Source: Haloplanus sp. CK5-1 (GTDB lineage Archaea; Halobacteriota; Halobacteria; Halobacteriales; Haloferacaceae). Taken from it: a DNA stretch of 64,000 bases. The notes under the pieces were generated by a model that saw only the letters and a program-made list of their open reading frames with translations, was not told the origin of the DNA and searched no databases. Positions 1-64,000 of the stretch are shown in pieces (within the stretch, counting starts at the first letter, position 1; each line of letters starts with the position of its first letter). The stretch spans positions 496,001 through 560,000 of the forward strand of contig NZ_CP147505.1 in the NCBI RefSeq assembly GCF_037201915.1. Reading direction: 5' to 3'. The translations under genes and the position numbers were made by a program.

Positions 1-74
1 ACACGCCGACCCGTCGGGAGGGTGAACAGACGTTCCGGATCGCTCAGCGCCTCGCCCGGGGTGAACCACTCCAC
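1..74 (-). CDS. possible 5' end of a protein running off the left edge
   Basis: Reading leftward from GTG at 74 gives 24 open codons (begins MEWFTPGEAL) to the window edge, without a stop. The T-run at 99-104 lies about 26-30 bases upstream and could serve as its promoter as well as that of the divergent OsmC gene. I do not recognise the protein and only 24 residues are visible. It could equally be upstream non-coding DNA. Confidence 0.3.
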   Translation of the reverse strand, partial: MEWFTPGEALSDPERLFTLPTGRR

Positions 75-97
75 GAGACCTGACGCCGCCCGGAACG

Positions 98-105
98 CTT
101 TTTTC
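98..105. promoter_or_regulatory. A/T box between divergent starts
   Basis: CTTTTTTC is the only A/T-rich tract in this GC-rich intergenic stretch. It is centred about 27 bases before the OsmC ATG at 128, the spacing expected for a leaderless haloarchaeal transcript, and a similar distance before the possible minus-strand start at 74. Confidence 0.4.
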
Positions 106-127
106 GCCCCTCGTTTCACGGTACCAC

Positions 128-649
128 ATGACAGAAGACCTCCGCGAGCGACAGGCACCGCTGAAAGAGACCTACGAGTCGGATCCCGACGCGGCGCGGG
201 TGACGCTCACGGCCACCGGCGACGAGGCCGCCGACGCGACGGCCTGTAGCGTCGAGGTGGGCGAGGCCGTCTACGAGGCACAACTCCACGAGGGCGCGGG
301 CGGATCCGGCACCGCGGCCTGTTCGGGCGACCTCCTGCTCGGCGCTCTCGCCGCCTGCGCACAACTGACCGCGCAAGCGGTGATCGAGAACTTCGGCGTC
401 GACGCCGACGTGTCCGTCCGGGTCGAGGGCGACTTGGACCTCCGGGGGACGATGGGCGTCGCGGACGTGCCCGTCGGCTTCCAAGACGTCCGCCTCGACG
501 CGACGCTATCGGGCGACCTCGACCCGGAGACGGCGGCGTCGATCCAGGACGCGACCGAGCGGTACTGCGTGGTGTACCGGACGCTCGTCGACGCGCCGGA
601 CGTAACTACCGAGTGGACGTTCGAGAGAAGCGCCGAGGATGAGATTTGA
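128..649 (+). CDS. OsmC family protein
   Basis: This 173-residue protein has the OsmC/Ohr family layout: an alpha/beta N-terminal half, a 'CSGDLLLGALAACAQLTAQA' helix near residues 60-80 and a second conserved Cys in 'YCVVYRTL' near residue 140. OsmC proteins reduce organic peroxides through two reactive cysteines. Here one Cys lies at the start of the central helix (AACSGD), another within it (AACAQ) and one in the RYCVVYR helix, so peroxide chemistry is plausible but not certain. The last six codons lie inside the convergent tRNA-Ser gene. A second OsmC paralogue is at 47041-47568 next to the cobalamin operon. Confidence 0.85.
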   Translation: MTEDLRERQAPLKETYESDPDAARVTLTATGDEAADATACSVEVGEAVYEAQLHEGAGGSGTAACSGDLLLGALAACAQLTAQAVIENFGVDADVSVRVEGDLDLRGTMGVADVPVGFQDVRLDATLSGDLDPETAASIQDATERYCVVYRTLVDAPDVTTEWTFERSAEDEI

Positions 650-716
650 ACTCATGTGTCCTGAACGGACAGTTGCTCTCGAAGCAACCGCCTTGGCCGG
701 GCTAGGCTACCTCGGC
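631..716 (-). tRNA. tRNA-Ser (CGA)
   Basis: The reverse strand folds into a class II tRNA. The acceptor stem GCCGAGG/CCTCGGC pairs 710-716 with 632-638, with discriminator G at 631. The anticodon arm GTTGC-TTCGAGA-GCAAC carries anticodon CGA, which reads UCG serine codons. A long variable arm (TGTCC/GGACA) and a T-arm with TTCAAAT follow. The long variable arm supports the serine assignment. CCA is not encoded. The 3' end overlaps the 3' end of the convergent OsmC-like gene by 19 bases. Confidence 0.97.
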
Positions 717-812
717 TCGTTCGAACGTGAGCGCGCGGGCGTTTAATCGGTTTCGGTTCGATGCCGTCCCCCGATCCCGCGGATTGAAGTCGCCGTAGCC
801 CGAGCGACGACC

Positions 813-1256
813 ATGGCTATCGTCGACACGGCGGTGAACGCGATACACCTACTGGTTGCCGGTCTGTGGGCCGGGAGCGTCCTGTTCGTGGCCGGGGGGC
901 TGTTGCCGGCCGCCCGCGACGGTGACCTCGGCGCGACGGTGCTCGGGGGGCTGATCGGCCGTTTCCGGTGGGGGTCGCGGATCGCCTCTGTCGTCCTCCT
1001 TTTCACCGGCGGTCACCTCGCGGGGACGCGCTACACCGCCGAGACGCTCCTGGGATCGACGCGTGGCTACCTCGTCGTCGCGATGGTGGTGCTGTGGTTC
1101 GCCATGACCGGTCTCGTCGAGGTGGGATCGGGCCGCCTCCTCGACGGCGTCGACGAACGGAAGGTTCGCGCCCCCGCACGCGCGGCAAAGCCTTTCTTCG
1201 CCGCCGCGACGGTCGCGGCCGTCGGCCTACTCGTCATCGGCGGTATCCTGCTCTGA
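813..1256 (+). CDS. CopD-like small integral membrane protein
   Basis: The 147-residue protein is mostly four hydrophobic segments (about residues 7-30, 40-65, 82-105 and 125-147). 'HLLVAGLWAGSVLF' in the first helix resembles the CopD copper-resistance family, whose members carry membrane histidines. Only one such His is evident here, so copper transport is an inference from fold-level resemblance. A strong hairpin follows the stop codon at 1271-1297. No operon partner is visible. Confidence 0.6.
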   Translation: MAIVDTAVNAIHLLVAGLWAGSVLFVAGGLLPAARDGDLGATVLGGLIGRFRWGSRIASVVLLFTGGHLAGTRYTAETLLGSTRGYLVVAMVVLWFAMTGLVEVGSGRLLDGVDERKVRAPARAAKPFFAAATVAAVGLLVIGGILL

Positions 1257-1270
1257 CCGGTCGAGACGGT

Positions 1271-1297
1271 GTCGGCCGCCGGAGTTTGGCGGCCGAC
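1271..1297. terminator. 10-bp perfect hairpin
   Basis: GTCGGCCGCC and GGCGGCCGAC form a perfect 10-bp stem around the 7-base loop GGAGTTT. It lies just after the CopD-like gene and just after the stop of the small minus-strand ORF at 1312-1455, so it may end transcription from both sides. There is no U-tract, so the assignment is tentative. Confidence 0.45.
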
Positions 1298-1311
1298 GGA
1301 ACAGTCGGTGG

Positions 1312-1455
1312 TTACGCCGTCGGGGTGTGCCGGTCGCCTCGGCCACGCGCCGACGACGGGTCACCGTAGACGATACGTTCGACGATCTCGTCGAAATCGG
1401 GAAGCGTCCGGTCACGCGTCGGTTCGTCCGCTGGCACGTGTGGTACGAGGGTCAT
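1312..1455 (-). CDS. small acidic hypothetical protein (47 aa)
   Basis: An ATG at 1455 opens a 47-codon frame ending in TAA. It begins MTLVPHVPADEP and contains 'LPDFDEIVERIVYGD', an acidic amphipathic helix typical of haloarchaeal proteins. Its C-terminus is basic and Thr/Pro-rich. It fills much of the otherwise empty 1257-1764 interval and ends next to the hairpin at 1271-1297. I recognise no family. The remaining bases 1456-1764, upstream of the CbiA/CobB gene, show no other convincing frame and no recognisable riboswitch. Confidence 0.4.
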   Translation of the reverse strand: MTLVPHVPADEPTRDRTLPDFDEIVERIVYGDPSSARGRGDRHTPTA

Positions 1456-1764
1456 CTACCGTCACCCCGGCCGGACGTGACGGCGTCGCGAGTGAAAAAC
1501 GTCTTGCCGGCCCGACTCGCCCGACCGCCCGTGACACTCCGCCGTATCGCACTCACACCCACCGGGAATGCGGTCCGGACGGAGCCCGGTTCGATCCCCG
1601 ACGACGCCGGAACGGGCCGGGCACACACCGGTTCCGGTCCACGGGTCGGCTGGGCCACGGGCGGCCAGATCTTTGGACACCCCCACCGCAAGAGGTAGAT
1701 GCGTCCGCCGCGGAGCCGGTCGTATGTGGACACAGCGGACGCGGTCGGCGGGGAGTGAGGTGAC

Positions 1765-3063
1765 GTGAACGGTGTCGTCATCGGTGGCACACGCTCCGGC
1801 GTCGGCAAGACCGTCGCGGCGCTCGCGACGATCCGAGCGCTGGAGGCCGAGGGGCTGACCGTCCAGCCGGCCAAGGCCGGCCCGGACTTCATCGATCCCA
1901 GCCACCACGCCGCCGTCGCCGGCCGCTCCTCCCGGACGCTCGACGTGTGGCTAGAGGGCGTCGACGGCGTTCGCCGCAACTACCACCGCGGCGACGCCGA
2001 CGTCTGCGTCGTCGAGGGGGTGATGGGGCTGTACGACGGCGACGGCTCCAGCACCGCCGCCGTCGCCGAGGCGCTCGACCTCCCCGTCGTCCTCGTCGTC
2101 GACGCGAAGGCGGGGATGGAGAGCGTCGCCGCCACGGTCCTGGGATTCGAGCGCTACGCCGCCGAGGCGGGCCGCGACATCGATGTGGTGGGCATCCTCG
2201 CCCAGCGAGCCCACGGCGGCCGCCACGCCGAGGGTATCCGCGACGCCCTCCCCGCCGGCCTAGAGTACTTCGGCCGCCTCCCGCCACGGGACGACTTGGA
2301 GATTCCGGACCGACATCTCGGTCTCCACATGGGCGACGAGTCACCGCTCGACGACGACGCCCTCGACGCCGCGGCGGAGACGGTGCGGGCCGACCGCCTC
2401 CGCGCGGTGTCGCGCGAACCACCGCGGCCGGAGTCGGTCGCCCCCGACCCCGCGACGGATGCGACGGTCGCCGTCGCCCGCGACGATGCCTTCCGCTTCG
2501 TCTACCCGGCGACGCTCGAACGCCTCCGGGAGCGCGCGACCGTGACGACGTTCGCACCGACCGCCGGTGACGACCTGCCCGACTGCGACGGCGTCTACCT
2601 CCCCGGTGGCTACCCCGAGCTCCACGGCGAGGCGCTGGCGTCGAGTCCCGCGCTGTCGACGCTGTCCGACCGGGCCGCCGAGGGGCTGCCCGTGTTCGGG
2701 GAGTGTGGCGGCCTGATGGCGCTCGCACGGTCTCTGACGACTACCGAGGGCGACACACACGCGATGGCGGGCGTCCTCCCCGCAGACGTGCGGATGCACG
2801 ACCGCTATCAAGCATTGGATCACGTCGAACTCCGCGCCCGCGACGACAGCCTCACCGCCGCGTCGGGGACGTCGCTCCGGGGCCACGAGTTCCACTACTC
2901 CAGCGCCGACGTGGACGCCGACGCCCGGTTCGCGTTCGACGTCGAACGGGGCGATGGCGTCGACGGCGACCACGACGGCCTGACCGTCCAGCGGACGCTC
3001 GGCACCTACTGTCACGTCCACCCCGAGAGCGGGGCGTTCGACGCCTTCCTCGACGGGCTCTAG
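1765..3063 (+). CDS. cbiA: cobyrinate a,c-diamide synthase (CbiA/CobB)
   Basis: The enzyme amidates the a and c side chains of the corrin ring using glutamine and ATP. The 432-residue protein starts at GTG 1765. It has a P-loop-like dethiobiotin-synthetase domain (GGTRSGVGKT, residues 7-16), then 'KAGPDFIDPSHH', and a C-terminal class I glutamine amidotransferase domain with the nucleophile in 'FGECGGLMAL' near residue 314 and the late 'GTYCHVHPES' histidine. Length matches the family. It is separated by 34 kb from the main cobalamin cluster and its nearest neighbours are unrelated. Both CbiA (anaerobic) and CobB (aerobic) names are used for this family; the rest of the window favours the anaerobic route. 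Confidence 0.93.
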   Translation: MNGVVIGGTRSGVGKTVAALATIRALEAEGLTVQPAKAGPDFIDPSHHAAVAGRSSRTLDVWLEGVDGVRRNYHRGDADVCVVEGVMGLYDGDGSSTAAVAEALDLPVVLVVDAKAGMESVAATVLGFERYAAEAGRDIDVVGILAQRAHGGRHAEGIRDALPAGLEYFGRLPPRDDLEIPDRHLGLHMGDESPLDDDALDAAAETVRADRLRAVSREPPRPESVAPDPATDATVAVARDDAFRFVYPATLERLRERATVTTFAPTAGDDLPDCDGVYLPGGYPELHGEALASSPALSTLSDRAAEGLPVFGECGGLMALARSLTTTEGDTHAMAGVLPADVRMHDRYQALDHVELRARDDSLTAASGTSLRGHEFHYSSADVDADARFAFDVERGDGVDGDHDGLTVQRTLGTYCHVHPESGAFDAFLDGL

Positions 3064-3329
3064 GGGTGCCGGCGGACCCGAAACTCGCCGTAGCCGCCGT
3101 ACGCGAGTTCCAGCGCGCCGATCCACCAGTTCCAGCGCTCGGCGAGCGATCCCTCGGGCGCGTCGCCGAGTTCGTCGACGACACCGGTGGCGGTGAGACT
3201 CACGCCGCGGTCGGCGGCGAGCCTCCCGGAGTCGGCCAGGTCCCGGGCCGCCCGAACGACCGCCCGCCGCTCCCCCTCGTCGGCGTCGTACCGGCCCGCG
3301 AGTTCGGAGTCGAGGCGCGTCTCGTCCAT
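3060..3329 (-). CDS. conserved haloarchaeal hypothetical protein (89 aa)
   Basis: The 89-residue acidic, soluble protein (MDETRLDSEL...) is predicted to be helical, with an aromatic patch 'RWNWWIGALELAYGGYGEF' near residues 65-83. Its ATG overlaps the TGA of the upstream lipoprotein gene by one base (TGATG), so the two are probably translated together. It converges with the CbiA gene, overlapping its stop by four bases. Function unknown. Confidence 0.7.
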   Translation of the reverse strand: MDETRLDSELAGRYDADEGERRAVVRAARDLADSGRLAADRGVSLTATGVVDELGDAPEGSLAERWNWWIGALELAYGGYGEFRVRRHP

Positions 3330-4405
3330 CACTCCCACCACGCGCCCCGCCGTTCGCGGTAACTCGCGTCCCGGAACGGCGGCGGTTTCTCCGCGTCCGC
3401 CTCCGCGCCGAGGGCGTGGGCCAGCCAGTAGCCGACGTGCCACCCCACGGCGTCGGTGTCGATGCCGACGAGTCGAACGTCGATCCGGGTGTACGTCTCG
3501 ATGGCGCCGTCGCCGTCGGGGTCCGTGCCGTAGGACTCGACGCAGGACCCGGTCGACGACGCACAGGAAGACGTCGCGCCGAATCGGATTCGCACCTCGG
3601 TGTCCGGTCCGGGCGACCCGACCCGCTCGAATGAGAGGTTGTCGGGCATCCCCGGCGGGTCGTCCTCGTAGTAGGTCAGCGCCCGGTCGGTCTGTCGGAC
3701 CACGCCGTCGGGGTCGGAGGCGTTCGCCGCGTCGACGTGGACGGTGAAGTCGGTGTCGTCCCACGGGAACGCCCGCTCGGTCGCGTTCGGTTGGGGTTCG
3801 GTGTAGATGACCGACTTCGCCCGCATCACGGACGTCGGCGCGTCGGCGTGGGTTCGCCCGAGTGTGTGCCCGAGTTCGTGTTTGGCCACCAGCGTCGTCG
3901 ACTCGTTTCCGAGACTGGTCTGTACCCACACCGTCTCCGGCCGGTCCACCTGCCGGGGGTCGGTGAGCAGCGGCGCACAGCCGACGGCGTCGCTCACGTC
4001 GCCACAGTCGGGGACGTCGTCGGTGAAGGCGACCACGAGGTCCGGTTCCTCTGCGTCTGGTCGCACCTCGTAGTCGACCGAAAAGCCGAGATACCGGTCG
4101 TCGTTCGCTTCCCAGAAGTCGGCGGCCTCACGCACCAGTGGCGCGAACGTGCGGTCGCGACTCCCCTCGTTCCGGACGGCGACGACCACCGGATCGCTCC
4201 CCCACGGGTTCGCCGTCACGTTGCTCGTTCCCCCACCCGAACCGTCGTCGACGCCGTCGGTGGCGGGCGTGGTGTCGGCGTTCGTCCCTGCCGTCGTCGA
4301 ATCGGGCGAGGTGGGCGTCGGTACGAACGGCGTCGCACACCCCGCGAGAACGAGGAGCACCGCGAGTGCGAGCGTGGGTGCGAGCGGCGACCGACGAGCC
4401 GTCAT
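3329..4405 (-). CDS. secreted lipoprotein with a metzincin-type zinc protease motif
   Basis: The 358-residue protein begins with a hydrophobic signal and lipobox (LVLAGC, Cys23), then a Thr/Pro/Ser-rich linker (about residues 24-65), so it is probably anchored outside the membrane. The core contains HELGHTLGRTH (His176, Glu177, His180, Gly183, His186), the extended HExxHxxGxxH zinc site of metzincins, followed by 'TSVMRAKS' with Met194 as a possible Met-turn. This places it near archaeal matrixin/archaemetzincin-like peptidases; substrate unknown. A second half (about 205-330) with four cysteines is unassigned. It is cotranscribed with the 89-aa protein downstream. Confidence 0.7.
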   Translation of the reverse strand: MTARRSPLAPTLALAVLLVLAGCATPFVPTPTSPDSTTAGTNADTTPATDGVDDGSGGGTSNVTANPWGSDPVVVAVRNEGSRDRTFAPLVREAADFWEANDDRYLGFSVDYEVRPDAEEPDLVVAFTDDVPDCGDVSDAVGCAPLLTDPRQVDRPETVWVQTSLGNESTTLVAKHELGHTLGRTHADAPTSVMRAKSVIYTEPQPNATERAFPWDDTDFTVHVDAANASDPDGVVRQTDRALTYYEDDPPGMPDNLSFERVGSPGPDTEVRIRFGATSSCASSTGSCVESYGTDPDGDGAIETYTRIDVRLVGIDTDAVGWHVGYWLAHALGAEADAEKPPPFRDASYRERRGAWWE

Positions 4406-4454
4406 TTGTCGTCCGTCGGTGACGCGGGGAGAAAACCGTTCGGGCAGTGCGGAA

Positions 4455-7004
4455 TCAGGACTCGGCGTCGCCGTCCGGCCGAACGTTCGCCAGTCGCATC
4501 GCGTTGCCGGTCACCGCGAGGCTCATCCCCATGTCGCCGATGACGACGGCGTGGATGACGCTCACGAGACCGAGGGGCGCGCCCGCGGCGAGGACGGCCT
4601 TCACCGCGAGCGACGACCAGACGTTCGACCGGATGACCCCGTTCGCCTTCCGGGCGAGGGCGACGAGGTAGGGGAGGCGGGTGAGGTCGTCGCCCATCAG
4701 CGCCACGTCGGCCGTCTCGATGGCGGTGTCGGTGCCAGCCGCGCCCATGGCGACGCCGACGGTGGCGGCAGCGAGGGCGGGGGCGTCGTTGACGCCGTCG
4801 CCGACCATCGCCACGCCCCCGCCGGCCCGGTTCCACGGCAGGCGCGTCGTCTCGTCGGCCGCCGCCTCCGAGTCGGCGGTCAGTTCGCGGACCGCGGCCA
4901 CCTTCTCGTCGGGCAGGAGGTCCGCACGCACCTCGTCGATCCCGACCCGGGCGGCGATGGCGTGGGCCGTCCGTTCGTTGTCGCCGGTCAGCATCACCAC
5001 GCGGTCGATCCCCAACTCGCGCAGGCGGGCGACGGTTCGCTCGGCTTCGGGGCGTACGGTGTCGGCGACGGCGATGACGCCTTCGAGTTCGTCCTCGGTG
5101 CCGACGAGGACGACCGACTTCCCGTCGGCCTGCAGGCGCGGCACCACGTCGTTGACCAGGTCGAGGTAGCTGCCGGGTCCGTGGTCGCAGGTCTCGGGAG
5201 CCAAGTCGTCGCCCACGGCGACGCCCCCGTCCGTCGCGACGTGGGTGTGTTCGAGGTCGAACCCGAGGCGTTCGAACAGCGACGGCTTGCCCGCGTAGTG
5301 GGTAACCCCGTCGAGGTCGGCCCGGACGCCTTTCCCGGTGATCGATCGGAAGTCGGCGACCTCGCGGTCGTCGACGTCCCGATCCGTCGCGTGGTCGACG
5401 ATGGCAGTCGCGATCGGGTGTTCGCTCCGCCGTTCGAGCGACGCGGCACACGCCAGGACGTCGTCGTCGCTGCGGCCGTTCAGCGCCACCACGTCGGTCA
5501 CGCCCAACTCGCCGGTCGTGATCGTCCCCGTCTTGTCGAGGGCGACAGCGTCCACCTCGCCCATCGCCTCCAGGCGGTCCCCGCCCTTGATCAGGACGCC
5601 GTTGCGGGCGGCACTGGTGATGCCCGAGACGACGCTGACCGGCGTGCTGATGACGAACGCACAGGGGCAGGCGACCACGAGCAGGGTCAACCCGCGCGTG
5701 AACCAGACGTCGAGTGGCGCGCCGGCGAGAAGCGGTGGGCCGGCCGCGGTCACGATAGCGAGGACGACCACGACCGGCGTGTAGTACGACGCAAAGCGGT
5801 CGACGAACCGTTCGCGGTCTGACTTGTCGCGTTCGGCGTCGGCCACGAGGTCGATCACCGTCGCGAGCGTCGACTCGTCGGCCGGCGCGGTCGTCTCCAC
5901 CTCCAGGTACCCCTCCTCGACGATGCTACCGGCGTACACCTCGTCGCCCGCGGCCACGTCGACGGGGACGCTCTCGCCCGTGATGGGCGACTCGTCGACG
6001 GCGCTCGTCCCCTCGCGGACGACGCCGTCGACCGGGACGCGTTCGCCCGGCCGCACCACGACCAGTTCGCCGACGGCCACCTCGTCGACGGGGACTGTCG
6101 TCTCCTCGCTCTCGCTCTCGTCCGCCCCCGACCCACCGCGACGCACCGTCGCCGTATCCGGCGAGAGGTCCATCAACTCCGTCATCGACGACCGAGCGCG
6201 GTCCATCGAGTACCGCTCCAGCAGTTCCGACACCGAGAACAGGACGGCGAGCGTCGCAGCCTCGAACGGGAGGTCGACCGCGACGGCGCCGATCACGCCC
6301 GCGCCCATCAGAAAGTCGATGTCGAGACTCCGGGCGTGCAGCGAGTACCACCCGTTGCGGAGGATGGCCTGTCCCGCCACCGCGGCCGCGAGGACGTACA
6401 GCGCCCACGCGACGGTGATCGATCGACCGAAGACGGTCGTCAGCGTCGCGTTTGATCCCACGAGGAGATACTCGAAGCCGACGCCGGCGAGGAGTGCGAC
6501 CGCGCCGGCGGCGGTCTTCAGCGCCCGGCGACTTCGCCACGCCGAGGGCGACTCGCGCTCCCCCTCGACCACCTCGTAGCCCGCGTTCTCGACGGCCGCC
6601 ACCACGTCTCCCCGGGTCGTCCGATCGGGGGTGTAGGTGACCTCGACCCGGCCCGACGCGGGGCGGGCGTCGTGGTCGACGATGCCCGCGACCGACGCCA
6701 GTGCCGACTCGACCTTGCCGGCACACGACGAACAGTCCATCTCCGGCACCGAGAGTGTCTCCGTCGTCGTCTCGGCGACGGCGTAGCCCGCGGCCTCGAC
6801 GCGTTCCCGGATGGCATCCGGGGCCGTCACCCCCGAGTCGTAGTCGACGACCAGCGTCCCGGTCGTCGGCCGCGGGTCGACCGACTCGACCCCCGACAGC
6901 GACCGGACGCTCCGCTCGACCTTGCTCGCACACGAGGCACAGTCCATCTCCGGCACCGACGCGCGGACCGTCGCCCCCCCGCCGGCGTCGTCCTCGTCGC
7001 TCAT
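4455..7004 (-). CDS. heavy-metal P1B-type ATPase (Zn/Cd/Pb exporter type)
   Basis: The 849-residue membrane pump starts at ATG 7004. Two N-terminal heavy-metal-associated domains carry MDCASC (Cys22/Cys25) and MDCSSC (Cys91/Cys94). Then come ITGES, a transmembrane CPC (ACPCAFVISTP, about residue 445), the phosphorylated Asp in DKTGTITTG (about 488), SEHPIA, and GDGVNDAPAL (about 735). MDCxxC together with CPCxxVISTP is typical of the ZntA/CadA subgroup rather than copper CopA. Family knowledge predicts ATP-driven efflux of Zn2+, Cd2+ or Pb2+. The upstream 7005-7110 stretch is A/T-rich with ATTAAC at 7030 and 7071 and inverted GTTAAT at 7096, possible sites for a metal-responsive repressor. 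Confidence 0.92.
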   Translation of the reverse strand: MSDEDDAGGGATVRASVPEMDCASCASKVERSVRSLSGVESVDPRPTTGTLVVDYDSGVTAPDAIRERVEAAGYAVAETTTETLSVPEMDCSSCAGKVESALASVAGIVDHDARPASGRVEVTYTPDRTTRGDVVAAVENAGYEVVEGERESPSAWRSRRALKTAAGAVALLAGVGFEYLLVGSNATLTTVFGRSITVAWALYVLAAAVAGQAILRNGWYSLHARSLDIDFLMGAGVIGAVAVDLPFEAATLAVLFSVSELLERYSMDRARSSMTELMDLSPDTATVRRGGSGADESESEETTVPVDEVAVGELVVVRPGERVPVDGVVREGTSAVDESPITGESVPVDVAAGDEVYAGSIVEEGYLEVETTAPADESTLATVIDLVADAERDKSDRERFVDRFASYYTPVVVVLAIVTAAGPPLLAGAPLDVWFTRGLTLLVVACPCAFVISTPVSVVSGITSAARNGVLIKGGDRLEAMGEVDAVALDKTGTITTGELGVTDVVALNGRSDDDVLACAASLERRSEHPIATAIVDHATDRDVDDREVADFRSITGKGVRADLDGVTHYAGKPSLFERLGFDLEHTHVATDGGVAVGDDLAPETCDHGPGSYLDLVNDVVPRLQADGKSVVLVGTEDELEGVIAVADTVRPEAERTVARLRELGIDRVVMLTGDNERTAHAIAARVGIDEVRADLLPDEKVAAVRELTADSEAAADETTRLPWNRAGGGVAMVGDGVNDAPALAAATVGVAMGAAGTDTAIETADVALMGDDLTRLPYLVALARKANGVIRSNVWSSLAVKAVLAAGAPLGLVSVIHAVVIGDMGMSLAVTGNAMRLANVRPDGDAES

Positions 7005-7029
7005 TGGTCGCCCTAATCGCCACGTCCTT

Positions 7030-7101
7030 ATTAACGCTCCTGCCAGCAAATCGGCTTTACTGGCCGAATCATTAACAAAAATTTCGCGCGTAGTTGTTAA
7101 T
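7030..7101. promoter_or_regulatory. A/T-rich control region of the metal ATPase
   Basis: This is the most A/T-rich tract between the ATPase (minus) and S6e (plus). It holds two direct ATTAAC hexamers (7030-7035, 7071-7076) and one inverted copy (7096-7101). Its position just upstream of the ATPase start suggests promoter and operator function; no specific regulator can be named. Confidence 0.35.
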
Positions 7102-7170
7102 ACGGGGGTTGATCGCGCGACGGCGACGGCGAAGGGACGCCCACACCGGCGACGCACGCTTTCGACGTGC

Positions 7171-7178
7171 TTTTTATC
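7171..7178 (+). promoter_or_regulatory. TATA box of the S6e gene
   Basis: TTTTTATC is centred about 26 bases before the S6e ATG at 7200, indicating a leaderless transcript. Confidence 0.55.
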
Positions 7179-7199
7179 GGTCGCCGTCTGAATCCGGGC

Positions 7200-7580
7200 A
7201 TGGCAGAGTTCAAGGTCGTCGTTTCGGACCCGAACACGGGTCGGACCACGCAGGTCGAGGTAGAGGGACAGGACGCCAACAGGTTTCTCGGGCGCGAACT
7301 CGGGGACGAGGTCGACGGCGAGGCAGTCGGCCTCGACGGTGCGACCCTCGAACTGACCGGCGGGTCCGACGACGCCGGGCGGCCGCTCCGGACGGACGTC
7401 TCGGGGTCGGCGCTCAAGGAACTCCTCCTCGAAGGTGGCGTCGGCTACGACCCGTCCCGCGACGGCGAGCGAAAGCGCGTCACCGTCCGGGGTCGCGAGA
7501 TCAGCGAAGCCGTCGCCCAGATCAACGCGAAGGTCGTCGACGGCGACGCCGACTTCGACGACTTGACCGACGACGAGTAG
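7200..7580 (+). CDS. rps6e: 30S ribosomal protein S6e
   Basis: The 126-residue protein matches archaeal S6e: [15 protein letters not shown] at the start, '[12 protein letters not shown]' and a C-terminal '[22 protein letters not shown]'. S6e is a small-subunit component found in archaea and eukaryotes. An upstream in-frame ATG at 7167 lies within the promoter and is rejected. The next gene starts two bases after the stop, so the two probably form an operon. Confidence 0.96.
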
Positions 7581-7582
7581 CC

Positions 7583-8008
7583 GTGTCCGACCGCGTCGCC
7601 AGCGACGGGGACGGGGTGACCACCTACCGCGCCCGCGTCGCCCGGAGCGGCGGCACTCGTCGCCCCTGTCTGCGCCTCCCCGAGGCAGTCGACCTCGGGG
7701 AGGGCGACGTGCTCCGCCTCGTCCTCGACGGGACCGAGTACCACGCGCCCGTCCGAACCGACGCCGACGGCCGCCTGCTCCGCGGGGCCTACGACAACCG
7801 CCGCCTCGCACGGACCGACGGCGAGGGGGCGAACCGACTCGTCTCGTGGCTCCGCGACACGGACCGCGACCCGGGCCAGAGCGTCGACTTCGACGAGGTG
7901 ACGCCGGGCTACCTCTACGGCGTCCGCGTTCCGGGAACGCGGACGGTGTACTCGGTCACCAGCCGACCGGACTCGTCACTCTCGGCCATCGCCGAGGACT
8001 TAGAGTAG
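7583..8008 (+). CDS. conserved haloarchaeal protein next to S6e
   Basis: The 141-residue acidic soluble protein starts at GTG 7583, two bases after S6e. 'RARVARSGGTRRPCLRLPEAVDLGEGDVLRLVLDGTEY' near residues 17-54 suggests a beta-rich, AbrB-like fold, but no catalytic motif is visible. I believe it belongs to a haloarchaeal family of unknown function (DUF7112-like; from memory). Coupling to S6e hints at a housekeeping role. Confidence 0.75.
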   Translation: MSDRVASDGDGVTTYRARVARSGGTRRPCLRLPEAVDLGEGDVLRLVLDGTEYHAPVRTDADGRLLRGAYDNRRLARTDGEGANRLVSWLRDTDRDPGQSVDFDEVTPGYLYGVRVPGTRTVYSVTSRPDSSLSAIAEDLE

Positions 8009-8296
8009 TGCCCACACCCTGAGCGCAACGCCGACGAGCAGAAACGCCGTCCCGAGCGTCAGGAGGAGCAACAGCCACGTGGCCTGTTCGCCGACGCCGA
8101 CCTCGACCCCGAACACCGTCGCGTCCGCGTCGACGAGGGAGGCGACGGCGGCGACGACGATCCAGAGCCCCAAGACGGCGGTCGCGGCCGGTAGGAGCGT
8201 GACCGACGACGCCAGATCGAGTGCGCTGTCGGCCAGCACCGCCGCGCCGAACGCGGCGTAGACCGCGCCGGTGAGTCGGGTTCGGTCGGCGTCCAT
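8000..8296 (-). CDS. small membrane protein (3 TM)
   Basis: The 98-residue protein from ATG 8296 has three hydrophobic stretches (about residues 10-27, 31-53 and 68-96) and few charged residues. A longer frame to 8341 adds 15 polar residues (MGNRNTPVPG...) that do not look natural, so the inner ATG is chosen. It converges with the preceding gene, overlapping by nine bases. Function unknown. Confidence 0.6.
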   Translation of the reverse strand: MDADRTRLTGAVYAAFGAAVLADSALDLASSVTLLPAATAVLGLWIVVAAVASLVDADATVFGVEVGVGEQATWLLLLLTLGTAFLLVGVALRVWALL

Positions 8297-8365
8297 ACCG
8301 ACAGTCGATCGTCCGGGAACAGGTGTGTTTCGGTTTCCCACGGAGAACGGCCGATCGATACGTCG

Positions 8366-9274
8366 TCAGGAGTCCTCCGTCGGATCGACGATATCGATCC
8401 CTTCGGGGATCTCCACGACCGGATCCACGGGCCTGATACCGCCGATTTCGTCACCACTACCGCCATCGTCGCTGCCACTCCCACCGTCGCTACCGCCGCT
8501 ACTGCCGCCGTCACTACCACCACTGCCGCTACCGCCACCACCACTGCCGCCGCCACCGCCACCAGCGGTCTTACACGTGGCGTTGCACTGGACGGAACAC
8601 GAATTGCTGAACCCGTTGCTCCACTTGCCGAGGATGGTCACGTTTGCCTCGCAGGAAGCTACGTTCCCCCCGCCGCCACAGGCCGTCTTGCAACGTTCGG
8701 CGCACTCGCCCCTGATGGCGTCGATGGCGATCACACCCGCACAGAGGATCGCGATGGCGACGATGGCCACGATGACGGGGTTCGCGTCGACGGCGGCGAA
8801 CACTTCGTACTGCTTGTCGGCTTTGAGGTCGTGGAAGACCCCGAAGTACGTCTGGTCCTTGTCCCGGGGACCGGGGTACGTCCGAACGGAGAGTCGGTAG
8901 TTCTCTCCGGTCTCCCCTCTCGATTCGTGCCGGAGGGCGTAGGTCGTCATCCGGTCGGACTCTTCGACGACCGTAGTCGTGATCATCTGGTACTCGCGCC
9001 GGTCGAGGACGAGCCGAGTCGTGAACGGGAAGCCCTCGGGGAGCATCCGCTCGTTTTTCATCACGAGTGTGTCGTCGTCGGAACGCGGATCCCACTCGTA
9101 ACAGACCGCATCGCCGGACTCGCGGTCACGGAGGAACACGAGCCGGGGATCACCCAGAAACACGTCCTCCAACGAGGGGTCCCGCCCCGTCGACGCCCCC
9201 TCGGCCGGTGTAACGCCGGTTCCGTCGGCTCCGGTCGGGTCGATGTCGTTCATTGACGAACACCGGTCGGCCAT
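8366..9274 (-). CDS. membrane-anchored protein with twin CX3CX3C motifs and Gly/Ser tract
   Basis: The 302-residue protein has a soluble N-terminal half (about residues 30-160), one transmembrane segment (about 166-187), then a Cys-rich domain: C191-x3-C195-x3-C199, C208, C226-x3-C230-x3-C234. A low-complexity Gly/Ser/Asp tract (about 238-276) and a Pro/Ile-rich tail follow. The paired CX3CX3C spacing suggests two helices cross-linked by disulfides, or a metal site. It does not match any family I know. Start 9274 is preferred because the A/T palindrome at 9279-9304 gives a promoter at the right distance for a leaderless mRNA; ATG 9253 is the alternative. Confidence 0.6.
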   Translation of the reverse strand: MADRCSSMNDIDPTGADGTGVTPAEGASTGRDPSLEDVFLGDPRLVFLRDRESGDAVCYEWDPRSDDDTLVMKNERMLPEGFPFTTRLVLDRREYQMITTTVVEESDRMTTYALRHESRGETGENYRLSVRTYPGPRDKDQTYFGVFHDLKADKQYEVFAAVDANPVIVAIVAIAILCAGVIAIDAIRGECAERCKTACGGGGNVASCEANVTILGKWSNGFSNSCSVQCNATCKTAGGGGGGSGGGGSGSGGSDGGSSGGSDGGSGSDDGGSGDEIGGIRPVDPVVEIPEGIDIVDPTEDS

Positions 9275-9278
9275 CTAG

Positions 9279-9304
9279 TTGACAATTACTTAATTATTGT
9301 TCAA
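9279..9304 (-). promoter_or_regulatory. A/T-rich imperfect palindrome, promoter/operator
   Basis: TTGACAAT (9279-9286) and ATTGTTCAA (9296-9304) are near-perfect inverted copies around an A/T core. The tract lies 5-30 bases upstream of the Cys-rich membrane protein start and probably holds its TATA box overlapped by an operator. Bases 9305-9478 beyond it show no gene. Confidence 0.4.
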
Positions 9305-9478
9305 TATCATTTATCGGTGTGAGACGCGACTCGGCCGAGGAGCGTGGCGGTCCCGCCGCTCGGCTCGTGGGAACCGTCGGGGATGGCGACCCGGTGCTAT
9401 AGGATCGTGGGCGGTCGGACGCGACCCGCCGTCGCCCCGAAACGACCGTTCTTTACCCCTCGGCGGCCACGGACCGGT

Positions 9479-9898
9479 ATGACCGACACCGACCTCGACG
9501 ACTTCCTCGCGGGCGACCGCTTGGACCACGTCGCGCTCTATCTCACCGACGACTACCTCGACGACGACGCCCTGTCGTCCCACGGGACGGCCGTCGAGGG
9601 CGGCGTCGTCCTCGTCGTGCCCGGGGACCGCGGGCGGGACCTCTTCTCCGCCGGTACCGGGATGGACGCCATGGCCTTCGCCAAGGAGGCGATGGGTACC
9701 GAGGGCGACGTCGACCACACGCTGCAGGGCGGCACCTGTCCCGACTGCGGCCAGGGCGCGGCGTTCGTCCTCGCGTTCGCCGAGGCCCAAAACGAGGAGG
9801 TGGGCGGCATCTACGCCGAGGGCGACGTTATCCACGCCTACGCCGCCTGTCCGGACGGCGACGCGTTCTCGGATCGGTGGCTCGTGGGCGAGGCGTAG
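9479..9898 (+). CDS. conserved haloarchaeal protein (DUF5807-like)
   Basis: The 139-residue acidic protein starts at ATG 9479. It contains 'HVALYLTDDYLDDDAL', a glycine-containing 'VVLVVPGDRGRDLF' strand-turn and one CxxC (CPDCGQGAAF, about residues 83-92). A lone CxxC could be redox-active or bind metal jointly with the later Cys in 'YAACPDGDAF'. From memory it resembles the haloarchaeal DUF5807 family; no function is known. It converges with the DHH gene without a gap. Confidence 0.7.
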   Translation: MTDTDLDDFLAGDRLDHVALYLTDDYLDDDALSSHGTAVEGGVVLVVPGDRGRDLFSAGTGMDAMAFAKEAMGTEGDVDHTLQGGTCPDCGQGAAFVLAFAEAQNEEVGGIYAEGDVIHAYAACPDGDAFSDRWLVGEA

Positions 9899-11095
9899 TT
9901 ACTCGTCGGCTTCCGTGTCCCGTCCCACGAGCCGCTCGAACGCCGCGAGGATCACCTGTCGGGTCGCGTACCCCTCCGACGACCAGTGGTGGGCGTAGTC
10001 GAGCATGTCGTCGTAGATGTCCGGCTTACAGCCGGCGGCGCGGGGGTGGCCCCCGCCGTTCACCTGTTCGGCGACCTCGTGGCACCGCTCGAACCCCTCG
10101 CTCCCCCGGATGCTCGCGCTCCCGGCGGGCTTGACGATCACGGCGGCGTCGGCACCGCGCTCGCGGAGCGTCTCGGCCACCTCGTTCTGGGAGCAGCGAC
10201 CGTAAGTGACGCCGACGGTCCACGGCCCGACCGACCGCATCTCGGCGCGGTCGACCGCCGCCTCGATCAACCGCTTCTTCTCGACGCGCCGGTCCTCGAG
10301 GTAGTCGACCACGGGGTCGGGCAAGTCGGGTCCGTACCGCCCGACCACGGTGACGTACTCCTCGGCGCTCGCCCAGTGAGCGTAGTCGGCCAGGTCGTCG
10401 CCCCGGGGGTCCTCCTTGATCCAGAGGTCGTGATCCCGGGTGACCGCCGCCAACGCCTCGAGGTGGTCCGGAAACGCCGTATCGAGCGAGCGGAGTGCCA
10501 CGTCGGCCGTACACTCCTCGTCGGACTCGCCGACGACGAGGTCGACGCCGGCGTCGCGGACGGCGGCGGCGGCAGCGTCGTCCCACTGGTGGTGGTCGAA
10601 CCACCGCACTACGTCGGCGCGGTCGACCACCGTGTCGACCGTCTCGCCGATGGTGGCGTCGTCCGGACAGAGGTCACAGACGTAGACGTCGACGCCGGGG
10701 TCGGCGTACTCCGCGACGCGGTCGAGGGCCTCGGGGAGCGAGTGCGGACTGGCGGTGACGAGGCCGACCGGGGACTCCTCCCGGTCCTCGTCCTCGTCTT
10801 CGTCTCCGACCTCGCCGTCGCCGTCCAGCGCCGGATCGACGCGGGCCGCGAGCGATTCCTCGAAGGGTGCGACGTCGAGGGCGGCGTCGTACACCTCGCG
10901 GAGCAACGCCACGCAGGCAAGGCCGTCGGCGTCGCCGTCCGCGATCACCACCACCTCCGCGCCCTCGATGGCCTCACGAGCGCGCCGGTCCGCGTACTCC
11001 TCGTCGAGCGAATCCGGGTAGAAGAAGCCCGCACCCGGGAGCCGGGATTTCCGCGAGAGCGAGAGCCCGTCGGCGTCGATCAGATCGTCGTCCAT
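9899..11095 (-). CDS. DHH family phosphoesterase (DHH-DHHA1)
   Basis: The 398-residue protein starts at ATG 11095. The DHH domain shows 'VVIADGDADGLACVALL', 'YVCDLCPDD' and 'WFDHHQWDD', the Asp/His set that binds two Mn ions in RecJ-like nucleases and nanoRNA/cyclic dinucleotide phosphodiesterases. The DHHA1 substrate-binding domain ends with 'NGGGHPRAAG'. An acidic Asp/Glu stretch (about residues 92-106) interrupts the first domain, a common haloarchaeal loop. Exact substrate cannot be told from sequence. Confidence 0.88.
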   Translation of the reverse strand: MDDDLIDADGLSLSRKSRLPGAGFFYPDSLDEEYADRRAREAIEGAEVVVIADGDADGLACVALLREVYDAALDVAPFEESLAARVDPALDGDGEVGDEDEDEDREESPVGLVTASPHSLPEALDRVAEYADPGVDVYVCDLCPDDATIGETVDTVVDRADVVRWFDHHQWDDAAAAAVRDAGVDLVVGESDEECTADVALRSLDTAFPDHLEALAAVTRDHDLWIKEDPRGDDLADYAHWASAEEYVTVVGRYGPDLPDPVVDYLEDRRVEKKRLIEAAVDRAEMRSVGPWTVGVTYGRCSQNEVAETLRERGADAAVIVKPAGSASIRGSEGFERCHEVAEQVNGGGHPRAAGCKPDIYDDMLDYAHHWSSEGYATRQVILAAFERLVGRDTEADE

Positions 11096-11141
11096 ACCGA
11101 GAAGTCGGGGGCCGACCCGAAGTATCCCGCGATCCACCCCG

Positions 11142-11597
11142 TCAGGCGGCGGCCTGGTCGCTCCCGACCTCGCCCTTGTCCAACTGTCGCACGGTCAACA
11201 CCGGTACGGGACAGGTTCGGACCACCCGCTCGGCGACGCTCCCGATGAGAAACCGGTTCTCGCCGTGGCGACCGCGGGTCCCCATCGCCACTACGTCGGC
11301 GTCGACCGACTCGGCGTACTCGCGGATCTCGGTCGCCGGTCGACCCTCGCGGACCGCCGTCGTCACCGACCGATCCGTCGCCGCCGCCACCTCTTCGAGG
11401 GCGTCGTGGGCGGAGTCGTCGAAGGCGTCTCGCATCTCGTCGCGGACCCGTTCGGGCGAGGCCTCGATATCCCCTTCGTCGATCACGTAGAGGGCGTGGA
11501 CCGTCGCGTCGAACCGATCAGCGAGGTCGAGTGCGACGCTCACGGCCCGGCGGACGCTCTTCGACCCGTCGGTCGCGACGACGATAGTGTCGAACAT
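11142..11597 (-). CDS. universal stress protein (UspA, ATP-binding type)
   Basis: The 151-residue protein has 'MFDTIVVATDGSKSVRRAV' at the start and the nucleotide-binding 'GTRGRHGENRFLIGSVAERVV' (G-x2-G-x9-GS) near residues 106-126. It is one of three Usp genes within 2 kb. Divergent transcription from the Usp at 11685 leaves 87 bases between them. A Cys in 'RTCPVPVLTV' is typical. Confidence 0.9.
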   Translation of the reverse strand: MFDTIVVATDGSKSVRRAVSVALDLADRFDATVHALYVIDEGDIEASPERVRDEMRDAFDDSAHDALEEVAAATDRSVTTAVREGRPATEIREYAESVDADVVAMGTRGRHGENRFLIGSVAERVVRTCPVPVLTVRQLDKGEVGSDQAAA

Positions 11598-11684
11598 GGG
11601 GGTGGGTTCGCCCGGTCGAGTGATAAAGCCCGCGTCGCGGCGCGGTGGGAGCGTTTTTTCAGCGTGGGCCGCGCACACGTCTTC

Positions 11685-12137
11685 ATGACCGATCCGCTCT
11701 CCCCGTCGCTCGTCCTCGTTCCCGTCGACGGGAGCGAGGAGTCGCTCTCGGCCGTCGAGTACGCGACCGCCGTCGCCGCCGAGTACGACGCCCGGATTCA
11801 CGCGCTCTACGTCGTCGGCGAGGATCTCGCCCGCGCCATCGGCACCGGAGCGGTCGACGACCAGACGCTCGCGGCCGACACCGAGGCGTTCCTGGAGGCG
11901 GTCGCGGACATCGTCGCCGAGGCGGGCGTTCCGCTCTCGACGTCGATGACGCACGGCTTCTCGACGGCGCGACTGTCCCGTCATCCGGGTAGCGTCGTCC
12001 TCGACACCGCCGAGGAGGTCGACGCCGACTTCCTCGTCGTCCCGCGCGAACCCGTCTCCGGCGACCCCGACGAGGTGCTCGGCAAAGCCGCCGAGTACGT
12101 CCTTCTCTACGCGAGTCAGCCGGTGCTGTCGGTCTGA
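11685..12137 (+). CDS. universal stress protein, non-ATP-binding variant
   Basis: The 150-residue protein opens with 'LVLVPVDGSEESLSAVEYA' and keeps the Usp alpha/beta fold. The C-terminal G-x2-G-x9-G(S/T) loop is absent; the equivalent region reads 'VVPREPVSGDPDEVLGKAAEYVL'. It is therefore probably not an ATP binder. It overlaps the convergent acetyltransferase gene by 22 bases. Confidence 0.85.
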   Translation: MTDPLSPSLVLVPVDGSEESLSAVEYATAVAAEYDARIHALYVVGEDLARAIGTGAVDDQTLAADTEAFLEAVADIVAEAGVPLSTSMTHGFSTARLSRHPGSVVLDTAEEVDADFLVVPREPVSGDPDEVLGKAAEYVLLYASQPVLSV

Positions 12138-12652
12138 GCCAACTGGAGTTCCATCTCGTGTTCGAAGCTCTCGGTGTCGGTCGGGCGAAAGCCCATCTTC
12201 TCGTAGAGGGTGATCGCGGGGTCGTTCCAGCGCTCGACGGTGAGCCACACGCGTTCGAAGCCCGCCTCCCGTCCCGCGCCGAGTAACGCCTCGACGAGAC
12301 GCGTCCCGATGCCCGACGACTGGTACGCCTGGAGGACGAAGATGGCGAGCTCGGCGACTCTGTCCTCGTCGTCGGGAACGAGCGTCGCGTGTCCGACGGG
12401 GTCGTCACCGTGCCACGCGACGACGTTCACCGTCCCCGACCCGGTGATCGCGTCCAACCAGTCGGTGATCCGGTCGGTCGTCGTGGGCGGAATGCCCTGT
12501 GCGCGGTCGGCGGAATCGAACGCCTCGTACATCGCCGTCAACGCCTCGCACTCCCGTTCGTGGTCGTAGGACTGAACGGTTATCGTCCGCCCCTCGCGGT
12601 CGTCGAAGGTCAGCGGTGGCGACGGGAATTCGCCGGTGGTGTCGTCGGTCAT
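12116..12652 (-). CDS. GNAT family N-acetyltransferase
   Basis: The 178-residue protein has the GNAT acetyl-CoA site 'VLQAYQSSGIGTRLVEALL' near residues 108-126 and the C-terminal 'NDPAITLYEKMGF' typical of the family. Substrate unknown. Its ATG overlaps the TGA of the upstream Usp gene (ATGA), so it is the second gene of a two-gene operon. Confidence 0.88.
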   Translation of the reverse strand: MTDDTTGEFPSPPLTFDDREGRTITVQSYDHERECEALTAMYEAFDSADRAQGIPPTTTDRITDWLDAITGSGTVNVVAWHGDDPVGHATLVPDDEDRVAELAIFVLQAYQSSGIGTRLVEALLGAGREAGFERVWLTVERWNDPAITLYEKMGFRPTDTESFEHEMELQLAQTDSTG

Positions 12653-13017
12653 CGGACGAGCGTCACCGAAACGTGCGAGTTCAACAGGACGAACTCCGCG
12701 ATACTCCCGAGTTTGATCTTCCCCATGGGACTGGTCTCGCCCCCACCGATGGCGATCCGATCGAACCCCTCGGTTTCGGCGAGTTCGACCAGTTCGCTTC
12801 CCGGATCGCCGTCGAGATGGCGCACCGACGCCGTCACCTCCCGTTCGTCGAGGGTCGCCCGCACTCGCTCCTCGATCCCATCGGGGGTCGCCTCGGTTGC
12901 CGGGTTCCGGAGGATCGCGACCGTCAGGTCGTCTCCGGTCTCGGTGACGCGGTCGACCACCCGCTCCAGTGCGCGGAGCGAGTCGTCGCTCCCGCCGATG
13001 CCCAGCAGTATCTTCAT
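12649..13017 (-). CDS. universal stress protein (short)
   Basis: The 122-residue protein starts 'MKILLGIGGSDDSLRALERVV' and ends with a Usp-type loop 'IGGGETSPMGKIKLGSIAEFVLL'. It is shorter than the other two Usp proteins, lacking part of the central helix region. It heads an operon with the acetyltransferase. Just upstream, ACTCGGGGCCCCGAGT (13026-13041) is a perfect 16-base palindrome. Confidence 0.85.
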   Translation of the reverse strand: MKILLGIGGSDDSLRALERVVDRVTETGDDLTVAILRNPATEATPDGIEERVRATLDEREVTASVRHLDGDPGSELVELAETEGFDRIAIGGGETSPMGKIKLGSIAEFVLLNSHVSVTLVR

Positions 13018-13025
13018 GCCCACCA

Positions 13026-13041
13026 ACTCGGGGCCCCGAGT
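13026..13041. repeat. 16-bp perfect palindrome
   Basis: ACTCGGGGCCCCGAGT is perfectly self-complementary, in the intergenic space between the Usp (minus) and the DUF5806-like gene (plus). It lies 9 bases upstream of the Usp start, so an operator is possible. Confidence 0.35.
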
Positions 13042-13119
13042 CAAAAAGGGTGGCCGTCGCGTCGGACGCCCCTCGAACGCGACGGAACACTTTTGAATCG
13101 GCGCACGGAACCGCGGCGC

Positions 13120-13677
13120 ATGAGCGACGACGCGCCCGCGGCCGGGGACGACGCCACCCCCGAGGGCGACGGCGCGACCGGATCGTCGGTCCCGGACGAC
13201 GTGCGCAAGTACGAGCGTTTCAAGAAGATCGACGGCGCACAGTACGACCGCGTCAACGACTTCCTCCGCGATCGGACGTACGTCACGGCCCGCGAGTGGG
13301 CCATCGCCCGCCTCTGTGTCGACTTCCGCACCGAGACCGGCGTCGAGATGACGAAGATTGGCGAGAACCTCCCCCAACTCGTCCCCTTCATGACCGACAC
13401 CTACTCGCCACAGGCGGTCAATCAGGCCCGTGCCGCTTTCGAGGAGAAGGTCCAGAAAGCCGGCGCGACCTTCCTCTACGGCGCGATGTCCGGCTTCTTC
13501 ACCGCCGAGGAACTCGACGAGATGATGTACGAGGTGACGGAGGTGGCGAAGTTCCTCCTCGAGGTCGAGGGTGTCGACCTCGCGGCGGCCGAGGAACTCG
13601 ACGCTGAAGACCGCATCTCCGAGGTCATGCGCGAGGTGCGGGAGTCGAGCCAGGAGGTCCGGAGCGACCTCGACTGA
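13120..13677 (+). CDS. conserved haloarchaeal protein (DUF5806-like)
   Basis: The 185-residue protein has an acidic disordered start (about residues 1-28), then a highly conserved-looking helical core: 'KYERFKKIDGAQYDRVNDFLRDRTYVT', 'LCVDFRTETGVEMTKIGENLP' and 'YGAMSGFFTAEELDEMMYEVTEVAKFLLEVEGV'. From memory this is the haloarchaeal DUF5806 family. No catalytic motif is evident. An A/T box (ACTTTTGAA) lies about 28 bases upstream of the start. It is convergent with the dihydroorotase gene. Confidence 0.75.
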   Translation: MSDDAPAAGDDATPEGDGATGSSVPDDVRKYERFKKIDGAQYDRVNDFLRDRTYVTAREWAIARLCVDFRTETGVEMTKIGENLPQLVPFMTDTYSPQAVNQARAAFEEKVQKAGATFLYGAMSGFFTAEELDEMMYEVTEVAKFLLEVEGVDLAAAEELDAEDRISEVMREVRESSQEVRSDLD

Positions 13678-13691
13678 CGACCACTCCGCAC

Positions 13692-14984
13692 TCAGCGCAC
13701 GTTCTCGCCCTCGGCCGCGCGAAAGGTGTCCATCGCCCCGTCGTAGACGCGGTCGCCCCGAACCGTCGTCCACTCGGGGAAGACGGCCGATCGGCCCTCG
13801 AACGACGTCCACCCGCAGTTGGAGTGGAGACGCTCCCCCCGAACCGGTCGCGGCCGGTCCAGGTCGTACAGCGCGAGGTCGGCGTCCCGCCCGGCCTCGA
13901 TCCGTCCCTTGTCCACCAACCCGAACGTCTCGGCGGGTGTCGTCGCCGTCAGGTCGCGGACCCGCTCGACGGTCAGCGGGCCGTCGAGCGTCTCGGCCAA
14001 GAGGAGCGGAACCATCGTCTCGACGCCGGGGACACCGCTCGGAGCCTCCCAGAGCGTCGTCTCCTTCTCCGCCCGCGTGTGGGGCGCGTGGTCGGTCGCG
14101 ACGGCGTCGACGCGGCCGTCGACGATCCGGTCGTAGAGGGCGGCCCGACGCTCCTCGCTCCGCAGAGGCGGGTTCATGCGCCCGAACGTCCCCAGTTCGT
14201 TGAGGTCGGCCCGCGAGAGCAGGCAGTGGTGGGGTGTCACCTCGCAGGTCACGCGGTCGGGGGCGTCGGCGACGATGTCGACCGCCTCGGGCGTGCTGGT
14301 GTGGGCGACGTGGAGTCGCGCGCCGGCGTCGACGCCGATCTCGACGGCGCGTTCGACGGCCACGATTTCGGCCTCGGCGGTGCGGTAGGCGCTCCACGGG
14401 TCGGCGTCGGCGTTCCGACCCGTCCCCGATCCGGTGCCGTGGACGCCCGATTCGAAGCGGGTGGCGTCCTCGGCGTGGACGGTCACGGGGACACCGGCGT
14501 CGGCGGCGCGGGCGACGGCGTCGGCGAACAGGTCGCCGTCGATCCCCATGTCGCCGGTGGAGTCGGCCAGAAACACCTCGCCGAGCGCGACGATCGGGCG
14601 GTCGAACAGCGTCTCGGGGTCCCAGTCGGCGGTCACGCCGCCGTTGATGCCGAAGTCGACGAGCGACTCCCGCGCGAGGAGTTCCTTCTGGTCGTAGGCC
14701 GTCCCGGTCGTCGTCGGGGGGTCGGTGTTCGGTTGGTCGACGACCGTCGTGACGCCGCCAGCGGCGGCGCTCCGAGACCCCGTCCGCCACGTCTCCTTGT
14801 GTGGCGCGCCGGGTTCCCTGAAGTGGACGTGGACGTCGACCGCCCCCGGTAGCAGGAGGCATTCGTCGGCGTCGATCGTCCGACCGTCGCCGTCGAGGTC
14901 GATCCCGACGGTGTCGATGCGTCCTCCGTCGACGCGAACGTCCCGGACGCGGCCATCCGCGAGCGTCGCGTTCCTGACGAGCAT
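13692..14984 (-). CDS. pyrC: dihydroorotase
   Basis: The 430-residue amidohydrolase starts at ATG 14984. 'DVHVHFREPG' (about residues 51-60) carries the first metal-binding histidines. Later come 'VTVHAEDA', 'LHVAHTSTPEA', 'CEVTPHHCLLSRADL' and the catalytic Asp in 'AVATDHAPHTRAEK'. These match class I (PyrC/multifunctional-type) dihydroorotases, which close carbamoyl aspartate to dihydroorotate in pyrimidine synthesis. Although allantoinase is related, the HFREPG and TDHAPH motifs favour dihydroorotase. No pyr neighbour is present. Confidence 0.9.
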   Translation of the reverse strand: MLVRNATLADGRVRDVRVDGGRIDTVGIDLDGDGRTIDADECLLLPGAVDVHVHFREPGAPHKETWRTGSRSAAAGGVTTVVDQPNTDPPTTTGTAYDQKELLARESLVDFGINGGVTADWDPETLFDRPIVALGEVFLADSTGDMGIDGDLFADAVARAADAGVPVTVHAEDATRFESGVHGTGSGTGRNADADPWSAYRTAEAEIVAVERAVEIGVDAGARLHVAHTSTPEAVDIVADAPDRVTCEVTPHHCLLSRADLNELGTFGRMNPPLRSEERRAALYDRIVDGRVDAVATDHAPHTRAEKETTLWEAPSGVPGVETMVPLLLAETLDGPLTVERVRDLTATTPAETFGLVDKGRIEAGRDADLALYDLDRPRPVRGERLHSNCGWTSFEGRSAVFPEWTTVRGDRVYDGAMDTFRAAEGENVR

Positions 14985-15021
14985 ACCCCCACCTGTGACC
15001 CTGCCGTCGTAAGTCTCCCGC

Positions 15022-15720
15022 TCACGCTTCGGTCTCGGCCTCGGTTTCGACCACGACGACCGTCGGGTCGGCGTCACCGACCAGCATCCCCTCGATGGCG
15101 GTCCCGACAGCGCCCGTCTCGGCCGGCCCACCCACGGCCGCAACGCTCCCGACGCTCTCGGGATCGAAGGGCTGTCCCAGGGCGGCGTACACCGGAGCCA
15201 GGACGCCGGCGAACGCCTCGCGGTCGTCGACGACGACACATCCGGCGACCAGGGCGGCGTCACCCCGGACCCGTTGGGCCACGCCCGCGACCTTCCCGTC
15301 ACACTGCAGCGAGTGGGAGCCGGGACAGAACGAGCCGGCGGGCTCGCCGACCGTCGTGTCGACGCCGACTGCCGCGAGCGCACGACGGAGGCGGGCGGTC
15401 GTCGCCTCGTAGCGGGCAGTCAGCCCGGTTCGGGCGTCGTCGACCGGAACGGCGCGGGCGAACGCGACCGTCGACCCCGTGTGGGCGACGGCCCGCCCTC
15501 CGACCCGGCGCTGGACGGTCGGAAACCCGCGGTCGCGGGCGACCGAGACGGCCCGGTCGTACCCCGAGGTGGCGGCCTCGCGCCGCCCGAATGCGACGTG
15601 TCGCGGGGGCGTCCACACGCGGACCGCCGGGTCGCCCGTCTCGGCCGTCCGTGCGAGCATCGCGCCGGTTCGCTGGCGGTCTGCCGCGACCGTTCCGGCT
15701 CGACCCCTGACGACGCGCAT
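15022..15720 (-). CDS. lipoate-protein ligase A-like (BPL/LplA/LipB family)
   Basis: The 232-residue protein starts at ATG 15720. It has the LplA fold signatures 'RRVGGRAVAHTGSTVAFA' (about residues 70-87; RRxxGG binds lipoyl-AMP) and 'GSFCPGSHSLQCDGKVAGVAQRV' with the conserved Lys in DGKVAG (about 145). Family members attach lipoate or octanoate to E2/H proteins. A TATA-like AATTATG box lies about 26 bases upstream (15744-15751). An in-frame ATG at 15747 falls on the promoter and is rejected. Confidence 0.8.
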   Translation of the reverse strand: MRVVRGRAGTVAADRQRTGAMLARTAETGDPAVRVWTPPRHVAFGRREAATSGYDRAVSVARDRGFPTVQRRVGGRAVAHTGSTVAFARAVPVDDARTGLTARYEATTARLRRALAAVGVDTTVGEPAGSFCPGSHSLQCDGKVAGVAQRVRGDAALVAGCVVVDDREAFAGVLAPVYAALGQPFDPESVGSVAAVGGPAETGAVGTAIEGMLVGDADPTVVVVETEAETEA

Positions 15721-15836
15721 ACGATATCGGAGCGCCGGGAGACACATAATTGGCTCGCGCGAGGGGCGGGGACGAGAGACGCCGCCGGCCGTCGGGCATA
15801 AATACTCCGGGAATTCGCATCGCGTAGTAATGCAAC

Positions 15837-15843
15837 ATATATA
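15837..15843 (+). promoter_or_regulatory. TATA box of the flavin-binding protein
   Basis: ATATATA is centred 28 bases upstream of the ATG at 15868, giving a leaderless transcript. Confidence 0.6.
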
Positions 15844-15867
15844 CGCGTCACCGAACGCGATCAAACG

Positions 15868-16314
15868 ATGACCGCCAACGCGATGACTCGTGCCGAAATC
15901 GACGCCGCCCTCCACGAGTCGGGGGTCGGCGTGCTGTCGTTGACCGACGGCGCGGAGACGTACGCGATCCCCGAGTCGTTCGGGTACGACGGAGAAAACC
16001 TCTACTTCCAGTTCGCTTACGAGGAGGGGAGCCAAAAGATGGCGTTCGCCGAGACGACCGACCTCGCGACGCTCACCGTCTTCAGCGAACGGCCCGCGTG
16101 GAGTGTCGTCGTCCGTGGCGACATCGCTCCGCTCTCCGAGGTGGATGCTCCGGAAGCGGCCGACGCCATCGCGTCGAACGCGGCGGTCCCCCAGTTCAAC
16201 GTCAGTCCCGACTCGCCGGCCCAGGACCTGCAGTTCGACCCCTACAGACTGACGCCGACCGAACGGTCGGGGCGGGCGTTCGGATCGATCGACGGATCGA
16301 CGGAGACGTTTTAA
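15868..16314 (+). CDS. pyridoxamine 5'-phosphate oxidase-like FMN-binding protein
   Basis: The 148-residue split-barrel protein contains 'GVGVLSLTDGAETYAIPESFGYDGENLYFQF' and 'WSVVVRGDIAPL', matching the small archaeal PNPOx-like flavoprotein group. These bind FMN (or F420/haem in relatives) and reduce varied substrates. No pyridoxine-specific residues can be claimed. The start is set by the TATA box at 15837; a second in-frame ATG lies at codon 6. Confidence 0.8.
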   Translation: MTANAMTRAEIDAALHESGVGVLSLTDGAETYAIPESFGYDGENLYFQFAYEEGSQKMAFAETTDLATLTVFSERPAWSVVVRGDIAPLSEVDAPEAADAIASNAAVPQFNVSPDSPAQDLQFDPYRLTPTERSGRAFGSIDGSTETF

Positions 16315-16359
16315 TTCCGAGTCGCGAGACCTATCACTCCGCCCGCCCGAACGACCCGT

Positions 16360-17184
16360 ATGGTCACCGTGCCGGCGTCGACGCTCGCCCCCTTCGAGCG
16401 GTTCTCCCGTTACAACTCCCCGTACACGGCCCACGACCACGGCCGAGCGATCGACCTCTACCCCACCGGGGAGCGGGGGCCGTCGCCCGTCGCCGGCGAG
16501 GTGGTCGACACCCGAACGGTCCGCGCGCCGTCCAGATCGTACGCCGCCGATCACGACCACCTGATCCTGATCGACACTGGCGAGCGCGTCGCTCGGATAC
16601 TCCACGTCGACCCCGCGGTGGAGGCCGGCGACCGAGTCGCGGTCGGCGACGACCTCGGAGCGCTGGTCCGGTCGGGGTTCTTCGCTCCGTGGGTCGATGG
16701 GCACGTCCACCTCGGCTTCCGGACGCCGGACGCGAACCCCTACCGGGCGGCCGGGTCGCTGCCGGTCGAAGTAGCGGTCGACCCCCGCCCGATCCCGTGG
16801 GACGGATCGGGCGTCGTCCGCGAGGTCGGCGAGACGTACGTCGTCCTCGACGAGCCGAGCCACCCGAATCCGGGGTCGTGGGCGGGGCTGGCCGGCGCGT
16901 CCGGAGTCGTCCTCGACGGCGGCTGTCCCCACTACGACGGCGGCGGCGTACTGCCGACGACCGACGGCGAGCGCCAGCCGGTGTCGGTCGCGGGCACGCG
17001 CGTCGGCGTCGCGGAGGGTCGCGACGTGACGTGGGACGCCGTCACGCCCCGTGCGAACGGCCGGCCGGTGACGGGGCTGTCGCTGTTCGTCGCCCGCGAC
17101 GCGACGTTCGGCGCGAAGGTCGTCTGTCCGGACCACGACTTCGCGGTCGGCGACCGCATCGAACTGTCGATCCGGTGGTCGTGA
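16360..17184 (+). CDS. M23/LytM-like metallopeptidase-fold protein
   Basis: The 274-residue protein carries an HxHxxxxD site (His25, His27, Asp32 in HDHGRAIDLY), 'SPVAGEVV' and a late HxH pair (His115, His117 in GHVHLGFR). These are the zinc ligands and order of the M23/lysostaphin fold. No signal peptide or membrane segment is visible. The C-terminal half (about 135-274) is beta-rich and unassigned. Haloarchaea lack murein, so the substrate must differ, or the domain may be non-catalytic. Confidence 0.6.
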   Translation: MVTVPASTLAPFERFSRYNSPYTAHDHGRAIDLYPTGERGPSPVAGEVVDTRTVRAPSRSYAADHDHLILIDTGERVARILHVDPAVEAGDRVAVGDDLGALVRSGFFAPWVDGHVHLGFRTPDANPYRAAGSLPVEVAVDPRPIPWDGSGVVREVGETYVVLDEPSHPNPGSWAGLAGASGVVLDGGCPHYDGGGVLPTTDGERQPVSVAGTRVGVAEGRDVTWDAVTPRANGRPVTGLSLFVARDATFGAKVVCPDHDFAVGDRIELSIRWS

Positions 17185-17253
17185 ACCGGGCTGGTCGATC
17201 CGGACACACGCGCACGGGAAACTTTTCACTATCCCCGCCAAACGGCGAGTAGG

Positions 17254-17925
17254 ATGAGCGACGAGTCCGACACGTTCGACCGGCCGGTCGACCGGGAGTC
17301 GCCGGTTGGCGAACCGGTCGTCCGCGCCGATCCGACGGTGACCGGCGAGCGTGCGGAGGAGGCCGTCGGGTTCGACCCCGACGACCCCGAGAGCGTCCAA
17401 CTCGCCGCCGACGTGGTGCGCTCGTTCGCGGAGAACACCGTCGGCTCCGAGGACCACGTCTACATGCTCCGGGGGGCGGCGGCGTGTGCGGCGCTGGTGC
17501 GGGGCGTCGGCTCCTACAAGGCGGCCGCGGAACGCGCCGGCGGCGACGTGTCGGTCGCCTTCATCCGCAAGTGGGCGCGGGTCCACGACCTGCCACAGGC
17601 CATCCGCCGACACGTCGCCCGCGGCACCGTCGCTCCCACTGCCGCGAAACACATCGCGCGCGTCTCGGGCGACGACCGCTACGCGCTGGCGTGGGCGACG
17701 CTCGAACACGACCTCACCGTCCGCGAGATCCGCAGTCTCGCGAGCGAGGTGGGCAACGGCGCGTCCGTCGAGGCGGCGCTCGCGGACCGCGGCCTCACCC
17801 TCGGGCACATGTCGCTCACCCTCCCTCCAGCCCAGTACATCGAACTCCGGCGGCGGGCGTCCATCGAGAACCGCGACCCCGACGACCTGGTGGCGGAGGC
17901 GCTCGAGGCGTATCTGGGTCTCTGA
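17254..17925 (+). CDS. conserved haloarchaeal protein with ParB/KorB-like HTH region
   Basis: The 223-residue protein has an acidic start, a helical middle (DHVYMLRGAAACAALVRGVGSYKAAAERAG) and 'HVARGTVAPTAAKHIARVSGDDRYALAWATLEHDLTVREIRSL' (about 118-160), which resembles the helix-turn-helix region of ParB/KorB-type proteins. The C-terminus ends in a ribbon-helix-like 'NRDPDDLVAEALEAYLG'. From memory it resembles DUF7119. DNA binding is an inference. It lies just upstream of tRNA-Lys. Confidence 0.7.
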   Translation: MSDESDTFDRPVDRESPVGEPVVRADPTVTGERAEEAVGFDPDDPESVQLAADVVRSFAENTVGSEDHVYMLRGAAACAALVRGVGSYKAAAERAGGDVSVAFIRKWARVHDLPQAIRRHVARGTVAPTAAKHIARVSGDDRYALAWATLEHDLTVREIRSLASEVGNGASVEAALADRGLTLGHMSLTLPPAQYIELRRRASIENRDPDDLVAEALEAYLGL

Positions 17926-17948
17926 TCGACCGGCCGTCGCTGAAAACG

Positions 17949-17956
17949 CTTATAGG
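17949..17956 (+). promoter_or_regulatory. TATA box of tRNA-Lys
   Basis: CTTATAGG is centred about 29 bases before the first base of tRNA-Lys. Confidence 0.55.
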
Positions 17957-17980
17957 TCCGCCACGGATACGGGATGGCGA

Positions 17981-18053
<73 letters not shown>

Positions 18054-18054
<1 letters not shown>

Positions 18055-18126
18055 CTTCTGCGCGACACTACGCGACGAGCGGAGCGAACGGAGTGAGCGA
18101 CGCGAAGAGTCGTGTCGCGCAGAAGC
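18054..18126. repeat. 15-bp perfect inverted repeat after tRNA-Lys
   Basis: GCTTCTGCGCGACAC (18054-18068) and its exact reverse complement (18112-18126) flank 43 bases containing GAGCGGAGCGAACGGAGTGAGCG-type sequence. The first arm begins on the tRNA discriminator base. It may act as a terminator or be a small palindromic repeat. Bases 18127-18212 hold no gene. Confidence 0.6.
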
Positions 18127-18212
18127 GGCTACTCCTCCCACCCCCGATCCAGTCCCTTCCCACCTCGAAGCCGTCACAAGACATATGCCTCGACCGTCAG
18201 GACTCCCCAGCC

Positions 18213-19013
18213 ATGCGACAGCCCTCCACGTCGCCACGAACCCGCCGTGCCGTGTTGTCCGCCCTGGGGACGGGACTCGTCGGTCTCGCCGGGTGTGCGG
18301 GGGGTGGGACCGGCACCGACGACACCGAGCGCTACCCGACCGTCGAGCGGTCGCTCGGCGAATCCCACGACCCGCGGTCGGGACCGACGGTGACCGTCCG
18401 CAACCCGCGGCTCCGGACGGCCGTCGTGATCGACCAGCACACCAGTCCGGTGGGGATGACTGCCGGTCGCCAGTTCGTCGTCGTCGACGTCGAGAGCGCG
18501 GACGACGCCGATCCGGGGTCGTCGAGTCGGTTCCGGGCGCTGACCGACGGGACGCCCGCCGAGGGCGGGTCCGCGTCGCTCCGATCGGACGTCCACCCCG
18601 CGGAGCGGGGGCGGCCGGTCGGCGTCCCCGTCGCGGTCGACGCCGTCGACTCGGCGGGCGTGGCGTGGGTGCGGGGCCTGCCGAAGTCGGCGGTGTGGGC
18701 GCTGCCCGAGGAGGTGGTCGGCTCGCTGGGGACCGCCGCACGGTTCGAGGTCGAGGAGGCCTCGGTGTCCGACGAGACCGACCCGGAGGTGACCCTGGTC
18801 GTCCGGAACGCGGGCGACCGCGATGGAACCTTCTACGCGAACGTGAGCGGATCGCAGGTCCAGGACGGCAACGCTATCGTCGGGGTCGAGGTGCCGGCGG
18901 GCGAGACGGTCACCCACCGCGAGCGGCCGGGGATCAGGGCCCCCGCCGGCGAGGAGACCCGGGTCGTCGTCGCGTGGGGAACCGACCGGGTGGCGGTCGT
19001 CGTCCGGCCCTAA
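18213..19013 (+). CDS. Tat-exported lipoprotein of unknown function
   Basis: The 266-residue protein starts at ATG 18213 with twin arginines (PRTRRAVLSAL) and a lipobox (GLAGCAGG, Cys near residue 29), so it is probably exported folded and lipid-anchored. The mature part is beta-rich: 'GPTVTVRNPRLRTAVVIDQHTSP', 'FVVVDVESADD', 'EVTLVVRNAGDRDGTFYANVSG'. This suggests one or two Ig-like beta-sandwich domains. No catalytic motif is visible. It converges with the dCTP deaminase-family gene. Confidence 0.75.
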   Translation: MRQPSTSPRTRRAVLSALGTGLVGLAGCAGGGTGTDDTERYPTVERSLGESHDPRSGPTVTVRNPRLRTAVVIDQHTSPVGMTAGRQFVVVDVESADDADPGSSSRFRALTDGTPAEGGSASLRSDVHPAERGRPVGVPVAVDAVDSAGVAWVRGLPKSAVWALPEEVVGSLGTAARFEVEEASVSDETDPEVTLVVRNAGDRDGTFYANVSGSQVQDGNAIVGVEVPAGETVTHRERPGIRAPAGEETRVVVAWGTDRVAVVVRP

Positions 19014-19474
19014 GTGTTCTCGCCCTGGTAGCTGCCGTCGTACGTGCCGTCGTGGTTGGCCTCGGCGAACACGAGTTGGGCGATCCGTGCGCCGGGTTCG
19101 ATCTCGACGTCCCGGTGGACGACCAGCAGGCCTTCGCCCCGTCCCTCGTATCCGGCGTCCCAGACGGCAGTGTGGAGCATGCAGGCGTTGCGCAGCAGCG
19201 ACGACCGGGGGTAGACGAAGCCGACGTGACCCTCGGGGATTCGGATCGTCTCGCCGTAGCGGAGGACGTAGCCGCCGACGGGAAGGGCGTACGCTCCGGC
19301 GTCGGGGTCGGGGTCGACGAGGTCGCGGTCGCCGATCCGCTTGCCGTCGCGGGAGATGCGGCCACCACGCGTCTCGAAGATCGCGTCGACGGTCAGATCG
19401 ACGCCGTTCGGCTGCACCTGTTCGGTCTCGACCGGGGAGACGTGATCGGCCACGAACGAGCCGGCACGGAACAT
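19010..19474 (-). CDS. dCTP deaminase/dUTPase family protein
   Basis: The 154-residue protein has the trimeric dUTPase-fold motifs: 'QPNGVDLTVDAIF', 'HVGFVYPRSSLLRNACMLHTAVWDAGYEGRGEG' and 'GARIAQLVFAEA'. PRSSLLRN with AGYEG is the substrate-binding arrangement shared by Dcd and archaeal dUTPases. It keeps dUTP low, feeding dTMP synthesis. Deciding between deaminase, diphosphatase or bifunctional activity requires the catalytic Glu/Arg alignment. Its 3' end overlaps the convergent lipoprotein gene by four bases. Confidence 0.85.
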   Translation of the reverse strand: MFRAGSFVADHVSPVETEQVQPNGVDLTVDAIFETRGGRISRDGKRIGDRDLVDPDPDAGAYALPVGGYVLRYGETIRIPEGHVGFVYPRSSLLRNACMLHTAVWDAGYEGRGEGLLVVHRDVEIEPGARIAQLVFAEANHDGTYDGSYQGENT

Positions 19475-19608
19475 ACCGGCCGGACGGCGAGGGCCGACAA
19501 AACCGTGCCGATCGCGGCAGTGGTCGACCGCCCGGAATCGGTCGTAGATGGCGCATACTCTACGATACGGGCCGCTGAGCGGGGTTTGGCGGCGCGAAAG
19601 GCGCGGGA

Positions 19609-19617
19609 TTTATATCC
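19609..19617 (+). promoter_or_regulatory. TATA box of the first aconitase
   Basis: TTTATATCC is centred about 29 bases upstream of the ATG at 19642. Confidence 0.6.
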
Positions 19618-19641
19618 GTCGGCGAGGGATAGCCGGACGTT

Positions 19642-21618
19642 ATGGAACAGACGCTCACGGAGAAGATTCTAGACGACCATCTGGTCGAGGGAGAACTCGA
19701 ACCCGGCGAGGAGATCGGGATCGAGATCGACCAGGTGCTCACGCAGGACACGACCGGCACGATGGTGTGGCTCCAGTTCGAGGCGCTCGACCTCGACGAG
19801 GTCCAGACCGAACTCGCCGCGCAGTACTGCGACCACCAGACGTATCAGTTCGACTTCAAGAACACCGACGACCACCGCTTCCTCCGCTCCGCCGCGGGCA
19901 CCTACGGCGCGTACTTCTCCCGGCCTGGCAACGGCATCTGCCACAACGTCCACAAGGAGAACTTCGCCGCGCCCGGGAAGACGATGCTCGGGTCCGACTC
20001 TCACACGCCGACGCCGGGCGGACTGGGCGAACTCGCCATCGGCGCTGGCGGCCTCGACGTCGCCGTCGCCATGGGCGGGGGGCCCTACTTCGTCGAGATG
20101 CCCCACGTCGTCAACGTCCGCCTCGAAGGGGAACTCCCCGAGTGGGCGAGCGCGAAGGACGTGATCCTCGAACTCCTCCGTCGGCTGTCGGTCAAGGGCG
20201 GCGTCGACAAGGTGTTCGAGTACACGGGGCCGGGGGTCGAGAGCCTCTCCGTGCCCGAGCGGACCACGATCACGAACATGGGGACGGAACTCGGCGCGAC
20301 CACCTCCATCTTCCCCACCGACGAGCGGACGAAGGAGTACCTCGAACGGCAGGGCCGCGGCGACGAGTACGTCGACCTCTCGCCCGACGAGGACGCCGAG
20401 TACGCCGACGAGATCGTCGTCGACCTCTCCGACCTCGAACCGCTGGTCGCCACACCGTCGATGCCGGACAACATCGTTCCCGTCCGTGAAGTCGCGGGCG
20501 AGGACGTCGAACAGGTCATCGTCGGCTCCTGTACCAACGGCGGCTACGCGGACATCCTCCCCGCGGCGAAGATGGTGGAGGGCCGCGAGATCAAGAAGGA
20601 CCTCGAGATGATCGTCGCCCCGGGCTCGAAGCAGGCCGGCGAACTCCTGGCCCGCGAGGGCTGGACCGCCGAGATGATGGCCGCCGGCGTCAACGTCTCC
20701 GAGTCGACCTGTGGCCCCTGTATCGGCATCGGGCACGTCCCCGCCTCGGACTCCGTGTCGATGCGGACGTTCAACCGCAACTTCGAGGGCCGGTCGGGCA
20801 TCGAGGACGACTCCGTCTACCTCTGCTCGCCACAGGTGGCCGCGGCGGCGGCGCTGGCCGGCGAAATCGTCGACCCGCGCGACCTGGCGGAGGAACTCGG
20901 CGACATGGAACCGCCGGGCGTCGAACTCCCCGACCAGTACGACGGCTCCAAGGCCGACATCATCGAACCCGAGGAGGCCGTCGACGACGAACTCATCAAG
21001 GGACCGAACATCGGTGACGTGCCGCTGAAGGATCCCCTCGGGGCCGACATCGACGGCGAGACGCTCCTGAAGATGGGCGACAACATCACGACCGACCACA
21101 TCATCCCGGCCACGTCGGAGATCCTCAAGTTCCGGTCGAACATCGACCGGCTCTCCGATTTCACCCTCTCGCGGGTCGACGACACGTTCGCCGAGCGCGC
21201 GAAAGCCGCCGGCAGTAGCGTCCTCGTCGCCGGCGAGAACTACGGGCAGGGCTCCTCCCGTGAACACGCCGCGATGTGTCCGATGTACCTCGGCGTCGAG
21301 GCCGTCCTCGCGCAGTCGTTCGCCCGCATCCACAAGGCGAACCTCTACAACTTCGGACTGTTGCCCCTGACCATCGACGAGGAGACTTACGACCGGATCG
21401 AACAGGGCGACCACGTCGAGGTCGTCGACGACGTCGCCGCGGCCGTCGAGAGCGGCCAAGAAGAGTTTACCGTCCGCGTCAACGACGACTGGGAGGCGAC
21501 CGCCGAGTTCGACGCCTCCGAACGCGAGCGCGAGATTCTCGCCGCCGGCGGCAAACTCACTCTCACGAAACAGCAGTACGACGAGGACGCGGGCGGCGCG
21601 ACACCCGCCGACGACTGA
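19642..21618 (+). CDS. acn: aconitate hydratase (paralogue 1)
   Basis: The 658-residue enzyme isomerises citrate to isocitrate in the TCA cycle using a [4Fe-4S] cluster. Cluster ligands are visible at Cys297 (GSCTNGG), Cys357 and Cys360 (CGPCIG). The swivel domain carries 'GENYGQGSSREHAA', whose GSSR binds substrate, and 'AQSFARIHKANLYNFGLLPL'. Early motifs 'CDHQTYQFDFKNTDDHRFL' and 'GSDSHTPTPGGLG' match the archaeal/mitochondrial-type shorter aconitases. A paralogue of nearly the same length lies 2.4 kb downstream in the same direction. Confidence 0.93.
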   Translation: MEQTLTEKILDDHLVEGELEPGEEIGIEIDQVLTQDTTGTMVWLQFEALDLDEVQTELAAQYCDHQTYQFDFKNTDDHRFLRSAAGTYGAYFSRPGNGICHNVHKENFAAPGKTMLGSDSHTPTPGGLGELAIGAGGLDVAVAMGGGPYFVEMPHVVNVRLEGELPEWASAKDVILELLRRLSVKGGVDKVFEYTGPGVESLSVPERTTITNMGTELGATTSIFPTDERTKEYLERQGRGDEYVDLSPDEDAEYADEIVVDLSDLEPLVATPSMPDNIVPVREVAGEDVEQVIVGSCTNGGYADILPAAKMVEGREIKKDLEMIVAPGSKQAGELLAREGWTAEMMAAGVNVSESTCGPCIGIGHVPASDSVSMRTFNRNFEGRSGIEDDSVYLCSPQVAAAAALAGEIVDPRDLAEELGDMEPPGVELPDQYDGSKADIIEPEEAVDDELIKGPNIGDVPLKDPLGADIDGETLLKMGDNITTDHIIPATSEILKFRSNIDRLSDFTLSRVDDTFAERAKAAGSSVLVAGENYGQGSSREHAAMCPMYLGVEAVLAQSFARIHKANLYNFGLLPLTIDEETYDRIEQGDHVEVVDDVAAAVESGQEEFTVRVNDDWEATAEFDASEREREILAAGGKLTLTKQQYDEDAGGATPADD

Positions 21619-21669
21619 CCGTCCTCGGATCGCCAGAGGGCTTTTGCTCCCCACCGCCGTAGCCGGCCT

Positions 21670-22152
21670 GTGGCCGTTCACACGCAACCGGCGGACGTGA
21701 CCATCCGCGACGCCGAGACGGGGGATCTCGGCGGCGTCGTCCGTATCGAACGGGCGTCGTTCGCCCAGCCGTGGCCCTACGCGGCGTTCGACCGGTTCGT
21801 CGACGAACCCGGATTCCTGGTCGCGGACCGCGACGGCGACGTCGTGGGTTACGTCGTCGGCGACGTGACGCCCGATTTCGGGCGTGATCTGGGGCACGTG
21901 AAGGACCTCGCGGTGGCTCCGTCCGACCGGCGGCGAGGCATCGGCCGAACCCTCCTGAACCGGTCGCTCACCGCACTCGCGGTCCAGGGTTCGGACCTGG
22001 TAAAACTCGAAGTGCGGGCGGGCAACGAGGCCGCCCAGACGCTGTACCGGGACGTGGGCTTCCGAGCGACGCGCCGACTCTCCGGCTACTACCGCGACGG
22101 CGAGGACGCTCTCGTGATGATGCTGCACGTCCCCGACTGGCAGGACGGGTGA
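21670..22152 (+). CDS. rimI: RimI-type N-terminal acetyltransferase
   Basis: The 160-residue GNAT protein starts at GTG 21670. 'VKDLAVAPSDRRRGIGRTLLNRSL' is the acetyl-CoA site, followed by 'KLEVRAGNEAAQTLYRDVGFRATRRLSGYYRDGEDALVMM', very like RimI/archaeal NatA (Ard1) enzymes that acetylate protein N-termini. It follows the aconitase by 51 bases. Confidence 0.85.
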   Translation: MAVHTQPADVTIRDAETGDLGGVVRIERASFAQPWPYAAFDRFVDEPGFLVADRDGDVVGYVVGDVTPDFGRDLGHVKDLAVAPSDRRRGIGRTLLNRSLTALAVQGSDLVKLEVRAGNEAAQTLYRDVGFRATRRLSGYYRDGEDALVMMLHVPDWQDG

Positions 22153-22197
22153 ACGTCGGTCGCCGGACGTTTCAGGCGGGGACGCGTACCACGCCCC

Positions 22198-22590
22198 ATG
22201 GGATACGCCTGCCCGGTGTGTGAGACTCCCCAGCGGGACGCCGAACATCTCGCGAACCACCTCGCCTTCACCGCCATGCTCCACGGCGACGCCCACGAGA
22301 CGTGGTTGGACGACCACGTTCCCGAGTGGGCGGACGCGGGCGTCGCGGAGTTGGCCCCGGTCGTCGCCGACCACGCCGAGGAGACGACCTACGAGGAGGT
22401 GTTCGAGGACACGGTCCCCCGACACGACCACGGTCACGACGCGGAGGCCCCCGTCGGCGACGCCGGCACCGCCGCGCCCACCGTCGACGTGGAGGGTCTC
22501 GACGACGACGATCGCCGCGTCCTCGCGGAGGCCCGCGAGATGACCCGGGAGATGTTGGACGACGACGGCGACGACGACGGAAAGGCGTAA
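22198..22590 (+). CDS. zinc-finger-like haloarchaeal protein (DUF5810-like)
   Basis: The 130-residue protein begins with a C2H2-like site: CPVC (Cys5/Cys8) followed by HLANHLAF (His17/His21). The remainder is acidic with His/Asp-rich segments (RHDHGHDAE). From memory this is DUF5810, usually found beside DUF5809, as here. A zinc-bound fold is likely; function unknown. Confidence 0.75.
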   Translation: MGYACPVCETPQRDAEHLANHLAFTAMLHGDAHETWLDDHVPEWADAGVAELAPVVADHAEETTYEEVFEDTVPRHDHGHDAEAPVGDAGTAAPTVDVEGLDDDDRRVLAEAREMTREMLDDDGDDDGKA

Positions 22591-22614
22591 GCCGCCGCCG
22601 GCGGGAGGGGACGT

Positions 22615-23034
22615 ATGGACGTGGAACGGGAGGGTGTGTTCGAACCCGAGACGCTCGAGGCGGCCCGCGAGGCCTACGAGTCGGTGGGACCGGCGGCCAA
22701 GACGGCCGTCCGCGAGACGGCGACGGCGATGGACTTCGACCGCGAGGAGTACCGCGACCGGGTGACGGGCGACGTGGTCGAGACGGCCCGTGACGCCATC
22801 TTCGCCTCCCTACTCGTCGTTCGGGTCGCCGACCGCGACGCCTTCGAGTCGTGGCGAGAGGAGGCGGACGCCGACGTGACGACCCTCGGCAGTCCGGACG
22901 TGGACCGCGTCGTCTGGCACGTCGCTCCCGCCGCCGACACCGCCGTCGCCGCCACGTTCCAAGCGGAGCGCGAGGCGGCGGTCGCGACCCTTCGCAGGCA
23001 GGCGTTCGGGCGCGTCTACCGCGACCGGTTGTGA
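22615..23034 (+). CDS. conserved haloarchaeal protein (DUF5809-like)
   Basis: The 139-residue protein is mainly helical, with 'AREAYESVGPAAKTAVRETATAMDFDREEY' and a C-terminal 'ATLRRQAFGRVYRDRL'. It starts 24 bases after the DUF5810-like gene and is probably its operon partner. It has no visible catalytic motif. Confidence 0.75.
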   Translation: MDVEREGVFEPETLEAAREAYESVGPAAKTAVRETATAMDFDREEYRDRVTGDVVETARDAIFASLLVVRVADRDAFESWREEADADVTTLGSPDVDRVVWHVAPAADTAVAATFQAEREAAVATLRRQAFGRVYRDRL

Positions 23035-23074
23035 CGGGCGAAACGGGTTTACTCCGGGCGGCCCAAACGGTCCC

Positions 23075-23455
23075 GTGCGACCGATCACGCGCCGTGCGGT
23101 ACTCGGGTTCGTCGTCGTCTGTGTCTGCCTCCTCGCCCTCGGAGCCCTCCCCTCCTTCTCGGGGAGTGGCGACGCGTACTACCTGACCGCGACGCCGACC
23201 GAGAGCGAGGGTCCGGCGGTGAACGTCACCGGTCTCTCGGAGCGTCGCTACCCCTACCTCACGACCGCCATCGAGCGCGGCCGCTCCGACCCGTATCGGC
23301 AGGGCCCGTTCGGGCTGAAGGAGTCGTTCACCCACTCGCCGTTCGACGAGGAGGACGCGCTGTTCACCCGGAACCCGGACGCCCGTCGCGACGGGGGGAT
23401 CGTCGTCGTCGACGGCGACGATCGGTATCTGATCGAGGTGGTGCGGGGTGACTGA
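23075..23455 (+). CDS. membrane-anchored or secreted protein (126 aa)
   Basis: Starts at GTG 23075. One N-terminal hydrophobic segment (about residues 8-27) follows two arginines. The mature part is soluble, with 'AYYLTATPTESEGPAVNVTGLSERRYPYLTTAIE'. It is probably anchored outside the cell or membrane-facing. Its end overlaps the NUDIX start by eight bases, implying coupled translation. Confidence 0.65.
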   Translation: MRPITRRAVLGFVVVCVCLLALGALPSFSGSGDAYYLTATPTESEGPAVNVTGLSERRYPYLTTAIERGRSDPYRQGPFGLKESFTHSPFDEEDALFTRNPDARRDGGIVVVDGDDRYLIEVVRGD

Positions 23456-23999
23456 CCTCCCGTCGGCCGACGCCGCGGAGTGGTCGGTGGTCGAGTCGGT
23501 CGTCGAGTACGAGACCGGGTGGTACACCGGCGGCTACGACCTCGTCGAACAGCCCGACGGGTCGACCAAGCGCTACTACTGGGCGGAACTGTCGCCCGCC
23601 GTCGTGGTCGTGGCCCGGACCGACGACGAACTCGTCCTCGTCGAGCAGTACCGGCCGGTGATCCGCGAGACGCAACTCGAACTCCCGGCCGGCATCGTCG
23701 AGGACGGCGAGTCGTTCACGACCGCGGGGGCGCGCGAACTCCGCGAGGAGACGGGCTTCGACCCCGACTCGACGGCGTTGCTCCAGGAGTTCTGGACGAC
23801 CACCGGCCTGTTGCGCCACCGCCGTGGCATCGTCTTCGCGGACGGACTGGTCCCCACGGACCGAAACCTCGACGGCAACGAGTTCCTCTCGGTGCGGACC
23901 GTCCCCGTCGCGGAGGCCGTCGCCGTCGCGCGCCGGGCCCCCACGAACGACGCCACCGTCGAGGGTATCCTGTTGGCACGCGAAGACGGGCTGTTGTAG
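23448..23999 (+). CDS. NUDIX hydrolase (ADP-ribose pyrophosphatase-like)
   Basis: The 183-residue protein from GTG 23448 contains a Nudix box spread over 'GIVEDGESFTTAGARELREETGF' (G-x5-E-x7-REL-x-EE-x-G) and the upstream 'LVEQYRPVIRETQLELPAG', typical of ADP-ribose/NDP-sugar pyrophosphatases. Metal-dependent hydrolysis of a nucleoside diphosphate derivative is expected. It is the last gene of the 22198-23999 run. Confidence 0.87.
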   Translation: MTDLPSADAAEWSVVESVVEYETGWYTGGYDLVEQPDGSTKRYYWAELSPAVVVVARTDDELVLVEQYRPVIRETQLELPAGIVEDGESFTTAGARELREETGFDPDSTALLQEFWTTTGLLRHRRGIVFADGLVPTDRNLDGNEFLSVRTVPVAEAVAVARRAPTNDATVEGILLAREDGLL

Positions 24000-24051
24000 G
24001 GGTTCGAGCGGTGGAAACGGTTATGTGACGGAGTCTGCAAGCGGGAGTACT

Positions 24052-26025
24052 ATGGGACGAACGCTCACGGAGAAGATTCTCGAATCGCACCTCGTCGACG
24101 GGACGGTCGAAACCGGCGAGGAGGTCGGTATCGAGGTGGACCAGACCATCGCTCACGACCTGACGGGGACGATGGCGTGGCTCCAGTTCGAGGCACTCGA
24201 CCTCGACGAGGTGCAAGTCGAGGTGGCCGGCCAGCACTGTGACCACCAAACCTACCAGCCCGACTTCAAGGTCTCCGACGACCACCGCTTCCTCCGCTCG
24301 GCGGCGGGCACCTACGGTGCGTACTTCGCACGGCCGGGGACGGGCATCCTCCACCAGGTCCACAAGGAGAACTACACCGCACCGGGCAAGACCTTGCTCG
24401 GGGCGGACTCCCACACCCCGACAGCGGGCGGCCTGGGTTCGCTCGGCATCGGCACCGGCGGTCTGGACGTCGCCACCGCGATGGGCGGTGCGCCGTTCTA
24501 CATCGACGTCCCCGAGGTCGTCAACGTCCGACTGGAGGGGGAACTCCCCGAGTGGTCGACCGCCAAGGACGTAATTCTCGAACTCCTGCGCCGGTTCTCG
24601 GTCAAGTTCGGCGTCGACAAGGTGTTCGAGTACACGGGCCCGGGCGTCGACAGTCTCTCTGCACACGAGCGCACCGTCATCACGAACATGGGGACGGAAC
24701 TCGGCGCGACCACCTCCATCTTCCCCAGCGACGAGCGAACGGAGGAGTTCCTCGAACGGTTGGGTCGTGGCGAGGACTACGTCGAACTCTCGCCCGACGA
24801 GGACGCGGAGTACGACGACGAGGTCGTAGTCGACCTCTCGGCGATCGAGCCCCTGATCGCTGCGCCGTCGATGCCGGACAACGTCGTTCCGGTGCGCGAG
24901 GTGGCGGGCGAGGCAGTCGATCAGGTGCTCGTCGGCTCCTGTACCAACGGTGCCTACGAGGACATCCTCCCGGTCGCGAAGATGCTCGACGGTCGGGAGA
25001 CCGCGAAGCGAACCGAGACCATCGTCGCCCCCGGATCGAAGCAGGCCTCCGAGATGCTGGCCCGGAACGGCTACACCGCCGAGATGATGGCCGCCGGCGT
25101 CAACGTCTCCGAAGCGACCTGCGGGGCGTGTATCGGTGCGGGGCACGTCCCCGCCTCCGACTCGGTGAGCGTCCGAACGTTCAACCGCAACTTCGAGGGC
25201 CGCTCGGGGATGGAGGAGGACGCGGTCTACCTCTGCTCGCCGGAGGTGGCCGCCGCGACGGCACTGACGGGCGAGATCACGGATCCGCGGGATCTGGCGG
25301 ACGAACTGGGGATCGAAGCGCCGGGCTTCGAGATGCCCGACTCCTACATCGGCACCAGCGAGGCGGACCTCATCATGCCCGACGAGGCGGTCGACGACGG
25401 CCTCGTCAAGGGCCCGAACATCGACGAAGTGCCGCTGAAGGAGCCGCTGGGGAGCGACCTCTCGGGTCCGGCGCTCCTGAAGATGCACGACAACATCACC
25501 ACCGACCACATCATCCCGGCGACACAGGAGGTGTCGGTCTACCGCTCGAACGTGCCGAAGCTCTCGGAGTTCACCCTCAAGCGGGTCGACGAGACGTTCG
25601 CTGAGCGGGCCGCGGCGGCCGACGGCGGCTTCCTCGTCGCCGGCGAGAACTACGGGCAGGGCTCCTCCCGGGAACACGCCGCGCTCTGTCCGATGTATCT
25701 CGGGATCCACGGCGTCCTCGCGCAGTCGTTCGCCCGCATCCACAAGTCAAACCTCATCAACTTCGGCCTGCTCCCCCTGACCATCGACGCGGAGACCTAC
25801 GACCGGATCGACCAGGGCGACGAGGTCGAACTCGTCGACGACGCCGCCGAGGCGGTTCGGAGCGGCCAAGAGGAGTTCACCGTCCGTATCGACGGCGACT
25901 GGGAGGCGACGGCGAGCCTCGACGCGAACGAGCGCGAACGCGAACTGCTGGTGAGCGGCGGGAAACTCCCCCACACCCGCAAACAGTTCGCCGACGTGGC
26001 GGACGAGGACGCTAGCGCCGACTAA
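24052..26025 (+). CDS. aconitate hydratase (paralogue 2)
   Basis: The 657-residue protein is co-linear with paralogue 1. Cluster cysteines fall at exactly the same residues (297, 357, 360), but the second motif is CGACIGAGH instead of CGPCIGIGH. 'GENYGQGSSREHAALCPM' and 'AQSFARIHKSNLINFGLLPL' are kept, so aconitase-like chemistry is likely. The two may be isozymes with different oxygen or substrate responses, or one may act on 2-methyl- or homo-aconitate; the sequence alone does not decide. A TATA-like GGTTATGTG lies about 32 bases upstream. Confidence 0.85.
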   Translation: MGRTLTEKILESHLVDGTVETGEEVGIEVDQTIAHDLTGTMAWLQFEALDLDEVQVEVAGQHCDHQTYQPDFKVSDDHRFLRSAAGTYGAYFARPGTGILHQVHKENYTAPGKTLLGADSHTPTAGGLGSLGIGTGGLDVATAMGGAPFYIDVPEVVNVRLEGELPEWSTAKDVILELLRRFSVKFGVDKVFEYTGPGVDSLSAHERTVITNMGTELGATTSIFPSDERTEEFLERLGRGEDYVELSPDEDAEYDDEVVVDLSAIEPLIAAPSMPDNVVPVREVAGEAVDQVLVGSCTNGAYEDILPVAKMLDGRETAKRTETIVAPGSKQASEMLARNGYTAEMMAAGVNVSEATCGACIGAGHVPASDSVSVRTFNRNFEGRSGMEEDAVYLCSPEVAAATALTGEITDPRDLADELGIEAPGFEMPDSYIGTSEADLIMPDEAVDDGLVKGPNIDEVPLKEPLGSDLSGPALLKMHDNITTDHIIPATQEVSVYRSNVPKLSEFTLKRVDETFAERAAAADGGFLVAGENYGQGSSREHAALCPMYLGIHGVLAQSFARIHKSNLINFGLLPLTIDAETYDRIDQGDEVELVDDAAEAVRSGQEEFTVRIDGDWEATASLDANERERELLVSGGKLPHTRKQFADVADEDASAD

Positions 26026-26258
26026 GCGTCGGGAACGCCCCACGCGATCCGGTCCCACAGCCGTTCGTAGGCGTAGTACGTCCCCGTCTTGGCGACGTTG
26101 GCGACGAGGCCGATGCTCGCGGCCTCCCGAAGGTCGCCGACGACGACCAACGCGACGACGACGGTGACGACGACCATCACCAGTCGGTAGCAGAGCGTCT
26201 TCACGATGGCGCGGGAGCGCGCCTGCCGCGGCCGACGGATCCCGACGCTCGATGGCAT
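26022..26258 (-). CDS. DUF2061 family membrane protein
   Basis: The 78-residue protein from ATG 26258 has the DUF2061 pattern: basic start 'RPRQARSRAIVKTLCYRLVMVVVTVVVALVVVGDL' then a second helix 'AASIGLVANVAKTGTYYAYERLWDRI'. Two transmembrane helices. Function unknown. An upstream frame to 26297 adds 13 residues but overlaps the A/T promoter region, so the inner ATG is used. Confidence 0.8.
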   Translation of the reverse strand: MPSSVGIRRPRQARSRAIVKTLCYRLVMVVVTVVVALVVVGDLREAASIGLVANVAKTGTYYAYERLWDRIAWGVPDA

Positions 26259-26352
26259 GGCGGAGCGTACGGAACGGAGCGACGTAAAAGTAACCACGAA
26301 CCATAACTATCGGGCCGAGGTGTAACTCCCCGGAGTTACGCCCCGGGCGGCC

Positions 26353-27963
26353 TCACTCCAGGTCGGGTCGCGACAGCTTCGTGTACTTCTGGGTCATGAA
26401 CTCCAGCACGGTCGGCGTGCCGTTCTCGACCTTCTCGATCCCGCGCTCGATGGCGGGGCCGACCTCTTCGGGGTCCTCGATCCGCTCGCCGTAGCCACCG
26501 AGTGCGTCGGCCACCTCGGCGTAGTTGCCGAAGAACGGCGTGTCGTAGGAGGCCATCTCGCGGTTGTTCAGGTAGATGGTGAGGATCGGGATATCCTCGC
26601 GGGCGGCCGTCTCGAAGTCCATGCCGGTCATCCCGACGGCACCGTCACCCCAGACGTGGAGACAGAGCTTCTCGGGGTGGGCGAGCTTCGCACCCATCGC
26701 GAGGCCGAGGCCGTAGCCGAGTTGCGTGGTCTTCCCCCAGCCCATATAGGAGAGGGGTTCGGTCACCTCGAAGAAGGGGGACATGAAGTCCCGCGGGTTG
26801 CCGGCGTCCGCGGTGGCGATGCAGTTGTCCTTGTCGACGATGTCGTCGAGTTCGTTGACGACGCGGTAGGGGTTGATCGGCGTCGAGTCGTCGGTGAGGT
26901 CGTCCTCCCAGTCGGCAAGCCACTCCTCGCGGACGGACTCGATCTCGCTCACGACGTCGTCGTACCGGCCGCGGTCGTCGTCGACGCGGTCCTCGATCTC
27001 GTCGACGAGGGCCGCGAGCGTGAGTTTCGCGTCGCCAATCACGGCGATCTGGGATTTGACGTCCTTGTCGACGTCGCCGGGATCGTTCGTCGAGTGGATG
27101 ATCGTGTTGTCCTCCTCGGGGGCCGTGATGCCGTACGCCGTCTTGGTGAAGCTACAGCCGATGCCGAAGAGCACGTCCGCCTCGTGGAGGAAGTGGTTGA
27201 GCTGTCGGGGTTCGCTCTTCGAACCCGCACCGAGCGAGAGCGGGTGGTCCTCGGGGAAGGCGCTCTTCCCGTTGAGGCTGGTGGCAACCGGCGCCTCCAG
27301 CAGTTCCGCGAGTTCCTGCAGTTCGTCCCAGCCCTTGGCGTAGTGGACGCCCTGTCCGGCGTAGATGACCGGAATCTCGGCGTCGACGAGGGCGTCGGCC
27401 GCCTCGCTCACGGCGTCCGGGTCCGGGGCCGTCCGTGTCGACGACGTCGGCTCGTAGTCGATGTCGCCGACCTCCTCGGGGAAGACGTCGACGGGGATCT
27501 CGACCAGTCCGGGGCGCTGTCGTCCGTTGCGGGCCGCCTGGAACGCCCGCCGGAGCGTCTCCTCGACCGCGTCGGGATCGGTCAACTGCTCGGTCGTTTT
27601 GGTGACCGACTGGTAGGTGACCAGCGAACTGAACTTGGGGTCCGTGTTCGTCTTCGCGCGGGAGTACCCCGCGGGGAGGGCGACGAACGGAGCGGATTCG
27701 GCGTAGGACTGGGCGACCCCACCGATGGAGTTCTCCGTTCCGGGGCCGTGCTGGCAGGCGAACGCCTCCACCTGATCGCCCGAGGTGACGCGTGCGATGC
27801 CGTCGAGCATGTGTGCGGCGGTCCGTTCCTGTCGGGTGACGATGGGGCGAATCCCCGCCTCCTCCGCCGCGTCGTCGTCGAACAGCGGGTTGCTCGGGAA
27901 TCCGATCACGTGTTCGACACCTTCTTGGGCCAATATTTCGGCGATGGCCTCTGTTACGTTCAT
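26353..27963 (-). CDS. thiamine diphosphate-dependent enzyme (acetolactate synthase-like)
   Basis: The 536-residue protein begins MNVTEAIAEILAQEGVEHV. The catalytic Glu that activates ThDP is Glu46 (RQERTAAHMLDGIAR), followed by 'HGPGTENSIGGVAQSY'. The Mg-ThDP site is 'WGDGAVGMTGMDFETAAREDIPILTIYLNN' (about residues 437-466). The overall order (PYR-central-PP) matches acetolactate synthase, benzoylformate decarboxylase and glyoxylate carboligase, so the reaction is not fixed. It is divergent from a 2-hydroxyacid dehydrogenase with 124 bases between starts, which suggests 2-oxo or 2-hydroxy acid metabolism. Confidence 0.85.
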   Translation of the reverse strand: MNVTEAIAEILAQEGVEHVIGFPSNPLFDDDAAEEAGIRPIVTRQERTAAHMLDGIARVTSGDQVEAFACQHGPGTENSIGGVAQSYAESAPFVALPAGYSRAKTNTDPKFSSLVTYQSVTKTTEQLTDPDAVEETLRRAFQAARNGRQRPGLVEIPVDVFPEEVGDIDYEPTSSTRTAPDPDAVSEAADALVDAEIPVIYAGQGVHYAKGWDELQELAELLEAPVATSLNGKSAFPEDHPLSLGAGSKSEPRQLNHFLHEADVLFGIGCSFTKTAYGITAPEEDNTIIHSTNDPGDVDKDVKSQIAVIGDAKLTLAALVDEIEDRVDDDRGRYDDVVSEIESVREEWLADWEDDLTDDSTPINPYRVVNELDDIVDKDNCIATADAGNPRDFMSPFFEVTEPLSYMGWGKTTQLGYGLGLAMGAKLAHPEKLCLHVWGDGAVGMTGMDFETAAREDIPILTIYLNNREMASYDTPFFGNYAEVADALGGYGERIEDPEEVGPAIERGIEKVENGTPTVLEFMTQKYTKLSRPDLE

Positions 27964-27984
27964 CGTAACGAGGTACATGACTCC

Positions 27985-29029
<1,045 letters not shown>

Positions 29030-29256
29030 GGTCGAGCGAATCGTCGAGGTCCGCCCCGTCGACGCGCCCGTCACAGGCCACACACTCCTCGACGCGGTCC
29101 GGTCCCGGACCGCCCTCCACGTGAACGACACCGTAGTCGCGACACGCGTCGAGCGCTGCCTGGAGCATGCGCGCGGCCGTTCGCCGGGGAGCGGACTGTG
29201 GGTCGTGGCCGACAGGCGGCGCAACCTCCAAGACGAATCCGCCGTTACAACCGCCG

Positions 29257-30672
29257 ATGGATCGTCGACCGCTCGCCGCCGTCGCCGGCGCCCTGGACCG
29301 CGCCGGGGTCATCGACCGCCGACGGTTCGGCGAGACGTTCGACCTCGCGTGGCCCCGGATCGTCACCGGCGTCGCCATCATGTCGAAGCGGACGGTCGAC
29401 CTCGCGATGGTCGGCGTGGACGTGGGAACGGCTGCCGTCGCCGGCCTCGCCTTCGCCAATGCCTACTGGCAGGTGGGAAAGTTCCTCGGCATCGGCCTGG
29501 CCGGGGGGACCGTCACGCTCGTCTCACAGGCCTACGGCGCGGAGCGCTACGAGCGGGCGAGTGCGACGGTGGCGGTGAGCCTGGTCGTCGCCGCCGCCAT
29601 CGCGATACCCATGACGGCCGCGTACGTCGGGTTCGCACCCGACCTCGTCGCGGTTCTCGGTTCGGACCCCGAACCACTGGGCCACGCCGCGACCTACTTG
29701 GCCCTCGCCGCGCCCGCCCTGTGTTTCGAGTTCCCGAATCTGATCGCCAGCCGGACGTACGCCGGCGTCGGCGACACGGTGACGCCGATGGTCGTCCGTG
29801 CGGGGGGCGCGGTGCTCAACGTCGTCTTCTCGGCGACGCTGATCTTCGGCTACGGCCTCGGCGTCGCGGGGGCCGCTCTCGGGACGACCTTCGCGACGGG
29901 CGTCGTTGCCCTCGTCTTCGGTTGGGGGCTGGCCGGGCGCACCTACGCCGGTCGGGGGGCGTGCCCCGTCTCCATCTCGCGGGCGACGCTCCGGTTCGAC
30001 GGCTTCGGAGCCCTGACCCGGCGGATCCTCGTCGTCTCCGCGCCGCTGATGGCCCGCCGAACCGCGGAGATGCTCGTCGCCTTCCCCCTGGTCGCCATCG
30101 CCGCCACGTTCGGCCCCGCCGTCGTCGCCGCCTACGAAGTGGCTCGGCGGGTCCGCGGGCTGATTGACAGCCTCTCGTGGGGTTTCTCCATCGCCGCGAG
30201 CACGCTCGTCGGCCAACGTCTGGGCGCGGGCGACGCGGCCGACGCCGAGGCGTACGGCCGAGCGATCATCCGCCTCGCGGCGACGGTGTTCGTCGTCACG
30301 GCGACGGCCGCGTTCGCGCTGTCCCGACCGATCGCCGGCCTGTTCGTCGGCGACCCGGCCGTCGTCGACGTCGCCCCCGGCTTCGTCGCCGCGGCGGCCA
30401 TCAGCGTCGTCTTCCTCGGTATCGACGGCTCCGCGACCGGGACACTCCGGGGCGCGGGCGACACCCGATACCCCTTCGTCGCGTCGCTGTTCGGCCGGTA
30501 CGGTTGTGCGCTCCCCGTCGCGACGCTTGGCCTCGTGACGCCGCTCGGAGCGACGGCGCTGCTGGTCGCGCTGGTCGTCGAAACTGTAGTCCCCGCCGGA
30601 CTGAACGTCGCCCGCGTCCGGTCGAACCGCTGGAAGGCGATCGGTCGGGCCCACGTCGCGGCCGGCGACTGA
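29257..30672 (+). CDS. MATE family efflux transporter
   Basis: The 471-residue protein starts at ATG 29257 and has about 12 transmembrane helices. The two halves each show the MATE signature, for example 'GLAGGTVTLVSQAYGAERYERA' and 'SWGFSIAASTLVGQRLGAGDAADAEAYGRAI'. Family members export cationic drugs or other organics in exchange for Na+ or H+. The upstream in-frame extension to 29167 (MRAAVRRGAD...) looks non-coding. Confidence 0.9.
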   Translation: MDRRPLAAVAGALDRAGVIDRRRFGETFDLAWPRIVTGVAIMSKRTVDLAMVGVDVGTAAVAGLAFANAYWQVGKFLGIGLAGGTVTLVSQAYGAERYERASATVAVSLVVAAAIAIPMTAAYVGFAPDLVAVLGSDPEPLGHAATYLALAAPALCFEFPNLIASRTYAGVGDTVTPMVVRAGGAVLNVVFSATLIFGYGLGVAGAALGTTFATGVVALVFGWGLAGRTYAGRGACPVSISRATLRFDGFGALTRRILVVSAPLMARRTAEMLVAFPLVAIAATFGPAVVAAYEVARRVRGLIDSLSWGFSIAASTLVGQRLGAGDAADAEAYGRAIIRLAATVFVVTATAAFALSRPIAGLFVGDPAVVDVAPGFVAAAAISVVFLGIDGSATGTLRGAGDTRYPFVASLFGRYGCALPVATLGLVTPLGATALLVALVVETVVPAGLNVARVRSNRWKAIGRAHVAAGD

Positions 30673-30748
30673 CCGTCGGCGGCGACGAACTGACCTCGTT
30701 CGCCGGCGTGGACGCCCGACCCACTGGGTGCGCCGCAGCGAGGCGACC

Positions 30749-30765
30749 GCGAGTGGTCCACTCGC
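30749..30765. repeat. 17-bp perfect palindrome
   Basis: GCGAGTGG-T-CCACTCGC lies between the MATE and FAD oxidoreductase genes, 38 bases before the latter. It could be an operator or the terminator of the MATE transcript. Confidence 0.35.
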
Positions 30766-30803
30766 TTGCCGTGGGGTTTTGGTGCTGGGGCCGAAGTGGA
30801 TGT

Positions 30804-31835
30804 ATGACCGAAATCGGCGTCGTCGGCGCTGGAGCGGCCGCCGCCGCGGCCTGTTACGTCCTCGACGGGGCGGTGCCCGAGGCCTCGATCACCGTCTTGG
30901 AGAAGTCGGGTGGAGTCTGTGGCCGGGCGGCGACCCGTCGCCAGGGCGACGTGACCTACGACTACGGCGCGAACTACCTCAAGGACGACGACGAACGCGC
31001 CCTCGACCTCGTCTCCGAGTTCGACGACGGCCTCGTCGAGGTGGCGGGCGACATCGACGTCTTCGATCGGACGGGGACGGTGAGCGAGGGCCGCGAGTCG
31101 GACGAGCGCAAGTTGACCTACCGGACGGGACTGACCCGCCTCGCCAAGCACCTGTTCGGGGCGACCGACGCGACCGTCCACCGACGGACGCGGGTCGAGG
31201 GCGTCGCGCGGGCGGACGGATCGTGGACGCTCACGGACGCCGACGGGGAGCGGTGGGGACCGTTCGACGCCCTGCTCTGCAACCCGCCAGCCCCCCAGAC
31301 GGCCGACCTGCTGGCGGGGGCGGACTGGGATACGGAGGCCAGGGACGAACTCGTGGCCGCCGCCCGGGACGTCGACTACCGCACCGTCTGGACGGCCGTC
31401 CTCGGCTACGAGTTCGAACTCGACCGGCCGTACTACGGACTGGTGAACACGGACAAGGAACACGCGGTCGGCTGGATCAGCCGCGAGGAGTGCAAGCCGG
31501 GCCACGTCCCGGACGGCGAGTCGGTGCTCGTGGTGCAGGCGAACGGCGAGTGGTCGGCCGGCCGGTACGACGAACCACCGGCCGACAACGTCGCCGTTCT
31601 GGCCGACTACGCCGCCGATATCGTCGGCGACGGCCGCCTGACCGATCCGGCGTGGACCGACCATCAGGGGTGGCGCTACGCCCTCCCCGAGTCGGGGCTC
31701 CGGACGGGGGTACTCGGTGGGGCGGAAGACGCCGGTCTGTACTGTGTCGGCGACTGGGTCGTCGGCGAGGCGCGTCTCCACGCCGCCCTCCGAAACGGCC
31801 TCGACACCGGCGAGCGGTTGGCGTACGCGCTGTAG
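30804..31835 (+). CDS. FAD-dependent oxidoreductase (renalase-like amine oxidase fold)
   Basis: The 343-residue protein starts with the dinucleotide-binding 'IGVVGAGAAAAAACYVLDG' and 'VLEKSGGVCGRAATRR', then 'YDYGANYLK', and ends with 'GLYCVGDWVVGEARLHAALRNGLDTGERL'. This order matches the renalase / NAD(P)-binding FAD protein group. Substrate unknown. It converges with the MFS gene with five bases between stops. Confidence 0.83.
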   Translation: MTEIGVVGAGAAAAAACYVLDGAVPEASITVLEKSGGVCGRAATRRQGDVTYDYGANYLKDDDERALDLVSEFDDGLVEVAGDIDVFDRTGTVSEGRESDERKLTYRTGLTRLAKHLFGATDATVHRRTRVEGVARADGSWTLTDADGERWGPFDALLCNPPAPQTADLLAGADWDTEARDELVAAARDVDYRTVWTAVLGYEFELDRPYYGLVNTDKEHAVGWISREECKPGHVPDGESVLVVQANGEWSAGRYDEPPADNVAVLADYAADIVGDGRLTDPAWTDHQGWRYALPESGLRTGVLGGAEDAGLYCVGDWVVGEARLHAALRNGLDTGERLAYAL

Positions 31836-31840
31836 TGGGG

Positions 31841-33049
31841 TCAGGCCTCGACCGCGTGACGACCCCCACCACCCCCGTCGCCGACCCGGAGGAATACGGG
31901 TATCGTCACCGCCGCGATGGCGAGTTCGAGGCCGCCGACGAGGAGAAAGGCCGTCGGGTAGCCGTAGGCGTCGGCGGCGACGCCGCCGAGGAGGATGCCG
32001 GCGAGAAAGCCGACGCTCCCGGCGATGTTGAACCCGGCCATGGCGACGCCACGTTCGTCCGGCGCGGCGAGGTCGGTCACCAGCGCCATCGTCGCGGGGA
32101 CCATCAGCGCACCGAGGACGCCGACGACGACCATCGCGGCCTGTGCGGCCCGGACCGTCGTCACCGCACCGACGAGGATCACCGCCCCACCGTACAGCGC
32201 CGACCCCGCGACGATCGGGAGCCGTCTCCCGACCCGGTCGGAGACGACGCCGAAGGGGTACTGCAGGAGGGCGAAGGGAGCGAAAAACAGCGCGAGCGTC
32301 AGCCCGGTCGCGCCGGGGCTCAGCCCGAAGACGGTCCGGAAGTAGAGCGTCCCGACCAGCGAGAAGAAGCCGGCGGTCAGGCGGTCGACGAAGCCGAATG
32401 CGTAAGGGAGGGCGAGGCGTGGCGTCCGGCGGAGGCCGTCGAACGGCGACCGGCCGGACGAGCGCCCGTCGAGGGGCGCGTCGTCGACGAGCAGGGGGAC
32501 GGCGACGGCGAGCACACAGAGGACGCCGCTGGCGACGTAGAGGGGGACGAGCGGACCGACCTCGTAGAGCGCACCGCCGAGAGGTGCGCCCGTGGCCGTC
32601 CCGAGGCCGATGGCGATGCCCCCGGCTCCCATGTTGCGGCCGTGCGAGCCCTCCAGATCCATGAGCATCGTCATCGACAGCGAGAACGCGCCGACCGTGG
32701 CCGCGCCCTGCAGGGCGCGGAGTGCGAGGACGGCCTCGAAAGACGGGGCGACGACGGCGGGGAGGACCGCGAGGAGCGCGTAGCCCAGTCCCCCGAGGAG
32801 GGCGCTCCCGGCGACGAAGGGGACCCGTCGACCCGCGGCGTCGCTCGCGGCCCCCCAGGGGACGGCGAAGACGACGAAGGCGGCGAATTCGGCGGTCAGA
32901 AACCACATGCTCGCGTCGAGACCGGCCGTCTCGGCACCCAGCGCCGCGACGAGCGTGTCGACGCCGGGGTAGAGGAGAACCTGTGCCAACAACACGGCGT
33001 ACACCACCGTCGCGAGGGCGGCGCGACTCCGCAGTCGACTCGAGGACAC
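31841..33049 (-). CDS. MFS transporter
   Basis: The 402-residue protein has 12 hydrophobic helices with the MFS loop motif 'GAASDAAGRRVPFVAGSAL' after helix 2 and again 'GVVSDRVGRRLPIVAGSAL' after helix 8. The repeated motif confirms the two-fold pseudo-symmetry. Drug or metabolite efflux is likely; substrate cannot be assigned. Its start lies in the intergenic space next to the sulfite-oxidase-like gene. Confidence 0.87.
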   Translation of the reverse strand: MSSSRLRSRAALATVVYAVLLAQVLLYPGVDTLVAALGAETAGLDASMWFLTAEFAAFVVFAVPWGAASDAAGRRVPFVAGSALLGGLGYALLAVLPAVVAPSFEAVLALRALQGAATVGAFSLSMTMLMDLEGSHGRNMGAGGIAIGLGTATGAPLGGALYEVGPLVPLYVASGVLCVLAVAVPLLVDDAPLDGRSSGRSPFDGLRRTPRLALPYAFGFVDRLTAGFFSLVGTLYFRTVFGLSPGATGLTLALFFAPFALLQYPFGVVSDRVGRRLPIVAGSALYGGAVILVGAVTTVRAAQAAMVVVGVLGALMVPATMALVTDLAAPDERGVAMAGFNIAGSVGFLAGILLGGVAADAYGYPTAFLLVGGLELAIAAVTIPVFLRVGDGGGGGRHAVEA

Positions 33050-33167
33050 GTGGGGGCGATACCGAGGCCGGCGCCTACTGTCTTTCGACCCGGCTGGGCC
33101 GAATTCTAGACGGAATCCCGACGGATCTTGAGAAACGACTTACACGTCTCGGGGCCTCGCTTCGGGT

Positions 33168-33236
33168 ATGCGTCGACCGAACCGACACCGTCGTCGAACG
33201 GGTGCGGTTGCGACCGACCGGCGGGGTGGCGCGTGA
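33168..33236 (+). CDS. possible 22-residue leader peptide
   Basis: ATG 33168 opens a 22-codon very basic frame (begins MRRPNRHRRR, ends DRRGGA) whose TGA overlaps the GTG start of the next gene as GTGA. A TATA-like ACTTACAC (33138-33145) lies about 27 bases upstream, so the transcript could begin at this ATG. It may be a coupling ORF or chance. Confidence 0.3.
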   Translation: MRRPNRHRRRTGAVATDRRGGA

Positions 33237-34732
33237 CGCTACCCTCCTCGTGGCGGCGGGCCGCCCTCGGCGGGACCGTCGCGCTCGCGTGTGGGGTGTC
33301 CGCCGTCGCCGGATCGTACGCCGTCGTCGGCGACTCGACGGCGTTCGTCGCGACGACGATAGCGAACGCGACGGTGACGCTCGCACCGGCCGTTCTGGTC
33401 ACGTTTGCGATCACCGTCCTCGGTGACTTGGGGAGCGACATCGCGTACCTCTCGGGGCTCGCGGCCACCGCCGCGGTACTGGGGACGGTCGCCGGCGGTG
33501 CGCGCCTCGCCGTGGCCCGTCGTGGCCGACCGACCGCCTCGCCGGTGGCCGTCGGCGTGGCCGTCGCCGTCGTCTCTGTCGGCCTGTCGGGGTCGCTGCA
33601 ATCGGCGCTCGGGGCCGCGGTCGGCGGTGCGCTGGTGGCTGTCGCCGCCGACCTCCGGGAGACGGCCACGGCCTCAGCCGCCGTCGACGACTCGCGGCGG
33701 GCGGTGCTCTCGGGGGCCACTGCTCTCGCCGTCGGTGTCGTCGGCGTCGCGGGACGGCGGGCGACACCCGGCGGCGCGGCCGGGAGTAGCATCGACGGAG
33801 GCGCGGGATCGGCCCCGATCCCCGAAGACGTTGCGGCCCTCCTCGACGAGGCCGAGTCGAAGTCGCTGTCCGTCGACGGACTGGAACCCCTGGTCAGCGA
33901 CTCCTTCTACCGGGTCGACGTCGCCAACGTCGACCCCGATCCGGCCCGCGAGGACTGGTCGGTGCGGATCCACGGGGCCGTCGCCGAGGAGACGACGGTG
34001 TCGTTCTCCGAGGCCGAGGCGATGGACCACGACCACCGCTTAGAGACGCTGCGGTGTGTCGGCGAGTCGCTCAACGGCGAGAAACTCGACACCGCGCTCT
34101 GGACGGGCGTCCCGCTGACGGCGTTCCTCGACGAGGCCGACCCGCAGGGCGAGTACGTCATGCTCCGGGCGGCTGACGGCTTCTACGAGGAGTTTCCGGT
34201 CGACGCGCTCGAAGACGGCTTCCTGGCGGTGGGGATGAACGGTCGACCGCTCCCCCGCGCCCACGGCGCGCCGGCGCGGGCGCTGATCCCCGGACACTGG
34301 GGGGAGATCAACGTCAAGTGGCTCACCGAGATAGAGATCTTGGACGAACCCGCGACGGGCTACTGGGAGGAGCGGGGGTGGCACGGCACCGGCCCGGTCG
34401 AGACGGTGGCCAAACTCTGGGTGGAGAACCGCCGTCCCGACGGGAGGATCGAAGTCGGTGGCGCGGCCTACGCCGGCACGCGCGGGGTCGAGCGCGTCGA
34501 GGTGTCGACCGACGGCGGGACGACGTGGGTCGAGGCGGAGCTCTCGGAGCCGCTGCCGGGCGACGACGTGTGGCGACAGTGGGTCCACCGCTACGAGGCC
34601 GAGGGTCGCCACGAGGTCGTCGTTCGCGCCGTCGACGGGACGGGGACCGTCCAGCCACGGGAGGAGGCGGAGGCGTACCCCAGCGGCCCGAGTGGGTGGG
34701 TCTCGAAGACGGTCGACCCCCGAGCCCTGTGA
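33233..34732 (+). CDS. membrane-anchored sulfite oxidase-like molybdopterin protein
   Basis: The 499-residue protein from GTG 33233 has several N-terminal transmembrane helices (about residues 8-110 and 150-175), then a soluble domain. 'LRCVGESLNGEKLDTALWTGVPL' (about 268-290) holds the Cys that ligates molybdenum in the sulfite oxidase/YedY family, followed by 'GRPLPRAHGAPARALIPGHWGEINVKWLTEIEI', typical of PF00174. A C-terminal Ig-like dimerisation domain ends the protein. The electron partner could be a membrane quinone or halocyanin; substrate unproven. The GTG overlaps the stop of a 22-codon upstream ORF. Confidence 0.83.
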   Translation: MTLPSSWRRAALGGTVALACGVSAVAGSYAVVGDSTAFVATTIANATVTLAPAVLVTFAITVLGDLGSDIAYLSGLAATAAVLGTVAGGARLAVARRGRPTASPVAVGVAVAVVSVGLSGSLQSALGAAVGGALVAVAADLRETATASAAVDDSRRAVLSGATALAVGVVGVAGRRATPGGAAGSSIDGGAGSAPIPEDVAALLDEAESKSLSVDGLEPLVSDSFYRVDVANVDPDPAREDWSVRIHGAVAEETTVSFSEAEAMDHDHRLETLRCVGESLNGEKLDTALWTGVPLTAFLDEADPQGEYVMLRAADGFYEEFPVDALEDGFLAVGMNGRPLPRAHGAPARALIPGHWGEINVKWLTEIEILDEPATGYWEERGWHGTGPVETVAKLWVENRRPDGRIEVGGAAYAGTRGVERVEVSTDGGTTWVEAELSEPLPGDDVWRQWVHRYEAEGRHEVVVRAVDGTGTVQPREEAEAYPSGPSGWVSKTVDPRAL

Positions 34733-34785
34733 CCGAGGCGAAGCGTTTTGCACCCACCGCACACCACCACGGACACGGCGTCTCG

Positions 34786-35058
34786 ATGGAGAAGGCACTC
34801 TGGTATCTGCTCGCCGGGACGCGGGGCGGGGAGAACCGCGCACGGATCATCCGCCTCCTCGACGAGCGGCCGCGCAACGCGAACCAACTCTGCGAGGCAC
34901 TCGACATCGACTACAACTCCGTGCGCCACCACCTCGACATGCTCGAAGACCACGACGTGATCGAGAGCGGCGACCAAGAGTACGGCCGGCTCTACTTCCT
35001 CACCGATCGGTTCGACCGCCACCGGGACCAGTTCGAGCGGATAACGGAGCACGTCTGA
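34786..35058 (+). CDS. winged-helix transcriptional regulator (ArsR-like)
   Basis: The 90-residue protein starts MEKALWYLLAGTRGGENRARIIRLLDERPRNANQLCEALDIDYNSVRHHLDMLEDHDVI, in which the second half is the helix-turn-helix. A GTG at 34729, overlapping the sulfite-oxidase stop as GTGA, gives a 19-residue His-rich extension (TAHHHGHG). I prefer ATG 34786 because the first helix of the fold begins there. The protein is followed directly by a small membrane protein. Confidence 0.82.
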   Translation: MEKALWYLLAGTRGGENRARIIRLLDERPRNANQLCEALDIDYNSVRHHLDMLEDHDVIESGDQEYGRLYFLTDRFDRHRDQFERITEHV

Positions 35059-35059
35059 G

Positions 35060-35356
35060 ATGAACATGACACCGCTACTCACCGTCGCGACCGTCCTGTC
35101 CGCGCTGAACATCGGCCTGCTGGCCGCCCTGCTGGTCGTGTGGGGACGAAACTACCGCCGGTTCCGGACGCCGCTTACGCTGGGGCTCGTCGCGTTCGCT
35201 CTCGTCCTCGCCGTCGAGAACGTCGTCGCTATCGGCTTCTTCCTCAGTTCGGGGATGCTGTACGCCGCCGCACCGAGTGCCCAGACGGCGGTGCTCGCGA
35301 TGCGCGCTCTCCAGTTCGTCGCGCTCGCCTTCCTGACGTACGTCACGATGCGGTAG
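35060..35356 (+). CDS. small membrane protein (3 TM)
   Basis: The 98-residue protein has three hydrophobic helices (about residues 5-28, 38-62 and 76-97) and a basic loop (RNYRRFRTP). It begins one base after the regulator stop and is almost certainly cotranscribed with it. In haloarchaea such regulator/membrane pairs are common but uncharacterised. Confidence 0.75.
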   Translation: MNMTPLLTVATVLSALNIGLLAALLVVWGRNYRRFRTPLTLGLVAFALVLAVENVVAIGFFLSSGMLYAAAPSAQTAVLAMRALQFVALAFLTYVTMR

Positions 35357-35367
35357 GCCGGACGGCG

Positions 35368-35385
35368 GAACGGCTACGGCCGTTC
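35368..35385 (+). terminator. 7-bp stem with TACG tetraloop
   Basis: GAACGGC-TACG-GCCGTTC follows the small membrane protein stop by 11 bases. UNCG-class loops are unusually stable, so it may terminate or protect the transcript. The rest of 35386-35530 shows no convincing gene. Confidence 0.4.
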
Positions 35386-35530
35386 GGACCGGAGGATCGG
35401 TACGGTCCGGGACTCGTTTCTCACGACCGAGACGCGTACGCGAACACCGCACACGCCGCGAGGGGTTTCGCGGCTCGGAAGCCGTGCGAACCGATCCGAG
35501 AGGTGGGGGGCGTCGAGAGGGTGGCTCCGG

Positions 35531-35698
35531 CTACCGCGTCGGTTCGACGGTCAGATCGCTCGCGATCCAGCCGTCGGTGTTGCCGGATTCGAGGAAAACC
35601 GTCCGGCCGGGACAGCTCTCACAGACCGACACCGTCGGCGTCTCGGGCAACGATGGCTCCCCGTCGTCGTCCGTGCGCGACTGCGTACCAGTGGGCAT
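35531..35698 (-). CDS. small CxxC protein (55 aa)
   Basis: ATG 35698 opens a 55-codon frame ending TAG. It has an acidic start (MPTGTQSRTDDDGEP), a CxxC (CESC, about residues 29-32) and the tail 'FLESGNTDGWIASDLTVEPTR'. This C-terminal pattern recurs in small haloarchaeal zinc-ribbon-like proteins (I recall DUF7331-like). An A/T tract (ATTTTA on this strand) and the palindrome at 35707-35722 lie immediately upstream, consistent with a regulated leaderless gene. Confidence 0.7.
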   Translation of the reverse strand: MPTGTQSRTDDDGEPSLPETPTVSVCESCPGRTVFLESGNTDGWIASDLTVEPTR

Positions 35699-35706
35699 TG
35701 ACAGTC

Positions 35707-35722
35707 TTTAGGGATACCTAAA
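35707..35722. promoter_or_regulatory. TTTAGG-GATA-CCTAAA operator-like palindrome
   Basis: A perfect 6-bp inverted repeat with a 4-base spacer lies 9 bases upstream of the 55-aa protein start, between it and an A/T-rich tract. The core TTAGG...CCTAA resembles DtxR/IdeR-type metalloregulator boxes, which haloarchaea possess. That regulator assignment is an inference. Confidence 0.45.
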
Positions 35723-35778
35723 ATAAAAAGGGTACGGTTCGCGGCAACCGCCCGGGGGCGTCCCCCGACGACTCACAG

Positions 35779-35786
35779 TATATATA
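35779..35786 (+). promoter_or_regulatory. TATA box
   Basis: TATATATA is centred 27 bases before ATG 35809. Confidence 0.6.
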
Positions 35787-35808
35787 CCCGGGTGTGGTTT
35801 GGCCGTGC

Positions 35809-36099
35809 ATGTACCGAGGCGTCCTCGGGTGGCTCGGCGCGTTGCTCGGCGTCGCGATCCTCGCACCCGTCTTCCTGTACCTGTTCACCGGTGCTCTGGT
35901 CGGCTTCCTCGTCGCCTGCGGTGGCCCGTCGGAGACGGCGATGGTCGTCGGATCCTCCGGCACCGAGAGCCTGGAACTCTCGTGTTCGGCCGTCCGGACG
36001 TTGGTGAAGACGGCCGTCACGGTCGGCGGCAGTGCGGCGCTGACGGTCGGTGTCGCCGTCGTCGCCGTCGCGGACATCACGCGCAGTTCCTACCGGTGA
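35809..36099 (+). CDS. small membrane protein (2 TM)
   Basis: The 96-residue protein from ATG 35809 has hydrophobic segments at about residues 5-38 and 64-90 with a polar loop containing Cys (ELSCSAVRT). The start is set by the TATA box at 35779. An ATG five codons upstream would fall before the predicted transcription start. Function unknown. Confidence 0.6.
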   Translation: MYRGVLGWLGALLGVAILAPVFLYLFTGALVGFLVACGGPSETAMVVGSSGTESLELSCSAVRTLVKTAVTVGGSAALTVGVAVVAVADITRSSYR

Positions 36100-36198
36100 G
36101 TCTCCTCCCCAACTTATTTACTGGTCGCCGGCGACGCTTGAAAACAAGCCGGCTTGGATTAATTCAAAATAAATTGATGTCCGGCCGGAGACACACAG

Positions 36199-36984
36199 AT
36201 GACACACGAGACAGTCCTGCTCGTCGGACGACGGGGCGAGAACACCGAATCGGTGTTGGAGACACACGCCGAGCGGTTGCGAACGCGTGACGTCGCCGAG
36301 GACGTGGTGGCCGCGACGTACGACCACGAACCGGTCCGGGAGCTCCGGGAGACGCTCTCCGACCTTTCGGCCGACCGCGTCTACGCCCTCCCCGCGACGC
36401 TCGCCCACAGTTACGAGACGACCGAGGACCTCCCGGCGGCGCTGTCCTACGTCCCCGGCGAGGTCAGCTACTGCGAACCCGTGGGCCGGAGCCCGGCTAT
36501 CACGGGCGTCGTCGAGGACCGAGCGACAGAACGGGTCTCCGCCGACTCGTCGTCGTCGGTCGTCTTGGTCGGGTTCGGCAATAGTTCCCAGTCCTACCAC
36601 CGGCAGGCCGCGGAGTACCACGCGACCCGTCTGCGCGAGCGGACGGGTTACGGTGAGGTGCGGAGCTGCTTTCTGCTCCAGAACCCCGCCGTCGAGTGTG
36701 CGCGCTACAACGTGACTGGAGACCGGGTCGTCGCAGTCCCGCTGTTCGTCTCGCGCAGCGACGCCACCGAGCGGGAGGTTCCCGCGAAACTCGAACTCGA
36801 CCGAGGCGGTATCGAGTACGCCGACCCCTTCGGTACCCACCCCGGCGTCACCGACGCCTTCGAGGCGGAGGTAACCCGACAGCGCGTCCTCTCGGCCGGC
36901 GGGTCGACGCCGTCGACGTTCGAGTCGACGCTCGCGTCGTCTCGGACGCCCCTCGCTACCGACGGCGAGGGACCGTCCGACTAG
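36199..36984 (+). CDS. divergent CbiX-like protein
   Basis: The 261-residue protein contains two CbiX/SirB-like halves: 'VLLVGRRGENTESVLETHAERLR' (about residues 6-28) and 'VVLVGFGNSSQSYHRQAAEYHATRLRERTGY' (about 120-150), the latter followed by 'VVAVPLFVSRSDATEREVP'. Canonical CbiX chelatases have VGHGS with a metal-binding His. Here the positions read VGRRG and VGFGN, so the catalytic His is missing from both halves. The second half otherwise matches well. It may be a cobalt carrier, a pseudo-chelatase or an enzyme with altered ligands. It lies upstream of the cobalamin cluster. Confidence 0.7.
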   Translation: MTHETVLLVGRRGENTESVLETHAERLRTRDVAEDVVAATYDHEPVRELRETLSDLSADRVYALPATLAHSYETTEDLPAALSYVPGEVSYCEPVGRSPAITGVVEDRATERVSADSSSSVVLVGFGNSSQSYHRQAAEYHATRLRERTGYGEVRSCFLLQNPAVECARYNVTGDRVVAVPLFVSRSDATEREVPAKLELDRGGIEYADPFGTHPGVTDAFEAEVTRQRVLSAGGSTPSTFESTLASSRTPLATDGEGPSD

Positions 36985-37111
36985 TCTCCTTCCGACGGGC
37001 CGGTACTCTCCTCTATGTCGACGTCGTGGGGCCTCCGGAACGTTCCCGAGTGTGTTCCTCTCCGGCACACTTACTTTACGTTCCGGCCTTTTCCTCCTCG
37101 ACCCGGTACAC

Positions 37112-38170
37112 ATGGGAGACAAAGAGACGGATTCCGGACACGATGCCAACGAAGTTCGGTATCGTCACCTCATCGAACACGTTCACGACGCAGTCGTAGA
37201 GTTCGAGTTGATACGGGGGGACCCCGTCGTCAGAGACGCCAACGACGCCTTCGTCGACATCTTCGGGTACGACGCCGCCGAACTGCAGGGGGAGTCTCTC
37301 AACGAGTGGATCGTTCCGGAGTGGCGTCGTGAGGAATCACGACGACTCGATGCACGAACGGCGTCGGGCGAGGTCAGCTACCGACAGGTGGAGCGGAAAA
37401 CCGCGGGTGGGATCCGGGAGTTTCTGTATCGGGGCATCCCCTACGAACACCACGCGGTCGGGATGGACGGCCTGGCTATTTACACCGATCTGACCGATAT
37501 TACCCGGCAGCAACGGTAGTTGCAGGTGCTGAATCGGCTGCTCCGTCACAACCTTCGGAACACCGTCAACGTGATCTCGGGGGCTACCGACCGTCTCGTC
37601 TCCGAACTCGACGACCGAACGGACGAACGACTCGAACTGGTGGCGACCGTCGAGAGCGCGATCAGGGATCTGGAGACGCTCACGCAGGACGCGAACGATA
37701 TCAACACCGTCATCAACGCGACGACTGACGATCCGTCGATCGACTGTGTGTCTCTCATCGAGGACATCGTCTCGGAGTACACCCGACAGCACCCCGAGGT
37801 GGCCCTTCGGACGACGCTGCCCGCGTCGATGACGGTGAACGCGGATGTCCGTCTCCGGTTCGCCGTCGAGAGCCTCGTCGACAACGCGATCCAGCACAAT
37901 CCGAGCGACACACCGACGGTGCGGATCCGGATCGGAACTCCGGACTCCGCCGGTTGGGTCGACATCCACGTCGACGACGACGCCCCCCGGATCCCCGAAG
38001 AGGAGCGAAACCTCGTCACCGGCGACACCGAAATCACGGCGCTACGGCACGGCAGCGGATTGGGGCTCTGGCTCGCCAAGTGGACCACGGAACTGTTCGG
38101 GGGTAAGCTGTCGTTCGACACGAGCGAATTCGGCGGAAACAGCGTCCACATCCGGATTCCACGCGCCTGA
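37112..38170 (+). pseudogene. PAS-histidine kinase split by an in-frame TAG
   Basis: Codons 1-135 (from ATG 37112) encode a PAS domain (RYRHLIEHVHDAVVEFEL, DANDAFVDIFGYDAAELQGES, DLTDITRQQR). A TAG at 37517-37519 follows. The same frame continues at once with 'LQVLNRLLRHNLRNTVNVISGATDRL' (phosphoacceptor His in the HNLRN box), an N-box (ESLVDNAIQHNP) and the ATP-lid 'GSGLGLWLAKW', to 38170. Haloarchaeal kinases read through this junction, so one base change (for example GAG to TAG) explains the break. The usual DxGxG box is DDDAPRIP here, so the ATPase domain is also degenerate. Reinitiation at TTG 37520 is possible. Confidence 0.75.
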
Positions 38171-38190
38171 GGCGGATCCGCCTACGGCCG

Positions 38191-38952
38191 TCACTCGGGC
38201 GGGCGTCCCTGCTCGCGTCGAACCGCGAGGACCGACAGATCGGAAAACGGCGTGTCCTCCGGATCGGATCCCCCCTCGTGAGTCGCCAGCTCTCCGAGCG
38301 TCGACCGAGTGGTCGCCTCGTCGTCGTGAGTCAACCGCTCCAGCACCAGCGCCGGTGTCCCCGGCGATGCCCCCGCCTCCAGCAGGTGGGAAGCCACATC
38401 CCCCGGCATCCAGTCGTAGGGTCGCGGCAGGACCAGTAGGTGCCGGTCGCCGGCGTCGGCCCGCAGGCGCGCGAGGTCCGCGTCGAGCGACCCACGCTTG
38501 TGGAGCGTGACGAACGTCGTCTCCTCCATCGGAGTGCGGGCGCGGCTCGCGGCCACCTGCAGCGAGGAGATGCCCGGAACGACCCGTACTCGCCCCTCGA
38601 CGGCCGACTCTACCTTGCCGACGAACTGGTAGCCCGAGTGGTTCGGGTCGCCCATGAGGACGGCTACCCCGGACGCCCCCGCGTCGACACGGTCGGCGAA
38701 CGCCGACAGGGTTTCGCCCTCGTCGGTGTAGCCACAGGTGAGCCAGTCGGCGCCGGTGTCGACCTCGCCCCGGACCACGTCGACGACCGTCTCGAAGCCG
38801 ACGACGACGTCGGCCTCGCGGATCGCGCGCCGTGCCCGTGGGACGAGATACTCGGGGCTCCCGGGCCCGACGCCGACCGCGTGGACCGGATCGGTGGCGT
38901 CGCCCTCCGGTTCGTTCGCGGCGACGGCCGCGGGGTCGCGGTCGCGGCTCAC
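38191..38952 (-). CDS. cbiE: cobalt-precorrin-7 C5-methyltransferase (CbiE)
   Basis: The 253-residue SAM-dependent tetrapyrrole methylase starts at GTG 38952, which overlaps the cbiC TGA as GTGA. 'VHAVGVGPGSPEYLVPRARRAI' is the N-terminal glycine-rich signature, and 'VAVLMGDPNHSGYQFVGKV' and 'VRVVPGISSLQVAASRARTPME' complete the cofactor cleft. CbiE methylates C5; its partner CbiT (C15 methylation/decarboxylation) is a separate gene at 56002. Third gene of cobN-cbiC-cbiE. Confidence 0.9.
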   Translation of the reverse strand: MSRDRDPAAVAANEPEGDATDPVHAVGVGPGSPEYLVPRARRAIREADVVVGFETVVDVVRGEVDTGADWLTCGYTDEGETLSAFADRVDAGASGVAVLMGDPNHSGYQFVGKVESAVEGRVRVVPGISSLQVAASRARTPMEETTFVTLHKRGSLDADLARLRADAGDRHLLVLPRPYDWMPGDVASHLLEAGASPGTPALVLERLTHDDEATTRSTLGELATHEGGSDPEDTPFSDLSVLAVRREQGRPPE

Positions 38953-39626
38953 AGATCGACGGCCCCGTTGCGGGCGTCGCTGGCGACGTGGACCAGTTCG
39001 TTCGTCAGGCCGGCCGCTAGTCCGCTCCCACCGCGCCGGCCCACGTTCGTCACCGCCGGGACGCCGTGGTCGGCGGCGACGGCCCGCAGGCGTTCGCGGC
39101 TCTCGGCGGCCTTGACGAAGCCGACGGGCGTGGCGACGACGACGGCCGGCCGGGTGCCCGACTCGATGCAGTCCGCGAGCGCCAGCGCTGCCGTCGGCGC
39201 GTTGCCGACCGTCGCGATTGCCCCGTCGTAGACGCCCGCACGGTCGAGTTCGAGTACCGACGCGGCGGTCCGGGTCATCCCCGTCTCCGCCGCCAGTTCG
39301 CTCCCGTTGCCGATGGCCTTCCGAACCGGGCAGTCGTGACCCCGGCCGGTGATCCCCGCCTTCACCATCGTGATGTCCGTGACGATCGGTCGCTCGTCGA
39401 GGACTGCGCGCGCGCCGGCCCGAACCGGGTGGTCGGGATCGTCGCCGGTGAACCGCATCAGGTGCTGGAACTCTGGATCGCCGGTCGCGTGGACGGACTT
39501 CTGTCGGATTCTGTCCGCGAGCGTCGCGTCGGGAACGAGTTCGCGGACACGGTCCATACTCGTCTCGGCGATCTCCATCGCGTCCGCGGTGGTGGCACCG
39601 AGATCGGCGTACTCCTCGGTCGTCAT
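38949..39626 (-). CDS. cbiC: cobalt-precorrin-8 methylmutase (CbiC)
   Basis: The 225-residue enzyme moves the C11 methyl group to C12, yielding (cobalt) hydrogenobyrinic/cobyrinic acid. The active-site His is in 'RQKSVHATGDPEFQHLMRF', and 'TDITMVKAGITGR' and 'IATVGNAPTAALALAD' and 'ATPVGFVKAAESRERL' match the family. The start ATG 39626 is preceded by GGGAGGGAG, an unusually strong Shine-Dalgarno sequence for a haloarchaeon. That ATG is also the terminus of the chain of mini-ORFs in the 65-bp repeats. Confidence 0.93.
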   Translation of the reverse strand: MTTEEYADLGATTADAMEIAETSMDRVRELVPDATLADRIRQKSVHATGDPEFQHLMRFTGDDPDHPVRAGARAVLDERPIVTDITMVKAGITGRGHDCPVRKAIGNGSELAAETGMTRTAASVLELDRAGVYDGAIATVGNAPTAALALADCIESGTRPAVVVATPVGFVKAAESRERLRAVAADHGVPAVTNVGRRGGSGLAAGLTNELVHVASDARNGAVDL

Positions 39627-39890
39627 CGCTCTCCCTCCCGATGACGACGTGTTCCGACCGACACGCAACGACCACCGACCTCAGTCGTCATCGCTCTCCC
39701 TCCCGATGACGACGTGTTCCGACCGACACGCAACGACCACCGACCTCAGTCGTCATCGCTCTCCCTCCCGATGACGACGTGTTCCGACCGACACGCAACG
39801 ACCACCGACCTCAGTCGTCATCGCTCTCCCTCCCGATGACGACGTGTTCCGACCGACACGCAACGACCACCGACCTCAGTCGTCATCGCT
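39619..39890. repeat. 65-bp tandem repeat, four copies plus a partial
   Basis: Units start at 39619, 39684, 39749 and 39814, with a 12-base partial at 39879. The copies appear identical. The array spans the cbiC start codons to the cobN stop. On the minus strand each unit carries GGGAGGGAGAGCGATGACGAC. A period of 65 (not a multiple of 3) shifts the frame by one each time. It is not a CRISPR: there are no spacers. Confidence 0.95.
39623..39886 (-). other. chain of four overlapping 22-codon mini-ORFs
   Basis: Each 65-bp unit gives an ATG frame of 22 codons (begins MTTEVGGRCV, ends REGER) whose TGA overlaps the next ATG as ATGA. The four frames are 39886-39818, 39821-39753, 39756-39688 and 39691-39623. 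The first ATG lies inside the cobN 3' end, ten bases before its stop; the last stop overlaps the cbiC ATG. All share the same Shine-Dalgarno. The chain would allow ribosomes to pass from cobN to cbiC. Translation of the peptides is inferred, not shown. Confidence 0.6.
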
Positions 39891-42800
39891 CGTCACCTCC
39901 GTCTCCGACTCCACCGCACCGCCACCCGACGCCCGCGCCTCCAGATCCCCGTCGACCCGCAGGTTCAGGTCGCGCAGGCGGTCGGCCGTCGCGTCGTCGG
40001 CGTCCCACAGGCCACGCTCTATCGCCTCCAGTAGGGTGTCCGTGATGCTCTCCAAGGCCCACGGGTTCACCTCGCGGAGCCACTCTTGGCGGTCGTCGTC
40101 GAAGGCGTACTTCTCGGCCACGTCCGTCCACAACCGGTCGCTCACGACGCCGGTCGTGGCGTCCCACCCCAGCGCCACGTCGACCGTCGTCGAGAGGTCG
40201 CCCGCGCCCTTGTAGCCGTGTTCTTCCATGCTGTCCAGCCAGTCGGGGTTGAGGACGCGGGCGCGCATCGCCTTGCGTACTTTCTCCTCGTTCGTGTAGA
40301 CGTCGACGTGGTCGGGATCCGAGGAGTCGCCGACGTAGGAGGCCGGTTCCTCGCCCCGGGCCTCGGTCACGGCGGTGATGAACCCGCCGTGGAAGGCGTA
40401 CCAGTCCGAGGAGTCGAACTCGTCCTGTTCGCCCGTGTCCTCGATTTTCACCGTCGCCTCGACGGTTCCGAGGCGGCGTTCGAAGGCGTCGTGGGCCTCC
40501 GAGACGCGCCCCCGCGAGCCGAGCGCGTAGCCGCCCCACTGGACGTACACGTCCGCGAGGTCCGAGCGGTCGTCCCACTCGCCCTCGTCGACGGCCTTGT
40601 TCGTCCCCGCGCCGTAGCCGCCGGGTCGGGTGGTGAACACGCGATGGGTCGCGGCCGTCTCGGCGTCGTCGGGATCCATCCCCTCAGCGATCAGCTCCTC
40701 GCTCTCCTCCTCGACGTGCTTCTTGACGTAGTTGCGGTCGTGGGGTTCGTCCAGTGCGACCACCGCGTCGACGGCGTCGTGGATCACGCTCGCGGCCTGC
40801 GGGAAGGCGTCGCGGAACAGCCCGGAGACCCGCGTCGTCACGTCGATCCGCGGGCGGCCCAGTTCGTCGAGCGGAGTCGGAGTCACGTCGTCGATCCGGC
40901 CGGCGTCGGTCCACTCGGGTTCGACGCCCATCAGCGCGAGCACCTGCGCGACCGTCTCGCCGCGGGTGCGGACGGTGGGGGTCCCCCACGCGACGACGCC
41001 GATCTCCTCGGGGTACTCGCCCTCCGCCGAGCGGTGTCGCTCCGCCACTCCGTCGGCCACCTCGCGGCCGACCCGCCACGCGCTCTTGGCCGGCACCTTG
41101 CGGGGGTCGAGCGTGTAGAAGTTCCGCCCCGTCGGGAGCAGGTCGACGCCGCCACGGGTTGGCGCGCCGCTCCCGCCGGGCGGGACGTACTCGCCCGCCA
41201 GTGCGTCGGCGGTGCGGGGGATCTCCTCGCTCGCGCCGGCGACGCGGGGCACGGCCTCCGCACAGACGTACGCGAGCGCCTCGCGGAGGTCGTCGTGTTC
41301 GCCCGCCCGCGCCCGCGAGTCGCCGAGGGGGTCGATGTCGACGACCAGCAGGTTCATGTTCACCTCGTCGTCGGGGCCGGCCTCGCGCTCCGACTCGGGC
41401 ACGTCGAAGTCGTGGGCGGCGAGCGTCGAGACGAGGTCGCGGCTCGTCTCGTACACCTCGTCGGCCGCCTGCGCGTAGGTCATCCCCAGCGACTCGTCGT
41501 AGGTGCCGGGTTCTTCGAGCATGCGCTCGTAGTCGACGCCGAGGACGCCCGCGACGCTCTCGCGGAGGCTGGGTGCGCCCGGATTCTCGAGGCGAGTGAG
41601 CGCGACCAGATACTCGACCAACCGATCGTCGACGGGCGGTTCGCCCATCGTGTGCAGCCCCATCCGGATCTGGGTGGTCTTCACGTCGGTCAGGTACTCG
41701 TGGATCCGCTCGACGAGTTCGTCGATGGGGAGGGAGTCGCCTTCGACCGCGCCGTCTGCGAGCGTCGACCCCGCCGCGTCGGGGCCGCGCACGTCGGCCT
41801 TCTCGACGGTGCCCTCGATTCCGAGTTCCAGCGCGAGGTCGAGGTCGGCGACCGTCTCGCGGATCTCGCGTTCGAGCGCCGCGCCGTCGTCGGTTCTCGC
41901 GTCTGCCATCCCCGCCTCACGGTAGCGGTCCGCTAACTCTTCGAGTTCGGCGAGGCCGTCGTACGTCCCCGCGTTCGACATGACGGGCGTGAGGTGGTCG
42001 ACGATTGCGGCGTAGGCGCGGCGCTTGGCCTGCGTCCCCTCGCCGGGGTTGTTGACGATGTAGGGGTAGACGTTCGGCAGGTCGTCGATCAGGCCGTCGG
42101 GTGCGCTCGTGCCGTCGAGACCCACGGTCTTGCCGGGGAGCCACTCCAGCGAGCCGTGGGTGCCGAGGTGAACGACGGCGTCGGCGTCGTACGCGTTCCG
42201 GAGCCACGCGTAGAAGGCAACGTAGTCGTGTGGTGGCTGGAGGTCGGAGTCGTGGTACACCTTCGAGGGGTCCATCCCGAACCCGCGGGGGGGCTGGACG
42301 GTGACGAGGACGTTCCCGAACTCGACGCCGGGGATGGCGAAGGGTCGATCGGGTGGATCGCCCCACTCCCCGATCACGTTCTCGCGGAAGCGGTCGTCCA
42401 CGTCGCCGAACCAGTCGCAGTAGCGGTTCGGTGAGACGGTGTCGACGCTCAGTTCCCGGACGTCCTCGGGGGCGACCCAGCGGTCGTCGAGGGTGAGTTG
42501 GGCGGTCAGGCGGTCGATGAGCGTCGCGCCGTCGTCGGGCGCCCCGGTTCCGAGGTCGTAGCCCCGGTCGTCGAGTTCCTCGAGCAGGTTGATCGTGCTC
42601 TCGGGGGTGTCGAGGCCGAAGGCGGTGCCGATGCCGTCGTCGCTCGGCGGGTAGTTGTGGAGGACGACCGCGATCCGTTTCTCCTCGTTGGGGGTGTGAC
42701 GCAGGCGCGCCCAGTTGACTGCCAGGCGAGCGACGTGGTCGATCCGGTCCTCGATGGGGAAATGCTGTTTGGGGGAGGTGCCGATGCCCGCCTCGTCCTC

Positions 42801-43772
42801 GGTGCGCTCCTTCCCGCTGATGGGGTGGGTGATGACGTTGCCGTCGAACTCCGGGAGCGCGACCGAGAGCGCGAGTTCGAAGCCCATGACACCCGTGTCG
42901 CTCCCCTCGTACCGGGAGCGCGAGCGCATCGTCGTCACCGTCTGGAGGACGGGAACGCCCAATCGATCCAGGAAGACCTCTTCTGCACCCTGGCCCTCGT
43001 CGGCGGCCGACCGGCCCCGCTCTTCCATCGACAGCGAGAACATGAACGAGGAGCAGACGGCGTCGACGACGGGGTCGCCGCCGTCAAGGAGCCACTCGTC
43101 GGTGACCCACTCGGCGTCCTCCTGCTCGTCGGTGTCGGTCGCCGGGTTGCAGAATATCGGGAGCGCGTCCGCGCCCTGCGCTTCGATGGCCCGCACCTGC
43201 GCGTCGACGTAGCGGGTGTTCTCGTGGGTCCAGTGGGACTCGTAGAACCAGACCGCAACCGTCGGCGTCCCGGGGTCGAACGTCGCCACGAGGTCGTCGT
43301 ACCCCGCGCCGGGGTGGTCGGGATGGTACACCCCTTCGGTGGGGAGCGAGACGGGGTCGTCGTAGCTCCGGTCGACGGCTCCGAACCGGTCGATCAGGTA
43401 CCGCAGGCAGTTGGCGACGTTGGTGGTGCCGCCGCGGTCGAGGTAGTCGTACACCGCGTCCCGGTCCGCCGGGGCGACGGTCGTGTCCTCTATCGCGTAG
43501 GCGTCGCCGGTCGACTTGACGACCAGCGGGATGCCCGCGTCGTCGAGGCGGTCGACGACCCGGTCGTAGCCGGGCATGCTCTCCTCGGAGCCGTGGAGCC
43601 ACAACACGACCGCCGTCGCGTCCTCTACGGCGTCGACGAACGCCTCGACCGCCGTCTCGTCGTCGAGGTCGCTCTCCGATCGGGCGACCAGGTCTCCGTC
43701 GACCTCCCCCGCGGCGCGCTGGACGGCCCCGAGTTCGTTCTCCGTCGCGGTGTACAAGCCGATGGTGGGCAT
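39876..43772 (-). CDS. cobN: cobaltochelatase large subunit CobN
   Basis: The 1298-residue protein is the CobN/BchH-type porphyrin-binding subunit. It shows 'YESHWTHENTRYVDAQVRAIEAQGADALPIF', 'VVLHNYPPSDDGIGTAFGLDTPES', 'GFGMDPSKVYHDSDLQPPHDYVAFYAWLR', 'VHLGTHGSLEWLPGKTVGL' and the later 'TRPGGYGAGTNKAVDEGEWDDRSDLADVYVQWGGYALG'. With AAA+ subunits it inserts Co2+ into the corrin ring, in the aerobic pathway at hydrogenobyrinic a,c-diamide. The divergent ChlI/ChlD fusion starts 34 bases away. The upstream frame extension to 43970 overlaps that gene and is rejected. Confidence 0.92.
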   Translation of the reverse strand: MPTIGLYTATENELGAVQRAAGEVDGDLVARSESDLDDETAVEAFVDAVEDATAVVLWLHGSEESMPGYDRVVDRLDDAGIPLVVKSTGDAYAIEDTTVAPADRDAVYDYLDRGGTTNVANCLRYLIDRFGAVDRSYDDPVSLPTEGVYHPDHPGAGYDDLVATFDPGTPTVAVWFYESHWTHENTRYVDAQVRAIEAQGADALPIFCNPATDTDEQEDAEWVTDEWLLDGGDPVVDAVCSSFMFSLSMEERGRSAADEGQGAEEVFLDRLGVPVLQTVTTMRSRSRYEGSDTGVMGFELALSVALPEFDGNVITHPISGKERTEDEAGIGTSPKQHFPIEDRIDHVARLAVNWARLRHTPNEEKRIAVVLHNYPPSDDGIGTAFGLDTPESTINLLEELDDRGYDLGTGAPDDGATLIDRLTAQLTLDDRWVAPEDVRELSVDTVSPNRYCDWFGDVDDRFRENVIGEWGDPPDRPFAIPGVEFGNVLVTVQPPRGFGMDPSKVYHDSDLQPPHDYVAFYAWLRNAYDADAVVHLGTHGSLEWLPGKTVGLDGTSAPDGLIDDLPNVYPYIVNNPGEGTQAKRRAYAAIVDHLTPVMSNAGTYDGLAELEELADRYREAGMADARTDDGAALEREIRETVADLDLALELGIEGTVEKADVRGPDAAGSTLADGAVEGDSLPIDELVERIHEYLTDVKTTQIRMGLHTMGEPPVDDRLVEYLVALTRLENPGAPSLRESVAGVLGVDYERMLEEPGTYDESLGMTYAQAADEVYETSRDLVSTLAAHDFDVPESEREAGPDDEVNMNLLVVDIDPLGDSRARAGEHDDLREALAYVCAEAVPRVAGASEEIPRTADALAGEYVPPGGSGAPTRGGVDLLPTGRNFYTLDPRKVPAKSAWRVGREVADGVAERHRSAEGEYPEEIGVVAWGTPTVRTRGETVAQVLALMGVEPEWTDAGRIDDVTPTPLDELGRPRIDVTTRVSGLFRDAFPQAASVIHDAVDAVVALDEPHDRNYVKKHVEEESEELIAEGMDPDDAETAATHRVFTTRPGGYGAGTNKAVDEGEWDDRSDLADVYVQWGGYALGSRGRVSEAHDAFERRLGTVEATVKIEDTGEQDEFDSSDWYAFHGGFITAVTEARGEEPASYVGDSSDPDHVDVYTNEEKVRKAMRARVLNPDWLDSMEEHGYKGAGDLSTTVDVALGWDATTGVVSDRLWTDVAEKYAFDDDRQEWLREVNPWALESITDTLLEAIERGLWDADDATADRLRDLNLRVDGDLEARASGGGAVESETEVTSDDD

Positions 43773-43806
43773 AACGTTGTTAAACCTCTGTTGAGTTATT
43801 GCAATT
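43773..43806. promoter_or_regulatory. 34-bp divergent cobN/chlID control region
   Basis: Only 34 A/T-rich bases separate the two start codons. It contains ACGTTGTTAAAC and GAGTTATTGCAATTG. Both promoters must overlap it or the opposing coding sequences, so one regulator could control both chelatase subunits. Confidence 0.5.
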
Positions 43807-46047
43807 GTGCTTGAATACACCGAGGACAAAAACTCTTCGGGGATCGGGGGTGAGCGAGTCGGTTTCGACGAGATAGTCGGGCAATCCGAACTCAAGCGTG
43901 CTTTACTCGCGGTGGGCGCGAACGACGCGCTGGACGGCCTCCTGATCCGGGGGGAGAAGGGGACGGCCAAGTCGACGGCCGTCCGCGCGCTGTCGGCGTT
44001 GCTCCCGGACCGGCGGGTCGTGGCCGACTGTCCCTACGGCTGTCCGGCGGGCGACCCCGACCGGCAGTGTGCGAACTGTCGGGAGCGGGCGGACCCGCCG
44101 ACCGAGACGCGGTCGGTGCCGCTCGTCACCCTCCCGCTGGGGGCGACCCGGGAGCGCGTCGTCGGGACGCTCTCCGTCGCCGACGCCCTCGACGGCGACT
44201 ACGAGTTCGATCCCGGCCTCCTCGCCCGCGCGAACGGCGGCATCCTCTACGTCGACGAGGTGAACCTACTCGACGACCACCTCGTCGACGTGTTGTTGGA
44301 CGCCGCGGCGGGCGGCGTCAACCGGGTCGAGCGCGACGGCGTGAGCGTCGCCCACCCCGCAGCGTTCACCCTCGTCGGGACGATGAACCCCGAGGAGGGG
44401 GAGTTGCGGCCACAACTCCGGGATCGCTTCGCACTCCAGGCGACGGTGACCGGTTGTGACGACATCGAGGACCGCGTCGCCATCGTCGACCGGGCGCTCG
44501 GACGCGAGAGCGAGGAGCCACGCTCCTCGGCAAAGAGCGAGGAGCCACGCTCCTCGGCAAAGAGCGAGGAGCCACGCTCCTCGGCAAAGAGCGAGGAGCC
44601 ACGCTCCTCGGCAAAGAGCGAGGAGCCACGCACTCCGGATATCGAAGACCCGGCGACCCGCCTGTCGACCGCGCGGGACCGACTCTCCGAGGTGACGCTT
44701 CCGGACGCGTTCGTCCGCGACCTCGTCGAACTGTGCCGTGACGCGGGCGTCGAGGGCCACCGAGCCGACATCGCGACGGCGCGGGCGGCCCGGACCTTCG
44801 CCGCCCTCGACGACCGACCGACGGTGATCGAGTCCGACGTGCGGCGCGCGGCCGAACTCGCGCTCCCTCACCGCCTCGAATCCCTCCCCTTCGACGACGC
44901 GCCCGACCTGGAGACGGTCGTCGACGACCACTTCGACGAGGGGGACGACGGTGACACCGACGACCGGGACGTCGAGGATGGTGCCGAGAACGGTGGGGGT
45001 GACGCGGACGATGCCGACGCCGACGGCGGAGCCCGGACCAACGAGGGCGACGCGAGCGATGAGGAGGCGAACGGAGCAGACGGCTCCGCGGCCGACGACT
45101 CCACCGAACCCACCGGCGCCGACGACCCCGGCGGGGTGTCCTCGTCCCGATCCGGCGACCTCTCCGATGCCGGCGACGACGCGGGCGGCGACGACCCCGA
45201 CGCCGATGCCGGGGGTGGAGCCGACGACGACGCTCCCGACCCGACCCCTCGCGTCCCGGGCGAACGCCCGGCTGCGGTCGGATCGGGCCGTGCCCCGTCA
45301 CTCCCCGACGCCGACGATCCAGCCGACGCGTCGTCGTCGAGTGGTGGGGCGCGGGCGCGGGCGAGCGTCGACGGGACCGGCGCCCGCGTTCGTACCCGAC
45401 CCACCGACGGCGAGGACGTCGACGCCGCGGCGTCGGTGCGCGCGGCGGCCGCTCGCGGCGTCGACACCGTCGAATCGCGGGACCTCCGGCGATCGGTTCG
45501 GGCCGCCGAGGCGTCGACGCTCGTCGTCTTCTCCGTCGACGCCAGCGCGTCGATGCGTCCCGCCATGCGCGCCGCCAAGGGGACCGTCCTCGAACTGCTG
45601 GAGGACACCTACCAGCAACGCGACCGCGTGAGTTTCGTCGCTTTCGCCGGCGAGGACGCGGACGTGTTGCTCCCCCCGACCGACAGCGTCACGCTCGCAG
45701 CGCGCCACCTGAAGCAACTCCCGACAGGCGATCGGACGCCACTCCCTGCCGGCCTGCGGACCGCGGGCGACGTGATCGAACGCGCCGATCCCGCCGCGAG
45801 CGTCGTCGTCCTCGTCACCGACGGCCGGGCGAACGTCGCCGACGGGAGTCCGGTCGCCGCGACTCGCCGTGCCGCCGACCGCCTGTCCGACCTCGACGCG
45901 CGCGTCCTCGTCGTCGACGCCGGTTCGGGCGACCGATCCGGCCTCGTTCCCGAAGTCGTCGAGCGGACGACCGGCCGTCGCGTCCCCCTCGACGCGCTCT
46001 CGGCCGACGCCGTCGACGCCGCGGCCGGGGCGGTCGACGAAAGTTGA
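43807..46047 (+). CDS. ChlI/ChlD-type chelatase ATPase subunit fusion (cobaltochelatase partner)
   Basis: The 746-residue protein starts at GTG 43807. The N-terminal AAA+ domain has Walker A (GEKGTAKST, about residues 49-57), a Cys-rich insert (CPYGC and CANC), and Walker B (ILYVDEVNLLDD). At about 234-278 there are four repeats of SEEPRSSAK encoded by a 27-bp tandem repeat. An acidic Asp/Gly/Ala linker (about 375-480) leads to a C-terminal von Willebrand A domain with the MIDAS DASASM (near residue 580). In bacteria ChlI/ChlD (or CobS/CobT) drive CobN or ChlH. Placement divergent from cobN argues for cobalt rather than magnesium. Confidence 0.87.
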   Translation: MLEYTEDKNSSGIGGERVGFDEIVGQSELKRALLAVGANDALDGLLIRGEKGTAKSTAVRALSALLPDRRVVADCPYGCPAGDPDRQCANCRERADPPTETRSVPLVTLPLGATRERVVGTLSVADALDGDYEFDPGLLARANGGILYVDEVNLLDDHLVDVLLDAAAGGVNRVERDGVSVAHPAAFTLVGTMNPEEGELRPQLRDRFALQATVTGCDDIEDRVAIVDRALGRESEEPRSSAKSEEPRSSAKSEEPRSSAKSEEPRSSAKSEEPRTPDIEDPATRLSTARDRLSEVTLPDAFVRDLVELCRDAGVEGHRADIATARAARTFAALDDRPTVIESDVRRAAELALPHRLESLPFDDAPDLETVVDDHFDEGDDGDTDDRDVEDGAENGGGDADDADADGGARTNEGDASDEEANGADGSAADDSTEPTGADDPGGVSSSRSGDLSDAGDDAGGDDPDADAGGGADDDAPDPTPRVPGERPAAVGSGRAPSLPDADDPADASSSSGGARARASVDGTGARVRTRPTDGEDVDAAASVRAAAARGVDTVESRDLRRSVRAAEASTLVVFSVDASASMRPAMRAAKGTVLELLEDTYQQRDRVSFVAFAGEDADVLLPPTDSVTLAARHLKQLPTGDRTPLPAGLRTAGDVIERADPAASVVVLVTDGRANVADGSPVAATRRAADRLSDLDARVLVVDAGSGDRSGLVPEVVERTTGRRVPLDALSADAVDAAAGAVDES
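44507..44640 (+). repeat. 27-bp tandem palindromic repeat inside the chelatase gene
   Basis: Units start at 44507, 44534, 44561, 44588 and (partial) 44615. Each contains GAGGAGC-CAC-GCTCCTC, a 7-bp hairpin. Because 27 is a multiple of 3 the reading frame is kept and the protein gains SEEPRSSAK four times. The insert falls between the AAA+ core and lid. Confidence 0.92.
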
Positions 46048-46063
46048 GTTGTCCGCATCCGCA

Positions 46064-46076
46064 AGATTTACAATCT
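46064..46076. promoter_or_regulatory. A/T-rich promoter of cbtB with AGATT-TAC-AATCT
   Basis: The 58-base gap between the chelatase gene and cbtB is A/T-rich with a small perfect inverted repeat. It probably drives the transporter genes independently. Confidence 0.35.
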
Positions 46077-46105
46077 AACTTGTCTTTCACCAACTGTGTT
46101 TTAGT

Positions 46106-46294
46106 ATGCCGGCCACCAGCGACACCGTCCACGGACGGATCGAACGGCTCGGAACCGAACTCACGCCGACGCAGTTGGCCGCGGGGATGCTCGTCGCCGT
46201 CGCACTCGGTTTCACCCTCCTGTTCGTGCAGGATCCGCTCGTCCACGACGCGATGCACAACTTCAGGCACGGCGCGGGAATCACCTGTCACTGA
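46106..46294 (+). CDS. cbtB: cobalt transporter subunit CbtB (predicted)
   Basis: The 62-residue protein has one transmembrane helix (about residues 22-42) and the characteristic His-rich tail 'HDAMHNFRHGAGITCH', matching CbtB. The histidines probably bind Co2+. In bacteria cbtAB genes are often linked to B12 riboswitches; here they follow the chelatase. CbtA follows after two bases. Confidence 0.92.
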   Translation: MPATSDTVHGRIERLGTELTPTQLAAGMLVAVALGFTLLFVQDPLVHDAMHNFRHGAGITCH

Positions 46295-46296
46295 CC

Positions 46297-47034
46297 GTGT
46301 TCGTCGACTACGTCACCCGAGGGGTGGAGGCGGGCCTCGTGGCGGGCCTCGTCTTCGGCCTGTTCGTGGCGACGGTCGTCAATCCGATGGTCGGCTACGC
46401 TGAGGCCGTTGGCCACGGGCACGATCACGACGTCGCCGGACACGACCACTCCGGCGGCGAGGGCGTCGTCTCGCTCGCGGCCACCGAGACGGTGAGCGTC
46501 CTCTCCGGCGTGCTGTGGGCCGTGCTGCTCGGAGCCGTCGTCTTCGGCGTCGGCTTCTACCTCCTCGAACCGCTCCTGCCGGGGAGTGGACGCCTCCGGA
46601 GTTACGTCCTCGCCGCGGCGGGGTTCGTCTCCGTCTCCGGCGCGCCGTGGCTCGTCCTCCCGCCCCGCCCCGGCGTCGAGACGGCGCTCCCCGCGGCGAC
46701 CCGACTCGCCCTCTACGGCGGGATGATGGTCGCGGGCGCGTTGCTCTGTCTGCTCGCGCTGGTCGCGTACGACCGGCTCCGTCCCCGGGGTCGCGCCGTC
46801 GCCCTGATGGTCGCCGGCCTCGCTTTGACGCCGCTCGCGGTCCCCGCTTCCCTCGCACCCACTCCCGGCGTGGCGGGAGACCTCCCACCGGAACTGGCTG
46901 CCGGTCTGGTCGGCCTGATCGTCTTCGGACAGGCGCTCCTGTGGCTCTGTCTCGCGGCGACTCACGCACGCCTCCACACCGACCGCTCGCACGCCGACGC
47001 CGCGACGAGCGGCGACCCCGTCGCGGCGGACTGA
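46297..47034 (+). CDS. cbtA: cobalt transporter subunit CbtA (predicted)
   Basis: The 245-residue protein starts at GTG 46297 and has about six transmembrane helices. A His-rich loop after the first helix (GHGHDHDVAGHDHSGG, about residues 39-54) fits cobalt binding, and the overall layout matches CbtA. With CbtB it forms a predicted secondary or channel-type cobalt uptake system. It converges with the OsmC-like gene. Confidence 0.9.
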   Translation: MFVDYVTRGVEAGLVAGLVFGLFVATVVNPMVGYAEAVGHGHDHDVAGHDHSGGEGVVSLAATETVSVLSGVLWAVLLGAVVFGVGFYLLEPLLPGSGRLRSYVLAAAGFVSVSGAPWLVLPPRPGVETALPAATRLALYGGMMVAGALLCLLALVAYDRLRPRGRAVALMVAGLALTPLAVPASLAPTPGVAGDLPPELAAGLVGLIVFGQALLWLCLAATHARLHTDRSHADAATSGDPVAAD

Positions 47035-47040
47035 CCGTCC

Positions 47041-47568
47041 TCAGTCCAACACCGATCCGTTCAGGATCGTCGTTCCCCCCAGCGGTACCGCCCGAGAGAG
47101 CGTGCCGTGGACGTAACAGCACGCTTCGGCCGCACGTACCAGGCGCCGAACGTCGGCTTCGGGAGCGTCGGTCCGGAGGGTGGTCACGTACTCGATCCCC
47201 TCGAAGTCCGCGGGGCGGTCACGGAGGCCGAGTCCGCCCCGGCGGTCGATCTCCCCCTCCACGTCGACCGAGAGCTCGTCGAGTTCGATTCCCAGCCTGA
47301 TCGCGTTGCGGACGTACTGGGCCTGCAGACAGAAGGCAAAGCCCGCGAGGAAGTACCGCAGGGGTCGCGGCGCCGTCCCCGTTCCCCCGACCTTCGAGAC
47401 GGGTTCGTCGGCATCGAAGACGAACCCGTCCGCTCGCGCCCGTGCGTGGTAATTTCGAAGGGTTTCGGCCTCGACGCTGGGGTGACCGGGCTTGATCTCA
47501 CGGGCGTCCCGAAGGCCTTGGATCCGGCGATTCAACCGCTCCTGGAGCGACGTGTCGACGAGCGACAT
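47041..47568 (-). CDS. OsmC family protein in the cobalamin operon
   Basis: The 175-residue protein shows OsmC features: 'RPLRYFLAGFAFCLQAQYVRNAI' (about residues 67-89) with Cys in the central helix, and 'RLVRAAEACCYVHGTLSRAVPL' near the end. Catalytic Ohr/OsmC proteins use two Cys at these positions, and both are present. It is the last gene of the cbiT operon, 20 bases after the beta-propeller gene. A role in protecting reduced cobalt intermediates or thiols is only an inference. Confidence 0.82.
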   Translation of the reverse strand: MSLVDTSLQERLNRRIQGLRDAREIKPGHPSVEAETLRNYHARARADGFVFDADEPVSKVGGTGTAPRPLRYFLAGFAFCLQAQYVRNAIRLGIELDELSVDVEGEIDRRGGLGLRDRPADFEGIEYVTTLRTDAPEADVRRLVRAAEACCYVHGTLSRAVPLGGTTILNGSVLD

Positions 47569-47588
47569 ACCGCCGAGAGGTGCGTGGC

Positions 47589-48806
47589 TCAGTTAGTTCC
47601 GACGGCGTGGACGCGGTACGCCCCCCGCTCGACGCCGTCGTCGTGGTAGCGGACGGGTTCCTCGACGGCGACGATCCGGTCGTCCCCGGCTGTGACGGCC
47701 GTGACGACGCCCTCCGTGTCAACCCGTCTCACGGGTCCGTCGACCGGATCGACGACCCGGAGGCCGTGGACGCCAGGGTCGCGGACGCGGAACCCCTGTG
47801 CGACGGGGACGACGAGTCGGCGTCCAGTGGTCGCGATTTCCGACGCGAACCCGCCGAGCGCCGCGGTGAAGCGGTGGCGTCCGTCCGGTGTGTAGCCGAT
47901 CGCAGCGGTCGCTCGCCCGTGGCGTGCCTCGGTCTCCCGCCCCTCGACGGGGTAGGTGTTGCCAGTGATGACGACGACGCCGTCCGGCGTCGCGTGGACG
48001 TGGTTCGGGTAGGCGTACACCCGGTCGCCGTCGACGGCCGTCGGCGTCGCGGCGTCGACCCGCCAGCGGGTGTCGCCCGACCGCGAGAGTCGGTAGCCCC
48101 GGTGGTCGGCGTGGCTTGCGACGGCGATCCCGCCCGGCCACAGCGAGACGTCGCCGACGCGCCGGTCACCCTCGGCCTCGGGGTCCCACCGCAGGTCGAC
48201 CGCCCCCGTCGTGGCGTCGTGGAACACCAGTCCGTCGTCGTGGTCGCCGGGACAACGGTTGTAGGCGACGGCGACGCGGTCCCCGTCCGTGTCGAGGGCG
48301 ACCGGCGAGGCGTCGGTCCGGGCGCGCCACTCGACCGTCCCGTCCGGGGCGAACGCGAGGACGACACCCTCGAAGCGTCGCGTCTCGCCCGCGCGTTCGT
48401 ACCGCCGCGCGGCGACGACGGCCCGATCGCCGGCCGTCACAGCGTCGACGACGAACGGTAGCGAGAAGCGGTCGTCGCTCGTCGGGCGGCCGACGGTCTC
48501 TGCGGTCGCCAGCCGCCACCGTACCTCGCCGTCCGCGGCGTCGTGGAGTCGCACCTCGCCGCGCGGACTCCGCTCGCCGACGAGGACGCCGCCGGCGAAC
48601 GGTGTCAGGGTGACGACGCTCGTCGCGTCCCGGTCGCAGGGGACGTGCCAGCGCCCTTCGAGGGTCGCCGAGTCGAGCGCCAGCAGATCGCCGTCCGCGC
48701 TCCCGACGACTGCGAGGTCGGCGACGAGCGTCGTCGCCGACCGCCGGCCACCGTGGCGCGAGCCGGCGGGATCGATCGTCCCCAGGTCGGTCGACGTGTC
48801 GCTCAC
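47589..48806 (-). CDS. PQQ/BamB-like beta-propeller protein in the cobalamin operon
   Basis: The 405-residue protein from GTG 48806 has repeated 'GDLLALDSATLEGRWHV', 'VRLHDAADGEVRWRL', 'VVLAFAPDGTVEWRA' and 'YRLSRSGDTRWRV' blades, about seven. No signal peptide is present, so it is cytoplasmic, unlike true BamB. It starts one base after the DUF3209 stop. No enzyme motif is seen; it may be a scaffold or corrinoid-binding protein. Related propeller genes sit in other haloarchaeal cobalamin clusters (recollection). Confidence 0.75.
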   Translation of the reverse strand: MSDTSTDLGTIDPAGSRHGGRRSATTLVADLAVVGSADGDLLALDSATLEGRWHVPCDRDATSVVTLTPFAGGVLVGERSPRGEVRLHDAADGEVRWRLATAETVGRPTSDDRFSLPFVVDAVTAGDRAVVAARRYERAGETRRFEGVVLAFAPDGTVEWRARTDASPVALDTDGDRVAVAYNRCPGDHDDGLVFHDATTGAVDLRWDPEAEGDRRVGDVSLWPGGIAVASHADHRGYRLSRSGDTRWRVDAATPTAVDGDRVYAYPNHVHATPDGVVVITGNTYPVEGRETEARHGRATAAIGYTPDGRHRFTAALGGFASEIATTGRRLVVPVAQGFRVRDPGVHGLRVVDPVDGPVRRVDTEGVVTAVTAGDDRIVAVEEPVRYHDDGVERGAYRVHAVGTN

Positions 48807-48807
48807 G

Positions 48808-49185
48808 TCACGCCTCGTCCTCGACCGGGAACGCCTCGTGGAGGAGGTCGTGGGCCTCGCCCAGCCCCGCGAGGACGTCCTCGCCCTGGCCGGTGAGGCG
48901 ACCGACCGCCCGTTCGGCGTCGCGGACGGCGACCAGTCGCCCTCGGAGGTAGTCGTACTCGTCGTCGTCCGCGTCGGCCGCGGCGATCTCTTCTTCCAAC
49001 TCTACCAGCGCGGCGTCGAGGTGGCGCTCGATCCCGGCGAGCGTCTCCGCCTCCGCCAGCGCCTCGATCGGGCCGTCCAGGTGGCCCTCCAGTTCCGTCT
49101 TCGCGTGCTCGCGCGCGCTTCGGTCCTCGGTGCCGAGGACGTTCATCAGTCCGAGTCGGAGTGCTTCTATCTCGTGGCAGGTCAT
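48808..49185 (-). CDS. DUF3209 family protein
   Basis: The 125-residue protein begins MTCHEIEALRLGLMNVLG and is entirely helical and acidic, matching DUF3209, known to me from haloarchaeal cobalamin clusters. Cys3 and His4 near the start could bind a metal. It lies two bases after CbiX and one base before the propeller gene. Confidence 0.85.
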   Translation of the reverse strand: MTCHEIEALRLGLMNVLGTEDRSAREHAKTELEGHLDGPIEALAEAETLAGIERHLDAALVELEEEIAAADADDDEYDYLRGRLVAVRDAERAVGRLTGQGEDVLAGLGEAHDLLHEAFPVEDEA

Positions 49186-49187
49186 CG

Positions 49188-50438
49188 TTACAGGGTTTGG
49201 TCTACGAGTTCAGAAACGATTCGGTCGCGATCCAGGTGATCCGAGACGATACGCCCGGCGTCGTTCTCGTCGACGCCGCCGTACCAGACGCCGTCCGGGT
49301 AGACGGCGACCATCGGCCCCTCGCCACACCGCCCGAGACAGGACGACCGCGTGATGCGGGCGTCGCAGGCCTCGGAGTCGCGAGCCGTCTGTCGCAGGCG
49401 TTCGAGTACCGCCGGCGCGCCGTCGGCCGCGCACGTCTGGTTCGTACAGACCGCGACGTGCTTCTCCGGCGCGTCATGGGCGTGGGGCTCGTCGTCGACG
49501 GTCGAGCGGTCGGCGTGGGCGGCCTGGTGGGTGAGCGCCCGCAGCGTCGCGCGAGCGCCGCCGACGTCCTCCTCGTAGCCGTCGAGTTCCACCTTGTACT
49601 TGCAGGTGTCACACGACATGTCCACGCTGTCGGTGCGGGCGGCCTGCCAGCGGTCGCCGAGGACGTCCAGCAGTCGCGAGTCGGTGCCCAGCGGATCGCC
49701 AGCGGCGGCGTCGACGTAGGGGTAGTCGGCGTCGAACGCCTCGGCCCCGTCGCGGATGCGGCCGGTGAGGACGCCGTCGCCGAGCATGTACGGCAGGACG
49801 ACACACGCGTCCGGACGGCGCTTGGCGACGTCGTGGAGGCGGTCGTCGAGGCGAGGGTCGGTGACGCCGATGAACGCCGGCTGGACCGTCGAGAACGCCC
49901 GTCCCTCCGCGAGCAGTCGCGCCAGTTTCGCAACGTCCGCGTTGGCGTCGGGGTCGCTCGATCCCCGGGCACAGAGCACGACCGCCACGTCGTCGCTCCC
50001 GCGGTCGACGCCCAGGTCGGCCTCGACCGCCGCCGCCCGTTCGTCGAGCAGGTCGACGATGGCCGGGTGGATACCCAGGTGCGAGCCGTTGTGGATGGTG
50101 AGGTCGGGATGAGTCGTCCGCGCCCGCTTGACCGCAAGCGGCACGTCGTTTTTGACGTGGCTGGCCGCGAACAGGGAGAGGTGGACGACCGTGATCGTCG
50201 AGACGGCGGGTGCGAGCCCCGCGATGGCGTCCGTGATCGACGGCTCCGCGAGTTCGAGGAAGCCGGCGTCGACGGGCACGCCGAGGCGTTCCTCCAGCCC
50301 TACGGCGAGGGTGCGAACCTGTTCGTTCGATTTCTCGCGGCGCGAGCCGTGGCCGACGAGCAACACCGCCTCGTCGTCGAGGCTTCCCGATACCCCTGCG
50401 GGCGTCGTCTCCGCCGAGTCGTCGGTGCGCCCGCTCAT
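49188..50438 (-). CDS. cbiX: CbiX sirohydrochlorin cobaltochelatase fused to [2Fe-2S] ferredoxin domain
   Basis: The 416-residue protein starts at ATG 50438. The first CbiX half has the metal-binding His30 in VGHGSRREKSNEQ. The second half has 'VVLCARGSSDPDAN', where the equivalent His is absent. A linker with CDTC leads to a C-terminal thioredoxin-like [2Fe-2S] domain with CTNQTC and CLGRC. The chelatase inserts Co2+ into sirohydrochlorin early in anaerobic B12 synthesis. The fused ferredoxin suggests redox control or electron supply. Its ATG overlaps the upstream TGA. Confidence 0.9.
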   Translation of the reverse strand: MSGRTDDSAETTPAGVSGSLDDEAVLLVGHGSRREKSNEQVRTLAVGLEERLGVPVDAGFLELAEPSITDAIAGLAPAVSTITVVHLSLFAASHVKNDVPLAVKRARTTHPDLTIHNGSHLGIHPAIVDLLDERAAAVEADLGVDRGSDDVAVVLCARGSSDPDANADVAKLARLLAEGRAFSTVQPAFIGVTDPRLDDRLHDVAKRRPDACVVLPYMLGDGVLTGRIRDGAEAFDADYPYVDAAAGDPLGTDSRLLDVLGDRWQAARTDSVDMSCDTCKYKVELDGYEEDVGGARATLRALTHQAAHADRSTVDDEPHAHDAPEKHVAVCTNQTCAADGAPAVLERLRQTARDSEACDARITRSSCLGRCGEGPMVAVYPDGVWYGGVDENDAGRIVSDHLDRDRIVSELVDQTL

Positions 50439-51115
50439 GCGTCGATCCGGTCGAGGCTCCGCAGCAGTTTCGCGCGTCGCGACGGCGCGAAGAGTCCGCT
50501 CCCCCCGCTGCCCTCGTACAGCCACGGGCCCACGTCCGGGGCGGCGTCGTCCGCGAGGCCGAACCAGTACCCACCCGAGGAGCTCTCCGACACCTCGCCG
50601 GTCGGGGCGGCGACCGGTATCGCAGACAGCAGCGCGTCGATCCGCTCCAACAGCCGCCGGTCGTCGTGGACAAAGGAGATCCCCACCGTCCCCGCCGAGG
50701 ACTTGAAACAGACGGTCCCACACCCCTCCAGCAGGCCCCGTAGGAGTTGGCGGCGGTGCTCGTCGAAGGTGTCGAGGCGGTACCCCCCCGGTTGGCCGTC
50801 GATCGGCAGGCCGAAGGCGGCGCTCGCCCGGTCGGCGAGGTCGCCGAACACCTGCACCGTGAACTCCTCCTCGGCGCGCGTGATCGAGGTGTCGTGGGCG
50901 TACTCCCGTTCGACGATGCGGTCGTCGACGCCGGTCCCCCCCACGGTGTCGTCGGCCCCCGCGACCGCCGCCAGTCGCTCCGCGGCCGTCCCGTCGTTCG
51001 TCCGCACGGTCACGCAGTCGGCGGTCAGGTCGCCGTCGCCGGCGACCCGCCCCCAGAAGTACGCCGTCTCGGGGTGGGCCGCGAGCATGTCCGCGGGTGG
51101 GTCGAGCGCGCTCAT
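50435..51115 (-). CDS. LAGLIDADG-like protein in the cobalamin operon
   Basis: The 226-residue protein shows two segments resembling homing-endonuclease motifs: 'FWGRVAGDGDL' (residues 20-30) and 'LLRGLLEGCGTVCF' (124-137), each followed by a beta-rich stretch. The first keeps the acidic residue at the catalytic position (GDG); in the second it is Cys (GCG). Homologues in haloarchaeal B12 clusters are annotated 'cobalamin biosynthesis protein' (recollection). It is in-frame overlapped with ferredoxin and CbiX, so a role in the pathway, not DNA cleavage, is likely. Confidence 0.7.
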   Translation of the reverse strand: MSALDPPADMLAAHPETAYFWGRVAGDGDLTADCVTVRTNDGTAAERLAAVAGADDTVGGTGVDDRIVEREYAHDTSITRAEEEFTVQVFGDLADRASAAFGLPIDGQPGGYRLDTFDEHRRQLLRGLLEGCGTVCFKSSAGTVGISFVHDDRRLLERIDALLSAIPVAAPTGEVSESSSGGYWFGLADDAAPDVGPWLYEGSGGSGLFAPSRRAKLLRSLDRIDA

Positions 51116-51336
51116 CGTTCCTCCACGGTGATGGCGTCGACCGGACAGGCCGCGGCGGCCCCTCGGGCGTCCGCTATGCGGTCGTCGTCGCAGTCGAGGG
51201 CCACCGTCCCCTCCGTCTTGGCCCCCGCGACCGTCGCCAGCCCGTCGTCGGCCTCGACGAAGCGGTCGTCGCGGACCAGACAGGCGAAGATGCCCTCACA
51301 GGCGCCGCGGTCGAGTCGGATGCGATAGCGGGTCAT
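51112..51336 (-). CDS. small ferredoxin ([3Fe-4S]/[4Fe-4S] single-cluster type)
   Basis: The 74-residue protein has Cys13-x5-Cys19 (GACEGIFACL), Cys49 and Cys64-Pro (AACPVDAI). The middle Cys of the usual CxxCxxC is replaced by Ile16, as in [3Fe-4S] ferredoxins of P450 systems. It probably donates electrons to a reductive step of the corrin pathway. Its neighbours overlap it by one base (cbiH) and four bases (LAGLIDADG-like). Confidence 0.85.
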   Translation of the reverse strand: MTRYRIRLDRGACEGIFACLVRDDRFVEADDGLATVAGAKTEGTVALDCDDDRIADARGAAAACPVDAITVEER

Positions 51337-52349
51337 CAGTAGTCGTACTTGCTCTCGTAGCCCCGCGGCGTGACCATCCGTCCGTCCCAGACGTACGTCT
51401 CCTCGTTGCCGACGATGATCGTCGTCGTCATGTCGATCAGGTCGGTCTCGCCCAGGCCCTCCAGGTCGCCGAGGTCGACGATTTCGGTCTTCTCGTCCTC
51501 GCGGCCCGCGCCGTGGACGATCCCCACCGGCGTCTCCGGATCGCGGTGTTCCAGCAGGATCTCGCAACACTTCTCGAAGTTCTCGCGGCGCTTCCGGCTC
51601 CACGGGTTGTAGATGGCGACGGTGAACCCTTCCTTGGCGGCGGCGTGGAGGCGCGACTCGATCGTCGGCATGTCGGTGAGGTGGTCCGACAGCGAGATGG
51701 AGACGGTGTCGTTGACCAGTGGCGCGCCCAGCCGTGCCCCACAGGACTGTGCGGCGGGGACGCCGGGAACCACCTCGAAGTCGACCATCGAGGCCGTTCC
51801 ACCCTTGGATTCGAGGATCTCCAGCGCCAGCCCCGCGAGCGCGTAGACGTTCGGGTCGCCGCTCCCGATGATCGCCACGTCGTTGCCCGCGAGCGCGCGG
51901 TCGATGGCCTCCTCGGTGCGCGAGACTTCGCCGCACATCGGCGTGTCGTACAGCTCGTCGGCCGACTCGGTCACCTCGTCGGGCAGGAGGTCGACGTACG
52001 TGGTGTAGCCGACGACGTGTTCCGCGTCGAGCAACGCCCCGCGGGCGCGCTCGGTCATTCCTTCGGGTTGGCCGGGGCCGAGGCCGACCGCCACGAGGCG
52101 GCCGGGGTCGGCGTCGAAGTCGTCGACGGTCGAGCCCACCTTCTCGTCGGTCGACCCGCCGCCACAGGACGATCCGCTCCCCGACGAATCGTCGGCCGAG
52201 GCGCCGCATTTCGACGCCGTCGTCTCCGTGTCGGTCGTTGTCGACGCGCCGCATTTCGAGTCGGTTGCTTCGGCCTCGGTCGTCGCCGACGCCCCGCAGG
52301 TCGTCTCCGTCTCGGTACTCGCCGTCGTGTCAGTGTCTTCGGTACTCAT
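51336..52349 (-). CDS. cbiH: cobalt-precorrin-3B C17-methyltransferase with Cys-repeat extension
   Basis: The 337-residue protein has a standard CbiH/CobJ methylase domain from about residue 85: 'LVAVGLGPGQPEGMTERARGAL', 'VAIIGSGDPNVYALAGLALEIL', 'VVPGVPAAQSCGARLGAPLVND', and the C-terminal 'DMTTTIIVGNEETYVWDGRMVTPRGY'. Before it is a Thr/Ser/Glu-rich extension with Cys18, Cys33, Cys48 (each in CGAS) and Cys62, in 15-residue repeats. Such cysteines could bind Fe-S or cobalt. CbiH methylates C17 and contracts the ring. A second paralogue lies two bases upstream. Confidence 0.88.
   Translation of the reverse strand: MSTEDTDTTASTETETTCGASATTEAEATDSKCGASTTTDTETTASKCGASADDSSGSGSSCGGGSTDEKVGSTVDDFDADPGRLVAVGLGPGQPEGMTERARGALLDAEHVVGYTTYVDLLPDEVTESADELYDTPMCGEVSRTEEAIDRALAGNDVAIIGSGDPNVYALAGLALEILESKGGTASMVDFEVVPGVPAAQSCGARLGAPLVNDTVSISLSDHLTDMPTIESRLHAAAKEGFTVAIYNPWSRKRRENFEKCCEILLEHRDPETPVGIVHGAGREDEKTEIVDLGDLEGLGETDLIDMTTTIIVGNEETYVWDGRMVTPRGYESKYDY
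52200..52320 (-). repeat. 45-bp imperfect repeats encoding CGAS units
   Basis: Three related segments containing GAAATGCGGCGC or GGGGCGTCGGCG-type sequence encode the 15-residue repeats with CGAS at Cys18, Cys33 and Cys48 of CbiH. Divergence between the copies shows they are not recent. Confidence 0.6.
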
Positions 52350-52351
52350 TG

Positions 52352-53329
52352 TCAGAAGTCGTCGACGTCACGCCCGCCGCGCGGGGTGACGAGGTGGTCG
52401 CCGTGGTCGTTCGTCCAGATGGTCGTCTCGGCGTTGCCAACGATGATCGAAGTGCCCATGCCTCCGACCTCGTCGTCGTGGGCGGTCGCCTCGCCGAGAG
52501 TGGTGATGGTGTGTGTCTCGCCGTCGCGGTTGCGCCCCGCGTCCTCGCGGCCGGCGTCGTTGACGATTGCGATGGGCACGTCGTCGGCGCGTTCCTGTCG
52601 GATCACGTCGATCGCTCGCTCGTAGTCCCGCCAGCAGTTGTAGAGGACGATCACGAACCCGCTGATCGCGGCCGCGCGGAGTTTCTCCTCGATCTCGTCC
52701 CACCCGCGCCACTTGTCGGACAGCGATACCGTACAGAAGTCGTTCGAGAGGGGCGCGCCGACGTTGGCCGCGCCGCCCAGCGCCGCGGTGACGCCCGGAA
52801 CGACCTCGATCGGCACGTCCCTAACGTCGTCCTCCTCGGCCATCAGGTAGAGCAGGTCGCTCTTGCCGTAGACGTTCGGGTCACCTCCGGAGACGTGGAC
52901 CACGTCCTCGCCCGCCCGCACCCGCTCGAACGCCTCGCGCGCGAGTTCGATCTGTCGCCCCATCGACGACCTGACGATCTCTTGCCGGCTACCGTCCGGC
53001 CGGACCGCGACGTGGCCCTCGGCGTCGGTGTGGGTGCTCTCGACGGCGTCGACGGCTTCGCCGTCACCGGACTCCGTCCGGTTGCCCGAGGAGCGTCGCT
53101 CCTCGCCGTCCCCCCGAGGCGTCCCCGACGCCTCGCTCCCCCCGTCGGCCACGGCGTCCGCCGGCGGGAGCGTGCCGTCGCGACGGAGGAACTCCTGGTA
53201 GAGCGTCGAGGCGATCACGCAGTCGGCGGTGGCGATCACGTCCGTCGCTCGCTGGGTCATCGCGTGGGGGAGGCCGGGGCCGATGCCGACCACGTAGAGG
53301 GTCCCCATCCCGTCGGTGTCGGCGGCCAT
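52352..53329 (-). CDS. CbiH paralogue (precorrin-3B C17-methyltransferase-like)
   Basis: The 325-residue protein has the same fold: 'LYVVGIGPGLPHAMTQRATDVI', 'VVHVSGGDPNVYGKSDLLYLM', 'VVPGVTAALGGAANVGAPLSND', and 'GMGTSIIVGNAETTIWTNDHGDHLVTPRG'. At about residues 60-105 it has an insert (SEASGTPRGDGEERRSSGN) that other CbiH proteins lack; its DNA is two perfect hairpins. One of the two paralogues probably performs C17 methylation; the other may do a further step. It overlaps cbiG by one base. Confidence 0.85.
   Translation of the reverse strand: MAADTDGMGTLYVVGIGPGLPHAMTQRATDVIATADCVIASTLYQEFLRRDGTLPPADAVADGGSEASGTPRGDGEERRSSGNRTESGDGEAVDAVESTHTDAEGHVAVRPDGSRQEIVRSSMGRQIELAREAFERVRAGEDVVHVSGGDPNVYGKSDLLYLMAEEDDVRDVPIEVVPGVTAALGGAANVGAPLSNDFCTVSLSDKWRGWDEIEEKLRAAAISGFVIVLYNCWRDYERAIDVIRQERADDVPIAIVNDAGREDAGRNRDGETHTITTLGEATAHDDEVGGMGTSIIVGNAETTIWTNDHGDHLVTPRGGRDVDDF
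53088..53134. repeat. two adjacent perfect palindromes inside the CbiH paralogue
   Basis: GAGGAGC-GTC-GCTCCTC (53088-53104) and GAGGCGTC-CCC-GACGCCTC (53116-53134) each form a perfect 7-8 bp stem with a three-base loop. The first is nearly the same as the unit in the chelatase gene, in the same coding orientation. They create an in-frame loop in the protein. Confidence 0.85.
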
Positions 53330-54312
53330 CAGCGACCCACCGCCACGGTCACCGCGTCGTCGAACCGCTCTTTCTCGCGGGCGAGTTCGTGGTCGCGGCC
53401 GCCGGCGATGGCCGACGCCTCCGCGATGCCCGGCCAGCCGATGAGTTCCTTCGACCGCGAGGGGCTGGGCCCCTCGAACGCCTCCAAGGTCCCCTTCTCG
53501 AAGAGGACGACGCCGAGACCGGCCTCCCGGGCCGCCTCGTAGAGTCCCGCCTCGCCCTCCTTGCGGGTGCCCGTCGCGACGAAGTCGACGTCGTCGAGGG
53601 TCAGATCGAGGTCGGACAGGGCCGCCTCCCACGCCTCGCGGACCTGGTGGGCGTCGACGCCCGACACCGTGCCGGTGCCGAGGACGACCCCCTCGTCGGC
53701 GTTGCGCTTGAGGACGGTCACGTCGTCGCCGACCAGTACCGCTCGGGGCCCGTCGAGGCGCGCGACCGGGCCGAGCTCCTCGTTCAGGACGGCGAGGTTG
53801 GTCGCCACGGTCGAGTCGCCGTTGACGACGTGGGTGTCGAGTGCCTTGGCCTTGCTCTCGACGCCCTGCTTGCCCGCCGCCTCGCTGGCGGTCGTCATCG
53901 CGGGCACCGCGCCCATCTCCGCGAGGTCGTTCGCCACCTGGTTGGCACCGTGGTGGCCGCCGGTGATGGGGATGGCCCACGTCAGTTCCTCGTCGACGAC
54001 GACGATGGCGGGATCGTCCCACTTGTCGTCGAGCAGCGGCGCGGTCTTGCGCATCGCGATCCCCGAGGCCATCAGGCCGACGAAGCAGTCGTACTCGCCC
54101 CAGAGGTCGGCGAAGACGTCGCCGTGGTACTCGACGACGTCGACCGTCTCGTAGCCCTGACCGATCCCCGCCTCGATCTCTCGGGCCGTGTCCAGTTTCC
54201 GCTCGAAGCTGATGATCGCTATCTCCTCGGCCACCTCGCCGTCCGAATCCGGCGTCGAACAGTGGCCGCCCGAGTCGTCTCCGTCCGTCGTGGTGTCGCT
54301 GTCCGTGCTCAT
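53329..54312 (-). CDS. cbiG: cobalt-precorrin-5A hydrolase (CbiG)
   Basis: The 327-residue protein has an acidic N-terminal extension, then 'AIISFERKLDTAREIEAG', 'DCFVGLMASGIAMRKTAPLLDDKWDDPAIVVVDE', 'ITGGHHGANQVANDLAEMGAVPAMTTASEA' and C-terminal 'GTGTVSGVDAHQVREAW', 'ATGTRKEGEAGLYEAARE'. These match CbiG, which opens the delta-lactone of cobalt-precorrin-5A and releases acetaldehyde. It is specific to the anaerobic pathway and therefore a good marker of route. One-base overlaps with both neighbours (TAATG, TGATG). Confidence 0.92.
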   Translation of the reverse strand: MSTDSDTTTDGDDSGGHCSTPDSDGEVAEEIAIISFERKLDTAREIEAGIGQGYETVDVVEYHGDVFADLWGEYDCFVGLMASGIAMRKTAPLLDDKWDDPAIVVVDEELTWAIPITGGHHGANQVANDLAEMGAVPAMTTASEAAGKQGVESKAKALDTHVVNGDSTVATNLAVLNEELGPVARLDGPRAVLVGDDVTVLKRNADEGVVLGTGTVSGVDAHQVREAWEAALSDLDLTLDDVDFVATGTRKEGEAGLYEAAREAGLGVVLFEKGTLEAFEGPSPSRSKELIGWPGIAEASAIAGGRDHELAREKERFDDAVTVAVGR

Positions 54313-55181
54313 TAGTCGTCGGCCTCCGTCGCGTCGCCGCTCGCCCAGTCGCCGTACAGGTAGGACCGTTCGTACCCCTCGGTGCTCCCGCCCCGCACCG
54401 CCTCGCCGATCACGACCAGCGCCGAGGCACGGTAGCCCGCCTCGGCCACCCGGTCGCCGATGGTGGCGACCGTCCCCTCGATTACGTCCTCGTCGGGCCA
54501 CGAGGCGTGGTAGATCACCGCGACCGGCGTCTCGGGGTCGTGGCCGGCCTCCAGCAGGCGGTCCATCGTCTCCGCAACCGCGTGGGTGCCGAGGTAGATG
54601 CAGGTGGTCACGTCGCCCATCCCGACGAACTCCGCGATGTGGTCCTCATCGGGGTCGAGGGTCTTCCCCTGTGGCCGGGTGAAGGCGACGTGGTTGGCGA
54701 CGCCGTTGAGCGTCAACTGGGTCCGCAGGGTCGCACTCGCGGCGAACGCCGAGGTGACGCCGGGGACGATGTAGGTCGGGACGTCCTCCCGTTCGAGGGC
54801 GTCCATCTGTTCGAGCGCCGCGCCGTAGACTGCCGGATCGCCGCTGTGGAGGCGGACGACCGTCCGCCCGTCCTCGTAGGCGTCGCGCATGAGCGGGATC
54901 AGTTCCTCGAGGTCCTTCCCGACGCTCGACACCCGTTCGGCGTCGGCGCAGTAGCGCTCCAGCAGTTCGCTGTTGACGAGCGACCCCGCGTGGACCACGA
55001 GGTCCGCCGCCTCGACGAGTTCGCGCCCGGTGACGGTCAGCAAGCCGGGATCGCCCGGCCCCGCGCCGATGAAGGGGATGCCCTCGCCGCGGTCGCCCGC
55101 CGACCGCTCGGCGATGCGGGGGTCGCGCTCTTCGCGGCGCGCCTCGGCCTCGGCGTCGATGGCCGCCTGTGGGTCGGTCAT
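54312..55181 (-). CDS. cbiF: cobalt-precorrin-4 C11-methyltransferase (CbiF)
   Basis: The 289-residue enzyme contains 'FIGAGPGDPGLLTVTGRELVEAADLVVHAGSLVN', 'VVRLHSGDPAVYGAALEQMDAL', 'IVPGVTSAFAASATLRTQLTLNGV' and 'YLGTHAVAETMDRLLEAG', the CbiF/CobM signature. It methylates C11 using SAM. About 30 N-terminal residues form a haloarchaeal acidic extension. ATGA overlap with cbiL. Confidence 0.93.
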   Translation of the reverse strand: MTDPQAAIDAEAEARREERDPRIAERSAGDRGEGIPFIGAGPGDPGLLTVTGRELVEAADLVVHAGSLVNSELLERYCADAERVSSVGKDLEELIPLMRDAYEDGRTVVRLHSGDPAVYGAALEQMDALEREDVPTYIVPGVTSAFAASATLRTQLTLNGVANHVAFTRPQGKTLDPDEDHIAEFVGMGDVTTCIYLGTHAVAETMDRLLEAGHDPETPVAVIYHASWPDEDVIEGTVATIGDRVAEAGYRASALVVIGEAVRGGSTEGYERSYLYGDWASGDATEADD

Positions 55182-56005
55182 CGGGGCGGCACCTCCGGCA
55201 CCACGTCGCCACAGGCCTCGCCCTCGGCGCGTTCCCACGCGATGGGGTCGACGGGCGACCCGCAAGTCCCCTCCCCGTCCTCGTCGTCGACGGGTTCGCC
55301 CCCGTCGGTGGCCGTCCGTGCCTCGTCGAACGCCGCCGTCGCCGGCGTCGTCTCCAACTCCCGCTTCTCCGCGTAGGCCAGCGTGTAGTAGTCCCGGTCC
55401 TCGAGCGCAGACGGATCCTCGGTGACGACCGTCTCCCCCTGTTCCATGAACAGGCGGCGGCCGTACTGCACGTCGTAGCCGGCGTCGACGAGGCCCTCGT
55501 GGGTCGCGGGCACGTCGGTCACCTTGAACAGGATCATGCGGTCTGGCCCGGTCGGGGCCGCGCCGCGGGCGGCCTCGCGGAGCGCGAGGCTCGACCCCGC
55601 CGCGACCTCCACGCCCAGCGCCGTCGCGAACGCGGTGACGGCGCTCACCCCCGGCACGACCTCGAGGTCGACGGCCGGGTGGAAGGTATCGAGCGTCCGC
55701 CGGAGGTGGCCGAAGGTCGAGTAGACGTTCGGGTCGCCGAGGGTGACGAACGCGACGGTGCCCTCTCGGGCACGGGGGGCGATTTCGGCCGCCGCCGCCT
55801 TCCACGCCCGCCGGAGTTCGTCGTCGTCGCGGGTCATCGGGAAGTCGAGGTCACCGATCTTCGACTCCGGGACGTGGTCGGTCGCCACGGTCTTGGAGAG
55901 GCGGCCGGGCGAGTACACCACGTCCGCGCCCTCGAGGGCGCGCTTGCCCCGAACGGTCACGAGGTCGGCATCACCGGGGCCGAGACCGACGCCGTACAGC
56001 GTCAT
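55178..56005 (-). CDS. cbiL: cobalt-factor II C20-methyltransferase (CbiL)
   Basis: The 275-residue protein begins 'LYGVGLGPGDADLVTVRGKRALEGADVVYSPGR', followed by 'VAFVTLGDPNVYSTFGHLRRTL' and 'EVVPGVSAVTAFATALGVEVAAG'. These are diagnostic for CbiL/CobI. It methylates C20 after cobalt insertion. The C-terminal tail (GEGTCGSPVDPIAWERAEGEACGDVVP) is acidic and has two Cys. ATGA overlaps with both neighbours. Confidence 0.92.
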   Translation of the reverse strand: MTLYGVGLGPGDADLVTVRGKRALEGADVVYSPGRLSKTVATDHVPESKIGDLDFPMTRDDDELRRAWKAAAAEIAPRAREGTVAFVTLGDPNVYSTFGHLRRTLDTFHPAVDLEVVPGVSAVTAFATALGVEVAAGSSLALREAARGAAPTGPDRMILFKVTDVPATHEGLVDAGYDVQYGRRLFMEQGETVVTEDPSALEDRDYYTLAYAEKRELETTPATAAFDEARTATDGGEPVDDEDGEGTCGSPVDPIAWERAEGEACGDVVPEVPPR

Positions 56006-56556
56006 CGCTCCCCCTCGTCGACGCCGCCGACGAGCATGTACACCGGGTTGTCCGAGTCGAAACTCGTCGCGCCCGCGAGGTCGTAGCCGTGGCTCACTTG
56101 AAACTGCACCACCTCGTCGAGCAAGTCCCGGTCGCGGAAGGCCCGAGTCGCCTCGCCCGCCACCTCCAGTCGCGAGACGTTCATCACGACCCGGTCCACG
56201 CCGGTCTCGACGGCGTAGTCGAGCACCGCCTCGTAGTTTCGACTCCCGCCCAGAAACAGGGCGTCGGCGTCGTCGGGCAACCCCTCGGGGGCTTCGGCCT
56301 CCCGGAGATCGACTGGCGTCGTCACGTCGTTGGCGTCGAGGTTCTTGCGCGCGACCGAGAGCCGTTCGGGCTTTCGCTCGACGGCGGTGACGCGCCCGGC
56401 ACGACGCGCCGCCTGAACCGTGACGGCACCGGTACACGGGCCGACCTCGGCGAAGTGGTCGTCCGGGTGCAAGTCGAGTTTGTCGAGGAGGACCGCCCGG
56501 ACCTCCGACTTGGTCGGGCCGGCCTTCGCGTCGTGAGGGAGCGCTACGCTGGACAT
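56002..56556 (-). CDS. cbiT: cobalt-precorrin-6B C15-methyltransferase/decarboxylase (CbiT)
   Basis: The 184-residue class I SAM methyltransferase starts at ATG 56556. 'GPTKSEVRAVLLDKLDLHPDDHFAEVGPCTGAVTVQAARRAGRVTAVERKPE' gives motif I (EVGPCTGAVT) and 'DADALFLGGSRNYEAVLDYAV' motif IV. It methylates C15 and decarboxylates the C12 acetate, together with CbiE. It heads the long operon and is divergent from a putative regulator. Confidence 0.92.
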   Translation of the reverse strand: MSSVALPHDAKAGPTKSEVRAVLLDKLDLHPDDHFAEVGPCTGAVTVQAARRAGRVTAVERKPERLSVARKNLDANDVTTPVDLREAEAPEGLPDDADALFLGGSRNYEAVLDYAVETGVDRVVMNVSRLEVAGEATRAFRDRDLLDEVVQFQVSHGYDLAGATSFDSDNPVYMLVGGVDEGER

Positions 56557-56580
56557 CGACGGAAACAACTACCGTGGACC

Positions 56581-56658
56581 GTAAAACAATTTTGGTTGAT
56601 TTAATAAAACTGCACTTTCAAAAATCGGCGGAGTGACGCAACTATGGCAAAAATACTT
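56581..56658. promoter_or_regulatory. divergent promoter of the cbi operon and regulator
   Basis: The A/T-rich GTAAAACAATTTTGGTTGATTTAATAAAACTG region lies between the cbiT start (56556) and the regulator start (56684). GTAAAACAAT is about 25-30 bases before cbiT; AAATACTT (56651-56658) about 29 bases before the regulator. Both genes look leaderless. Confidence 0.5.
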
Positions 56659-56683
56659 GAGTAGCCGGTTCGCAGTGGGCGTG

Positions 56684-57490
56684 ATGGCAGAGAACGCCGA
56701 CGGGGGGTCGGGCGTCCTCCGGAGCAAGCGCTCGGCGACACGGTATCAGATTCTGGTCGGCATCGCCGAGCGACAGCCGGCGGTCAGCCAGCAGGAGATT
56801 GCGGACGCCGTCGGCATCACGGCCCAGGCGGTGAGCGACTACGTCCAAGACCTGGTCGAGGAAGGGTACGTCCGGAGTCCGGGACGGGGCCGCTACGAGG
56901 TGACCAAGGAGGGCGTCGACTGGCTCATCGGCCGGACGGACGAGCTCCGGGAGTTCGTCACCCACGTCTCCGAGGACGTGATCGGTCAGGTGGAGATCGA
57001 GACCGCCCTCGCGACCGCCCGGATCGAGGAGGGTGACGCCGTCTCGCTCTCGATGCGGGACGGCGTCCTCCGCGCGACCCCCGGCGCGGCCGGGAGTACA
57101 ACTGCGGTTGCAGTCACGAGCGCCGACCCGGAGGGCGACGTCGGCGTCACCGACTTCGAGGGCGTCCTCGACTACGACCTCGGGCGGGTGACGGCCGTCT
57201 CGATCCCCCGGGTACAGGACGGCGGGAGTGGGGCGGTGGCGACGGGAACGGTCGTCGACCACGCCACAGAGAGTGACCTGGTGGCGACTGCGGGGACCGA
57301 GGCGTTGGCGACCGCGCGGGCGGCCGGCCTCGCTCCCGACGTGCGCTTTGGTACCCCGCAGGCGGTCGGCGAGGCCGCCGCCCGCGGGTTGGACGTGTTG
57401 CTTCTGGCCGTGGCCGACGAACTCTCGACCCACCTCGATCACCTCCGCGACGACAGTATCAACTACGAAGTCGTCGACACGGCGGAGTAG
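56684..57490 (+). CDS. winged-helix regulator divergent from the cbi operon
   Basis: The 268-residue protein starts at ATG 56684. Its N-terminal MarR-like helix-turn-helix is 'RYQILVGIAERQPAVSQQEIADAVGITAQAVSDYVQDLVEEGYVRSPGRGRYEVTKEG' (about residues 20-75). The C-terminal part has 'GDAVSLSMRDGVLRATPGAAGSTTAVAV' and 'LDVLLLAVADELSTHLDHLRDD', probably a ligand-binding domain. The divergent arrangement and the shared promoter suggest it controls the cobalamin operon; the ligand is unknown. Start 56633 would place the TATA box inside the gene and is rejected. Confidence 0.8.
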   Translation: MAENADGGSGVLRSKRSATRYQILVGIAERQPAVSQQEIADAVGITAQAVSDYVQDLVEEGYVRSPGRGRYEVTKEGVDWLIGRTDELREFVTHVSEDVIGQVEIETALATARIEEGDAVSLSMRDGVLRATPGAAGSTTAVAVTSADPEGDVGVTDFEGVLDYDLGRVTAVSIPRVQDGGSGAVATGTVVDHATESDLVATAGTEALATARAAGLAPDVRFGTPQAVGEAAARGLDVLLLAVADELSTHLDHLRDDSINYEVVDTAE

Positions 57491-57502
57491 TCGGACCGCC
57501 GC

Positions 57503-58831
57503 TCACACCACGACCGTCCCGCCCAGTTCGGGTGCCTCGGCGTCGAACCCGTCGGCCCGGAGTTCCTCGGCGAACCACGCACACCGGTCGCCGTGGTTCA
57601 CCAGTATCCGGCTGTCGCGGTACGAATCGAGCACCGACACCAGCCCCTCACGGTCGGCGTGGGCAGAGAAGTCGTACTGTTCGACCTGCGCAGCGACGGG
57701 CATTACCCGTCCGTCGATTTCGGCTCGCCCCGTCTCGATCAGGCTCCGACCCGGCGTCCCCTCCACTTGGTAGCCGGTCATGGTGATCTTGTTGGTCGGA
57801 TTGGTTCGAATCGCGGGGATGTACGTCATCGCGGGGCCGCCGGAGAGCATCCCGCTCGTGGTGATGATCGCCGCTCGCTGGTCCGTGATCCGCTCGCGCT
57901 GTCCGTCGCGGCCGGTGACGAAGCGAGCGTGGGACTTCGCCCGCCGAAGCGCGTCCGCGTCGCGGACGAACTCGGGGTGGCGCCGGAGCATCTCGGTGAC
58001 GTCTTTACCCATCCCGTCGACGTAGCAGGGGATGTCGTGGGCCTCGCAGACGAGCATCATCTCCTGAGTCCGTCCGATGGCGAAGGCCGGGACGACGACC
58101 GTCCCGCCCTCCCACAGCGTCGTCTTGACGCTCTCGGCGAACCGTTCCTCGACCACACCTCGGCGCTCGTGGTCCACGTCGGCGTAGGTGCTCTCGCAGA
58201 CGACGACGTCGGCTTCGGGGCGTGCCGTCGTCCCGGGGACGAGTCGCTGGCCGTTCGGTCCGTTCCGGTCGTCCGCACTCCCCGAGTCCCCCCCGTCGTC
58301 GGTGTGGAAGTCGCCGGTGTACAGCAGACGGGTGTCGCCGTCGCTGACCGAGACGTGCGCGCTCCCCGGGATGTGTCCCGCGTCGAAGAACGTCACCTCG
58401 TGGCCGGCGGCCTCGAACGACTCCCCGTAGCCGTGGGTTTCGGACACCTCGGTGACCCGCTTGACGTCGTTCTCGGTGAACGGACACTGGAGCGTGCCGC
58501 CGAAGCGTCCTTGACGCTTCGAGCCACCCCTCGCTCCGCTCGCGGAGACGCCGTGGAGTTTCAGCGTGTCGCGGGCGAGCGTGAGCGCGAGTTCTCGGGT
58601 CGGTGGCGTCCAGTGGATCGGCGGCCGGGCGTCGCCCGACAGCAGCGACGGAATCGCGCCGACGTGGTCGAGGTGGCCGTGGGAGACGACGACCGAGTCG
58701 GGGCTGGGCGTCTCCACGGGGAACTGCGGCGGCGTGTCGGTCAACATACCGAAATCGAGGAGGAGGGAGTCGTTCACGAGGACGGCGCTTCGTCCGACCT
58801 CGCGTGCGCCGCCGAGAAACCGGAGCTTCAT
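57503..58831 (-). CDS. metallo-beta-lactamase/beta-CASP RNase
   Basis: The 442-residue protein starts MKLRFLGGAREVGRSAVLV, has the zinc motif SHGHLDHVGAIPSLL (HxHxDH, about residues 53-58), then 'DAGHIPGSAHV', 'YTGDFHTDDGG' and beta-CASP motifs 'VVCESTYAD', 'GTVVVPAFAIGRTQEMML', 'IITTSGMLSGGPA', and 'DFSAHADREGL'. This matches archaeal aCPSF/aRNase J-like nucleases that process RNA ends. It lacks KH domains, so is the short (aCPSF2-like) form. An insert (SASGARGGSKRQGRFG, about 103-118) is encoded by a palindrome. Confidence 0.88.
   Translation of the reverse strand: MKLRFLGGAREVGRSAVLVNDSLLLDFGMLTDTPPQFPVETPSPDSVVVSHGHLDHVGAIPSLLSGDARPPIHWTPPTRELALTLARDTLKLHGVSASGARGGSKRQGRFGGTLQCPFTENDVKRVTEVSETHGYGESFEAAGHEVTFFDAGHIPGSAHVSVSDGDTRLLYTGDFHTDDGGDSGSADDRNGPNGQRLVPGTTARPEADVVVCESTYADVDHERRGVVEERFAESVKTTLWEGGTVVVPAFAIGRTQEMMLVCEAHDIPCYVDGMGKDVTEMLRRHPEFVRDADALRRAKSHARFVTGRDGQRERITDQRAAIITTSGMLSGGPAMTYIPAIRTNPTNKITMTGYQVEGTPGRSLIETGRAEIDGRVMPVAAQVEQYDFSAHADREGLVSVLDSYRDSRILVNHGDRCAWFAEELRADGFDAEAPELGGTVVV
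58501..58521. repeat. perfect palindrome inside the beta-CASP gene
   Basis: CGAAGCGTC-CTT-GACGCTTCG has a perfect 9-bp stem and 3-base loop; adjacent CCTCGCTCCGCTCGCGG resembles the element behind tRNA-Lys. It encodes an in-frame loop (GGSKRQGRFGG) between the zinc motif and the next conserved strand. Confidence 0.8.
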
Positions 58832-58856
58832 CGCCCGTCGGTAGCCGGCCGCGCCG

Positions 58857-59600
58857 TTAGTGTCCGTCGCTTTCGCTCTCCGGCTTCGACTCGTACTCGA
58901 TCCGATCGACGCTCTCCCCCTTCGAGACGCGGTTCGTGATCCGGACCCGCCCCACCGCCCCGAGGCGGTCGACGTGCGTCCCGCCACAGGGACACAGGTC
59001 GAAGTCGCCGATGGCGACGACACGGAGCGGGTCGACGTGCTCGGGTATCTGGTCGAGTTGGGTCCGCCCCTCAGGAACCGCCGCCTCGACCGCCTCGCGG
59101 GGTCGTTCTTCCTTCTCGACCGGGAGGGCCCGATCGATCACCTCGTTCGACCGCCGCTCGATGATCGACAGATCCTCGTCGTCGAAGTCGCCCGGTTCGA
59201 AGTCGATCCACGCGCCGTCGACCGACACCCGGTTTCCCACGGTCGCCGCCCCGTACGCGTCGAGGACGACCCGCGAGACGACGTGTTGGGCGGTGTGCAT
59301 CCGCCGGAGTCGGTCGCGGCGATCGGCGTCGATCCGACCGGTGACCGTCGTCCCCGCCTCGGGGCGGTCGCCCTCCACCGTCCCGACGTGGTGGCGCACG
59401 TCGCCGTGATTCTTCTCCGCGTCGACGACGGTCGCCCGCCCGCCGTCCCACGACAGCGTCCCCCAGTCCGGCGGTTGCCCGCCGCCACCCGGGTAGAAGT
59501 GCGTCCCGTCGAGGACGAGGTAGTCGTCGGTCACCTCGACCACGGTCGCCTCGAACTCGGTGACGTCGTCGGCGTCGGGGAGGTAGCGCAGGTCCGTCAT
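58857..59600 (-). CDS. alanyl-tRNA editing protein AlaX-type
   Basis: The 247-residue protein starts at ATG 59600. 'VLDGTHFYPGGGGQPPDWGTL' and HTAQH (about residues 101-105) and CGGTH (about 204-208) give the four zinc ligands of AlaX/AlaRS editing domains. It deacylates Ser- or Gly-mischarged tRNA-Ala. Length fits AlaX-M/L. It is 25 bases from the beta-CASP start in the same direction. Confidence 0.9.
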   Translation of the reverse strand: MTDLRYLPDADDVTEFEATVVEVTDDYLVLDGTHFYPGGGGQPPDWGTLSWDGGRATVVDAEKNHGDVRHHVGTVEGDRPEAGTTVTGRIDADRRDRLRRMHTAQHVVSRVVLDAYGAATVGNRVSVDGAWIDFEPGDFDDEDLSIIERRSNEVIDRALPVEKEERPREAVEAAVPEGRTQLDQIPEHVDPLRVVAIGDFDLCPCGGTHVDRLGAVGRVRITNRVSKGESVDRIEYESKPESESDGH

Positions 59601-59737
59601 ACCGGACCGATGGCGGCCGACGGACAAAAGGGTGTACTCCGGCCGAGCGAGACGACCCGACGCGGTCCCGGATTCCGGGAACGCGACCCGGGGTACTTTA
59701 CACGTCGCCGCCGAGTTCGAGAGGAGGTGTGATAGCT

Positions 59738-60586
59738 ATGCACGATCCGTCCGATTGGTCCCGGCGCGAGTTCGTGACCGCTTCCCTCCTCGGCACCGGC
59801 GCTATCGCCGGCTGCATGGCGCGAGGGCAACCAACCGACGCGAACGCCGACGACGCCCCCCGGTGTCTCGACGAGTGGCTGGCCGATGCGAACGCGTACG
59901 AGGGGGTGATCGACCGGTACGGCCCGGACGACACGCCGGAGGTGACTGTCGGCGACGCTCCCGGCGACGGCCACGGCTACGACGCCTTCGGTCCCGTGGC
60001 GATCCGCGTCCCGCCGGGAACGACCGTCGAGTGGACGTGGAGTGGTCGAAGCGACCCCGAAAACGTCGTCGCCCTCGACGGTTCGTTCGACAGCGGCGAC
60101 CCCGTCGCAACCCACGGCGAAACTTTCGCGCACACGTTCGAAGAGCGCGGGACGTACCGCTACGTCTCGGAACCGAGTCGCGACGACGGGATGCGGGGTG
60201 CCGTCGTCGTCGCCGACCCACCCGAGAGCGACTACCCGGCGGTCGACTCGTGGCTGGCGGACGTGAACACGTACGACGGGACGGTCGTCGACGACGTGGA
60301 CACCCCGTCGCCGATCGTCACCGTCGCGTCCGCGGCGGGCGAGCGTCCGTTCACCTTCTCGCCGCCGGCCGTCCGGGTCGGCGTCGGGGCGACCGTCCGG
60401 TGGGTGTGGCGTGGAAACGGCCCACACAACGTCGTCTTCGAGGACGTCGACGTCCGGAGTGAGGTGCGGACCGACCCCGGTGTCGGCTTCGAACACGCGT
60501 TCGAGGAACCGGGCGTCTATCGCTACGCCTGTGACCCTCACCACACGCTCGGGGCGAAGGGAGCCCTCGTCGTCGAGGAGGAGTAG
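59738..60586 (+). CDS. double-domain halocyanin-like cupredoxin lipoprotein
   Basis: The 282-residue protein starts at ATG 59738 with a Tat signal (SRREFVTASLLG) and lipobox (AIAGCMA). Two cupredoxin domains follow (about residues 45-150 and 165-282). Domain 2 retains His (GPHNVVF), Cys and His (YACDPHH) but the axial Met is replaced by Ala (LGAKGA). Domain 1 has lost His and Cys (DPENVVAL, YVSEPSRDDGMRGA). Halocyanins carry electrons at the membrane. Domain 1 probably does not bind copper and domain 2 may have altered potential. GTG 59729 is an alternative start. Confidence 0.85.
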   Translation: MHDPSDWSRREFVTASLLGTGAIAGCMARGQPTDANADDAPRCLDEWLADANAYEGVIDRYGPDDTPEVTVGDAPGDGHGYDAFGPVAIRVPPGTTVEWTWSGRSDPENVVALDGSFDSGDPVATHGETFAHTFEERGTYRYVSEPSRDDGMRGAVVVADPPESDYPAVDSWLADVNTYDGTVVDDVDTPSPIVTVASAAGERPFTFSPPAVRVGVGATVRWVWRGNGPHNVVFEDVDVRSEVRTDPGVGFEHAFEEPGVYRYACDPHHTLGAKGALVVEEE

Positions 60587-60587
60587 C

Positions 60588-61016
60588 CTACTCCGGCGAC
60601 ACGAACGGCCCGAACTCGTCGACCGGCATCACCGAGTAGTCGACGCTGAGGGTGTCCTGTGTCGCCCTGATCTTGCCGACGAACGTGGAGATGGTCTCCA
60701 ACTGGCCCTCGAGGACGAACAGTTCCATGCAGTAGTGGCTCCCGACGTGGCTGTGGAAGTTGGCGACGACGAGGCCCTCGTAGTCGTGACGTAGGCCCAT
60801 CATGCGCTCTTCGACGCTCGTCGTCTCGTAGTCGAAGATGACCGTCACGACCGCCATCAGATCGCGGTTCTCGAGGCGCTTGTCCTCGAACTCGCCGAGC
60901 AGGTTCCGCGACGCCTCGCGGACGACTTCGCTCCGACCGGTGTAGCCGTGTTCGTCCGCGAAGGCGTCGATCCGTTCGACCAACTCCTCGGGCATCGAAA
61001 CGCTGACGACCGTCAT
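60588..61016 (-). CDS. nikR: nickel-responsive regulator NikR
   Basis: The 142-residue protein has an N-terminal ribbon-helix-helix ([33 protein letters not shown]) and a C-terminal ACT-like domain. Nickel ligands fit NikR: His77, His88, His90 and Cys96 (E. coli His76, His87, His89, Cys95). It would repress nickel uptake genes when Ni2+ is bound. No nik operon is seen here; the neighbours are halocyanin and nicotinamidase. An A/T-rich TTAATA tract precedes the start. Confidence 0.93.
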
Positions 61017-61078
61017 AGTATTAAATCATCGCCGTTCATATATTAACAGTTGCTATCCACGTTCGGCGGGAGTCGGGC

Positions 61079-61660
61079 TCAACAGACCGGCAGGAACTCG
61101 ACTGCGTCGCGGGTGGTGGTCTCGCCGAACAGCCAGTCGGCGTGGTCGACGGCGTACTCGTGGTCGGCCTCCTCGATGTAGCCGATGGCGTCGGTCACGA
61201 GGACTGGTCGGTAGTCCCGGAGGCCCGCGCTCCCGGCGGTGTGGAGGACACAGACGTTCGCGAGCGTCCCGCAGATCAGGAGGTCGTCGATGCCACGGGC
61301 CGAGAGCCACCCGTCGAGTTCGGTGTCGTGGAAGGCGTCGTACGTGTGTTTCTCGACCACGTGGTCGTCGGGGCGGACGTCGAGTTCGGCGACGAGGTCG
61401 GCTTCCCACGACCCCTCGACGACGTGTTCGCCCCAGCGTTCGAACTCGTCGTAGTAGTGTGCGTCCTCGAACTGCTCCGGCGGGTGGACGTCGCGGGTGT
61501 AGACCACGCGCACGCCCGCCTCGTGGGCGCGGTCGACGAGTTCGGACACCTCGTCGACGGCCGCCTCGCTCGCCGGGGCGTGGAGGCTCCCGTCCGGATG
61601 GCAGAAGCCGTTCTGCATGTCGACGACGACCACTGCGGTCCTGTCGGGATCGTATGGCAT
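61079..61660 (-). CDS. isochorismatase family cysteine hydrolase (nicotinamidase-like)
   Basis: The 193-residue protein has the catalytic triad Asp14 (VVDMQNGF), Lys104 (VEKHTYDAF) and Cys137 (ANVCVLHTA), with 'RDVHPPEQ' and 'VLVTDAIGYI'. Those features fit nicotinamidases (nicotinamide to nicotinate in NAD salvage) and other isochorismatase-fold hydrolases; His66-type metal ligands are not firmly recognised. Monocistronic. Confidence 0.85.
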   Translation of the reverse strand: MPYDPDRTAVVVVDMQNGFCHPDGSLHAPASEAAVDEVSELVDRAHEAGVRVVYTRDVHPPEQFEDAHYYDEFERWGEHVVEGSWEADLVAELDVRPDDHVVEKHTYDAFHDTELDGWLSARGIDDLLICGTLANVCVLHTAGSAGLRDYRPVLVTDAIGYIEEADHEYAVDHADWLFGETTTRDAVEFLPVC

Positions 61661-61720
61661 GATTGCGAGTAAGAGTGCCGGAACCCTAAAAGCACGTTCG
61701 AACGCGCGTCGGGGTGTCGC

Positions 61721-61924
61721 TTGCCGTCGGTCCTCCGTCGTCTCCGGCGACCCTCGACATCCACGCGCACCTCGACCGCGGTACTCACGCCGACCACGAC
61801 GGCCACGCCGACGGCGGACACCGGAACGCGGACGCCGACCGCGGAGAGCAGCCCCGGATTCGATGGCGGCGGCACGGTGGTCGCGTTGCTGGCGGCGAGC
61901 CTGCTGGCCCGCCGGCGTGATTGA
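61721..61924 (+). pseudogene. orphan PGF-CTERM C-terminal tail
   Basis: The frame ends with a Thr-rich stretch (TPTADTGTRTPT) then 'SSPGFDGGGTVVALLAASLLARRRD' in two pieces: the PGF motif, a hydrophobic helix and RRRD, exactly the PGF-CTERM sorting signal of haloarchaeal surface glycoproteins. Upstream only about 30 low-complexity residues and no signal peptide precede it. The rest of the protein is missing. It is probably a deletion relic in the 337-base gap 61661-61997. The remaining bases of that gap show no other gene. Confidence 0.65.
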
Positions 61925-61997
61925 CCTCGCTAGCCAGTCCGACGCACGATTCGTACCGACGGATTTTCCCGCCTCGGTGCCGTCGTACCGACAACGA

Positions 61998-62993
61998 ATG
62001 ATCTCGAAGGGCTGTGAACAGTGCGCCAAGGGCGGAAAGATGGTGCTGTTCGTCTATGGCTACTGCGACCAGCGCGACTGCTTCTACTGCCCGCTCGGGG
62101 AGAATCGCAAGAACGTCGACACCGTCTACGCCAACGAACGCGAGGTGGAGTCGGACGAAGACGTTCTCACGGAGGCCCACCGGATGGACGCCCTCGGTAC
62201 GTCGATCACGGGCGGGGAGCCACAGGAGGCGCTGGACCGTACCTGTCACTACCTCTCCCTGCTGAAAGACGAGTTCGGCGAGGACCACCACACCCACCTC
62301 TACACCGGTATCACGGGCGGTCGCGAGAACATGCGCCGCCTCTCGGAGGCCGGACTCGACGAGATTCGGTTCCACCCGCCGCTGGACCTGTGGGGCGACC
62401 TCCACGGCACCGAGTGGGAGGAGATCCTCTACGTCGCCCGCGAGGAGGGGCTCACCCCCGCGTTCGAGATCCCCGGCATCCGCGCCGAGACGGAGTTCCT
62501 CGACTTCTTGGACGAGGGCGCGGCCGACTTCTGTAACGTCAACGAGTTCGAGATGTCCGACGGCAACTACCGCCGGATGCAGGAGGAAGGCTTCGAGCGC
62601 AAGGAGGGCCACATGAGTGCCGTCGAGTCGCCGACCGAGGAGATCCTCGACGTGATGGGCGACCACGACAAGGTGTACTTCTGCACCTCGGTGTTCAAGG
62701 ACGCCGCCCAGCACCGCCGCCGGCTGAAGCGGATGGCCCGGAAGATCCGCCGGGAGTTCGACGAAGTGACCGACGACGGGACGCTCGTCTACGGCAAGAC
62801 GTGGGTGACCGAAGAGCGGTTGCAGGATCTGGGCGTCCCCGCTCAGTACTACACCGTCAAATCCGACCACGTCGAGCTCGCGTGGTGGCTGTTGGAGGAG
62901 ATGGTCGACGAGGGCGACGTGGGCGAGGGCGAAATCGTCGAGCAGTATCCGACCGTCGACGGGACCGTGGTCGAGCGGACGCCGTTGGCGTGA
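61998..62993 (+). CDS. radical SAM protein (COG2108-like)
   Basis: The 331-residue protein from ATG 61998 has CEQC (Cys6/Cys9) and then 'GYCDQRDCFYCPLGE' with Cys23, Cys28, Cys31: C-x4-C-x2-C instead of the usual C-x3-C-x2-C. 'TSITGGEPQEAL' follows as the GGE SAM-binding motif. It resembles archaeal proteins related to pyruvate-formate-lyase activating enzymes (COG2108), function unknown. Its 3'-terminal 31 bases are duplicated downstream at 63050. Confidence 0.82.
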   Translation: MISKGCEQCAKGGKMVLFVYGYCDQRDCFYCPLGENRKNVDTVYANEREVESDEDVLTEAHRMDALGTSITGGEPQEALDRTCHYLSLLKDEFGEDHHTHLYTGITGGRENMRRLSEAGLDEIRFHPPLDLWGDLHGTEWEEILYVAREEGLTPAFEIPGIRAETEFLDFLDEGAADFCNVNEFEMSDGNYRRMQEEGFERKEGHMSAVESPTEEILDVMGDHDKVYFCTSVFKDAAQHRRRLKRMARKIRREFDEVTDDGTLVYGKTWVTEERLQDLGVPAQYYTVKSDHVELAWWLLEEMVDEGDVGEGEIVEQYPTVDGTVVERTPLA

Positions 62994-63080
62994 GTTTTGA
63001 GTCGCAGTCGTTTTTGCCGCGCGAACGGAGCGAGTAACAGGGAGGACTGGGACCGTGGCCGAGCGGACGCCGTTGGCGTC
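62961..63080 (+). repeat. 31-bp direct repeat of the radical SAM gene end
   Basis: Bases 62961-62991 (GGGACCGTGGTCGAGCGGAC...) recur at 63050-63080 with one difference (T to C). The first copy encodes the last ten codons of the radical SAM protein. The 58 bases between hold GCGCGAACGGAGCGAGTAAC, a haloarchaeal dispersed motif. Confidence 0.85.
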
Positions 63081-63122
63081 GGGTGTCGCGGTCGATCCGG
63101 GCGGGTCCGTTCCGCAAACACC

Positions 63123-63129
63123 TTATATG
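63123..63129 (+). promoter_or_regulatory. TATA box of the ATP synthase operon
   Basis: TTATATG is centred 35 bases upstream of the ahaH ATG, so a short leader of about 8 bases is likely, unlike most genes here. Confidence 0.5.
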
Positions 63130-63160
63130 CCCGTTCCGCAACGTTCCAACGATCAGTAGT

Positions 63161-63493
63161 ATGCCGAGACCAGAGGTTCTCGAACGGATCAAGACGGCCG
63201 AGACCGAGGCCGAAGAGATCGTCGAGGAAGCCGAGGCCGATCGCGAGGAACGTATCGCCGAGGCGCGCGAACGGGCCGACGAGATCCGCGCCGAGGCCGA
63301 GACCGAAGCCGAGGAGATGGCCGACGAACGGCTGAGCGAGGCCGAGGCGGAGATCGAAGCCCGGGCCGAGGAGATTCGGGAGGAGGGGCAGGCGGCCCGG
63401 GAAGAACTCATCGCCCAAGCCGAGGAACGAATGGACGAGGTGGTCGAGTACGCCATCTCCCAGTTCGAGGAGGCGGTGCATGCTCAGACCTGA
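63161..63493 (+). CDS. ahaH: A-type ATP synthase subunit H (AhaH)
   Basis: The 110-residue protein is a continuous alpha-helical coiled coil rich in Glu, Ala and Arg (ERIKTAETEAEEIVEEAEADREERIAEARERADEI), as expected for the peripheral stalk subunit H/G. It pairs with subunit E. It is the first gene of the archaeal ATP synthase operon. Its 3' end overlaps atpI by 14 bases. Confidence 0.9.
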   Translation: MPRPEVLERIKTAETEAEEIVEEAEADREERIAEARERADEIRAEAETEAEEMADERLSEAEAEIEARAEEIREEGQAAREELIAQAEERMDEVVEYAISQFEEAVHAQT

Positions 63494-64000
63494 ACGGATG
63501 AGCAAGGTTTCGGTGACGGGATCGAAGGGAGTCATGGACGACGTCGTCGAGGCGATCCACGACTGTAACCTGCTCCACGTCACCGAGTACGACGGCTCTT
63601 GGGAGGGGTTCGAACCGGGAACCCCGACCGAGGGCGCCGACGACACTTCCGAGAAACTCGTGACCGTTCGCTCCATCGAGAGCATCCTCGATGTGGACGG
63701 CGAGGACGCGGGTCCGACCCGCATCGTCACGGACGACGCACTCGACGAGGAACTCGAGGAGATCCGACAGCGCGTCAACGAACTGGAGGATCGACGCGAC
63801 GAGATCCGCGACGAACTCGGCAGTGTCGAGGAGCGGATCGCGGCCGTCGAACCGTTCGCCACGCTCGGAATCGACCTCGACTTGCTCTCGGGCTACGACA
63901 CGCTCGACGTGGTCGTCGGCAAGGGGAACGTCGACGAGGTCGAGCGTGCGGTGGCCGACGCCGACGGCATCGCCGCCGTCGAGGTCTTCTCCGAGGACGA
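63480..64000 (+). CDS. atpI: A-type ATP synthase subunit I (5' part, runs off the edge)
   Basis: ATG 63480 begins MLRPERMSKVSVTGSKGVMDDVVEAIHDCNLLHVTEYDGSWEGF, which is typical of the N-terminal cytoplasmic domain of the V/A-type subunit I (a/NtpI), followed by a coiled coil (ALDEELEEIRQRVNELEDRRDEIRDELGSVEERIAAVEP). The frame stays open to base 64000, so about 173 residues of the usual ~650-750 are visible. The subunit carries the proton/ion half-channel. Confidence 0.93.
   Translation, partial: MLRPERMSKVSVTGSKGVMDDVVEAIHDCNLLHVTEYDGSWEGFEPGTPTEGADDTSEKLVTVRSIESILDVDGEDAGPTRIVTDDALDEELEEIRQRVNELEDRRDEIRDELGSVEERIAAVEPFATLGIDLDLLSGYDTLDVVVGKGNVDEVERAVADADGIAAVEVFSED

Follow-up and report, generated by a model that had tools for sequence, protein, structure and literature searches.

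The cobN and cbiC genes of Haloplanus sp. CK5-1 (genome G000) are separated by four identical 65-bp units in tandem, and this array is probably a translated bridge, amplified in tandem, that keeps cbiC coupled to cobN. Translation is deduced here from the architecture of the sequence, and the case is built on a comparison of cobN-cbiC junctions across haloarchaea. Coordinates refer to the window, that is, the whole 64,000-nt stretch that was analyzed (contig NZ_CP147505.1, positions 496,001 to 560,000).

Structure of the tandem array

An array with a period of 65 bp (4.4 copies, 98%) was detected by TRF at 39614-39900. The array and the genes and frames associated with it are all on the minus strand:

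39876..43772, minus strand: cobN, cobaltochelatase large subunit, start approximate (Pfam PF02514, E=0)
39893..39900, minus strand: GGAGGTGA, Shine-Dalgarno motif in the cobN tail, upstream of the first ATG; most haloarchaeal cbiC starts are preceded by the same motif
39614..39900, minus strand: tandem array, four complete units and flanking partial copies (TRF)
39818..39886, minus strand: mini-ORF 1, 22 codons; overlap of ATG and cobN stop 11 nt, overlap of TGA and next ATG 4 nt
39753..39821, minus strand: mini-ORF 2
39688..39756, minus strand: mini-ORF 3
39623..39691, minus strand: mini-ORF 4; its TGA (39625-39623) shares 4 nt with the cbiC ATG
38949..39626, minus strand: cbiC, precorrin-8X methylmutase, 225 aa (PF02570, E=7e-47)

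Every unit carries the same 22-codon frame. The minus-strand ATGs lie at 39886, 39821, 39756, 39691 and 39626, the last being the cbiC start; from each of the other four runs the frame MTTEVGGRCVSVGTRRHREGER, which closes with a TGA that shares 4 nt with the next ATG (ATGA). The motif GGGAGGGAG is found upstream of the four downstream ATGs, and its place before the first ATG is taken by GGAGGTGA within cobN (39900-39893). The cobN stop (39878-39876) is separated from the cbiC ATG by a gap of 249 nt, and at the other end of cbiC the stop shares 4 nt with a GTG (GTGA), where the next gene is taken to begin. Operons coupled by termination-reinitiation have starts and stops that overlap or are within about 10 nt of each other, and this arrangement is found throughout, in the 11-nt overlap with cobN, the four 4-nt overlaps and the GTGA. 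A preliminary description had reported four 65-bp copies with 22-codon frames and ATGA junctions, with the first ATG in the cobN tail and the last stop touching cbiC, and this is borne out by TRF and by the positions of the ATGs and stops.

The array is no chance pattern, and no second array with a period above 45 bp and at least three copies was found in a 444-kb sample of this genome. Shorter repeats occur nearby. A perfect 27-bp tandem repeat of 4.6 copies (SEEPRSSAK; window 44507-44631) lies in the neighboring gene for a ChlI/D-like chelatase; the equivalent region of another Haloplanus genome, G008, did not show it. A T-rich 15-bp tandem array of about eight copies (L219 11205-11352; G000 51205-51352) is unusual in this GC-rich genome.

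Significance of the chain of overlapping frames

The length of 65 bp was earlier said to fit a chain of termination and reinitiation exactly; the fit is real, and it is less surprising than that statement implied. Because ATGA always contains TGA, any unit with a length of 2 mod 3 and no earlier stop yields a chain, and a second TGA, in ATGACGACTGA, serves another phase. When spacers were shuffled and placed in random phase, the chain passed in 37–49% of cases for the Haloplanus units and in 36% on average over the 37 mini-ORF cases described below, and natural spacers stay compatible after 0.66 of random 1-2 nt indels. Once a single unit has the chain property, its tandem copies inherit it. 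The chain fit is by itself weak evidence, and since a chance fit is common and is passed on to every copy, the evidence must come from comparison.

cobN-cbiC junctions across haloarchaea

Among 187 distinct junctions, cbiC starts within cobN in 137, a mini-ORF is present in 37, a larger gene is inserted in three, nine are without an overlap ATG, and one (L023) is odd. The overlapping cbiC start is typically ATGACGACTGA or ATGACTGA, usually with a GGAGGTG-like motif upstream in the cobN tail. As the start lies in the cobN tail in so many junctions, mini-ORF 1 of the array opens at what would be the ancestral cbiC start. All 37 mini-ORFs (three from Haloplanus and 34 from a second family, f7) end between -11 and +6 nt from the next start, the ATG of the following unit being counted for arrays. 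Most do so with the 4-nt ATGA overlap, the others with an overlap of 1, 8 or 11 nt or 6 nt short.

In the nine junctions where the overlap ATG was lost there is no bridge either; most of them are of Halorubrum and Halobaculum types. In L066, L070/L215 and L100, a gene of 131–134 codons with a GlutR_dimer domain (PF00745) is found between cobN and cbiC. It overlaps the cobN end, while at the cbiC end the overlap is 8 nt in L066 and 11 nt in L100; cbiC of L070 would begin at a TTG. The 105-nt spacer of L097 contains degenerate repeats of its own (CACGAACCGTTACGACCACGAACACACTCACCGTCAC-like) and no bridging frame.

A second family of bridging mini-ORFs

The f7 family (Natrialbaceae-type) has a single bridging mini-ORF of 17–28 codons, unlike the Haloplanus unit in sequence and always beginning 8 nt before the cobN end. 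On a tree inferred from cobN and cbiC sequences, bridge and direct states are interspersed, and the changes in mini-ORF length are mostly multiples of three. At other lengths there is an 8- or 11-nt overlap or a stop 6 nt upstream, and the end still adjoins cbiC. The peptides themselves lack a signature of purifying selection, with pN/pS values of 0.92–0.94 (an estimate that covers f7 and not the three Haloplanus sequences) versus 0.12–0.13 for cbiC of the same species. What selection seems to preserve is a frame ending at cbiC, not the peptide it encodes.

The f7 species are related, and the test gains strength with the number of independent events that is counted; with twelve events, the chance of coupling-compatible ends is about 5e-6 to 0.7%. 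Near the cbiC start, stops close more than one frame at the 3' ends of f7 mini-ORFs (e.g. L132 and L147; GTGTGATACCAAATGA), and ribosomes that had shifted frame would thus still finish close to that start. The share of random indels tolerated by real spacers (0.66) is higher than that of shuffled spacers that pass (0.36).

The unit in other Haloplanus species

The preliminary description had proposed aligning relatives for copy number, and this gave four copies in the window's species, two in G004 and one in G008, with a unit of 65 bp in all three of the 12 Haloplanus genomes that carry it. No further copy was found in G000, where the unit occupies a single locus, and no other array turned up when 392 genomes of the order were scanned with the pattern at up to three mismatches. 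A dispersed or mobile element was ruled out by the lack of other copies in the genome. The middle of the unit has diverged among the three species (13–19 of 32 positions identical, ungapped); the alignment of G000 and G004 needs two compensating 3-nt gaps, and the alignments of the other two pairs are less clean. In the one-copy state a direct repeat of about 17 bp lies on either side of the unit, an arrangement from which tandem expansion could readily start.

A cbiC gene was found in seven of the 12 Haloplanus genomes (L005-L007, L012, L013, L015 and L016). The CbiC proteins of G004 and G008 are 91–94% identical to that of the window, those of the other four Haloplanus 80–82%, and those of Halovenus and Haloarcula 88–90%, values that suggest transfer of the cobalamin cluster. 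The gene is also carried on annotated haloarchaeal plasmids.

A probable translated bridge between cobN and cbiC

In reporter experiments with H. volcanii, reinitiation is near zero at 23 nt (about 20 nt; PMC10666635), so the 249-nt gap would need a translated bridge. Strong Shine-Dalgarno sequences, which had seemed out of place in haloarchaea, are little used at leading genes and are ample at overlapping gene pairs; in Haloferax they do not support de novo initiation and often aid reinitiation at overlaps (PMC6728339, PMC3986360).

The usual haloarchaeal state would be a cbiC gene coupled to cobN by termination-reinitiation, with its start, as seen in the junctions, in the cobN tail behind a Shine-Dalgarno motif. 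In a Haloplanus lineage, the junction would have gained about 65 bp and the start in use for cbiC would have shifted downstream, so that the old start would now open the 22-codon frame that is seen to end on the new one. To judge from the Haloferax experiments, a ribosome that ends cobN would reinitiate on the mini-ORF, end at the ATGA, reinitiate again and in this way reach cbiC. With a direct repeat on either side, like that of the one-copy species (about 17 bp), the unit may then have grown to two and four copies by slippage or unequal exchange. Since a Shine-Dalgarno core, a start and an overlapping stop come with every unit, a change in copy number leaves the chain intact.

The 22-residue peptide is probably a by-product, and it is possible that each added copy lowers the yield of cbiC. 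A more elaborate proposal, which we regard as doubtful, is that the array acts as a rheostat: each copy would be one imperfect reinitiation step, slippage would shift the yield of CbiC relative to CobN in heritable, reversible steps with both proteins unchanged, and the conserved hairpin of each step would set the efficiency of the hand-over.

The chain of termination and reinitiation first proposed for this locus draws support from the second family of bridges, from a frame kept without constraint on the peptide, and from the Haloferax experiments, in which reinitiation is lost at about 20 nt, while the chain fit that originally suggested it is weak when taken alone. Against the bridge stand a per-lineage chance level that is not small (0.36 of shuffled spacers, 0.66 of indels compatible) and the relatedness of the f7 cases. 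The nine junctions with neither an overlap start nor a bridge indicate that coupling can be dispensed with, and the model does not need the invariant dyad described below, above all its 5' arm.

An unlikely alternative, which nevertheless accounts for part of the data, is a neutral minisatellite, i.e. a spacer expanded by slippage whose open frame is accidental, with cbiC relying on a promoter of its own or on independent initiation. The frequent passing of the chain in shuffled Haloplanus spacers (37–49%) would be expected, the junction is a hot spot of length variation at which both cbiC N-terminal extensions and spacers vary widely, the spacer of L097 is repetitive without forming a bridge, and the Halorubrum and Halobaculum types do without an overlap. 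Such a minisatellite does not, however, account for the coupling-compatible ends of 37/37 mini-ORFs in two families, nor for the paired 3-nt indels in Haloplanus. No convincing TATA-like element was found upstream of cbiC, where the AT content is 0.27–0.36 compared to a mean of 0.44 in overlap-less junctions, and searches for sigma-70-type promoters and intrinsic terminators returned none. Independent initiation is also disfavored by the finding that Shine-Dalgarno motifs do not initiate de novo in Haloferax (PMC3986360).

The dyad around each start

The starts within the array and that of cbiC are enclosed by a 30-nt dyad with perfect 10-bp arms, GTCGTCATCG-GGAGGGAGAG-CGATGACGAC:

39814..39843, minus strand: dyad copy 1, its loop holding the Shine-Dalgarno core and its 3' arm the ATG
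39749..39778, minus strand: dyad copy 2
39684..39713, minus strand: dyad copy 3
39619..39648, minus strand: dyad copy 4, over the cbiC start

It is invariant in all seven copies from the three species, and in the 12 Haloplanus genomes it occurs, like the pattern of the unit's flanks, at this locus only. The predicted hairpin has a free energy of -16.7 to -18.3 kcal/mol (z -2.4 to -3.4). Conservation of the 3' part follows from the Shine-Dalgarno core and start it holds, while that of the 5' arm points to a hairpin in the RNA or a site in the DNA. As the dyad is identical in every copy, no covariation is available to support pairing. The f7 bridges are without such a dyad (best 8 of 10). A known RNA family was also considered and rejected: there was no Rfam match at the array, and an unrelated hit below the gathering score is on the other strand, inside cobN.

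It is rather improbable that the array is primarily a row of regulatory hairpins or operators, in which the dyad would fold in the mRNA (Shine-Dalgarno in the loop, start in the stem) or bind a protein, and so gate cbiC. The stability of the predicted hairpin and the perfect arms, preserved in three species while the middle of the unit has drifted, are what such a role would predict, but the restriction of the dyad to one locus, the f7 bridges that lack it, and the absence of an Rfam match and of covariation argue against it. A hairpin or operator role may exist alongside coupling.

Although the frame is open in all copies, a functional 22-residue peptide made in several copies is very hard to credit: pN/pS is about 0.93 in f7, and the Haloplanus peptides are very unlike one another in their middles. 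The copies are identical and their count rests on the assembly, not on reads, yet an assembly artefact is just as implausible given a single-contig genome and independent assemblies of two other species with two and one diverged units; the unit is real whatever the exact copy count.

Comparison with known systems

A literature search on repeats tied to coupling in archaea returned nothing specific and no archaeal case. The earlier remark that no equivalent had been described overlooks the mycobacterial MIRUs (PMC12548453, PMC4213456). At senX3-regX3 the composition of the tandem varies with the strain: there are three 77-bp units in H37Rv, and two of 77 bp plus one of 53 bp in CDC1551 (PMC12548453, PMC4213456). 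As in MIRUs, there is a mini-ORF in Haloplanus that shares 4 nt with the start of the gene after it, and tandem copy number varies between genomes (4, 2 and 1 in the three Haloplanus species). MIRUs, however, are described as interspersed and apparently mobile, whereas the Haloplanus unit is archaeal and confined to a single locus; lacking dispersal, it is MIRU-like in design and is not classed as a MIRU, the comparison being one of design and not of sequence. Promoter activity and senX3-independent expression of regX3 have been reported for intergenic MIRUs (PMC4213456), and by analogy the Haloplanus array could have promoter activity too.

The overlapping gene pairs of Haloferax volcanii (Huber et al. 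2019, 2023) share with the array the ATGA and 8-nt overlaps and a Shine-Dalgarno motif in the tail of the first gene of the pair. Their coupling is strict, while that of Haloplanus is read from architecture, and they are gene-gene junctions, whereas Haloplanus and f7 interpose mini-ORF links that are not conserved. In short uORFs that deliver ribosomes, it is likewise translation and not the product that matters to the downstream gene (PMC12548453), but the Haloplanus ORF would relay ribosomes between two genes of an operon and is tandemly repeated.

Where the junction was lengthened and the overlap start kept, a translated bridge is found whose peptide is apparently unconstrained, as though the Haloferax distance rule for reinitiation had been made visible in evolution. 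Some of the mini-ORFs that go unannotated in haloarchaeal operons may likewise be there for the sake of translation itself. The junctions also provide a natural archaeal series of 0, 1, 2 and 4 relay steps, with which it can be asked whether a ribosome passes consecutive mini-ORFs.
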